A DNA stretch of 37,818 nt from assembly GCA_026932145.1 (NCBI GenBank), contig JAIXKT010000001.1:1-37818 (forward strand), in the 5' to 3' direction. Origin of the DNA: Bacteroidia bacterium. GTDB lineage: Bacteria > Bacteroidota > Bacteroidia > J057 > JAIXKT01. The notes below the pieces were generated by a model. It was not told the origin of the DNA, ran no database searches, and was given only the letters and a program-made list of their open reading frames with translations. Shown piece by piece: positions 1 to 37,818 of the stretch (positions are counted from its first letter, which is position 1; every line of letters starts with the position of its first letter). A program made the position numbers and the translations under genes.

Positions 1-100
1 AATAAAAAATCCAATATGCAAAATATTGGTCTTGTTTATTTTTCACTATCGTATGACTTGTGTCTGAAAAAAATAAAAAAACTAATTTATAGAACCCACC
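1..100. mobile_element. One end of an IS5-type insertion sequence, cut by the window edge
   Basis: The stretch ends in AGAACCCACC at 91-100. Its last ~46 bases are nearly the reverse complement of the left end of the complete remnant at 33936-34344, which begins GGTGGGTTCT followed by a T-rich run. That is the terminus on the transposase 3' side, so the rest of this element lies to the left of the window. No coding sequence is recognisable in the 100 visible bases. Confidence 0.65.
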
Positions 101-256
101 TTTAATAATTTAGATTCTAACGTGTTGCGAAATACCTCAAAATCAATAACATTGCTTGTTTTTCTAAAGGATTGCCAATTGCAGACAAACGTTCAATAGT
201 AAATTGCTCGTCAAATAGCTCTTTTTGCCATTGGTTTTATGCTCCTGTGATGTCAT
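101..256 (-). pseudogene. IS5-family transposase N-terminus, frameshifted
   Basis: Reading the minus strand from the ATG at 256-254, the protein signal moves between frames: a short start, then WQKELFDEQFTIERLSAI and GNPLEK in a second frame, then VIDFEVFRNTLESKLL in a third. From memory of the family, these pieces in this order resemble the N-terminus of Bacteroidota IS5-type transposases (FTxERLSxxGNPLEKL...IDFExFR). At least two frameshifts and the truncation at 101 make it non-functional. Confidence 0.6.
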
Positions 257-333
257 ATTGTTTTCGTGTTAAATTATACGTAAATATACATATAATTACT
301 TGAATAACAATGATTTAAATTATAGAACCCACC
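101..333 (-). mobile_element. 5' end of a second IS5-type element, truncated by the first
   Basis: The right terminus is AGAACCCACC at 324-333. Bases 246-333 match 34257-34344 over 88 bases with only a few differences, so this is the transposase 5' end of the same IS family. The element stops abruptly at 101, where the neighbouring IS end begins, which suggests that one copy inserted into another. The part that can be seen contains a decayed transposase N-terminus. Confidence 0.65.
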
Positions 334-430
334 ATAAATAATTCTGAGTCTCGTTCTTTTTCCGCCCATTTTTAGATGTTTTTGTGCTTCGACAATGAGG
401 ACAAGTAACCCTTGGTTTGACTTCTGGCAT
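334..430 (-). pseudogene. IS1-type transposase N-terminal zinc-binding fragment
   Basis: The minus strand from the ATG at 430-428 reads MPEVKPRVTCPHCRSTKTSK, then NGRKKNETQNYL. CPxCxS, a KNG motif and an aromatic residue after a basic stretch are typical of the N-terminal zinc finger of IS1-family transposases. The reading frame is cut at 334 by the terminus of the IS5-type element, so only ~32 codons remain. The C-terminal part of an IS1-type transposase, possibly of the same family, lies at 10799-11048 but in the opposite orientation, so the two are not halves of one copy in place. Bases 431-536 show nothing further. Confidence 0.5.
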
Positions 431-536
431 AAACGATAAAGTTAGTCTTTATTGCCAAAAACCTCATCATACTTTCTAAGCCAAACTGCCATTTATTCCG
501 TTAAAATACTTTTTTTAAAAATAAAACATATTTAGG

Positions 537-565
537 TTGTTAGGATTTAAAAAAAACTATCTTTG
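537..565 (+). promoter_or_regulatory. Bacteroidota-type promoter for the FGE-domain gene
   Basis: TTG at 537-539, then 18 bases, then TATCTTTG at 558-565, which fits TAnnTTTG exactly. The distance to the ATG at 586 is normal. The promoter overlaps an in-frame GTG at 565, which therefore cannot be the start codon. Confidence 0.55.
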
Positions 566-585
566 TGCAAGTATTTGTAAAGATT

Positions 586-2106
586 ATGAAAAACATCGAC
601 AAATTTAGTTTAAGGGCATTGTGGGTGCCTATATTATTGTTTTTGTTGTGCATTGGCTATAATGTGCCCAAAGCATATTCTAATGCACTAAATATAACTG
701 GCTTATCTGTAAATCAAACGAATAAGACGGTTACATTTAGTGTTCAGTGGCAAAATTCTTGGCGGGTAACTACATCTCCTTCAAACTGGGATGGTGTTTG
801 GATATTTGTGAAATTTCGTAATTGCGGAACTCCGCCAACAACAGCGTGGTCGCATGGAGCGATGAGTGTAAACTTAGGAGACCATAACTTCGGATCTGAT
901 TTAGAGCCTACTTTTTCAGACGGATCTTCTGTAGGTATAGATGCCAGCCCAAACAATACGGGGGTAATGCTACGCAGAAATAGCGTTGGTATTTTTGCCT
1001 CTCCAGCAGCCACGACCATTACTTTAAACGTTACAAATCTACCCGGTGCAGGTACAGATATTGACGTTAAAGTATTTGGAATAGAAATGGTATTCGTTCC
1101 CGGCTCTGCTTTCTGGGCGGGAGATAACGCCAGTTGGGGCGGTTTATCCTCTATTTCAAATGCTAATGTAGCTTTTCAGGTAAGCTCTGAAAATGCTGTT
1201 ACAGTTCATGCTGATAATAGTTGGAATGATGCCCAAGTTGATAACGTAAACTTACCCGCAGCCTATCCTAAGGGCTTCAATCCCTTTTATTGCATGAAAT
1301 ATGAAATTTCACAACATCAGTACAGCGAATTTTTAAATACAATTTCCAGTACCATTCAAAATGTACGTTACTTAGGAAATTTTAATTCATACAGAAACCG
1401 GAGTTCTAACACTGGAACCCCTCCCAACCTATATGTTTCAGACAGACCGAATAGGGCACAAAACTATCTTACTTGGGCAGATTTTTCTGCTTATTTAGAT
1501 TGGGCTGCCCTAAAGCCAATGTCAGAGCTCCAGTTTGAAAAAGCCTGCCGAGGATTAGGACCGGTTGTTTCTGGAGAATTTGCATGGGGAACTACTAACA
1601 TCTATCAAGGAACGGTTATATCTACCACCATACCCAGCGAAAACGGCACAGAAGTATTCCTCAACACACCTACATCTAACTGTAATTATTATTATGATGC
1701 ATTCACAGGAGGTGGAGACGGAGGCTATGGCCCTGTTAGAGTAGGTATGAATGCTCTACCTACATCATCTACCCGTGAAGCTGCCGGTGCATCTTTCTAT
1801 GGAATCCAAGACCTAACTGGTAATGTAGGTGAATATTGTGTAGCCGCTTCCGGCCAAAGCTTAGGCTATCTCGGCTCTTGGGGAGACGGTAATATTGATA
1901 ACGCAACGGGCGTTCATACCCAAGGAGACTGGCCCGCCGGTACATTAACTTCTGGTTACCAAGTAGCCATTCGTGGTGGTGCATGGGATTCAGACGGTAC
2001 TAGAATCCGTATGGATGACCGCTATGAGTATTATTCTGGTCGTGTCAATAGCTATTTTTATACTCGCGGCAATTGTAGTAGTTATGGCGGACGCGGTATC
2101 AGATAA
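586..2106 (+). CDS. Exported FGE-sulfatase (SUMF1-type) domain protein
   Basis: This 506-residue protein starts with a basic stretch and a hydrophobic segment (about residues 10-32), read as a signal peptide. About residues 35-165 form a beta-rich region I do not recognise. A formylglycine-generating-enzyme/sulfatase-modifying-factor domain follows: MVFVPGSAFWAGD, then FYCMKYEISQHQYSEFLN, then MSELQFEKACRG, then DLTGNVGEYCV, then the terminal RGGAWDSDG block. In Bacteroidota, surface proteins of this fold usually act as binding modules, not as true formylglycine enzymes. I see no C-terminal T9SS sorting domain. The ATG at 586 is preferred because the promoter overlaps the upstream GTG. The last ~45 residues are unusually rich in Tyr, Ser, Gly, Asn and Arg and end directly in GIR-stop (see separate entry). 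The gene precedes the giant adhesin in the same direction but seems to have its own promoter. Confidence 0.8.
   Translation: MKNIDKFSLRALWVPILLFLLCIGYNVPKAYSNALNITGLSVNQTNKTVTFSVQWQNSWRVTTSPSNWDGVWIFVKFRNCGTPPTTAWSHGAMSVNLGDHNFGSDLEPTFSDGSSVGIDASPNNTGVMLRRNSVGIFASPAATTITLNVTNLPGAGTDIDVKVFGIEMVFVPGSAFWAGDNASWGGLSSISNANVAFQVSSENAVTVHADNSWNDAQVDNVNLPAAYPKGFNPFYCMKYEISQHQYSEFLNTISSTIQNVRYLGNFNSYRNRSSNTGTPPNLYVSDRPNRAQNYLTWADFSAYLDWAALKPMSELQFEKACRGLGPVVSGEFAWGTTNIYQGTVISTTIPSENGTEVFLNTPTSNCNYYYDAFTGGGDGGYGPVRVGMNALPTSSTREAAGASFYGIQDLTGNVGEYCVAASGQSLGYLGSWGDGNIDNATGVHTQGDWPAGTLTSGYQVAIRGGAWDSDGTRIRMDDRYEYYSGRVNSYFYTRGNCSSYGGRGIR
1972..2106 (+). other. Candidate hypervariable C-terminal region (DGR-like)
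   Basis: Codons from RGGAW to the stop form the end of the C-type-lectin-like fold, which is where known diversity-generating retroelement targets carry their variable region. From about residue RYEYYSG onward nearly every codon ends in T or C and encodes Y, S, G, N, T, F, C, D, R or V, the set reachable from AAY template codons. Lys, Leu, Pro, Ala and Gln are almost absent. A 14-bp stem-loop lies 11 bases after the stop. No template repeat or reverse transcriptase is in the window, so this is inference only. Confidence 0.3.
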
Positions 2107-2117
2107 AATTTGCCTAA

Positions 2118-2149
2118 TTTGAATGTGTGCTTTTTAGCACACATTCAAA
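2118..2149. other. Perfect 14-bp stem-loop after the FGE-domain gene
   Basis: Arms 2118-2131 and 2136-2149 pair perfectly around a TTTT loop, with core GAATGTGTGC / GCACACATTC. No T-run follows on either strand, so it is a poor match for a rho-independent terminator. It could still stop transcription, or act as a structural element next to the preceding coding end. Confidence 0.6.
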
Positions 2150-2199
2150 AACTCATGTAGAATTAGCGATAAACTTTGCAAAAAAACTGGCTGAAAGTT

Positions 2200-5100
2200 A
2201 TGAAACAACTTTACTGCGTTCTGTTATTTATGATGGGATTGGTTGGCCATGCACAACCCCCCAATGATAATTGCTCTAACGCAATAGATATACCCATTCC
2301 AAACGGAGGTTTTGGGTATGGTAACTTTGTTTCATCACCAATAAGAATGCTCGGTGCTACTGTTCAGACGGGAGAGTTTATTCCCATTCAGCAAGTAGCC
2401 CGAGATAAAACAGTTTGGTTTAAGTTTCATTTACCGACTACGCGCGAAATCCGTATAGTTTTAGAGCAGTCCCAATCCCCGCCACCTATGCCGGCTACAT
2501 GGGCCGGTTGGACATTATACAAGACCAATACCTGCTTGCCAGGTACTAATGAAGTAATAGACCCACCGATTATTAACATAGAAGGCTATACCCACATTTG
2601 CTTAAAATCGGGGGATTATATGATACAGGTGTCCTCAGTGGTTAATGCAAATGATTCCTTGCAGGTTCGCTTGATTGTAAACCCTTCCTCCGCTACAGAA
2701 ACGCTATATGACTATGCCTCAAACCCACTAAACTTTGGGGTGATAAGCGGTGTAGGCCTGCCTAACTATATGAATCAAACGTACTTAGTTGGATGCCAGT
2801 CTATATTTAGCGGAGAGTTAATGTGCCCTGATACAAATTTTACGCAATCAAGTTGGCATATATTTACTACGGATAATTTAGTGGATTATGTTCGTTTTGA
2901 ATTAGGAGAAAATCCATGGAGAACAAATATACCGGGTATTCGATATTTTGGATATAATTTATACAGAGGTAATGCCATGCAAGACTCAATTGCGGATGGA
3001 ATACCTGCCGGAGGAACAAATTTAACAAGAATAGATAGTTGTAAAACCTTAACACAATCAAATTCAGGGGTTTATGCCGCTACTTGGAATGCTTGCCAGT
3101 TAGAGCCGAATACTACTTACTCAATACAACTATTTTTTAGCCGAACGTACTTTGGTAATATAAATGTTCGGATGTACGAAGTGGGTTCTAACCCTACTGC
3201 TTCTCCCTTTCCGGGAACGATTCCGCCTGCGTATCAGATTGGCAACTTATCCTATGGGAATAATAACCGGAGTGATTATTTTTCTTGTAATGGCCAAATG
3301 GCTTTGCAGGCACCTTGTGCGCCGGCAATTCCGGATAGCGCTAATTACAAATTAGGAGGATATACTTATGACTTAAACCAATGGACAACCTTTCAGTTAG
3401 ATGTTCCGTCAAATATAGATTTTAGCGCGTGGTCATGGGGTAGCCCTGCGGTTTGGGTTCGCTTATATCAGGGTGATGCCGCATCAGGATGCGCCGGATT
3501 AACGTACTACGATATGTTTTCAGGCACTAAATTTATCCCGTGCTTACCAGCCGGAACGTGGAGTATTCAGTTATTGGGAACATCAAATCCACCTAATGCT
3601 CATCAATATTGGGTATCCCATTTAGGACGGCAGGTAAACCTTACAATCAGAAGGGACCAAGTAGGTGCAGAAAAATATGGACTTCGGAATACAACCCAAG
3701 TTGATAGCATAAACGGACTAAATGGATTGGTTTCAGGGCAAACGTATTATGCAAAAAATGATTATTTCGATTGCTCTACGACCCTTTTACCGGATGGAGA
3801 TCTTTGCCGAGCCTCAAACGATAGGGCGATTTACCGACTTATTTATATCAACCAAAATGGAATTTTAGTATCGGGTGGAGGAGATTGGTGGCGTTTTCGC
3901 TACCGTTTATACAGAGGAGACCCCAGAACGGCTCCCGTAGTTAATGGCCGGTTACAAGGGCTTATTGACCAAGCCGGTTGCCAAAGTACCTATTATCCAT
4001 TCAAAGTTTGTGTAGTACCGGGCTGGTACGTATTAGTAACTTTTGGGGACATTACGGATATTACCTATGGAGACCGCCCTTGGGTGCATTTTGATGCTTA
4101 CCCTCCAACCATATTTACGAACCCTGTTGCTCCGGAGGTTTTAGATACAGTTTCGTTAAGCCGTTTATCCGTTTCGGCTACTCCAACACGTTTTTATTGT
4201 GATGATAACCCGCTCACAATTTTAGGATATGCTCCTTGTAACGGTGCTACAAAGCAAATATACCGCGAAGTTTATATTGCACAGCCCTCGCTATTGACTT
4301 TTACAGATAACACCGGCTCTTATTATTATGGAGGCGGAGTTAGCTATCGAATGTTTTCTGGACGCTTATCAACCAACTCTCTTACCGGTTTGTGGAAAGA
4401 TTGTTATGGTGGCTTCACTACTTGTACACCGCCGGGTTGGTACACCATTGTGGCCTATGGTTACGGAAAGACATTTGTGGATCCTACGTATCCCAGTGGA
4501 TTGGGAGGCTCAATTGGAGACAATAACACCTTTACGTTATCAATAAATCCAAATGTTCAGCGATTCAGGACATTTGCTACAGCAGATACCAGTTTCTTGC
4601 ATGACCCACAAATTTTTTGGAGACCAAATACCGTACAGCATACTGCAAAATATCCCAAAAACGATACTACCTTTACTTTCCCCCAAGAATATTGGGATTG
4701 TGCAGACGACTTACCGTTTCCTCCGGGTATATTTGCCTGCAATGTAAGCCATAACCGCATTTCTTACAGAGTTTTTACCCTGACGAAGACTTCTTATGTG
4801 GTAATTAATAATTTAAATCCATGGCCGTATGGCTATCAATCTCGACTATATTCAGGCGACATTCGGGGACAGGCTCCGCCGTTTACCATTGCTCATGATT
4901 GTGTTTCAGACAACATGAAGTTTTGTAGCCTATCACCCGGAGTTTATACCTTAGTTACATTTGCAGGAAATGGAAATATAGGCTACACACATACACCCAC
5001 AATTTATGTGGATTCTACGGGATATAGTAAGTTTGATAGATCTTCAAGTGCTTATAGCTTTGGGGAGATACCAAGCAATAGTACAGAATACTTGGGAAAT

Positions 5101-8100
5101 CCTTCGGATCCATTAGGCCCATTTGGAAGAGCACCCAGTAACGACTTTTTCTTTTGTACTACTGGAGCTCCTTCTACCGACCCACATAATAACTGCCCAA
5201 TAGGAAGTACTCATAGTAATAACCCGCCCGTTCAGCAATCATTGAATGTATATCGCCGTTCATTGTGGTACACATTTACCGTAACAGGGCCGGGAACTGT
5301 AAATGTATCAGTATATAACCGAACACCTTATAAAACATCTCAAACTCCATTTACAATATATTATTCACCTAACACTGTAATTCCCCCAACAGATTCTCTT
5401 TCACCACCCTTGCAGTACATAAATACTTCAACTAGTTGGTGGTGCGGAAATAGCCAAACAGTTTCTTTTTACATCGATCCATGTAATCCGGTTATTCAAA
5501 GACGTTATTACGTGATGGTGAACTGTAATTATTATAATGAGGCAAATAATCAAATTGAAGTAGGAGTTCGTTTTGACCCGGCACCTCCCAGTTTTGTGCT
5601 GTTTGACCATTATTCCCATGCTAATCAAATCAATGCAAATCCGACTACTCAAAGTTTTCCGCCATATACAAATTATACCTTAATAGATAGTGTTACTTTG
5701 ACGGGTTATTTAGGTAACTTAAACTGCGCTACAAAAGATCCCACAGATCAAAATTCCTGCGGAAATAAAACTATTTGGTACAAAATTGTAGTAGGGAGAA
5801 CCGGACGCTTACGATTTAATTATGACAGACCCAATGGAACTACAAACTATAACACAAGTGATATTCAGTTATATCGCTCTATAATACCGGGGGATTCAAC
5901 CAATTCCGGCCTTGTTCGGGTTCCAGAAACATCACTGTCGGTCAATAATAACCCTAATTTCAACCCCGGCACATATTACACATGGGGGCAGGGTTGTGTA
6001 TCTCCCGGTGTTTATTATTTAATGTTTACGGGTTGTAATTATCCAACTGAAACGGTACTTCCGCGTATTTGGTTTATTCCGGATAAGGGAGATTTGTGCA
6101 GTGACCCGGTAGCTCTAAATGCAGCTACATTTAGTAGTTTTGAGGATTCTGTTAGGGTAGATTGTCATACGATAGGAGAGGCTCCGGGCGAAGATGGCTC
6201 TAATATGGGATGTTTATCCGGCCCAACCGGCTATAAATCTACATGGTTCAGTATTGATGCAAGTACTTTGCCAGGGAAGTTTAATATGGATATACAGGTT
6301 ATGAACCATACAAATTCGCCAGGAGATGAAATTCGTTATCGGGTAGCAACGGGGTCTTGTAGTAATTTAACATTTGATGAATGTGTTTCCCAGGGAGCTT
6401 TTATTATTTTGCACTTAAAATGCCGAACCGCAGGCTTCTTCCGCATTCAAGTTATTTCACCGGAATATGCTATCGGTTTTATTGGGTTAAAAACGACAGT
6501 TTATCCGGTTTCAGACACTCAGTGTGTCCCAATTCCACCGGAACGCCCACGAGCTTCGTTTCTATACACAGCTTCTTGTGCAAATCTGCCTGTATTTTTT
6601 ACCAACACATCCTCCAGTGGGCCAAGTATAACCTACAAATGGCTATTTGGAGACGGAGATTCTTCGTTTGTAGTTAATCCAATACATTATTATGTATCCC
6701 CGGGAAATTATCCGGTACGGTTAATCGCTTTTAATGGAGGTGTTTCGGATACGATGTTGCGCTTTGTTTCTGTATATCCAAAACCCCAAGTTAGTTTTAC
6801 CCTAAATCCTGCAAGCCCCTTAGCAGGAGAGCCAATAACGATTACGCCATTGATGGTTGATACTATCCCCGGTGCGACTTATTATTGGAATTTCTGTGCG
6901 GCTCCCGGGCCTTGCACAGCATCTCCGCAGTTTTATGTTGGCGTTACACCACCTCCGGTTTCATATAGCTTGCCGGGAAACAAACGTATATGTGTAACCA
7001 TATCTAATGGAAACTGTGATTCTACCTATTGTCTTGACTTTACAGTCTTGATGACTCCTGTGTTTGTCGGTGGCCCTTATGACGGCCATGCAAATAGCAA
7101 CTATACAGCTAATTGTGAACCTAATATATATGTTGGTGGCCCTTATGACGGCCATGCAACCGATAATGTTTCTGTGAATTGCTTTGCTAACATATATGTT
7201 GGTGGCCCTTATGATGGCCATGCAACTGATAATGTTTCTGTGAATTGCTTTGCTAATATTTTTGTCGGCGGCCCTTATGACGGCCATAGCTCGATATTAC
7301 TTGCCGGAAATTGCTTAACCAATATCTACACGGGTGGCCCTTATGACGGCCATGCCTTAGATGTCGTTTTTGCTAACTGTATTCTACCTATATATGCTGG
7401 TGGTCCTTATGACGGCCACGCGACTGATGTACTGTATTCAAACTGTGTTTCTAACATTTTTGCCGGTGGCCCCTATGACGGCCACGCAAATGACTTAGCC
7501 TTTTCTAATTGTCTTGTTACTACGGTATATTCCGGTGGTCCTTATGACGGTCATGCAACCGATCAAGTTATTGTATGCCCACAAGATCCGGTAATTTGGG
7601 TTGGTGGCCCCTATGACGGCCATGCAACCGATGTATTGTATTCAAATTGCGTTTCTAACATTTTTGTTGGTGGTCCCTATGACGGTCATGCGTTAGATGT
7701 CGTTTTTGCCAATTGTATTCAACCTATATATGCTGGTGGCCCTTATGATGGCCATGCCTTAGATGTTGTTGTTGCTAATTGCATTCAGCCTATATATGCT
7801 GGTGGTCCTTATGACGGTCATGCGTTAGATGTTGTTGTAACGAATTGTACTCAGCCTATTTTTGTTGGTGGCCCTTATGATGGCCACGCAAGTGTATCTG
7901 CTGCAAGTGCTTGTTTTGCCAATATTTTCGTTGGCGGCCCTTATGACGGCCATGCAGATGTAGTAGTTACGGCAAATTGCACCGCCTTAGTATATGCCGG
8001 TGGCCCCTATGACGGCCATAGCTCTGTGTTGCTTACCGGAAATTGCTTAACTAATATTTTTGTCGGAGGCCCCTATGACGGTCATGCAACCGATAAATGG

Positions 8101-10656
8101 AGTAATTTCACTGCCCCCAATGGAGTTGCTTGTTATGGACAAACGGTAACTTTTAACGTAGCTTCTCCTACAAATTGGTACGATTCACCTGTGTCTCCGA
8201 TACCGATAGCTTCAAATACAAATTCATTTACAACGCCTCCATTAGATCAAACCAAGATATATTACATACAAAATACTTGCACCGGAAATCGTAGCCAAAT
8301 TATTGCTCAGGTGAACTACCGCCCTGTACCAGAATTTACTTTTTCTAAAACTTGTTTGAATCAACCGGTTCAATTCTATAATATCACTCAGGTTTCTGGC
8401 CTCACTCAACCAACAATAGGTGGCTTAGGATTTCCTGTTTCGGCAGCCTCTACGGTTGGAGTACCACCTCCCGCAGGCAGAATAAGTTTTAGTAATAACT
8501 GGTTATATTATAGCTATCTCTATGACGGCTCATCATCAAGTTCTGCATGGACAATGGGTTCGCATCCTACGGGCACTTACTGGGTACAATGGAACTATCT
8601 ATCCAAAAAATCAGTCAATCGTTTTTATTATTGGGCACCTTCTGGAAATTCGCCCACAGAACTAAGGCTGTATTTTGCTGATTCAATGGGTTGGAAGTTA
8701 GTTAAGGTATTTAAGCCGGCTTCCGGTGGCGGAAACTTCGATACATATAATATCCCTGAAACAAATTGCTTATTTGCCAACCGTTGGAAACTTGAAGTGG
8801 ACGCACCTGCAAATTCAATAGATTGGCGTGAGTTCCAAGTATTTGCCTCAACACCAACAATAGGTGGAAATCCTACTTGGAATTTTGCAAACGGAGACAC
8901 CTCTACTGCCCAAAATCCTACTACAATATACACAGTGCCGGGTATTTATAATCCTACCCTAACAATTTCATTGCCGGGTAATTGTGATTCTTCTACAAGT
9001 ACCTTCTTGAATATGGGAACCCAAGCGTACTTGCACTATCGCTCAAAACAGGTAGGTAATTGGTCTGATACATCTACTTGGCAGATTGGAGATCCAATAC
9101 TTGGAGTTTGGTTGGATATGGGGCTTTACAATTCTGGCTGCGGGAGCGCAAGCTATCCAACACGCTATTCCAGAACGATACTTGTGCGCCATAATGTACT
9201 TTACAATCATACAATCCCCGCAGACACTATGGTAGATGAACTAACTATCAACAATGTAGGGAATTTGAAAATTCCACTTAATAATACCTTGTATCTGCAT
9301 GATACTACTAACGCATGGACATCTAACGACTTAGAAAATTATGGTCGCCTTGAGATAGAAGGAGACTTTACTCCGGTTGGAAACGCTATTTTGGCCAATG
9401 ATAGCCTAAGTACCGTTGCATACATACGTGCAGGAAATCAAAATATGTGGGCAGGTAAATATGGCCGTTTGGAGATACGTAACGGTGGAGAGAAGTTTTC
9501 TACGGGTAATTCCAGTGCAACTACCGAAGTTCAGTTCCAAAGCGGACATATCACATTAGGAAACACCACATTTACTCTTGGGGACTCCGCAATAATTACC
9601 GGACACGAATATAACACCGGATACTTCGTTACCAATGGAACAGGAAGCCTCAAAAAACGAAGCATCGGCGGAACACAGCAAACATTCTTATTCCCGATAG
9701 GACATTCTACGGCATCATACAATCGCTTACAATTGTGGAATCAAGGGACAAAAGATAACTTTTCTGCTCGTGTAAGTGGCACCTTTGAGCACAACGGACC
9801 AGTTCCTCCCAACCAATTAGAAACCACGTTCTCTGTAAATCGTACATGGCATGTCGAAGAAGAAATACCCGGCGGGTCATTAGCAGATATTAAAGTTTGG
9901 TGGATTACGCCACACGAAAATGCCTCTTTTGATAATACTCAGGCATTTATGGGACACTGGTATTCAGGTAGTGGAACGTGGATGCAAGAAAGTACTCCGG
10001 CTCAGTCCATAGGAGTAGGAAATAACATCTCGCCGTGGACATATAAAGCAAACGGATTTTCAAGTTTTTCTCCTTTTGCAGTTGGTTCTGACCCTGTTAT
10101 TTTGCCTATTCGCCTACTTAGTTTCAAAGGAAAGTTACACGGTAAAGATGCTTTACTTACTTGGGAAACAGCAGACGAAGTTAATTGTTCCGGATACCGG
10201 CTTCATCACGCTTATCAAGTTACTAATCAATGGGAAATGCTAACTTGGCAAGATGCTCAGGCGCAATCATATAATTCCTATCAGCACATACATAAGAACT
10301 TACCGGATGGCCGCCATTTCTATCAGTTAGAACAAGTTGATTTTGACGGACGTGTATTTTGGTCAGAAATAGTAGAATTGGTTGTAAAGGACGGAGAAGT
10401 TTTATGTGTACTATATCCTAACCCTACTAATCAGGCAGTTACTCAGCTTTCGCTCACCTTACCGGAAGAAAATACCATAGAAATTGCTGTTTACAATTCT
10501 ATTGGCCAACAAGTTTGGAAAGTGAATCCAACACTTCTGGAACGTGGTAATCATACAATATTACTTCCAGCAGGGTCATTAGCCGTTGGCACGTATCATG
10601 TACAAGTTCGTTTAAAAGATCAGGTAATTAACCAGAAATTAGTTATTACTCGTTAG
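2200..10656 (+). CDS. Giant T9SS-secreted multidomain adhesin-like protein
   Basis: This protein has ~2,818 residues from the ATG at 2200; the TTG at 2176 is in frame but less likely. MKQLYCVLLFMMGLVGHAQ is a good signal peptide. The mature part begins PPNDNCSNAID, a motif common at the start of Bacteroidota surface proteins. A long first part (about residues 20-1440) carries repeated beta-sandwich-like units with regular Cys-containing segments such as WYTIVAYG and CSLSPGVYTLVTFAG. A PKD domain follows near residues 1450-1530 (YKWLFGDGDS, YYVSPGNYPV), then sixteen GGPYDGHA repeats (about residues 1622-1965), an Ig-like segment, a second PKD domain (WNFANGDTSTAQNP), a GNWSDTSTW segment, and a C-terminal type A T9SS sorting domain (VLYPNPTNQ ... 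GTYHVQVRLKDQ ... QKLVITR). It is therefore predicted to cross the outer membrane by type IX secretion and be anchored or released. The function is probably adhesion or matrix; the ligand is unknown. No catalytic motif was seen. Confidence 0.85.
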   Translation: MKQLYCVLLFMMGLVGHAQPPNDNCSNAIDIPIPNGGFGYGNFVSSPIRMLGATVQTGEFIPIQQVARDKTVWFKFHLPTTREIRIVLEQSQSPPPMPATWAGWTLYKTNTCLPGTNEVIDPPIINIEGYTHICLKSGDYMIQVSSVVNANDSLQVRLIVNPSSATETLYDYASNPLNFGVISGVGLPNYMNQTYLVGCQSIFSGELMCPDTNFTQSSWHIFTTDNLVDYVRFELGENPWRTNIPGIRYFGYNLYRGNAMQDSIADGIPAGGTNLTRIDSCKTLTQSNSGVYAATWNACQLEPNTTYSIQLFFSRTYFGNINVRMYEVGSNPTASPFPGTIPPAYQIGNLSYGNNNRSDYFSCNGQMALQAPCAPAIPDSANYKLGGYTYDLNQWTTFQLDVPSNIDFSAWSWGSPAVWVRLYQGDAASGCAGLTYYDMFSGTKFIPCLPAGTWSIQLLGTSNPPNAHQYWVSHLGRQVNLTIRRDQVGAEKYGLRNTTQVDSINGLNGLVSGQTYYAKNDYFDCSTTLLPDGDLCRASNDRAIYRLIYINQNGILVSGGGDWWRFRYRLYRGDPRTAPVVNGRLQGLIDQAGCQSTYYPFKVCVVPGWYVLVTFGDITDITYGDRPWVHFDAYPPTIFTNPVAPEVLDTVSLSRLSVSATPTRFYCDDNPLTILGYAPCNGATKQIYREVYIAQPSLLTFTDNTGSYYYGGGVSYRMFSGRLSTNSLTGLWKDCYGGFTTCTPPGWYTIVAYGYGKTFVDPTYPSGLGGSIGDNNTFTLSINPNVQRFRTFATADTSFLHDPQIFWRPNTVQHTAKYPKNDTTFTFPQEYWDCADDLPFPPGIFACNVSHNRISYRVFTLTKTSYVVINNLNPWPYGYQSRLYSGDIRGQAPPFTIAHDCVSDNMKFCSLSPGVYTLVTFAGNGNIGYTHTPTIYVDSTGYSKFDRSSSAYSFGEIPSNSTEYLGNPSDPLGPFGRAPSNDFFFCTTGAPSTDPHNNCPIGSTHSNNPPVQQSLNVYRRSLWYTFTVTGPGTVNVSVYNRTPYKTSQTPFTIYYSPNTVIPPTDSLSPPLQYINTSTSWWCGNSQTVSFYIDPCNPVIQRRYYVMVNCNYYNEANNQIEVGVRFDPAPPSFVLFDHYSHANQINANPTTQSFPPYTNYTLIDSVTLTGYLGNLNCATKDPTDQNSCGNKTIWYKIVVGRTGRLRFNYDRPNGTTNYNTSDIQLYRSIIPGDSTNSGLVRVPETSLSVNNNPNFNPGTYYTWGQGCVSPGVYYLMFTGCNYPTETVLPRIWFIPDKGDLCSDPVALNAATFSSFEDSVRVDCHTIGEAPGEDGSNMGCLSGPTGYKSTWFSIDASTLPGKFNMDIQVMNHTNSPGDEIRYRVATGSCSNLTFDECVSQGAFIILHLKCRTAGFFRIQVISPEYAIGFIGLKTTVYPVSDTQCVPIPPERPRASFLYTASCANLPVFFTNTSSSGPSITYKWLFGDGDSSFVVNPIHYYVSPGNYPVRLIAFNGGVSDTMLRFVSVYPKPQVSFTLNPASPLAGEPITITPLMVDTIPGATYYWNFCAAPGPCTASPQFYVGVTPPPVSYSLPGNKRICVTISNGNCDSTYCLDFTVLMTPVFVGGPYDGHANSNYTANCEPNIYVGGPYDGHATDNVSVNCFANIYVGGPYDGHATDNVSVNCFANIFVGGPYDGHSSILLAGNCLTNIYTGGPYDGHALDVVFANCILPIYAGGPYDGHATDVLYSNCVSNIFAGGPYDGHANDLAFSNCLVTTVYSGGPYDGHATDQVIVCPQDPVIWVGGPYDGHATDVLYSNCVSNIFVGGPYDGHALDVVFANCIQPIYAGGPYDGHALDVVVANCIQPIYAGGPYDGHALDVVVTNCTQPIFVGGPYDGHASVSAASACFANIFVGGPYDGHADVVVTANCTALVYAGGPYDGHSSVLLTGNCLTNIFVGGPYDGHATDKWSNFTAPNGVACYGQTVTFNVASPTNWYDSPVSPIPIASNTNSFTTPPLDQTKIYYIQNTCTGNRSQIIAQVNYRPVPEFTFSKTCLNQPVQFYNITQVSGLTQPTIGGLGFPVSAASTVGVPPPAGRISFSNNWLYYSYLYDGSSSSSAWTMGSHPTGTYWVQWNYLSKKSVNRFYYWAPSGNSPTELRLYFADSMGWKLVKVFKPASGGGNFDTYNIPETNCLFANRWKLEVDAPANSIDWREFQVFASTPTIGGNPTWNFANGDTSTAQNPTTIYTVPGIYNPTLTISLPGNCDSSTSTFLNMGTQAYLHYRSKQVGNWSDTSTWQIGDPILGVWLDMGLYNSGCGSASYPTRYSRTILVRHNVLYNHTIPADTMVDELTINNVGNLKIPLNNTLYLHDTTNAWTSNDLENYGRLEIEGDFTPVGNAILANDSLSTVAYIRAGNQNMWAGKYGRLEIRNGGEKFSTGNSSATTEVQFQSGHITLGNTTFTLGDSAIITGHEYNTGYFVTNGTGSLKKRSIGGTQQTFLFPIGHSTASYNRLQLWNQGTKDNFSARVSGTFEHNGPVPPNQLETTFSVNRTWHVEEEIPGGSLADIKVWWITPHENASFDNTQAFMGHWYSGSGTWMQESTPAQSIGVGNNISPWTYKANGFSSFSPFAVGSDPVILPIRLLSFKGKLHGKDALLTWETADEVNCSGYRLHHAYQVTNQWEMLTWQDAQAQSYNSYQHIHKNLPDGRHFYQLEQVDFDGRVFWSEIVELVVKDGEVLCVLYPNPTNQAVTQLSLTLPEENTIEIAVYNSIGQQVWKVNPTLLERGNHTILLPAGSLAVGTYHVQVRLKDQVINQKLVITR
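7063..8096 (+). repeat. Tandem array of sixteen ~66-bp repeats coding GGPYDGHA units
   Basis: The DNA core GGTGGCCCTTATGACGGCCA recurs every 66 bases (69 for two units) with mostly third-position changes. Each unit codes for [FYW]-x-GGPYDGH-[AS] followed by ~13 variable residues, usually with one Cys (NC or SNC). Units 2 and 3 are identical in protein, and units 10-12 are near-identical, which indicates recent internal duplication. The 16th unit is cut short after ATDKWSN. The array sits inside one open frame, between a PKD domain and an Ig-like segment. The unit is a coding repeat, not a CRISPR. Confidence 0.9.
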
Positions 10657-10798
10657 TTTATAGAAGATTGCTTTGGCTTGTAACTTAGGAGATATAAATA
10701 CTATATTCCTCTATTGGATTATGTCGCAGCCAGTATATCAAAAAATTAACTAATATTGAGCGGTATTTTTTATTCATTTTCATGCTTTCTGAACTCAA

Positions 10799-11048
10799 TG
10801 GTAGCACACCTAAGTATAGACGAAATTTGTACGGATAATTGGGATGCCTTTTCGGCTGTATTTGGGGGCAGAAATCACCAGATTGGTAAGCATTTAACGA
10901 AGGAGGTAGAAGGTGTAAATAACTCATTACGAGCCAGAAACAGAAGATTTGTCAGGGGACTACTTACTTTTCCAAGAAAACAGAGAATCATGATGCTATG
11001 ATTGCAATAATGATTCACCAACGAAATTATAGCTTTCATACTTTCTGA
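10799..11048 (+). pseudogene. IS1-type (InsB-like) transposase C-terminus, frameshifted
   Basis: The frame from ATG 10799 reads a DNWDAFSAVFGGRNHQIGKH block, then LTKEVEGVNNSLRARNRR, then FVRGLLTFPRK. This matches the IS1-family C-terminal DDE region (DNW...HQIGK..T..IEG.NN.LR.R..R.VR...FSK). It hits a stop near 11001. The expected end, NHDAMIAIMIHQRNYSFHTF then stop, continues in another frame to 11048. The 5' half and catalytic start are missing. A 17-base match (TTTCAT[G/A]CTTTCTGAAC) occurs at 10779-10795 and 11034-11050, so an older copy of the element's tail may lie directly upstream. Bases 10657-10778 hold nothing I recognise. Confidence 0.65.
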
Positions 11049-11124
11049 ACCACAACCAAATATTCAACGGTAGTGCTTTAATTTTCGCTACTTCACAAAA
11101 TTGCTAAAACATTAGTCAGAATAT

Positions 11125-11289
11125 CGCAGATGACACTTGATGATAAAATCTTAAAAATAAACCGCCACCTGTTTGATAATGGGGCAAGCAAACTAAACAG
11201 GGTATTGCGGAGCTTTGTCCCAAGGGGTTCGACTCCCCATTTGCGTTGGTTGCAAATTGCGTCTAAAAACGCTCCAGCCTGTTACGCTG
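11125..11289 (+). ncRNA. Candidate structured RNA: chain of five hairpins with a tRNA-like T-arm
   Basis: Consecutive hairpins, read 5' to 3': CCGC 11162-11165 with GCGG 11207-11210, enclosing CCTGTTT 11168-11174 with AAACAGG 11195-11201; GGGG 11224-11227, loop TTCGACT, CCCC 11235-11238; ATTTGC 11239-11244 with GCAAAT 11252-11257; GCGT 11259-11262 with ACGC 11269-11272; CAGC 11275-11278 with GCTG 11286-11289. As an alternative, CGCAGAT 11125-11131 can pair with ATTTGCG 11239-11245 like an acceptor stem, giving a tRNA-like outline without a D-arm and without an encoded CCA. It is not a normal tRNA, since the closing stem spans ~121 bases. A 71-codon open frame covers the region but has no recognisable protein. 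Family unknown. Confidence 0.3.
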
Positions 11290-11294
11290 AAAAC

Positions 11295-11423
11295 AAAAAA
11301 GAGAAGAACAGAACAGCAATGTTCAACCTGAATGTAAGCCTGTAAGACAAGAGATACCGGTTGGATAAATTATTCAAACTTAACTTAGCTTCCCTTAACT
11401 TTGGTGTTCTTCTCTCTTTTTTT
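11295..11423 (+). other. Long-range closing stem with terminator-like 3' arm
   Basis: AAAAAAGAGAAGAAC at 11295-11309 pairs with GTTCTTCTC (TC bulge) TTTTTT at 11406-11423, ~96 bases apart. Small hairpins lie between (for example GAAC/GTTC just inside the left arm). The 3' arm ends in a T-run, so the whole stretch could be the 3' end of the hairpin-rich RNA candidate upstream, or the leader of the SPFH gene that starts 29 bases later. Confidence 0.35.
11396..11403 (+). promoter_or_regulatory. Possible -7 element upstream of the SPFH gene
   Basis: TAACTTTG fits TAnnTTTG exactly and lies 49 bases before the ATG at 11453. No TTG is found at the expected ~19-base spacing (the nearest is at 11361), so only half of the promoter is supported. 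Confidence 0.3.
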
Positions 11424-11452
11424 ATTTAACTGATTAATAAAACAACATAATA

Positions 11453-12178
11453 ATGAGAATATTCAAAAAACAATATCAAGTAAAACCAAACACAGTTGGC
11501 TTTTTGTATAGGGACAACATTTTTGAGCAAAAACTAACTTCAGGCTATTACGAAATCTGGGATTGGAAAAACAGAACAGAATTATTTACACTTCCCGAAA
11601 CATCAAAACTCTTGACAATCACGAATCAAGAGGTACTGACAAAAGATAATGTTGCTTTGCGTTTTTCATTTAACGTAATTTACAAAATAATAGATGGCCA
11701 AAAGTTTCTGGGCAAATTTACTCTTGACAAACAGATTTATGCAATTATACAAGAAGCCGAACAACGGATTTTCAATATAGTTCAACTATACATCCGTAAC
11801 AAAATAGCTGATTTGGATAGTGAATCATTAAACGAAAAACGAAACGAACTTACCGACTTCAAAACCGAAGAGATGGAAAAAGAAATTTCTGAATTTGGAA
11901 TAACGATTGAACAAGCAAAACTACGTGATTTGACTTTTCCAAAATCTATTCAAGACTTATTTGCAAAACATTTGGAAGCCAAAATCAGAGCAAAATCTGA
12001 ACTTGAAAATGCACGAACAGCCGTTGCCACAGCAAGAGCACTAAAAAACGCCTCTGACCTGATGAAAGATAACGAAAATATTAAATTCTTCCAAATCATT
12101 GAAACAATTACGAAAATTGCAGAAAAAGGAAAGCATACTTTTATGATTGGAGACATTAACCAATTGGCAAAAAAATAA
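11453..12178 (+). CDS. SPFH/Band 7 (slipin-like) protein without membrane anchor
   Basis: 241 residues. About residues 5-175 form an SPFH/Band 7 domain: VKPNTVGFLYRDN at the start, LTITNQEVLTKDNVALRFSF in the middle (the 'D-x-V...v-v-y-k' core of slipins), and an EEMEKEISEFGITIEQAKLRD segment. A charged, Ala-rich helix follows (KHLEAKIRAKSELENARTAV, about 180-215), as in stomatin/prohibitin-type proteins, and probably drives oligomerisation. The usual N-terminal hydrophobic hairpin is absent, so it should be cytoplasmic or peripherally membrane-bound. It stands alone between IS debris plus a candidate RNA and sucB. Its precise role is unknown; related proteins act as membrane scaffolds or partners of proteases. 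Confidence 0.75.
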   Translation: MRIFKKQYQVKPNTVGFLYRDNIFEQKLTSGYYEIWDWKNRTELFTLPETSKLLTITNQEVLTKDNVALRFSFNVIYKIIDGQKFLGKFTLDKQIYAIIQEAEQRIFNIVQLYIRNKIADLDSESLNEKRNELTDFKTEEMEKEISEFGITIEQAKLRDLTFPKSIQDLFAKHLEAKIRAKSELENARTAVATARALKNASDLMKDNENIKFFQIIETITKIAEKGKHTFMIGDINQLAKK

Positions 12179-12335
12179 GATACACTAAATCAACTTAAAT
12201 TCAAAAATATCAAAGAATTAGTTAAGATTGTAGAATGTTTCAAAAAGATAAAATACTGTTTTTACATTAAAAAAGCAGATTAAAGCAAATTCTTTTTCGT
12301 AGTATTGCGTTTCTTTGCAGTAAGAATAGAAAATT

Positions 12336-13559
12336 ATGGTACTTGAAATGAAAGTCCCCAGCCCGGGTGAGTCCATTACTGAGGTAACAATAGGTTCATG
12401 GCTAAAAAAAGAGGGTGATTATGTGGAGCAAGACGAGATTTTGGCTGAAATAGAATCAGATAAAGCAATGCTTACGCTGAATGCAGAAGTAGCCGGATCA
12501 CTGAAAATATTAGTTTCTGCCGGAACTACGGTTAAGGTAGGTGATACAGTCTGCTCTATTGATACTTCCGCTGCAAAAACAGTATCAAAAACTACCGAGA
12601 ATCACATTACAACAAATCCAGAAAATACTTCGGTAGAGTCTAACGCTAACGGCTCCTATACCCAAAATTTACCTTCTGTTTCTGCTCAAAAAATGATAAA
12701 TGAGCAAAATATAGATACATCTACTCTTCAAGGCACAGGAAGGGGAGGCCGCATTACCAAAACGGATATTATTGAGCAAGGTAAACCCAAAGTGGTCGTG
12801 GTAGATGTTCCCAACAAAGAAAAAAGCATCGAGAAACCGGCTGCTATTAGTTCAGACCTCAGAGCGCAACGTAGTGAAAAAATGAGCCAATTACGTAAAC
12901 GGCTCGCGCAACGCCTCGTTTCCGTAAAAAATGAAACCGCAATGCTTACTACCTTTAATGAAGTAGATATGAGCGGCATTATGGACTTACGGGCAAAATA
13001 CAAAGAATTATTTAAAACAAAGCATGATATTGGCTTAGGATTTATGTCATTCTTTACCAAAGCAGTAACGATAGCTTTGGCAGACTTTCCCGTAGTAAAT
13101 GCACAGATTCAAGGAGACGAAATCTTGTTTTCTGATTATGCAGACGTAGGAATTGCTGTAAGTACAGAAAGAGGGCTTGTAGTACCAATACTCCGAAATA
13201 CAGAGTTAATGTCTTTAGCAGATATTGAAAAAACAATCATCAGCTTAGCCAATAAAGCACGTGCCGGCAAATTAAGTATTGATGAAATGACCGGCGGCAC
13301 TTTCACTATTACCAATGGTGGTGTATTCGGCTCTTTATTATCAACGCCAATCATCAATCCGCCACAAAGCGCGATTTTGGGTATGCACAATATTGTAGAA
13401 CGCCCGGTAGCCGTTGAAGGACAAGTAGTTATACGCCCAATGATGTATATTGCTCTTTCCTATGACCATAGAATTATTGACGGGAAAGACTCCGTAAGTT
13501 TCCTCGTTCGCGTTAAGCAACTCTTAGAAGATCCCGCCAGAATACTATTAGGCGTTTAA
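12336..13559 (+). CDS. sucB: Dihydrolipoyllysine succinyltransferase, E2 of 2-oxoglutarate dehydrogenase
   Basis: 407 residues, the usual length for E2o with one lipoyl domain. The N-terminal biotinyl/lipoyl domain (1-77) has the attachment lysine K43 in IESDKAML. A linker leads to a short E1/E3-binding domain (about 113-150: [20 protein letters not shown] then [12 protein letters not shown]). The C-terminal catalytic domain carries the acyltransferase motif [12 protein letters not shown] with the His and Asp of HxxxDG, and ends DPARILLGV. The enzyme transfers succinyl groups from E1 to CoA in the TCA cycle. E1 (sucA) is not adjacent, which is common in Bacteroidota. A branched-chain or pyruvate E2 is less likely because of the single lipoyl domain and the EVTIGSW start typical of SucB. 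Confidence 0.9.
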
Positions 13560-13591
13560 CTGCGAAATCCATCCCAAAAATCACTAAAAGA

Positions 13592-13668
13592 TAGATTACC
13601 CAAACCAGATTGCCTTTTGAATATAATTCATAAAAATAATACGGTTTGTTTGGGTAATCTAATTTCTT
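13592..13668 (+). terminator. Inverted repeat and T-rich tail after sucB
   Basis: TAGATTACCCAAA at 13592-13604 pairs perfectly (13 bp) with TTTGGGTAATCTA at 13649-13661. The intervening 44 bases include a second short GGTTTG/CAAACC option. A T-rich stretch follows (AATTTCTTTT). It probably ends sucB transcription. The loop is long for a classic terminator, so a regulatory hairpin ahead of the MoxR gene is also possible. Confidence 0.45.
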
Positions 13669-13721
13669 TTGCAACTTTACCGCTCTAAATAATTTTAAAA
13701 AATTACGCTGAACTCGTTTTT

Positions 13722-14708
13722 ATGAACGAATTATATAAATCAGATACCGAAGCTGCCCAAGAACTTACCAACAAGTTTAAAGCACTCAAAAAAGAAATTG
13801 CCCAAGTTATCATTGGCCAAGAAGCGATAATAGATAAACTGCTAATTGCCTTATTTTGTAAAGGCCATGTATTATTAGTAGGAGTTCCAGGATTAGCTAA
13901 AACTCTTTTAATCAGTACAGTATCTCAAACATTAAAGTTGAATTTTAGCCGAATTCAATTTACTCCGGATTTAATGCCGGGAGATATTTTGGGAACAGAA
14001 ATATTGGAAATTGACAAAGAGAGTGGTAATAGATACTTTAAATTTGTTCATGGCCCTATTTTTACCAATATGCTGTTGGCGGATGAGATAAACCGGACTC
14101 CACCTAAAACGCAGGCTGCTTTGCTGGAAGCGATGCAGGAAAATAAAGTAACTATAGCCGGCCAGCAGCACCTCTTAAGCCAGCCGTTTTTTGTGTTAGC
14201 CACCCAAAACCCGATAGAGCAGGAGGGTACTTATCCACTGCCGGAAGCCCAGTTAGACCGGTTTATGTTTAATTTGGTACTTGATTATCCCTCTTTCCAG
14301 GAAGAAGTCAATATCGTTAAAGCGACTACTACCCTTAACCAACCGCAGGTTTCTTCGGTTTTAAATGCAGCAGAAATTATAGCATTTCAGCAACTGGTTA
14401 GAAAAGTACCTGTTCCGGATAATGTTATAGAATACAGTGTGCGGTTAGTGAATAAAACTCGAAAAGGAAATAGCGAAGCACCTGCATGGGTTTCTGACCT
14501 GATTTTGTGGGGCGCAGGACCAAGAGCCTCCCAATATCTTATCTTGGGCGCAAAAGCCCATGCCGTATTGCATGGTAGATACTCTCCTGATATTGAAGAT
14601 GTTAAGGCGGTCGCACTACCAGTATTGAGGCATAGAATAGTACCGAGTTTTAATGCAGAAGCTGATGCAATTTCAGCAGACGAATTGGTACGCAGATTAC
14701 TCGTTTAA
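13722..14708 (+). CDS. MoxR-family AAA+ ATPase
   Basis: 328 residues, normal for the MoxR family. The Walker A motif is GVPGLAKT (about 52-59), Walker B is LLADEINR (about 117-124), followed by the PPKTQAALLEAMQE segment and sensor motif ATQNPIEQEGTYPLPEAQLDR, split here as ATQNPIEQEG / TYPLPEAQLDR. The C-terminal lid is AAA_lid_2 type. MoxR proteins are chaperone-like ATPases that mature partner proteins with metal or vWA domains. Their usual partner, a DUF58 protein, is encoded at 20554-21486 on the other strand and not next door. The gene seems to be transcribed alone. Confidence 0.85.
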   Translation: MNELYKSDTEAAQELTNKFKALKKEIAQVIIGQEAIIDKLLIALFCKGHVLLVGVPGLAKTLLISTVSQTLKLNFSRIQFTPDLMPGDILGTEILEIDKESGNRYFKFVHGPIFTNMLLADEINRTPPKTQAALLEAMQENKVTIAGQQHLLSQPFFVLATQNPIEQEGTYPLPEAQLDRFMFNLVLDYPSFQEEVNIVKATTTLNQPQVSSVLNAAEIIAFQQLVRKVPVPDNVIEYSVRLVNKTRKGNSEAPAWVSDLILWGAGPRASQYLILGAKAHAVLHGRYSPDIEDVKAVALPVLRHRIVPSFNAEADAISADELVRRLLV

Positions 14709-14747
14709 TGAGGATCAGTTGCCCTAAAACCCGTATAAAATATCTAA

Positions 14748-14767
14748 AACGTTAAAATTTTAACGTT
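14748..14767. promoter_or_regulatory. Perfect 20-base palindrome ahead of mqnA
   Basis: AACGTTAAAATTTTAACGTT reads the same on both strands. It lies 23 bases before the mqnA ATG and 40 after the MoxR stop. No T-run follows, so an operator for a dimeric regulator is as plausible as a weak hairpin. No regulator can be named. Confidence 0.4.
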
Positions 14768-14789
14768 AAACCTTTGAATTATAGCTAAC

Positions 14790-15575
14790 ATGATACGAAT
14801 TGCTGCTGTTTCTTACCTAAATACACGCCCTTTTTTAGCCGGTATTGAAGCAAAATTAGATAAATCATTATATTCAATACAAACAGAAGTTCCTGCTAAA
14901 TGTGCGCAACTACTTGAAAATGATGTAGTTGATATAGCCCTAATACCAGTTGGCTCAATGCCGGATTTTGAAGAGTTGAGGTTGATGTCAAACTACTGCA
15001 TTGGTGCAGATGGTTTTGTGGATTCGGTGCTGCTTTGCTCCCGAAAACCCCTTGAAGAAGCCCAAACTGTTTTTATGGACCCAAGTTCCCGTACCTCAAA
15101 CGGTTTGGCCAAAATATTATTTCATCACTATTGGAAAAAAAAAGTAGCCTTTAAAGATGTTACAAATTATTTTGATCAAGTAGCTGATAATGTAGCTGTT
15201 GTAATCATTGGAGATACTGCTTTGCAAGTAAGAGATTCATTTGAAAATATTTATGACTTAGCCTACATCTGGAAAGAATGGTGCTCTCTGCCCTTTGTAT
15301 TTGCTGTTTGGGCATACAAACCACAAAACGAACGTATCAAAGATAATATTTCAAAGATTGCTGAAGCATTTGACTATGGAATTAACCATTTAGATTCAGT
15401 AGCTCAAACTTGCTCGGCAGAGTTTAATATGCCTACAGACGAAATCGCTGAGTATTTTAAATACTCGATAAATTATCGGCTAACCCAAGAACATAAAGAA
15501 GGGTTAAACCGATATTTACAAGAGCTGTGCGCTCTCGAAAACCTAACTTTGCCAAAGTATATTTTTGAATATTAA
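14790..15575 (+). CDS. mqnA: Chorismate dehydratase of the futalosine menaquinone pathway
   Basis: 261 residues, usual for MqnA. The N-terminus IRIAAVSYLNTRPF is the family signature (VSYLNTxPL). AQLLENDVVDIALIPVG and FMDPSSRTSNGLAKIL match conserved blocks of this periplasmic-binding-protein-like fold, and IWKEWCSLPFVFAVWA the later one. MqnA dehydrates chorismate to 3-enolpyruvyl-benzoate, the first step of the futalosine route to menaquinone. No other mqn gene is in the window, as is common. The gene ends four bases before the convergent bshC stop. Confidence 0.9.
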   Translation: MIRIAAVSYLNTRPFLAGIEAKLDKSLYSIQTEVPAKCAQLLENDVVDIALIPVGSMPDFEELRLMSNYCIGADGFVDSVLLCSRKPLEEAQTVFMDPSSRTSNGLAKILFHHYWKKKVAFKDVTNYFDQVADNVAVVIIGDTALQVRDSFENIYDLAYIWKEWCSLPFVFAVWAYKPQNERIKDNISKIAEAFDYGINHLDSVAQTCSAEFNMPTDEIAEYFKYSINYRLTQEHKEGLNRYLQELCALENLTLPKYIFEY

Positions 15576-15579
15576 ATTC

Positions 15580-17100
15580 CTACTTAGAAGTAAGTAGCTC
15601 AATTTGAATAGGTTTTCCGTCAAAAAGACCAATATTTTCTTGGATTTTAGGAATCAGATCTGGATATAAGGTAGTTAGATAAACCCAATTTAGAGTACGT
15701 TCTTGGGTAAAGCCGTCCGGCTGAATTTGGTTTTTTAAATCAAATAAGGATTCAAATAGCTGCCGATTTTTGGGATATAGCCTTTTCCAGAATTTCTTCT
15801 CCCAATGTGTAAAATGTTTGTTTAATGTAACCAAAAAGCTCTTTTGGGTTGCATCTGCCAATAAAGATTGCTCCACCAAACCTTGTGAAAATTGCTCTGC
15901 TTGTAATAATAAATTGTTGAAATTCAGCTTAACTTGTTCATTATCATATAGTTTCATAGCTATTTTTTTACGCAACTCAGCATTAGGTAAAAAAATATCT
16001 TCAAAAGGTAAGCCGGAATCTTCCCATGATTTTCGTTGGGCTTGTGTGTATAGAAATCCGGAAAACCTAGGCAAAAGTATCGGAAAATGTACATTCCAAT
16101 GAGAAAAAAGTCTTTTGAGCTGTAACCAATAAGCAATTTCTCCCCAACCTCCGATATACGCAAGATTTGGTAGTATAACTTGTTGATAAACAGGTCTTAA
16201 CAAAACATTAGGGCTGAAATTTTCGGGATATTCTTGAACTTCTTGTAATAAATTATGAATATTATTCCACGATTTAAAGTTTTCTGCCTGAAAGGAATCT
16301 GTATTATGCTCAATTCTAATACGTTTATTTTCAGCTAAGTAAAACCAATTTACTTTTCGGGCAAAAGCCTGAATTGGATAACCATATTTAGACAGAAGGC
16401 TGTTTGTTTCATTGATAAAATAAAATGAAGAATGATTTTTTAAATCATCCGTAAGATAAGGGATAATTTCCTGCTTGAGGGTTCGGTCGTTAGCGTCAAT
16501 AATGATTAAGCCCAACGAGTTGAAATAGTGGTGTATCAGTTCACGGAAATTGGTTTTCCAGTGTTTTTTTTGTTGAAATTTTGGATGTAAAAAAGGCTGA
16601 TATTCTGCCGGAATTTCTTGCGGGTCAAACAAAATATCGCCCACACCTCCGGTATTTTCGGATTGAGAATATTGAACTTTTTGGGAGTAATTTAAAAAAA
16701 AATGATTAACTTCTTGAATATCATGGTCTTCTGTTGCCATCCAAAAAATCGGAACAACTGGTTTTTGGGGATTTTTTTGGGTTAATTCATTTGCTAATGC
16801 TATTGTATGCAGTATTTTGTATAAAACAAACAAGGGGCCACCATTTAAGCAAAGCTGATGTCCTGTTGTAACTGTATAGCAATCAGCCTGTTCTAAAACA
16901 GATAATGTTTTGGGTAGCTCTAATTCTCCATACTGTTTTCGGATGGTAGAAACTAATTTTTGGCGGAGGCCAGTAGAATACTTCGGAAAAATATCAAATT
17001 GATTTTTGGATTCTAAAAACTGCTTTTCAGATACAAATTCTTGTAAATCAATTTCTTTTGCTAAAAAGTTTTGTGCTATGGATTTAAAAGAGCCTTCCAT
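15580..17100 (-). CDS. bshC: Bacillithiol biosynthesis cysteine-adding enzyme
   Basis: 506 residues, slightly short of the usual ~530. The VTTGHQLCLNGGPLFVLYKI block (about 75-94) and FWMATEDHDIQEVNHFF (about 118-134) are BshC signatures, as is LRPVYQQVILPNLAYIGGWG with EIAYWLQLK further on. The C-terminal coiled-coil region (about 370-450) is present. BshC adds cysteine to glucosaminyl-malate in the last step of bacillithiol synthesis. It is the third gene of a minus-strand operon after the OMP gene and yigZ and overlaps the yigZ end by 17 bases. bshA and bshB are not in the window. Confidence 0.9.
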   Translation of the reverse strand: MEGSFKSIAQNFLAKEIDLQEFVSEKQFLESKNQFDIFPKYSTGLRQKLVSTIRKQYGELELPKTLSVLEQADCYTVTTGHQLCLNGGPLFVLYKILHTIALANELTQKNPQKPVVPIFWMATEDHDIQEVNHFFLNYSQKVQYSQSENTGGVGDILFDPQEIPAEYQPFLHPKFQQKKHWKTNFRELIHHYFNSLGLIIIDANDRTLKQEIIPYLTDDLKNHSSFYFINETNSLLSKYGYPIQAFARKVNWFYLAENKRIRIEHNTDSFQAENFKSWNNIHNLLQEVQEYPENFSPNVLLRPVYQQVILPNLAYIGGWGEIAYWLQLKRLFSHWNVHFPILLPRFSGFLYTQAQRKSWEDSGLPFEDIFLPNAELRKKIAMKLYDNEQVKLNFNNLLLQAEQFSQGLVEQSLLADATQKSFLVTLNKHFTHWEKKFWKRLYPKNRQLFESLFDLKNQIQPDGFTQERTLNWVYLTTLYPDLIPKIQENIGLFDGKPIQIELLTSK

Positions 17101-17698
17101 GAATTGTAACGGGGCAAGGAGATGCGTTGAGAAAGTCTGCTACATCTTGGGTGTTTATTTGGGCGGTCAGTAGTACCGATGTTGTGTGTGTGGAGTTTAT
17201 CACAACTCCCTGATAACGAGATATTAGACTTCTGATTTTGCTTTCTAATGAGTAAGTACACTGAATTTCAACAGTTGTTTTTGAGACAAAAGGTTCAGTT
17301 ATAGTTTGTTCGATAGCGATATTAGCTGCCGCTTGGTAAGCGTTAATGAGTCCGGGGATTCCCAGTTTGGTTCCGCCGTAGTATCTAACTACTGCGATAA
17401 GCACTGCATTGAGTTTGGCGGAGCGAATTGCACGTAAGATTGGTGCACCAGCAGAATGGGCAGGCTCGCCATCGTCGTTGGCAAAAATAATTTCTCCAAA
17501 CTCCCCCAAACGCCACGCATAGCAAATATGCGTAGCATCGGGATACAATTGCCGCAGAGAAGCTAAACACTCTTTGATAACTACCTGTGATGAAACAGGA
17601 TACAGGAATCCTAAAAATTTAGATCCTTTTTCTTTATAAAAACTTTCGCTCTTGGCTTTAGGTGTTAATAGATTTTCAGGAGCCAAAGCGTAAGCCAT
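17084..17698 (-). CDS. yigZ: YigZ/IMPACT (UPF0029) family protein
   Basis: 204 residues from the ATG at 17698. An in-frame ATG at 17722 is also possible but would overlap the upstream gene by 47 instead of 23 bases and gives an N-terminus longer than the family needs. Signatures are FYKEKGSKFLGFLYPV, ATHICYAWRLG, NDDGEPAHSAGAPIL and VRYYGGTKLGIPGL, all typical of the UPF0029 N-terminal domain; a ferredoxin-like DUF1949 domain follows (about 130-204). The biochemical role is not settled; eukaryotic IMPACT acts in translation control. Its overlap with both neighbours implies co-translation. Confidence 0.85.
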   Translation of the reverse strand: MAYALAPENLLTPKAKSESFYKEKGSKFLGFLYPVSSQVVIKECLASLRQLYPDATHICYAWRLGEFGEIIFANDDGEPAHSAGAPILRAIRSAKLNAVLIAVVRYYGGTKLGIPGLINAYQAAANIAIEQTITEPFVSKTTVEIQCTYSLESKIRSLISRYQGVVINSTHTTSVLLTAQINTQDVADFLNASPCPVTIHGRLF

Positions 17699-18413
17699 AA
17701 CGACCAAAGGGTTTGTTGTCAAATGTCAAAACAAAGCCCAACCCTACCACAAAACCTACCGTTAAATTACTGGCTACACTACGATTAGCCGGTTTAAACT
17801 GCTCATCTTCAATATCTTCAAGAGAATATTCACCTCGTAAATGAGTGCTGATATACATATTCTCTGCAAACCAATAATCTAATCCTAAGCCACCGGCAAT
17901 TTCGATAGTTCCTTTTTTGTAGAGGTCTTTAAATGAAACATTGGGTTGGTTGGGAATGCTTACACCTGTTTCTGCTCCATTTACTTTGTAATTAGCGTTG
18001 GTTATCATAGAATATTGCGGCCCGGCATACAACGTAAACATAGGAAAACCGTCCGGATTTGTATTCAGTTTAAAAAATAAAGGAATTTTTAAGGTAGAAA
18101 ACGACTTGTGGGAGTTAAATGTTGTATCCATATTTCCAACTTTAAATGCACCTTTATATTTTTGGCCTTGATTAGCGTAATAAATACCCGTTTCAATACC
18201 AAAAGAGTTGGTAAAGTTTATTCCGATAGCACCTCCTGCTCCCCAGCCAATTGTTAGATCATAATCTAATTCTGACCCTGCATCACTATCTTGCTTGTTC
18301 AAAATAGAAGAATATTGCGGGTAGCCACGCAACCCAAAATACATAAAACTTTGCCCATGAACGTTTGCCGCTACAAAAATGAGCCACAAAAGCGAGAGTA
18401 CTACCTTTTTCAT
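17676..18413 (-). CDS. Outer-membrane beta-barrel protein (PorT-like/OMP_b-brl_2)
   Basis: 245 residues. MKKVVLSLLWLIFVAANVHG is a clear signal peptide ahead of Q. The mature part alternates polar and hydrophobic residues in strands (GIETGIYYANQGQKY, FPMFTLYAGPQYSMI, NLTVGFVVGLGFVLTF), as in the small 8-stranded barrels of Bacteroidota. It ends YGLRFGS. Function unknown; it is first in the operon with yigZ and bshC. Its own promoter is visible just upstream. Confidence 0.75.
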   Translation of the reverse strand: MKKVVLSLLWLIFVAANVHGQSFMYFGLRGYPQYSSILNKQDSDAGSELDYDLTIGWGAGGAIGINFTNSFGIETGIYYANQGQKYKGAFKVGNMDTTFNSHKSFSTLKIPLFFKLNTNPDGFPMFTLYAGPQYSMITNANYKVNGAETGVSIPNQPNVSFKDLYKKGTIEIAGGLGLDYWFAENMYISTHLRGEYSLEDIEDEQFKPANRSVASNLTVGFVVGLGFVLTFDNKPFGRYGLRFGS

Positions 18414-18427
18414 GATTAATTTTTGCC

Positions 18428-18457
18428 CAAAAATACAAACTTACCTGAAAATAGCAA
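18428..18457 (-). promoter_or_regulatory. Bacteroidota-type promoter of the OMP-yigZ-bshC operon
   Basis: On the minus strand TTG at 18457-18455, 19 bases, then TATTTTTG at 18435-18428, an exact TAnnTTTG. The ATG follows 14 bases further on. The spacing matches the consensus closely. Confidence 0.6.
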
Positions 18458-18523
18458 CTTTGTTTTAAAAACCTTTTTCGGCTGATAGGCAAAAAAAGCG
18501 GAAATTTGTAATATCTGTCTCTT

Positions 18524-20542
18524 ATGGCTTATTCCAGAATTCCGGATTCTATCGTTGAAAAAATTTTACAAACTGCCGATATCGTAGATGTAATTTCAAG
18601 ATATGTGGATTTGCGTAAAAAAGGTGCTAACTATTGGGGGCTTTCGCCTTTCAAAACCGAAAAAACGCCTTCTTTTTCCGTAAATCCAGATAAAGGTATT
18701 TTTAAATGCTTTAGCACAGGCAAAGGCGGTACGATGGTTTCATTTGTCATGGAAATGGAAAGTCTGAGTTATCCGGATGCCCTCCGCTTGTTAGCAGATT
18801 GGTATCATATTGAAGTGCCGGAAATAACAACAGATGATACCGAATTTACAGAGGCCAAACAGCAAGAATTACAGTTGTATGCCTTAAATCAGTTTGCCAG
18901 CCAGTTTTTTGTTAATCAATTACAAAAGTCTGAGGGTCAGCGTATTGGATTACCTTATTGGGAAAAAAGAGGCATTTTATCTACCACCATGAAGTCGTTT
19001 CACTTAGGATACGCACCCCAAGAAGAATGGAACGAACTTACACAGGCAGCCTTAACAGCCGGATATTCAGAGGAAAATTTATTAAAAATAGGGCTATCCT
19101 TTCGTTCTGAAAAAACAGGAAATCTAATTGACCGGTTTAGAGGAAGAGCTATTTTCCCAATATTAAACTTAAATGGCAAAATAGCCGGCTTTGGCGGCAG
19201 AATATTATCTAAAGATTCCAATCAAGCAAAATATGTTAATTCATCTGAATCAGCTATTTACAATAAATCTAAGATTTTATATGGCTTATTTCAGGCTCGT
19301 TCAAATATCAAAACAGATGGATTTGTAATCTTGGTAGAAGGTTATACAGATTTACTTTCTCTGGTGCAAGCTGGTATCAAAAATGTAGTTGCTTCCGGTG
19401 GAACTTCTTTAACCGAAGACCACGCCCGTTTGCTATTGCGGTTTACACACCAAATCCTGATTTTCTTTGACGGTGATGAAGCCGGTGTTAAAGCAGCTAT
19501 CCGAGCAGTAAAAATATTAGCCCAAAAGGGATTTAGTATCAAAGTCTTACTACTTCCGGATAACCATGACCCAGATTCATTTGTGCAGCTTCATGGCAGT
19601 GAACGAACCCGTGAATATATCAAAGAAAATGCCGAAGAGTTTGTGGACTTCGTGATTAATAGCTACACCCAGAAAAACGACATTTCCAACCCAATCATCC
19701 GAAAAAAAATAATAGAAGAATTGGTGGAGTTGATAGCTGCAATAGAAGATCCTGTTCAAAAAGCTATCCAACAGCAATATATAGCTAAAAAACTCAAAAT
19801 ATCAGAGCAAATTATCGCCTCTGCAACCAATAAATTCTCTGCCCAGCAAGTTCAAAAAAGACATCTAAATGTTCCCCAAAATCAACTTGAATCAAAACTG
19901 AATATTCAAACAGATAACTTTTACTGTGAAAGTGAAATTATCCGAATTTTGATAAAATACCCCAACCAAATAATCGAAATAGAAGCCGAATCCGAAAACC
20001 CAACCCATACGGCTACCAAAATCCAAACCACAGTAATTGATTATGTCAAACTTGAACTTTCTGATAACTCGTTTGAAAACCCTGTTTTAGAAAAACTTAG
20101 AGTCCGAATCTTATTTGAAAACCCGGATAAACTTAAGATAAAAGAACAACAGTTAGATCTTGACTGGTTGATAAATGAGGATTTACAGCCGGATGCTTCT
20201 TTCATAACGGAATTATTAAATCAGAAATACCAAGTAAGCCCAAACTGGAAGGAAAAACATCATATTTGGATACCTCCACTTGACCAAGATTTATCCAAAA
20301 TGCTGTATAAAACAATTCTCTGGCTGAAATTAAACAAAGTCAGGAAATTAACACAAGAAAATCAAGCCCGTTTAGATGAGCTATCCTCAAAATCAACCGA
20401 AAATTTTGAAGAAGAAGCTATATTATTAAAAGAAGAAGCTATATTATTAAAACGCAGTTCAGAACTTGGTAAACTCTCTAAAAGAATCGCACAAGAGTTA
20501 GGTACGAATGTATTACCTACCCACCCAAAGCCAGATAGCTGA
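18524..20542 (+). CDS. dnaG: DNA primase with degenerate zinc site
   Basis: 672 residues. The N-terminal CHC2 zinc domain spans about 1-100, but where CPFH...CxxC is expected the sequence is SPFK (S41, K44) and CFST (C62, T65): three of four zinc ligands are replaced while the surrounding fold residues (EKTPSFSV, KGIFKCF, GKGG) stay intact. The central core has RFRGRAIFPI and a TOPRIM domain with E272 in LVEGYTD and FDGDEAG (D316, D318), so polymerase chemistry should be intact. The C-terminal helicase-binding part (about 440-672) is divergent and contains a 7-residue tandem duplication. DnaG makes RNA primers at the replication fork. It is divergent from the OMP operon and convergent with the DUF58 gene. 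Confidence 0.9.
   Translation: MAYSRIPDSIVEKILQTADIVDVISRYVDLRKKGANYWGLSPFKTEKTPSFSVNPDKGIFKCFSTGKGGTMVSFVMEMESLSYPDALRLLADWYHIEVPEITTDDTEFTEAKQQELQLYALNQFASQFFVNQLQKSEGQRIGLPYWEKRGILSTTMKSFHLGYAPQEEWNELTQAALTAGYSEENLLKIGLSFRSEKTGNLIDRFRGRAIFPILNLNGKIAGFGGRILSKDSNQAKYVNSSESAIYNKSKILYGLFQARSNIKTDGFVILVEGYTDLLSLVQAGIKNVVASGGTSLTEDHARLLLRFTHQILIFFDGDEAGVKAAIRAVKILAQKGFSIKVLLLPDNHDPDSFVQLHGSERTREYIKENAEEFVDFVINSYTQKNDISNPIIRKKIIEELVELIAAIEDPVQKAIQQQYIAKKLKISEQIIASATNKFSAQQVQKRHLNVPQNQLESKLNIQTDNFYCESEIIRILIKYPNQIIEIEAESENPTHTATKIQTTVIDYVKLELSDNSFENPVLEKLRVRILFENPDKLKIKEQQLDLDWLINEDLQPDASFITELLNQKYQVSPNWKEKHHIWIPPLDQDLSKMLYKTILWLKLNKVRKLTQENQARLDELSSKSTENFEEEAILLKEEAILLKRSSELGKLSKRIAQELGTNVLPTHPKPDS
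20411..20452 (+). repeat. Two tandem copies of a 21-base unit inside dnaG
   Basis: GAAGAAGCTATATTATTAAA plus one A occurs at 20411-20431 and again, identically, at 20432-20452, coding EEAILLK twice. The frame is kept. Confidence 0.9.
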
Positions 20543-20553
20543 TATTCCGGTAA

Positions 20554-21486
20554 TTATCTACGTATAAGGCTTTGTCTTCGGATAAAATATTCCTGTAATG
20601 CCCTATCAAAAGGTTTCTGAATATCCACTTCTACATAATCAATTTGATATTCGAGGCATTTTTTGCGAATCAGTTGTTGGCGGCTTTTCATTTGTTCTTG
20701 ATACGCTTGCCGAATCTGCTGCGGCACCACATTTAACTCTTCGCCGGTTTCTAAGTCCTTGATAATTAGCGGTTGATCAGGAAAGTTAAACATAAACTCT
20801 GTATCAAATTCCAAGAGTTGGAAAATGATTACTTCATCTTTTTGGTGGCGCAGATGCTGCAATGCCGGAAATAATGCCTCAAAATTAGGGTTCTGGCTGA
20901 ATAAATCGCTAATCAACACAACCACTGAGCGTCTATTGATTTTTTGTGCAAGTTGATGCAAAACATCTTCGGTAGCTGTTCGGTGGGTAAAGACATTTTT
21001 TTCTTGCACAACTTGTTCAAGTTTTGCAAGCATTGGCAGCAGTGCTGTTGGTTTTACTCTGGGCGGGTGGTAGAATGTTATTTGGCTATCAAAAAGTGCC
21101 AGCCCGGAAGCGTCTTTTTGTAATTGCATCAAATATTGTAAGGAAGCGGCTAAATACGCGCCATATTCTAATTTTGAAATTCCATTTTGTGGATAGCGCA
21201 TGGAATCGCTGGTATCCAAAATCACTTGGCAGCGTAAATTTGTTTCTTCTTCGTAGCGTTTGGTATAAAGCCGTTCTGTTTTTCCGAAAATTTTCCAGTC
21301 AATATTTCGCAGTGGTTCTCCGGGATTATAAGGACGGTGCTCTGCAAACTCTACCGAAAAACCATGAAAAGGACTTTTGTGTAACCCCATTAAGAAGCCT
21401 TCCACAATCATTCTGGCCTTAATCTCAATATTCTTGAGACGGCTTATCGTTACCGGATCAAGATAACGAGTCCCTAATAACGCCAT
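20554..21486 (-). CDS. DUF58 (vWA-like) protein
   Basis: 310 residues. The DUF58 signature HRPYNPGEPLRNIDWKIFGK lies near residues 49-68, followed by a vWA-type metal-site start DTSDSM (about 92-97) and VVLISDLFSQN (about 189-199), the fourth strand of that fold. DUF58 proteins usually work with a MoxR ATPase, with accessory proteins in one operon; here the only MoxR gene is 6 kb away (13722-14708). No membrane segment was found, so it is cytoplasmic. It lies two bases after the upstream lipoprotein gene and is likely co-transcribed with it. Confidence 0.85.
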   Translation of the reverse strand: MALLGTRYLDPVTISRLKNIEIKARMIVEGFLMGLHKSPFHGFSVEFAEHRPYNPGEPLRNIDWKIFGKTERLYTKRYEEETNLRCQVILDTSDSMRYPQNGISKLEYGAYLAASLQYLMQLQKDASGLALFDSQITFYHPPRVKPTALLPMLAKLEQVVQEKNVFTHRTATEDVLHQLAQKINRRSVVVLISDLFSQNPNFEALFPALQHLRHQKDEVIIFQLLEFDTEFMFNFPDQPLIIKDLETGEELNVVPQQIRQAYQEQMKSRQQLIRKKCLEYQIDYVEVDIQKPFDRALQEYFIRRQSLIRR

Positions 21487-21488
21487 TA

Positions 21489-22013
21489 TTAGGGAATTAT
21501 CAGGATTTTAAAAGAACCATTTATGAACTTGGTCGTATTAACACTGCCCGGCTTTATTGTAGAGCCGGAAAAAGTTCCTTCAATAACTTTTTTACCGTCA
21601 TTGGTAGGCGTTACGGAAGTAATGGTAATATTATCTGAAGAAGTGCTTACTCCAACAGAAGTTTCTGTGGTATTCCAAGCCAAAGAATTCATATTTGAAC
21701 CCTGTAACGGATATGTTTTTGCTGCAATATCGTTAAAGTTAGCTGAACCTATATCTAACGTAATGGATAGATTTTGAGTTGGGGAAAGGCTTTGTGCCGT
21801 AATAATGACTGACTTAGCACTGCTGCTAAAAGTTCCAGCTGGAACCGAAGTAGTAAATTTGAATGGATAAGACGTGCCGTTTGTGGTATCTACATCTACT
21901 TTTAAAAAATAACCGGTAACTTGTGAACCCGGTACATCATCATCTCCTTTTTTACAACTTACTGATATTAAGCTGATTAAGCCTAAAAAAATCCAGAAAT
22001 ATCGTAGCTTCAT
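21489..22013 (-). CDS. Predicted lipoprotein of unknown function
   Basis: 174 residues. MKLRYFWIFLGLISLISVSC ends in a lipobox with Cys 20, followed by KKGDDD, an acidic sequence of the kind linked in Bacteroidota to surface export. The rest is a beta-rich small domain (YFLKVDVDTTNGTSYPFKFT, then NITITSVTPTNDGKKVIEGT, then FSGS). It resembles the small calycin-like or DUF6252-type proteins found beside other lipoproteins, but I cannot assign a family firmly. It starts 85 bases after the WD40-caspase stop. Confidence 0.7.
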   Translation of the reverse strand: MKLRYFWIFLGLISLISVSCKKGDDDVPGSQVTGYFLKVDVDTTNGTSYPFKFTTSVPAGTFSSSAKSVIITAQSLSPTQNLSITLDIGSANFNDIAAKTYPLQGSNMNSLAWNTTETSVGVSTSSDNITITSVTPTNDGKKVIEGTFSGSTIKPGSVNTTKFINGSFKILIIP

Positions 22014-22098
22014 ATATTGTTTTGCAAGTTATGTAAATTTTCCAATACAGTGAAAGATTACCTTTAGATATTTATGGGTTTAAACAGTCATTAAAAAG

Positions 22099-23889
22099 CT
22101 ATTCAAACTCCCAATTTTTCCATGCTTCTTCAGCTACTTTGCTTGAAATAGCGGTGGGTTCTTGTTCTATAGATCGAAAGAGTATTGAATGTAAGGCAGT
22201 TTCTTGTTTTACTTCCAAAAATAGTTTTTCATAAGAAATAGTTTCCGGATGTTGTTTGAGGCTTTTTAGCAGGAAGTAAGTAAAAAGTCCGTGTTTAGCT
22301 TCTGGATAGGGGAGTGAAATTTGGCTGGGGCTGCAAGCGGCAAATAATACGGAGTTTCCGGAAAGTTGTAACGGTTTGGGTAAGATTTTAATACCTCTTG
22401 CTGCTAATGGGGAAGCATTACGTGCGCCTCCGGCAAAACAAGCATCTATAAATGCAGTGAAACGTTTATGTGGATTTTGGGTTAGTTTTTCTAATACCAA
22501 TGACACCCGAAAACGCTCATCTGGCTGGTTTGCAGGAACATCAACCGGTAATAAATATGATTCTTTGGTTTCTATATGTGGAACTCCGTGCCCTGCATAG
22601 TAAAAATAAATTTCGGCTTTGCCATCGCTTTGGGCTAAAATTCGTTGTGTTTTTTCTATTGCCTGCTGCATCTGGGTGGCTGTTCCATCTAAAACAAAAA
22701 TGATATTTTGTGCAGGGACACCAAGCCTTTTTTCGGCATATTGTCTAAAAATAACGGCATCTTGTTGGGCATAAAGCACATCCATTTCCGGAGCTAATTG
22801 CGGCTGCGCACTGGCATAAGATTCATTACCAATGACTAACGCAAATTTATTAATATCTTTTTTTCCTGTTTCAGGAATATCTACATCTACATTAACTGTT
22901 ACGGACGGGCTGGGTAATTGTGGGTCAAATGGATAGGGTACAATTCCGAGATAAGATATATCCCAAAGTCGTATGGTTTTATCTGCTGAGGCTGTGGCTA
23001 ATAGTGTTGCATCGGGGCTAAAAACAGCCTGCCATAAAGAGCCGCTATGACCGGTTAAGGTTGCCACGATGGAGCCACGTTGGGTATTGCACAGCGTTAC
23101 GACCGGATTTCGAGAGCATATTGCCACAACCTGCCCATCAGGGCTGAATGAAACATGACGCACAATATCACTTTGTTTGGGAAAAGTGCGTAATAACGCT
23201 CCGGATCTTACGTCCCAGAGATAAGTGTTTCCGTCAAGCCCGCCGGTAAGTACAAAATTTCCGTTTGGGCTAAATTGAATGCTCCGGATAGTGTTGTAAT
23301 GACCTTTTACGGACATTTTTTCTACGCCGGCATCGGGCTCTAATAATCGCCAAGTATTATCTGCTCCAGCAGTTGCCAAGTATTTTCCGTCCGGGCTAAA
23401 ACACAAACTATACACCGAATTACGGTGCTTCCGAAACTCCTCCTGCCATTTCTCCGGAAATGTCCATATCTGAATGGAATTATCCCGGCTGCAAGCTGCA
23501 ACAGTATTGCCTTTTGGAGAAAAACAAACCTCTTCAACAGCATCTTTAAATCCTTCAAAGGTGTATAAGCAACTCCCTGTTTGCCAGTTCCATACTTTTA
23601 CTGTCCTATCGCTGCTTCCGGAAAGCAGTAAGTCTCCATCCGGGCTTAATGAAAGTGAATTGACACTGGCGGTATGGCCACTTAGCACACGAACGGTATC
23701 CATTGCTTGGATGTCCCATACAAATATTTGCCGGTCGCTACTGCCGGAAAATAAATATCGCCCGTCTTTAGAAAAACATACTGAATTTACATCGCTTTTA
23801 TGCCCACGTAATACCTTAAATTTCTGGCCAAAAGTAAAACTACCGATTCCGAATAGAAACAAAAAGAGTAGAGATTTTACAACGTTCAT
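22099..23889 (-). CDS. Exported WD40 beta-propeller fused to a caspase-like peptidase
   Basis: 596 residues. An N-terminal signal peptide (MNVVKSLLFLFLFGIGSFTF-G) precedes seven WD40 repeats (about 24-310; for example LRGHKSDVNSVCFSKDGRYL and SADKTIRLWD), the sixth being degenerate. After a linker comes a peptidase C14 (caspase/metacaspase) domain (about 345-560) with the catalytic dyad His 434 in YYAGHG and Cys 484 in IDACFAGG, both present. Known bacterial caspase-WD40 proteins are mostly cytoplasmic signalling proteases; the signal peptide here suggests a periplasmic or outer location. The propeller probably binds a partner or substrate. It seems to be first in the transcription unit with the lipoprotein and DUF58 genes. 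Confidence 0.85.
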   Translation of the reverse strand: MNVVKSLLFLFLFGIGSFTFGQKFKVLRGHKSDVNSVCFSKDGRYLFSGSSDRQIFVWDIQAMDTVRVLSGHTASVNSLSLSPDGDLLLSGSSDRTVKVWNWQTGSCLYTFEGFKDAVEEVCFSPKGNTVAACSRDNSIQIWTFPEKWQEEFRKHRNSVYSLCFSPDGKYLATAGADNTWRLLEPDAGVEKMSVKGHYNTIRSIQFSPNGNFVLTGGLDGNTYLWDVRSGALLRTFPKQSDIVRHVSFSPDGQVVAICSRNPVVTLCNTQRGSIVATLTGHSGSLWQAVFSPDATLLATASADKTIRLWDISYLGIVPYPFDPQLPSPSVTVNVDVDIPETGKKDINKFALVIGNESYASAQPQLAPEMDVLYAQQDAVIFRQYAEKRLGVPAQNIIFVLDGTATQMQQAIEKTQRILAQSDGKAEIYFYYAGHGVPHIETKESYLLPVDVPANQPDERFRVSLVLEKLTQNPHKRFTAFIDACFAGGARNASPLAARGIKILPKPLQLSGNSVLFAACSPSQISLPYPEAKHGLFTYFLLKSLKQHPETISYEKLFLEVKQETALHSILFRSIEQEPTAISSKVAEEAWKNWEFE

Positions 23890-23997
23890 GGCTACATTTT
23901 TTTACTACTACACAAAAACAGTGCCTATTTTGATGCTGTTTTCTTTTTGTAGTTACTATTTTGGTTTATACAAGTAAGATCTCAATAGCATCCTATC

Positions 23998-24597
23998 TTA
24001 TAGTAAGTTTAATTTGAGTTGCTGGTTTCTTAAAAAAGAGCGCCTATGCCAATAACATATTCCTATTTTTTTTATTATATTTCGGTGATACTCAGTAGGA
24101 TAGCCTTTGTTTTGCTGCCAATTGTAGTCTGGAAAGGTTTTATCAAGATGCACCATTAAATCATCCCGAAAGGTTTTGGCCAAAATAGAAGCTGCCGCAA
24201 TCGAGAGTAATTTTGAATCTCCCTTCACTACACATTGAAAGGGGATAGTTGGATGCCGGAATTGATTTCCATCTATAACTAAAAATTCTGGTTGAATAGA
24301 CAAAAGGCTGATTGCTTCTTGCATTGCAAGAATGGAGGCATTTAGAATATTCAAGCTATCTATTTGAGCTGGTGAGGCACTTCCTATATTCCAAGCTAAG
24401 GCATTTTGCAAAATCTCATCCCTTAGCGCATAACGTTTAGCCGGTGTTAATTGTTTGGAGTCTTTAATATCTGGGTGTGTATAATCTCTGGGCAGGATAA
24501 CGGCTGCTGCGATTACAGGACCGGCTAAGCAGCCACGCCCTGCTTCATCCACACCAGCTTCATATAAGCTATCTCCAAAGCGTACCGGTAAACTCAT
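23998..24597 (-). CDS. rnhB: Ribonuclease HII
   Basis: 199 residues, normal for the family. The active-site start EAGVDEAGRGCLAGPV contains the conserved Asp and Glu of DEAGRG; further motifs are DSKQLT, VIDGNQF, SIAAASILAKTFRDD and the late QNKGYPT-EYH. RNase HII cuts the RNA strand of RNA-DNA hybrids, including single ribonucleotides in DNA. It follows pckA on the same strand but is separated from it by a strong hairpin, so it is probably transcribed separately. Confidence 0.92.
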   Translation of the reverse strand: MSLPVRFGDSLYEAGVDEAGRGCLAGPVIAAAVILPRDYTHPDIKDSKQLTPAKRYALRDEILQNALAWNIGSASPAQIDSLNILNASILAMQEAISLLSIQPEFLVIDGNQFRHPTIPFQCVVKGDSKLLSIAAASILAKTFRDDLMVHLDKTFPDYNWQQNKGYPTEYHRNIIKKIGICYWHRRSFLRNQQLKLNLL

Positions 24598-24694
24598 CTA
24601 TTTTTTAGTTAAATTAGGTATTATGAGCAGGATGTTTTAAGTTTTTAATATAATTATTATCAATATGTTAGATTTAAAAATCGATTTAACGTAT

Positions 24695-24734
24695 AATAGA
24701 AAAGAGGTTCAAATTTTTGAACCTCTTTTCTATT
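24695..24734. terminator. Strong bidirectional hairpin after pckA
   Basis: AATAGAAAAGAGGTTCAAA (24695-24713) pairs perfectly with TTTGAACCTCTTTTCTATT (24716-24734) with a two-base loop. The A-rich and T-rich arms allow termination on both strands. It separates pckA from rnhB. Confidence 0.75.
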
Positions 24735-24784
24735 ACCTAAGTTTTTGGAGACAAGCAAAGCTATTTTACAAAAGATTTATTTGC

Positions 24785-26383
24785 TTATTTTACTAAAACT
24801 TTTGGGGCTGCGCCTTTGATTTCTGCATTTGCAAAAGCCTCATATTGAGCAAAGTTTTTGATAAATCGTGCTGCTAAATCATTTGCTTTGGCATCATAGG
24901 CAGATTTATCTACCCATGTATTGCGTGGGTTTAGCAGCTCGGCAGGAACTGCCGGTACTGCATTGGGAATAGCTAACCCAAAAATAGGGTCTTTTTCAAA
25001 AGTAGCATTATTTAGTTGTCCATTTAAGGCTGCGGTAATCATTGCTCTGGTGTAGCTAAGTTTCATTCGGCTACCCACGCCATAAGGGCCGCCTGTCCAA
25101 CCGGTATTAACCAACCAAACGTTTACATTGCCGGCTTTTAGTTTTTCTCCCAACATCTCTGCGTATTTGGTAGGGTGCAAGGGTAAAAAAGCTTTTCCAA
25201 AACAGGCCGAAAATGTTGTTTGGGGTTCTGTAACTCCAGCTTCTGTTCCGGCAACCTTGGCGGTATAGCCGGAAATAAAGTGATACATTGCTTGACCCAC
25301 ATCTAACTTTGAGATAGGAGGTAAAACACCAAAGGCATCACAGGTAAGTAAGAAAATGTTCTTAGGAACTCCACCCAAAGAGGGTTCTACTGCATTTGAA
25401 ATGTAGTGAATCGGGTAAGCAACGCGGGTGTTTTCGGTGATTTTGGTACTTTTGAAATCAATAGTACGGGAATCTTCACAGAATGTAGTATTTTCTACCA
25501 GAGAGCCAAATTTGATTGCATCCCAGATTTGGGGTTCTTTTTCTTTGGATAGGTCAATACACTTTGCGTAGCATCCGCCTTCAAAGTTAAACGTGCCGGA
25601 GTCTGTCCAGCCGTGTTCGTCATCCCCAATTAGCCCACGTTCGGGGTCTGCTGAAAGGGTTGTTTTACCTGTGCCGGATAACCCAAAGAAAATGGCGGTA
25701 TCACCGTCTTTTCCGATATTGGCAGAGCAGTGCATCGGAAGAACTCCTTTGAACGGAAGCAGATAGTTCATCACGGTGAAAATTCCTTTTTTGATTTCTC
25801 CGGTATAAGCAGAGCCACCGATTAAAATGATTTTTTTAGTGAAGTTTACGATAGAGAAGTTATGCTGTCTGGTACCGTCTATGTTTTTGTTTGCATAGAA
25901 TCCGGGTACTGCTAACACCGTGAATTCTGGGCTAAAGTTCTTTAACTCATCTAATTGCGGGCGCAAAAATAGGTTATTAGCGAATAAGTTTTGCCAAGGA
26001 AACTCTGTTACTACCCGAATAGGCAGGCGGTAGCGAGGGTCAGCTCCGGCGTAAGCGTCACGCACATAGAGATCCCGACCTTGAAGATATGCTAACACAC
26101 GAACATACAACTTGTCAAAATTTTCGGAAGAAAACTCGTTGTTAATATCTCCCCACCAAACATGGTCTTTGGTATTATCATCTTTAACCACAAACTTATC
26201 TTTGGGGGAACGTCCGGTAAACTCGCCCGTTTTCACAACAAGCCCACCATTATCGGCCAATACACCTTCGTCTTTTACTAAGGTATGCTCGACCAACTCA
26301 GCCGGAGTTAAATTATAATAAATTTTACGAACTCCGGTAACATTTAAGTATCCAAGAATTTCTTGGCTAAGGGATTGATTCAT
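24785..26383 (-). CDS. pckA: Phosphoenolpyruvate carboxykinase (ATP)
   Basis: 532 residues, the usual length. Kinase motifs are FFGLSGTGKTTLSADP (P-loop, about 232-247) and GDDEHGW with the Mg2+-binding Asp (kinase-2 region), plus the GxT-rich VNTGWTGGPYGVGSRMKL and GVTEPQTTFSACFGKAF. NGGLVVKTGEFTGRSPKDKF, near residues 45-64, is the N-terminal family signature. The enzyme converts oxaloacetate and ATP to PEP and CO2 for gluconeogenesis; in anaerobic members it can run in reverse. It stands alone, with a strong terminator after it. The 248 bases upstream (26384-26631) hold no gene; a degenerate AAATTTG -7-like element is visible there. Confidence 0.95.
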   Translation of the reverse strand: MNQSLSQEILGYLNVTGVRKIYYNLTPAELVEHTLVKDEGVLADNGGLVVKTGEFTGRSPKDKFVVKDDNTKDHVWWGDINNEFSSENFDKLYVRVLAYLQGRDLYVRDAYAGADPRYRLPIRVVTEFPWQNLFANNLFLRPQLDELKNFSPEFTVLAVPGFYANKNIDGTRQHNFSIVNFTKKIILIGGSAYTGEIKKGIFTVMNYLLPFKGVLPMHCSANIGKDGDTAIFFGLSGTGKTTLSADPERGLIGDDEHGWTDSGTFNFEGGCYAKCIDLSKEKEPQIWDAIKFGSLVENTTFCEDSRTIDFKSTKITENTRVAYPIHYISNAVEPSLGGVPKNIFLLTCDAFGVLPPISKLDVGQAMYHFISGYTAKVAGTEAGVTEPQTTFSACFGKAFLPLHPTKYAEMLGEKLKAGNVNVWLVNTGWTGGPYGVGSRMKLSYTRAMITAALNGQLNNATFEKDPIFGLAIPNAVPAVPAELLNPRNTWVDKSAYDAKANDLAARFIKNFAQYEAFANAEIKGAAPKVLVK

Positions 26384-26631
26384 AAATAATTAAGATTTAT
26401 TTGTTTGTCTTTAAATTTTAATGCAAATTTCCGGTATTTTAATGTAACTTGCAAGCCTTTATTACGCTATTTTGTTAAAGCATTTTTCCTTAAAATAAAT
26501 TAATAACAAACGATTTAAGGTAAAGATAGAGGAAATAAAGTATTTTTAACAAAATTGGATTTTGGTTCAAAAAAATAATGTAAAGAGCGACTTAGGATAG
26601 TTCGATGGTAATTTTTTAATTATTTCCAACG

Positions 26632-27681
26632 TTATTCAGAAGAGTTTGTGTTTTTTTTGAAATGATTAAAACCTAAGGGTTCAATCGGGATTTGTTCGCC
26701 TATATCGGTTTCTAAGATTATACCATCTTCAAGGTTTTTGATAGCGCCAATAATCTGAATTTTTTCATCATGTTGAATTTTTTCATAGTCGCTGAGTGGG
26801 ACGGTAAACAGAAGTTCATAATCTTCACCGCCGTTTAGGGCATAGGTAATTGGGGATATATCAAAAAGTTCGGCTACTTTGGCAGTTTCAGTGTCAATTG
26901 GGATACGGTCTGCGTATAAAACAGCACCGGTATGAGATGCAGCGCAGATATGATGAATTTCATTGGAGAGGCCATCACTAATATCAATCATTGCCGTTGG
27001 AGTGATATTGAGTTCTTCTAATCGTTCTACAATTTCTTTTCTGGCTTCGGGGCGTAGTTGGCGGGAGATTACGTAGCTAAATTCAGATAAAACTGGCTGA
27101 ATATCATTATTTTGCAAAAAAACTTGTTTTTCACGCTGTAAAATTTGTAATCCGGCATAAGCTGCACCTAAATTTCCAGAAACACAAATCAGGTCATTTA
27201 GATTTGCACCACTTCGATAGGATATTTTTTCTGGTTGTGCAAGCCCTACTGCTGTGATGCTTATCATCAGATAATTAGGTGAATAGGTCGTATCGCCTCC
27301 CAGTAAATCTATTTGATAACGTTGGCAAGCTAAGCGAATCCCTTGATAAATTTCTTCAATAAATTCTATGGAAAGGTATTTGGGTATTGCTATTCCGACT
27401 ACAATACCCGTTGGTATTGCGTTCATGGCATAGACATCACTTAGATTTGTCGTAACGGCTTTATAACCAAGATGTTTTGCCGGATGATACATTAAATCAA
27501 AGTGAATGTGCTCTACAAGTAAATCAGTAGTGATAACTTGGGCTTTGGATTCCCCCAAAGAGACTACGGCGCAGTCATCACCAACTGTTTTTTGGGTTTG
27601 TGAATGATATATGGGAAAGTTTTGCGTTAGCTTAGTAATTAATTCAAATTCAGATATTTCTGATAGAGAGGTGTGCTGCAT
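26632..27681 (-). CDS. thiL: Thiamine-monophosphate kinase
   Basis: 349 residues, typical of ThiL. The N-terminus has SEISEFELITKLT and the nucleotide/Mg2+ site VGDDCAVV; TTDLLVEHIHFDL, GYKAVTTNLSDVYAMNAIPT and GGDTTYSP are conserved core motifs, with ISDGLSNEIHHI and GGEDYELLFTVP in the C-terminal domain. It phosphorylates thiamine monophosphate to thiamine diphosphate. Last gene of a four-gene unit (FAH, lipoprotein, SDR, thiL), 16 bases after the SDR stop. No other thi gene is near, so the operon is not a thiamine operon. Confidence 0.92.
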   Translation of the reverse strand: MQHTSLSEISEFELITKLTQNFPIYHSQTQKTVGDDCAVVSLGESKAQVITTDLLVEHIHFDLMYHPAKHLGYKAVTTNLSDVYAMNAIPTGIVVGIAIPKYLSIEFIEEIYQGIRLACQRYQIDLLGGDTTYSPNYLMISITAVGLAQPEKISYRSGANLNDLICVSGNLGAAYAGLQILQREKQVFLQNNDIQPVLSEFSYVISRQLRPEARKEIVERLEELNITPTAMIDISDGLSNEIHHICAASHTGAVLYADRIPIDTETAKVAELFDISPITYALNGGEDYELLFTVPLSDYEKIQHDEKIQIIGAIKNLEDGIILETDIGEQIPIEPLGFNHFKKNTNSSE

Positions 27682-27697
27682 AGCAAAGGTGTACGAA

Positions 27698-28549
27698 TTA
27701 GATTTCGTTCAGTTTTAGGTTTTTTAGAACAAGGTTATCGCGTATTTTATCAGGGATAAATTTAGCTAAGAATGCTTGGATTTTAGCATCTTGTCCTACT
27801 ACGTAGCGTGTTTTGGGCTTTGAGGCTTCTAATGCGTGAATAACTGCATCTGCTACGGATTCGGGTGTTCCGCCTCTGGCGGCTGTTTTTAGGATTATTT
27901 TTCGGAATCTATCAATATACGGGCGGTAGAGAGCTGTTTTTTCAGGGTCAATTCTATTTTCGAGGTCGATAGCGGCTTCGTTGGATTTTTCCCAAATGGG
28001 GGTAACAATTCTGCCGGGTTCAATAATAGAAACTTGAATTTCCCATGGTTTAAGTTCCATTCGTAGTGAATCTGTGATGGCTTCTAAGGCAAATTTAGAA
28101 CTGCAATAAGGCCCGGTAAAAGGTATCGCCATTCGTCCGCTGATTGAACCAATATTAACAATTCTTCCTTTGGAAGCTCTTAGTAGATTTATAAATGCTT
28201 GAATAACAGATAACTGCCCAAATACATTAACTTCAAATTGTTTACGAATATCTTCTATGGGTATTGCTTCTAACGGGCAAGCTACTGCTATTCCGGCGTT
28301 ATTAACTAAGCCATGAAAACCTTCTGAGCCGATCTGGGTGGTGATTATAGAAGCGGCATCTTGAATAGATTCCGGCTGGGTAACATCCAAAAATATTGGG
28401 ATAGCTCTATTTTTGCTTTCTTGTTTTAACTTTTCGGCATCTTGTTCTTTTCTGACTCCGGCAAACACCCGCCAGCCGCTATTGAGCAGTATATGTACGC
28501 AGGCTTTACCTATTCCGGTTGAAGCACCGGTTACCAAAACCGATTTCAT
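27698..28549 (-). CDS. Short-chain dehydrogenase/reductase
   Basis: 283 residues, classical SDR. The cofactor motif is VTGASTGIGKAC (TGxxxGIG), followed by NNAGIA (NNAG) and the active-site triad region NIGSISGRMAIPFTGPYCSSK with Ser, Tyr and Lys of SxnYxxxK. The C-terminal part (about 200-283) resembles the subgroup often annotated as retinol dehydrogenase-like or 'SDR family oxidoreductase'. The substrate cannot be read from sequence. The start codon overlaps the upstream lipoprotein stop by four bases (ATGA), which implies translational coupling. Confidence 0.85.
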   Translation of the reverse strand: MKSVLVTGASTGIGKACVHILLNSGWRVFAGVRKEQDAEKLKQESKNRAIPIFLDVTQPESIQDAASIITTQIGSEGFHGLVNNAGIAVACPLEAIPIEDIRKQFEVNVFGQLSVIQAFINLLRASKGRIVNIGSISGRMAIPFTGPYCSSKFALEAITDSLRMELKPWEIQVSIIEPGRIVTPIWEKSNEAAIDLENRIDPEKTALYRPYIDRFRKIILKTAARGGTPESVADAVIHALEASKPKTRYVVGQDAKIQAFLAKFIPDKIRDNLVLKNLKLNEI

Positions 28550-29244
28550 TTGTTAAATTCTTCCGGTATTAAAGTCATTTCGGTATTTCCGTTGTCTTTT
28601 AGTTCTACTTTTAAGGCAGAGATAGATTGAACATACCAGGTATCTACAACACTGTTTCTATCAATAGTTAATACGGTTCCGGCTAATTTCCATGTACCTA
28701 AACTGCTATCTGGCTGGCCTGTGCAGCGATAATAATTATAGTACCAACGAAAATCCCGCGTAGCGTTTGGCTTAAATCTCAAAACATCATCTTTATCGCA
28801 GTTTTGTATAGTAGAGACACCGGCAGTTTTGATGTCCGCAATCATCCAAGTTTTGGTCGTATTAGAAAGCATCTGGTTGTTATTGGGAGTATATATTTGG
28901 ATTGGTTTGGGCATCGTTGTTCCGGAAATTAATGGGATAATGGTGTTATATGCAGAAGTAGAGTTGTTTAGATTTCCTTTGGTTACCCGGATGTAGTATA
29001 AAATAGCATCTAATGGCTCAAAAAGAATTTTACCGGTTGCGTCTGTTTTCCCTGTTTTTACAGCACCAGTATCATTGTAGTATGCTGACTTAGAGGAGTA
29101 TAACTTTACTTCTGCATCACTAACTGCATTTGAACTGGTATCGGTTACAGTAATGCTCAATGAGGTAGGCTCTGCTGTTTTATCTTCTTTTTTGCAACTC
29201 CAAAAGGAGAGTAGTAAAAGTGCCGTAATGAAAAAGTATTTCAT
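28546..29244 (-). CDS. Lipoprotein with carboxypeptidase-regulatory-like and lipocalin-like parts
   Basis: 232 residues from the ATG at 29244; an upstream in-frame ATG (29307) would run into the FAH gene and put 21 residues before the signal. MKYFFITALLLLSFWSC is an SPII signal with Cys 17, followed by KKEDK. About residues 25-95 form a prealbumin-like regulatory domain (LSITVTDTSSNAVSDAEVKL ... TDATGKILFEPL). About 125-232 resemble a small lipocalin-like domain (TWMIADIKTAG ... GTWKLAGTVLTID ... YVQSISALKVEL). Role unknown. It starts 16 bases after the FAH stop. Confidence 0.75.
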   Translation of the reverse strand: MKYFFITALLLLSFWSCKKEDKTAEPTSLSITVTDTSSNAVSDAEVKLYSSKSAYYNDTGAVKTGKTDATGKILFEPLDAILYYIRVTKGNLNNSTSAYNTIIPLISGTTMPKPIQIYTPNNNQMLSNTTKTWMIADIKTAGVSTIQNCDKDDVLRFKPNATRDFRWYYNYYRCTGQPDSSLGTWKLAGTVLTIDRNSVVDTWYVQSISALKVELKDNGNTEMTLIPEEFNK

Positions 29245-29260
29245 AAAAGTTAGTATTTTT

Positions 29261-30283
29261 TTAGTTAGATAAATGTTTTCTCTGCAAGATAGAGAAATTA
29301 TCTTCAATTTGAATGGTGTTTGTTAATGTCCCGAGTTTTTCGATAGTTAAGCTGACGGTATCGCCGGCATTTAGCCATTGAACGGGATAATTGGGGTTTT
29401 GGAGCAAGCCTGTTCCATTTAGTTCTAAGAAACAACCCGTTCCAACAGTTCCAGAGCCAATAACTTCACCCGGGTAAATAGTTACTCCATAAGAGCAACG
29501 TTCAATGATTTCTGCAAACGTCCAGTCCATATCTGCTACGTTTCCTGTAGAAACCTGAATACCGTTTACATGGGCAGCCATAGATAGTTTGTATTGTACT
29601 CCAATATGTCCTTTTCGGGTGGGATGTAGCAAAGGAGCAAGTTCATCTTTAGTAACGATGTATGGACCAATAGAGGTAGCAAAGTCTTTGCCTTTTGCTG
29701 GGCCAAGGTTGAGCAACATTTCTTCCATTTGCAGTGTTCTTGCGCTCCAGTCATTCATGATAGTATAACCAAAGATATGGTCATCTGCAAATTCAGCGCG
29801 GATATTCCTGCCAGTTTTCCCGATTACGGCTGCCACTTCTAATTCAAAGTCTAATTTTTGAAAATGGTCAGCCATAAAAAGGAGTTCGCCCGGCCCCTTA
29901 ATAGCTTGATGGTTTGTGAAATAAAAAATAGGATACTGGTCAAATTCCGGTATCATAGGTGCTTTGCGGTTTCTGCGGGCAGTTTCCACGTGTTGGCGAA
30001 AAGCATATCCGTCTCTACAAGCAGGAGGCTTAGGAATTGGCGCATTGATATTAACTGACGACTCCGAAAAAATAAGTTCTTGAAAATCTCCTAATTGATA
30101 CCGTTTTACCAATTCATATAGAACTGGTTCAGTAACAGATAATTCGTTTAGCAAAGACAACATACATGGCGGGATGATTTTGCCTAATTTTTGGGCAGCA
30201 GCCGGAATATCTAATAGCCCTTCCTCCCACACAAGTGCAATAGACTGTTGGTTTTCTTTTGACGAATAAGTCGCTAATCTCAT
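29261..30283 (-). CDS. Fumarylacetoacetate hydrolase family protein
   Basis: 340 residues. The FAH domain carries metal-binding carboxylates around FDQYPIFYFTNHQAIKGPGE and LDFELEVAAVIGKTGRNI, followed by GYTIMNDWSART and GPAKGKDFATSIGPYIVT, which match fumarylacetoacetase-type enzymes. The N-terminal ~75 residues (MRLATYSSKENQQSIALVWE) are the small extra domain of this subgroup. These enzymes cleave C-C bonds in acylpyruvates; fumarylacetoacetase of tyrosine breakdown is the most likely substrate class but cannot be confirmed. First gene of the unit leading to thiL. Confidence 0.85.
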   Translation of the reverse strand: MRLATYSSKENQQSIALVWEEGLLDIPAAAQKLGKIIPPCMLSLLNELSVTEPVLYELVKRYQLGDFQELIFSESSVNINAPIPKPPACRDGYAFRQHVETARRNRKAPMIPEFDQYPIFYFTNHQAIKGPGELLFMADHFQKLDFELEVAAVIGKTGRNIRAEFADDHIFGYTIMNDWSARTLQMEEMLLNLGPAKGKDFATSIGPYIVTKDELAPLLHPTRKGHIGVQYKLSMAAHVNGIQVSTGNVADMDWTFAEIIERCSYGVTIYPGEVIGSGTVGTGCFLELNGTGLLQNPNYPVQWLNAGDTVSLTIEKLGTLTNTIQIEDNFSILQRKHLSN

Positions 30284-30308
30284 CTGCGGCTAAATTAAAA
30301 CTTTTTAC

Positions 30309-30921
30309 AATAGATTTTATATTTAGTTAAGGATTTATGAAGATAAAGATGAAAGTATTACCGACACGAGATAGTGAAATGCTCAATCAATTGATACAAG
30401 AGATGGGCTTACAAGAGGTTGTAATTGATGCTACTGAACGCCAGATACAACGACCAAAGGATTATGAGGTTCAAAAGGAATATTATAGCGGTAAAAAAAA
30501 ACTCATACGCTCAAGAACACCATTATCACTGATAAAACGACTTCTTACGTAATATTTTTAGGCGAAACATACGAAGGAAAAGAACATGATAAAACGATAC
30601 TTGAATACGAAGAAATAGACCTTAAAGAAGAAATAAAAGGATATCTTGATATTGCTTATTTAAACGTAAAAATAAAAAATCTGACAGCCATTTTGCCAAC
30701 TAAAAAGCCAAAAGGAAAAGAGTTAACAGAGGAACAAAAACAGCAAAACAAAGAAAAATCAAAAATAAGACTGAGTGTAGAACCTTATTTATTCTTAGCG
30801 ATAAATTACGTGTGAAAAAATACGAACAGCACGACAAACTAATGCTATTAGGATGCGCTCTGCACAACCTAAGAATTTAATGCAGAAAATCAATAACAAA
30901 TTAACTTATATAAAGTCTATT
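30309..30921 (+). mobile_element. Decayed IS5-family (DDE_Tnp_4) element with terminal repeats
   Basis: Left end AATAGATTTTATATTTAGTT starts at 30309; the right end (30901-30921) read in reverse is AATAGACTTTATATAAGTTA, so the terminal repeats match at ~18 of 20 positions. The element holds only a broken transposase. Its right ~230 bases recur at 34345-34601 in the same orientation. The right end touches the stop codon of fic. Confidence 0.65.
30337..30897 (+). pseudogene. IS5-family transposase remnant (frameshift and deletion)
   Basis: The first frame reads EVVIDATERQIQRPKDYEVQ and KEYYSGKKK, the start of the DDE_Tnp_4 catalytic core. A shift in the A-run near 30494-30502 moves the signal to a second frame (HTLKNTIITDKTTSYVIF). 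Compared with the copy at 34345-34601, a 22-base deletion near 30787 removes HSISGIKR, so the end (KKYEQHDKLMLLGCALHN) is again out of frame. The N-terminal helix-turn-helix part is missing. Not functional. Confidence 0.75.
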
Positions 30922-31525
30922 ATTCATTCGTGTCAATTAGTTCAAAAACCAACTCTGTCAATGTATTCACGTCACTTTCAATGGTTCCTTGCATATATCG
31001 TTCATAAACGCTTTTGTTGTTTGGTGGATTAAGATTTAATCTCAATCCCTTTTCCAAAGCCAACAGTCTTAAAAACTCTCTTTGTGCTCGCCCATTACCT
31101 TCTCTGAAAGGGTGTAAATAGTTTACATTGTCTAATATCTCTGATAATTTTTCGGCTAAATTTCTTTTGTTGATTTTTAGAATTTTCCTGAACTCGCCAA
31201 TTAACTGGTCAATGTATCGAAATGCATTGTCAAAATGAGAAGTAGGGAAAAACTGTTTACCGCCTTTACTAATTTCAACTGTTCGCCTTTTCCCTGCCCA
31301 AACATATATATCCTGAAATAAATATCCATGAATTTCAAAAAGGCTGTCAATACCCTTTATTTTTATCGGGTTTTCGTAAAGTTCTTGAAGTCGTTTTGTT
31401 ACGATACTGCTCTCAACAAAGAGCAATACATCAGGGTCTGTAATGTCTTGTAAATTCCGTAAAAGTCCTGTCTTTGGGTCAGTGTAGGTGAAATCAGGGT
31501 CTATGTATTTGTATGAATTAGACAT
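30920..31525 (-). CDS. Fic-domain toxin (AMPylase)
   Basis: 201 residues, close to the size of class I Fic toxins such as VbhT-FIC or BepA cores. The active loop HPFREGNGRAQREF (138-151) matches HxFx(D/E)GNGRxxR; the flap region lies near FPTSHFDNAF. Fic proteins transfer AMP (or other nucleotides) to target hydroxyl groups, often DNA gyrase and topoisomerase IV. The gene overlaps the upstream small antitoxin gene by eight bases, so the two are co-translated. Its stop codon abuts the end of a dead IS element. Codon and base use is more AT-rich than in the core genes. Confidence 0.88.
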   Translation of the reverse strand: MSNSYKYIDPDFTYTDPKTGLLRNLQDITDPDVLLFVESSIVTKRLQELYENPIKIKGIDSLFEIHGYLFQDIYVWAGKRRTVEISKGGKQFFPTSHFDNAFRYIDQLIGEFRKILKINKRNLAEKLSEILDNVNYLHPFREGNGRAQREFLRLLALEKGLRLNLNPPNNKSVYERYMQGTIESDVNTLTELVFELIDTNE

Positions 31526-31739
31526 AGGCTTTTTCTTTGGCGAATGTTACAAGTTCTGGTAGTGATATTTTTCCTGTTACATAGTCTCTAATTATTTCAA
31601 TACCCTTTGGTGTTGGTTTAAAGCCTTCAAACATATTACTACCCAAAGCGTTTGCAGTGCTTTCCAAGGTTTTCAAATCCGAAAACTTAACGCCCATTAT
31701 TGTTAGATTGCTTCTATCTATTTCAATTGTGTTATACAT
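31518..31739 (-). CDS. VbhA-like antitoxin of the Fic toxin
   Basis: 73 residues from the ATG at 31739; the ATG at 31778 lies upstream of a likely -7 element and is less probable. The sequence SNMFEG (34-39) is an exact S-x-x-x-E-G inhibitory motif; its Glu blocks the ATP gamma-phosphate site in the partner Fic protein. The following KPTPKGIEIIRDYVTGKI and a LPELVTF end resemble the C-terminus of VbhA antitoxins. It therefore should hold the toxin inactive and, as in known pairs, may bind the promoter region. The pair is a class I Fic toxin-antitoxin module. Confidence 0.7.
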   Translation of the reverse strand: MYNTIEIDRSNLTIMGVKFSDLKTLESTANALGSNMFEGFKPTPKGIEIIRDYVTGKISLPELVTFAKEKAYV

Positions 31740-31762
31740 GTTTTTCAGTCTTAAATTCTTTT

Positions 31763-31770
31763 CAAATATA
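31763..31770 (-). promoter_or_regulatory. Possible -7 element of the antitoxin-fic pair
   Basis: On the minus strand TATATTTG fits TAnnTTTG and lies 23 bases before the ATG at 31739. The upstream TTTG is only 14 bases away, so the spacing is shorter than usual. Confidence 0.3.
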
Positions 31771-31819
31771 CAAAACATTTAGGTCAAATTGCATGTTTAT
31801 TGTCGGTTTAGAATGATGT

Positions 31820-32062
31820 ATAACGCAGCACTTGATAAAATCAGGGCAAGCTCTGCGTTGAGCGACGTTCGTTTTGGATGGGAGTGTTTGCACAGCAAAA
31901 CACGAAGAACAAAACTACGCCGCAGGCGTAATGTCGCTCAACGGGCTCGCGGCTTGGCGATGGGCGGGATTTTAGCACCAAAGTTGATACGAAGCACATA
32001 GTTCAAATTTAGCAAAAAGTTTCATACGAAGCACGTCACCCCGCCTATTGCCAACACAATGT
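31820..32062. repeat. Palindrome-rich intergenic element E1 (attC-like?)
   Basis: This stretch between the antitoxin start and the MTase stop is richer in GC than its surroundings and has nested inverted repeats: AACGCAG 31822-31828 with CTGCGTT 31853-31859; GTTGAGCGAC 31857-31866 with GTCGCTCAAC 31933-31942; TTGGCGATGGGCGGG 31954-31968 with CCCGCCTATTGCCAA 32040-32054 (13 of 15). Its core (31966-32022: GGATTTTAGCAC, GTTGAT-CGAAG, AGTTCAAATTTA) recurs in 35655-35712. It lies at the 3' end of the MTase gene, where an integron attC would sit. No complete consensus attC could be drawn. A 70-codon open frame here (31789-32001) is not a believable gene. Confidence 0.5.
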
Positions 32063-32076
32063 TAGCAGCAGAGCTA

Positions 32077-33759
32077 TCACGTTCGCTCTATTTTTCCGTT
32101 TACTTTCAGTTTAATTACTTCAATGTTGTCAAGTCCGTCATTGTCCACAACCTTAACAGCAATGTTGTGTTGTCCTGCTTTGAATTTGTGTGTTTGTTTT
32201 CCGTCTTTGTCAATAAGCACTTGTGGTTTGAAACCTTTGCCAGCTTTGTAGTCAAAGTCCCAAGCGTAAAATTCGATTCCTGCGTTGCTTTGTGCAGTCG
32301 CAATAAATTCAATTTCTCTAAGTTCTTTTTTGTCTTTTCCGTTGTCATTGATTGTAACTGTCAAGGTTGGTTTTTTAGCAATAGGAACAATGTCCTCAAC
32401 TGTTACAAGTTTGATGATAATATTTTCTTTGTTCTTCAAACGTGCAACTTCTTCAACAGCACCTTTACCAAAAGAAAAAGCGATAATGAAGCCGACAGGC
32501 TTCATTATCGCTTGGTTCTTTTCAAAAAGTTTTTTGTCTGAACGCTGAACTGCCGAAAGAAAATTGTCAATTACATTTCGTCCGATGTTGTCGCTACGTT
32601 TTACTTGTATTGGCGTGTTATCTTTTGTTTTTCCGTCAAGTCCTAAATCGCCACGTTGTTTGCTGTTTGATGTTCCTCCAAATTGTGTAACTATCCAACT
32701 TTCAAATTTAAAAGCATCTTTGTATCGAAGTGTGTCGTAGTCATATTTATGAAGTTGTGTAATGAAAGGTTTGCTAAACAAATCTTGTTGCAAGTTCAAC
32801 CTAAATTCTGTTACTTTAATTGCTTGAACAGACTGGTCAATACCAATCCATCGTCTATTAAATTTATCTGCTGCTGCAACTGTTGTTCCACCACCAACAA
32901 AAGGGTCAAGCACAATGTCGCCTTCATTACTTGCAGCTTCAATAATTCTTTGAAGCAATGCAAAAGGTTTTTGCGTTGGATAACCAATTCGCTCACTTTT
33001 TGGGATTAGAAAATCTTCCCAAATATCGTCTAAGGATTTTCCGGGCATTTCGTCCAAATAGTGTTTTAAATATGGTTTGCCTTTTTCTGAATAATACAAT
33101 TTCCCTTCTGCTTCAAATTTTTCAAAATTTGCTTTTGAATATGCCCAATATCTACCAACAGGTGGCTTTACGCCTTTCCATTCAAATGAAGTGTCGCCAC
33201 CACCTTTTGCAGCGGACAAATCAGATGCTTTAAATCTTCTGCCGTTTTCATCTACTTTGTTATATGCCGCTTGGGCGTATTCTTCCGTGTATTTTTGATA
33301 AACAGGATTAAAGGTGAAGCCTTTGTTTTCTTTTGCGTAGAAAAAAATTGTGTCGTATGTTCTGCCAAAATGTTTTGCACCTTGTTTTGTGTCATTGTGC
33401 GTTGTTGTCCTTTTCCAAATTATTTCATTCTTGAAATTTTGTCCACCAAAAATTCTATCTAAAATTTCTGTCCGTATGTATGCGTTAGCGTGCCAATCGC
33501 AATGCAAAAAAATTGTTCCCGTCTTTTTTAAAATTCTGTGCATTTCAATAACTCTTTCTTTGAGCCAAGCAATGTAATGATCAATACCACCGCTAAAACG
33601 GTCTTCAAAACTGCGAACTTCGCCTTTGTCGCCCCAAATTACTTCGTAAGTTCTGTTGCTAAAAAATGGTGGGTCAAGATAAATCAAGTCCACGCTTTCG
33701 CTGTCAATGCTTTTTAGAATTTCAAGGTTGTCACCAAGAATTAGTTTGTTTACTTCCAT
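32077..33759 (-). CDS. DNA methyltransferase fused to an Mrr-like nuclease and a PKD-like domain
   Basis: 560 residues. An amino-methyltransferase of the beta-type order comes first: catalytic motif IV LDPPF (28-32), then motif I LDPFVGGGTT (284-293), and YPTQKP before it. A restriction-endonuclease-like domain follows (about 350-450) with GLDGK (D375) and QVKR (Q385, K387), the D...QxK core of Mrr-type nucleases. About 465-553 look like a PKD/Ig-type fold: LTVTINDNG, FYAWDFD (W500-D503), HKFKAGQHNIAVKVVDNDG. This should be a single-chain restriction-modification enzyme that both marks and cuts; the target sequence is unknown. A PKD-like tail is odd in a cytoplasmic DNA enzyme. A TAACTTTG box lies 22 bases upstream of the ATG. 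Palindromic elements lie on both sides. Confidence 0.85.
   Translation of the reverse strand: MEVNKLILGDNLEILKSIDSESVDLIYLDPPFFSNRTYEVIWGDKGEVRSFEDRFSGGIDHYIAWLKERVIEMHRILKKTGTIFLHCDWHANAYIRTEILDRIFGGQNFKNEIIWKRTTTHNDTKQGAKHFGRTYDTIFFYAKENKGFTFNPVYQKYTEEYAQAAYNKVDENGRRFKASDLSAAKGGGDTSFEWKGVKPPVGRYWAYSKANFEKFEAEGKLYYSEKGKPYLKHYLDEMPGKSLDDIWEDFLIPKSERIGYPTQKPFALLQRIIEAASNEGDIVLDPFVGGGTTVAAADKFNRRWIGIDQSVQAIKVTEFRLNLQQDLFSKPFITQLHKYDYDTLRYKDAFKFESWIVTQFGGTSNSKQRGDLGLDGKTKDNTPIQVKRSDNIGRNVIDNFLSAVQRSDKKLFEKNQAIMKPVGFIIAFSFGKGAVEEVARLKNKENIIIKLVTVEDIVPIAKKPTLTVTINDNGKDKKELREIEFIATAQSNAGIEFYAWDFDYKAGKGFKPQVLIDKDGKQTHKFKAGQHNIAVKVVDNDGLDNIEVIKLKVNGKIERT
32478..32513. repeat. Perfect 16-bp hairpin inside the MTase-nuclease coding region
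   Basis: AAGCGATAATGAAGCC (32478-32493) and GGCTTCATTATCGCTT (32498-32513) pair perfectly around GACA. In the gene it codes for about residues 416-427 (QAIMKPVGFIIA), in the nuclease domain just before an IIAFSFG strand. The frame is open across it. Confidence 0.85.
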
Positions 33760-33780
33760 TTGTCGCTCCGTTTAGAGTAA

Positions 33781-33788
33781 CAAAGTTA
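33781..33788 (-). promoter_or_regulatory. Possible -7 element of the MTase-nuclease gene
   Basis: Minus strand TAACTTTG, an exact TAnnTTTG, 21 bases ahead of the ATG at 33759. No clear TTG at the expected distance. Confidence 0.35.
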
Positions 33789-33830
33789 ATAATCTTTGTC
33801 GGCTGTGAATGTTCGTGTCCGCAGTGTCCC

Positions 33831-33848
33831 GTTAGCTTTGCCACTAAC
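33831..33848. repeat. Short palindromic element E3
   Basis: GTTAG (33831-33835) CTTTGCCA CTAAC (33844-33848). The sequence GCCACTAACTA is shared with the element at 35620-35765 on the opposite strand. It may be the surviving end of an element of the same kind, the rest having been lost to IS insertion on its right. Confidence 0.35.
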
Positions 33849-33866
33849 TATTTAATTGACGAAGTT

Positions 33867-33924
33867 CCAAGAAAAAAAGAGGATTCCAAAATGAATTTTG
33901 GGATTTCGGTGTTTTTTTTCTTGG
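33867..33924. terminator. Nested inverted repeat, terminator-like
   Basis: CCAAGAAAAAAA (33867-33878) pairs with TTTTTTTCTTGG (33913-33924). Inside it CCAAAA (33886-33891) pairs with TTTTGG (33896-33901) around TGAA. The A/T tracts allow termination on either strand. It could also be the pair of ends of a very short transposable element. Confidence 0.4.
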
Positions 33925-33935
33925 GATATAATTCT

Positions 33936-34344
33936 GGTGGGTTCTAAAAATCAGTTTTTTTATTTTTTTCAGGCACAAATCAGAACTCTTTTAAAATCTG
34001 GGCTGAAAAAGTAAGCAATTGTACAAATTATTTTTTTAATTCACATACAAATTTTTAATTCGCAATTAACTAACTAATTAATAGCATATTACGATGTAAA
34101 TAAATTTAATCTTTGAACTTGTTCAAGCCTGAATAAGTTGTAGGTAAGGTTTATGAGTTCGATTATTCCTGTTGCTCTTGCTATTCCTACAGATTTAACC
34201 GCAAGCCCGTTCATGCTTTGTTCCATAAAACCAAATACGTGTTCCACTCTTACCCTTGTGATGTCATATTGTTTTCGTGTTAAATTATATGCAAACATAC
34301 ATATAATTGCTTGAATAACAATGATTTAAATTATAGAACCCACC
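33936..34344 (-). mobile_element. Internally deleted IS5-type element (MITE-like)
   Basis: Both ends are present: GGTGGGTTCT at 33936 and AGAACCCACC ending at 34344. The right 88 bases equal the 5' end of the copy at 101-333; the left ~46 bases equal the reverse of the end at 55-100. The central coding region is gone. Only ~409 bases remain, so it can move only if a full copy elsewhere supplies transposase. No convincing target duplication is visible. Confidence 0.75.
34089..34298 (-). pseudogene. IS5-family transposase C-terminal fragment
   Basis: After the original start region the sequence jumps to RVRVEHVFGFMEQSMNG, then KSVGIARATGIIELINLTYN and LFRLEQVQ, the typical end of IS5-type transposases (RxxVEHVFG...R.IG..RA...I.L.NL.YN..R). 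All of the N-terminal and catalytic part is deleted, so it codes for no working enzyme. Confidence 0.75.
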
Positions 34345-34601
34345 GTAAAACTTTTAGGCGAAACATACAAAGGAAAAGAGTTAACGGAGGAACAAAAACA
34401 GTAAAACAAGGAAAAATCAAAAATAAGAGTGAGTGTAGAACATAGTATTAGCGGGATCAAACGCTTATTTATCCTTAGCTACAAATTACGTGTGAAAAAA
34501 TACGAACAGCACGACAAACTAATGCTATTAGGGTGCGCCCTGCACAACTTTAGAATTAAATGTAGAAAATCAATAACAAATTAACTTATATAAAGTCTAA
34601 T
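34345..34601 (+). mobile_element. 3' part of a second DDE_Tnp_4 IS element
   Basis: Starts directly at the end of the IS5-type remnant. LLGETYKGKELTEEQKQ is followed by a stop, then VEHSISGIKRLFILSYKLRV and KKYEQHDKLMLLGCALHNFR. It matches the right part of 30309-30921. Relative to that copy, ~130 bases are lost between two GGAAAAGA motifs, as expected from slippage at a short repeat. The left part was removed or displaced by the IS5-type element. Ends at TATATAAAGTCTA, seven bases before the next gene's stop. Confidence 0.7.
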
Positions 34602-34607
34602 GTATAG

Positions 34608-35012
34608 TTAGTAGTCAAACGGGCTTTCATCAGTTTCTGTTTTTTCTTCACCTGTTAAAAATTCGTCTATAAACCCTTCAATGTTTGAAGCCTTAAAGCG
34701 AACTGTTTCATACAAATCATAAATTGCTCTGTCGTCAGGAAATGCCCATTCAGAGTTGCCCCAACCGTCTATAAATTCAAGTCTATAACCGTCTGTCCAT
34801 TCAGAGGCCCCTTCATCGTAAAAATATTTTGATTGATACTTATACAATCGTAAACTTTTGTCTAAGACTTTACATGTATAGACATTGTCTGCCAATACCT
34901 CACTGCCAGAAAGTGATGATGGTTTGCTGCGATTTACTTCCCACTTAATAGTTCCTTCTTTAGTGTCCCGATTAAGTTTGGATATTATTTTAATGCTATG
35001 CTTTGTGCTCAT
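34608..35012 (-). CDS. Unknown soluble protein, second gene of a two-gene unit
   Basis: 134 residues, no signal peptide or membrane segment. The first part alternates strands (HSIKIISKLNRDTKEGTIKW, ADNVYTCKVLDKSLRLYKYQ); a Trp-rich middle follows (WTDGYRLEFIDGWGNSEWAF) and then a helix (DLYETVRFKASNIEGFIDEF) with an acidic tail. I do not recognise a family. The start lies one base after the stop of the membrane-protein gene upstream (TAACATG), so the two are surely co-translated. An IS remnant follows its stop. A role in defence or toxin-antitoxin action is suggested only by the neighbours. Confidence 0.7.
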   Translation of the reverse strand: MSTKHSIKIISKLNRDTKEGTIKWEVNRSKPSSLSGSEVLADNVYTCKVLDKSLRLYKYQSKYFYDEGASEWTDGYRLEFIDGWGNSEWAFPDDRAIYDLYETVRFKASNIEGFIDEFLTGEEKTETDESPFDY

Positions 35013-35013
35013 G

Positions 35014-35550
35014 TTACAATGATTTGCCTTTGTTTTGTTTAATGTTTTCTAATTGTCTAATGATTTCTATCAAACTGCCATAAACTATCCAAACGTCATC
35101 ATATGTCGTTTGATAAAATCGCTTTGGATACTTAGTAATGTAAAATATGAAACTTGAACTCTGAACCTGCCTTATGACAAATGGTCTTGTTCGTCTGCCT
35201 TTCAAAAAAGAACATAGTCTTCTACTCTTTAAACTTTGACGATAACTAATTTTCGGAATTAAATCTTCCAATTCAGAAATGCAATTTGCAAATTCTGTTC
35301 TAATCTCACGTCGGTTGCTATTATAGTCGTTTAGAAATTGATTGATTTCAGAAGCAGATTTTTGCAGATTGTCAATATGCTTTTTAATTCGCTTGTCAAA
35401 AATGTAACTCGTCTTTAACTTGTTTATTTCCGACTTAATGAAAAGTCCGATTATAAAAGCACCGATTGCAAAACAAAACCCGACAACTTCTAAAACGTTT
35501 GCCCAAGTTTCTAAGTCCCACTCTAAGAATAAATTTTTTAGTATGTCCAA
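35014..35550 (-). CDS. Unknown single-pass membrane protein, first gene of a two-gene unit
   Basis: 178 residues. A short acidic N-terminus (MDILKNLFLEWDLETW) leads to one hydrophobic segment (about 18-38: VLEVVGFCFAIGAFIIGLFI), then a basic stretch and a long predicted helix/coiled coil (about 40-100: SEINKLKTSY ... LQKSASEINQFLNDY ... TEFANCISELEDLI). The end is basic (SLKSRRLCSFLKGRRTRPF) and helical. The N-terminus is probably outside and the bulk in the cytoplasm. No family recognised. Coupled to the next gene by a one-base gap. The pattern of one small membrane protein plus one soluble protein is common in abortive-infection systems, but this is only analogy. Confidence 0.7.
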   Translation of the reverse strand: MDILKNLFLEWDLETWANVLEVVGFCFAIGAFIIGLFIKSEINKLKTSYIFDKRIKKHIDNLQKSASEINQFLNDYNSNRREIRTEFANCISELEDLIPKISYRQSLKSRRLCSFLKGRRTRPFVIRQVQSSSFIFYITKYPKRFYQTTYDDVWIVYGSLIEIIRQLENIKQNKGKSL

Positions 35551-35619
35551 GCGTCTGTGTTGTTTGTGTCTAAATGTAAATTATTTATGTCTGTCATTTT
35601 AATGTTACACGGTTCGGTA

Positions 35620-35765
35620 AGCCTTCTGACTAACGGAACGGGGCTTCACGCAGGCAGGGATTCTTAGCACTACCGTTGATGCGAAGACCGAAGTTCAAAT
35701 TTAATAAAAATCTTTAAATCAAAGTAGGTATTGCCGCTTTTGGCAAACTGTTAGTTAGTGGCCGA
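35620..35765. repeat. Palindrome-bearing intergenic element E2
   Basis: Outer repeats are CTAAC (35630-35634) and GTTAG (35750-35754). The core 35655-35712 (GGATTCTTAGCAC, GTTGATGCGAAG, AGTTCAAATTTA) matches that of element E1, and the TTGCCGCTTTTGGCAA hairpin (35730-35745) parallels the TTGCCAA end of E1. It lies at the 3' end of the second MTase gene, directly before the unknown gene pair's promoter region. Confidence 0.5.
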
Positions 35766-35773
35766 ACTTATCG

Positions 35774-37818
35774 TCAGTCAAACAATGTTGCTTGGCCTTC
35801 ACGTTTTAGTCGCCAACTGTCTTGCCCAACACGTTCGGCAATATCTTCAAGAACATTCAGCACAGTCTGATTTTCAGGGGTTGTTCCATTTTTAAGTAAC
35901 GGAAGTATTTCTAAAATTATTTGGTCAAAATGCGGTGGCTTGTTAGCACGTTCCATTCTACGCAAATAGCTAATCAGGTAATATTTTATGCGAAGCCTAA
36001 CGTCAATATGAGTTCTGAATTTTGTATCTTTTTTGATTGTAAATTCTTCTGTTGTTTCGTTGTAATCAAAGTTGTCAAGCAAGATGGGTGTTAGGTCTGT
36101 GTATTCCTTTTTAAGCAAGTCAAGAAATCCCAACTCCAAACCTTTAATGATAAGTTCGTCATTGATTTGCTCCAATGTTGCACCGTTGTTTTTTGCAATA
36201 ATCCCTTCAACTGTTTGCATAACGATTTCGGCAATGTCCATTCCTAAATTTGCTCTTAGAATTGCTTTTGGATTGCGGACTTTACGAAAGTTGATAATAA
36301 GCTGTCCGCTTAAAACTGTAAACGGATTTTGCCGCTTTTTGAAACTTGTTTGTCCATTTTTTTGAGGAACAGCACCAATATATTCAAAACCGCAACTTTC
36401 GGCTGTGTCAATAATTAAATGCCAAAATTCAGGGTCTTTGTGTGCAAACACAAAAGATAACCAACGGTCATATTTTAGCACACGATACATTTCTTTAATG
36501 CTTTGTGCAATTAGTTCGTTGTATTCCTCTTTGCTCTTCTTCTGCTCTCCACCTTCAATAGCTTCTTGCTTAAAATCTTCTTCCGTTACTTCAAGGTCAA
36601 GCCAAGCGTTCCACATGGCAGATAAATCCAAATAAGGAATTTTCTTTCCATAAGGCGGGTCAGTGTAAATGTAATCTACACTTTCTTTTGGTAAAAATTT
36701 TAAGCTGGTTGCAGAACCTTTTACAATTTGTGCGTTTGAAATGGTTTTGTCGTTAATGAACAAACTCATTTCTTTTTTTGCTTCCGAAATTTTTTTATAG
36801 CGAAGTTCAAAGCATTGTGTTACGTCAATGTCAGTTGGATTTGGTGCAATTCTGTAACGGTAATAGCGGAACGCTGCCGCATCCCCGCCAAATCCTGTTC
36901 CTGCTTCAATTGCATCGCTTACGTGGTAAGTTAAATTGATACGTGTAACAACACCAGAAAAAGCTAACAACAAAGAGTTTCTTATATTTTCGTTTGGTTG
37001 TTTTAATATCAGTGATTTCAAATAACCTAACTGTGCTAATTGTTTGTCACTAAAAAGTTGGTCGGCTGTTTTCACGTCCGAACCTTTTGGTAAAGGCAAT
37101 GATTTAGGTTGTGGATATTTTTTGATTGCTTTTTTAATTTCCTCTTTTGTCTTTGGTTCGTGTGCTTCGTATTCGTTTTTTATTTGCACAAAAGCCTCTG
37201 TCAAATCTGTTTGTTTTACAGGTGCAATCAGAGATTTCACCAAGAAAACAGCCATTGGATTGATGTCAATGTTTATCCCTTTTCGGTTATTCATTAAGGC
37301 TTCAATAGCGGTTACTCCACTACCACCAAAAGGGTCAAGCACCAAGTCGCCCGGCTTGCTAAAATTTTTAATGTATTCAGTAACAACATTCCAAGCCTGT
37401 TTTGTAAAATAACCGTGAACTCCAAAATGTCTTTTTGCTGCACGTTTTTTTACTTCAATTTCTTCCAATAATGGGCGTGTTGCATAATCAAAACCTGTTG
37501 GTTTTGCTGTTGCGCTCGTTGTGTCGTAAGTAAAATTTTTGCCAACTTGAAAACTATTTGGCGAAAGAAACATTTTTAAATCTTTCCAATAATGTTCAAT
37601 TTCATCAATGGGAAAAAATAAAACAGGTTTTTCTGTGTCGTTAGTTCTAAAAACAGAAAATTCTAAACCGTTGCAAAGTGAAAAATAATTACTTCTAATT
37701 TCTGGGTGTGTAGCGTAACTATACACTTGTTCAACATTGTCGTCATTGATTATTTTTTGGTCGGGTGCTTTTGCATCTAAAACCCAAGCAAAATTATTTT
37801 CAACTTTTAGAGCATAGT
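35774..37818 (-). CDS. Nuclease-methyltransferase fusion, 5' end outside the window
   Basis: At least 681 codons; the frame stays open to the window edge, so the GTG at 37726 is not a true start. The N-terminal visible part (YALKVENNFAWVLDAKAP ... NVEQVYSYATHPEIRSNYF ... LCNGLEFSVFR) is the HsdR N-terminal nuclease fold (HSDR_N_2 type), with LDAKAP holding the D-x-K of the PD-(D/E)xK site. Next come methyltransferase motif I LDPFGGSGVT and, much later, motif IV YTDPPYG, an order opposite to that of the neighbouring MTase. The C-terminal ~200 residues (LGMDIAEIVMQTVEGIIAKN onward) are helical and unassigned. It should be a second single-chain restriction-modification enzyme. Element E2 follows its stop. 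Confidence 0.85.
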   Translation of the reverse strand, partial: YALKVENNFAWVLDAKAPDQKIINDDNVEQVYSYATHPEIRSNYFSLCNGLEFSVFRTNDTEKPVLFFPIDEIEHYWKDLKMFLSPNSFQVGKNFTYDTTSATAKPTGFDYATRPLLEEIEVKKRAAKRHFGVHGYFTKQAWNVVTEYIKNFSKPGDLVLDPFGGSGVTAIEALMNNRKGINIDINPMAVFLVKSLIAPVKQTDLTEAFVQIKNEYEAHEPKTKEEIKKAIKKYPQPKSLPLPKGSDVKTADQLFSDKQLAQLGYLKSLILKQPNENIRNSLLLAFSGVVTRINLTYHVSDAIEAGTGFGGDAAAFRYYRYRIAPNPTDIDVTQCFELRYKKISEAKKEMSLFINDKTISNAQIVKGSATSLKFLPKESVDYIYTDPPYGKKIPYLDLSAMWNAWLDLEVTEEDFKQEAIEGGEQKKSKEEYNELIAQSIKEMYRVLKYDRWLSFVFAHKDPEFWHLIIDTAESCGFEYIGAVPQKNGQTSFKKRQNPFTVLSGQLIINFRKVRNPKAILRANLGMDIAEIVMQTVEGIIAKNNGATLEQINDELIIKGLELGFLDLLKKEYTDLTPILLDNFDYNETTEEFTIKKDTKFRTHIDVRLRIKYYLISYLRRMERANKPPHFDQIILEILPLLKNGTTPENQTVLNVLEDIAERVGQDSWRLKREGQATLFD

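Follow-up and report, generated by a model that had tools for sequence, protein, structure and literature searches.

In the 37,818-nt stretch of Bacteroidia DNA analyzed here (the window), the gene for a giant T9SS-secreted protein carries a tandem array of 16 GGPYDGH units. The array belongs to a GG-x-x-DG repeat family of uncultured Bacteroidia that is unmodelled in Pfam and NCBIfam. The turn residues of its core are conserved, its units are homogenized, and in most orthologues one odd unit marks the center of the array. We put it at an even chance that the array is an extended beta-rich module, with a fixed central unit, of an adhesin-like surface protein.

The window carries sixteen GGPYDGH units

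The array spans 7063..8130 on the forward strand and, according to Tandem Repeats Finder and the positions of the cores, consists of 15 full units and a degenerate last unit. Exact GGPYDGH cores start at 7069, 7135, 7201, 7267, 7333, 7399, 7465 and 7534, and again at 7603, 7669, 7735, 7801, 7867, 7933, 7999 and 8065, which confirms the 16 units with a constant core counted in the initial annotation. Most of the array (7069-7955) was found by Tandem Repeats Finder with periods of 66 and 132. Units 1-6 (7069..7464, forward strand, as are all units) have 22 residues each and form the left arm together with unit 7 (7465..7533), the marker x, which has 23 residues and ends with TTVYS. Unit 8 (7534..7602), the marker y, also has 23 residues and is the middle of the 15 full units. 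Units 9-15 (7603..8064) form the right arm, followed by the degenerate unit 16 (8065..8130), which is devoid of Cys. The unit length of 22 residues given previously is therefore correct for the spacing in general but not for units 7 and 8. Likewise, the motif GGPYDGHA, reported in sixteen copies, is present in 14 units, whereas units 4 and 15 read GGPYDGHS. The near-constant Cys was found as described, with one Cys in 15 of the 16 units. Across the whole genome (66 contigs), a degenerate DNA pattern for the core matches at these 16 places only, and its reversed control had 0 occurrences in the same contigs.

Neighboring units had been considered identical and taken as a sign of recent copy-number change. 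However, units 2 and 3 differ by a single amino acid and have a DNA identity of 91%, and for units 10/11 and 11/12 the DNA identity is just 85% and 82%. At 82-91% identity, these neighbors do not demonstrate a recent change in copy number. A second giant gene, located on a different contig of this genome (L112, G000:C7:409000-414000; 2557-residue frame), has a weaker array of five GGPYDG-type units of 23 residues, four of which are full and the last of which reads GGPHDG.

The array resides in a giant T9SS protein downstream of an FGE-fold gene

The host gene (2200..10656, forward strand) encodes 2818 amino acids from its ATG. The open reading frame at 2176-10656 opens with TTG and has 2826 codons, and the residue numbers of domains given here refer to this TTG frame; the ATG at 2200, which is followed by a signal-peptide-like stretch, is the likelier start. 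The T9SS type A C-terminal sorting domain (Por_Secre_tail; residues 2746-2824, 10411..10647, forward strand) scored above the curated cut-offs in both Pfam (29.5 bits; cut-off 27) and NCBIfam (TIGR04183, 34.4 bits; cut-off 23), in support of the assignment as a giant T9SS protein. Pfam also detected a PKD domain ahead of the array (residues 1466-1522, 6571..6741, forward strand), the better of two PKD stretches, and a second PKD-like domain fills the stretch between this domain and the array, in agreement with the PKD-type domains that had been noted beside it. PKD domains and the T9SS tail are the only above-cut-off Pfam and NCBIfam matches in the giant protein. Judging from the Ig_7 domain of a relative (L025), the domain after the array in the window protein would be Ig_7-like.

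When the array and those of five relatives were scanned against Pfam and NCBIfam up to E 10, no model reached its cut-off over any of these arrays; the best Pfam match of the window array was Gag_MA with 17.1 bits, under the cut-off of 30. Membership of the unit in a described repeat family had been raised as a possibility, and no Pfam-A or NCBIfam model covers it. The string GGPYDG had no match in the open-access literature searched. The repeat, the locus and balanced copy number were undescribed in the titles and abstract starts of the open-access papers searched, a scope that gives no proof of novelty. The protein shares Por_Secre_tail, PKD domains, size and a tandem array with known T9SS type A cargo among the giant Bacteroidota surface proteins, but differs from it in the unmodelled GG-x-x-DG unit and the central marker unit.

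Upstream of the giant gene is a gene for an FGE-sulfatase-fold protein (565..2106, forward strand; FGE-sulfatase domain) with a secreted-looking product. Upstream FGE homologues with 33-54% identity were present in all seven loci that reach that far, and their ends lie no more than about 200 bases from where the match to the giant gene begins; the L037 locus begins inside the giant gene. The homologues are found in tandem in L036, L039, L040 and perhaps L041. A perfect 10-bp inverted repeat at 2121-2146, possibly a terminator or attenuator, separates the FGE and giant genes, and a single transcript of the two is therefore not assured.

GG-x-x-DG relatives are scattered over the Bacteroidia

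A search of genome contigs with the single array sequence gave no match, and an alignment query then gave eight loci. The array search of 60 genomes, including that of the window, matched 12 at E≤0.001, and with profile A2, matches at E≤1e-10 were obtained in 20 of 395 genomes from the class, again including its own. Phylum-level samples found little: the window's own genome alone among 395 (A5, E≤1e-12), and three of 390 genomes with its own included (A6, E≤1e-6). The repeat family is therefore rare in well-known Bacteroidota. Within the family of G101, the array was present in six of 12 genomes at E≤1e-12 and not in the other six.

The relatives comprise both giant and short proteins. All eight named relatives are metagenome-assembled genomes (Bacteroidia or Bacteroidetes), in which repeats may be misassembled. 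By alignment, the giant relatives have the same plan of PKD-like domain, array and Ig-like domain, and those with a complete frame have a T9SS-like end as judged by eye. The short relatives (such as L022, L025-L028, L033 and L087-L092; frames of about 230-960 amino acids) have a signal-like start, the array and often a T9SS tail, which was found in three of the four scanned (L022, L027 and L028, but not L025, which has a frame truncated by the end of the locus). Their turn motif is that of the window array, and their units span similar lengths; unlike the window array, some are devoid of Cys, and no x/y marker was noticed in an unsystematic look. In two g60 species, shorter proteins (L113 and L114) carry long arrays of about 15-17 units that measure about 25 residues each, and the L114 array continues into another frame. 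The L108 array (2180-3285; identical to L038) is spread over three frames, with shifts within the repeats that are either assembly errors or real.

Matches of the array to PHROG families (best phrog_12090, 5.7e-22) were rejected, as they were summed from short matches with 0 stretches significant alone. Such weak summed matches to phrog_12090 and phrog_1523, phage families with no assigned function, may reflect the same local turn. A tblastn search of plasmid and phage collections with the first seven units gave none at E≤1e-5.

Structure prediction yields a beta-solenoid with two strands per unit

AF2 modeled seven units with two strands per unit from an alignment of 46 rows, comprising the window and the loci of the alignment query (pLDDT 82.1, pTM 0.77); the pLDDT of the five models ranged from 69 to 82. 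The larger model of the PKD-like domain, the whole array and the Ig-like domain had a pLDDT of 67.5. Residues of about 14-107 of this model align with PKD domains, and its strand pattern is unbroken through y. Foldseek found nothing at E≤0.001 in the PDB with either model. VIA on the seven-unit model, run over 76 Foldseek-ranked chains, gave eight with Z of 8 or more (rmsd 3.0-9.2), mostly beta-solenoids and left-handed beta-helix enzymes, and in the larger model the whole array aligned end to end with linear beta-solenoids. Prediction of 6-8 units, which had been suggested as a check, thus produced a regular two-strand-per-unit beta-solenoid with seven units, but AF2 is described as over-predicting beta-solenoids, with confidence even for random repeats (PMC11795689). 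Because of this bias, we treat the fold of the array as a working hypothesis.

For the whole array, VIA ranked Pontibacter CsgA highest (8c50; Z 19.5, rmsd 9.4 over 299). In the curli subunits CsgA of Pontibacter (8c50) and E. coli (8enq), each unit contributes two strands, like the units of the modeled array, and the AF2 model resembles their flat two-sheet parallel beta-solenoid, although the superposition has a large rmsd and AF2 favors such folds. Curli have units of about 23 residues in variable number, and the curlin kernel is defined as QX10Q / NX5Q (PMC10192328). Membership in curli was rejected on the grounds of motif: QX10Q is present in 0 of 13 arrays and NX5Q only once, in one of the 13, and no curlin model was among the Pfam matches of the array or the five relatives at E≤10. 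CsgA polymerizes as amyloid and is secreted through CsgG; the array protein has a T9SS tail instead, and differs further in its one Cys per unit and its multidomain context. Crov588 (6nyr), whose repeats we take to be FNIP repeats, has a period of about 22 residues like the array and matched in phmmer with a whole-sequence E of 1.8e-7. Its kinship was rejected, since the best single-stretch i-Evalue was 0.72 with no common motif, and the match is likely due to composition and period. The PDB sequence matches, which involved three sequences, were discarded, as no single stretch was significant in the alignments shown for two of the three.

An odd unit occupies the center of most orthologous arrays

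We defined the marker by a simple rule, in which x is the first unit with a length of at least 23 residues and y the unit after it. The pair, which the initial annotation had overlooked, is present in 12 of the 13 orthologous arrays, and the exception, L036, has no unit that long. The full units to the left and right of y number 8/8 in L104 and L108, 7/7 in the window and L039, 6/6 in L041 and L103, 4/4 in L035, L040, L105 and L107, 6/4 in L037 and 6/2 in L106. Thus, y is exactly central in 10 of the 12 marked arrays, with arms of 4, 6, 7 or 8 units, and L037 and L106 are unbalanced. Arrays were counted once where L018-L021 and L023 carry the same arrays as L037, L039, L035, L036 and L040, and where L038 and L108 are one record. 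The balance count does not include L042, L109-L112 (also giant, with 4 or 5 units each) or the short forms; the marker rule is inapplicable to L109 and L112 because all of their units have 23 or more residues.

The marker was recognized post hoc, and the idea came from the first six arrays, five of which are equal. Six arrays of the genus g60 were fetched later and five of these are equal; of the 18 units in L108 (earlier seen as L038), which is among the six, 13 had however been read beforehand. Free permutation of the arms gave 3.0 equal arrays on average and P = 1.5e-5 for 10 of 12, and permutation within three lineage groups gave P = 6e-4. After near-kin (two pairs) were collapsed to leave 10 arrays, eight were equal (permutation P = 4e-4). 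We also simulated arms that change independently from an equal root on the gene tree of the flanks, some forks of which are weak. At least 10 of 12 arrays were equal in 10 of 32,111 simulations with at least four left-arm lengths, summed over 15 settings, and in 6 of 1,879 at the slowest rate under the same condition. Without the diverse-length condition, this outcome was reached in 5 to 8.6% of simulations at the slowest rate and in under 1% at rate 1 upwards. In cross-lineage comparisons, the best match was the same special unit in 33 of 96 cases for x, 42 of 96 for y and 27 of 96 for z, compared with 8.4 expected; because these units match their own kind above expectation, the marker was probably inherited across lineages. 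The presence of a central odd unit despite changing copy number hints at an unrecognized structural rule.

Ordinary unequal crossing-over alters one arm at a time, so the balance would need another cause. One tentative explanation is that the array folds back or pairs in antiparallel, such that y lies at the tip of an intramolecular hairpin or on the dyad axis of a homodimer, and pairing of each left unit with a right unit keeps the arms equal, with gains and losses on both sides. Equal arms in 10 of the 12 marked arrays at four different lengths are consistent with this, and a Pro-rich y could break the rod in the six g60 arrays (CPPP), L035 (CTPP) and L037 (CPLPP). In the whole-array AF2 model, however, the rod is unbroken at y and aligns with linear solenoids, three of the 13 arrays do not follow, and mirror likeness in the window falls short of significance (P = 0.08) and peaks at the x|y boundary instead of y. 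Mirror and translational likeness between the arms were not retained as indicators, given the latter P value for the window; in alternating arrays, mirror likeness is indistinguishable from the alternation of two unit types.

We give the same limited credence to a plain linear stalk, in which y has no special role and is central partly by shared ancestry and partly by chance. The sample is small, and the sisters L104 and L108, perhaps also L105 and L107, may share arm lengths by descent. Moreover, y best-matches the y of another lineage in just the 42 of 96 cases above, and when the g60 arrays alone are collapsed to four, 2 of 24 orderings are as good (about 0.08 by hand count). The tree simulations and the permutations over all marked arrays argue against this explanation.

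Selection fixes the core while the units are homogenized

Across the 16 copies of the core, 840 codon comparisons (120 pairs × 7 codons) revealed 270 synonymous and 0 amino-acid differences. At the 15 non-core positions, compared among the 13 units whose length is exactly 22 residues, 1170 comparisons revealed 236 synonymous and 662 amino-acid differences. The turn residues of the core are held by selection, beyond recent copying alone, and the other positions vary freely. Outside the core, ordinary units are 53% alike within arrays versus 21% between lineages, and they are about equally similar across the marker as inside one arm. The ordinary units are thus homogenized within arrays by concerted evolution.

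Conservation was assessed in 155 full units of the 13 giant arrays, with the last units and a unit of L108 that contains a frame shift left out. All units have D5 and G6, 153 have P3 and 146 have Y4, but the conservation of these columns and of GG is partly by construction, as the search pattern demanded GG, D/N at position 5, G at position 6 and short lists at positions 3 and 4. Cys was not demanded by the pattern and is present in 155 of 155 units (exactly one in 154), which upholds the constant Cys for the giant orthologues, though it is absent from some short forms. Two of the 12 short forms parsed, L033 and L090, are Cys-free (0 of 5 units each), and the sequence of L027, which is outside the 12 as is L088, likewise displays no Cys in its units. 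The disulfide linkage suggested in the initial annotation has the constant Cys of the giant arrays in its favor and the Cys-free short forms against it. Disulfides cannot be deduced from the parity of Cys: the number of full units is odd in each of the 12 marked arrays, but Cys in the flanking domains makes this uninformative.

A disordered or flexible linker, with the solenoid as an artefact of AF2, is a rather improbable alternative. The published bias of AF2 (PMC11795689), a core rich in Gly, Pro and Asp, and the weak Foldseek scores would fit such a linker, but strict turn conservation with free synonymous change and the Cys in 155 of 155 units exceed the constraint on a linker. A metal-binding solenoid using the Asp and His of the core, as proposed in the initial annotation, is very improbable. 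DGH is invariant in this one array, but His occupies position 7 in just 29 of the 155 orthologous units, and most orthologous units have A, F, S, V or T there.

Discussion

In the reading that we prefer, an extended beta-rich module with a fixed central unit, each 22-residue unit would form two short beta strands joined by a tight GG-P-Y-D-G turn, as in the predicted fold, and the units would stack into a beta-rich rod along which each contributes one Cys. Selection fixes the turn residues while other positions vary and units are homogenized within each species. The x, y pair keeps its identity across lineages, with an equal number of units on either side of y in most orthologues, and the length of the array would change while y stays central. 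The module would probably act as an extended spacer or stalk, or as a presentation module, of an adhesin-like protein that we presume to be at the cell surface and whose gene neighbors that of a putative FGE-fold partner.

The common assumption is that the length of a tandem-repeat array can change freely, wherever in the array this occurs. If the change is indeed balanced around a fixed unit, sequence alone would reveal a long-range structural contact, and this family would allow a rare test of fold-back or dimerization in repeat proteins.
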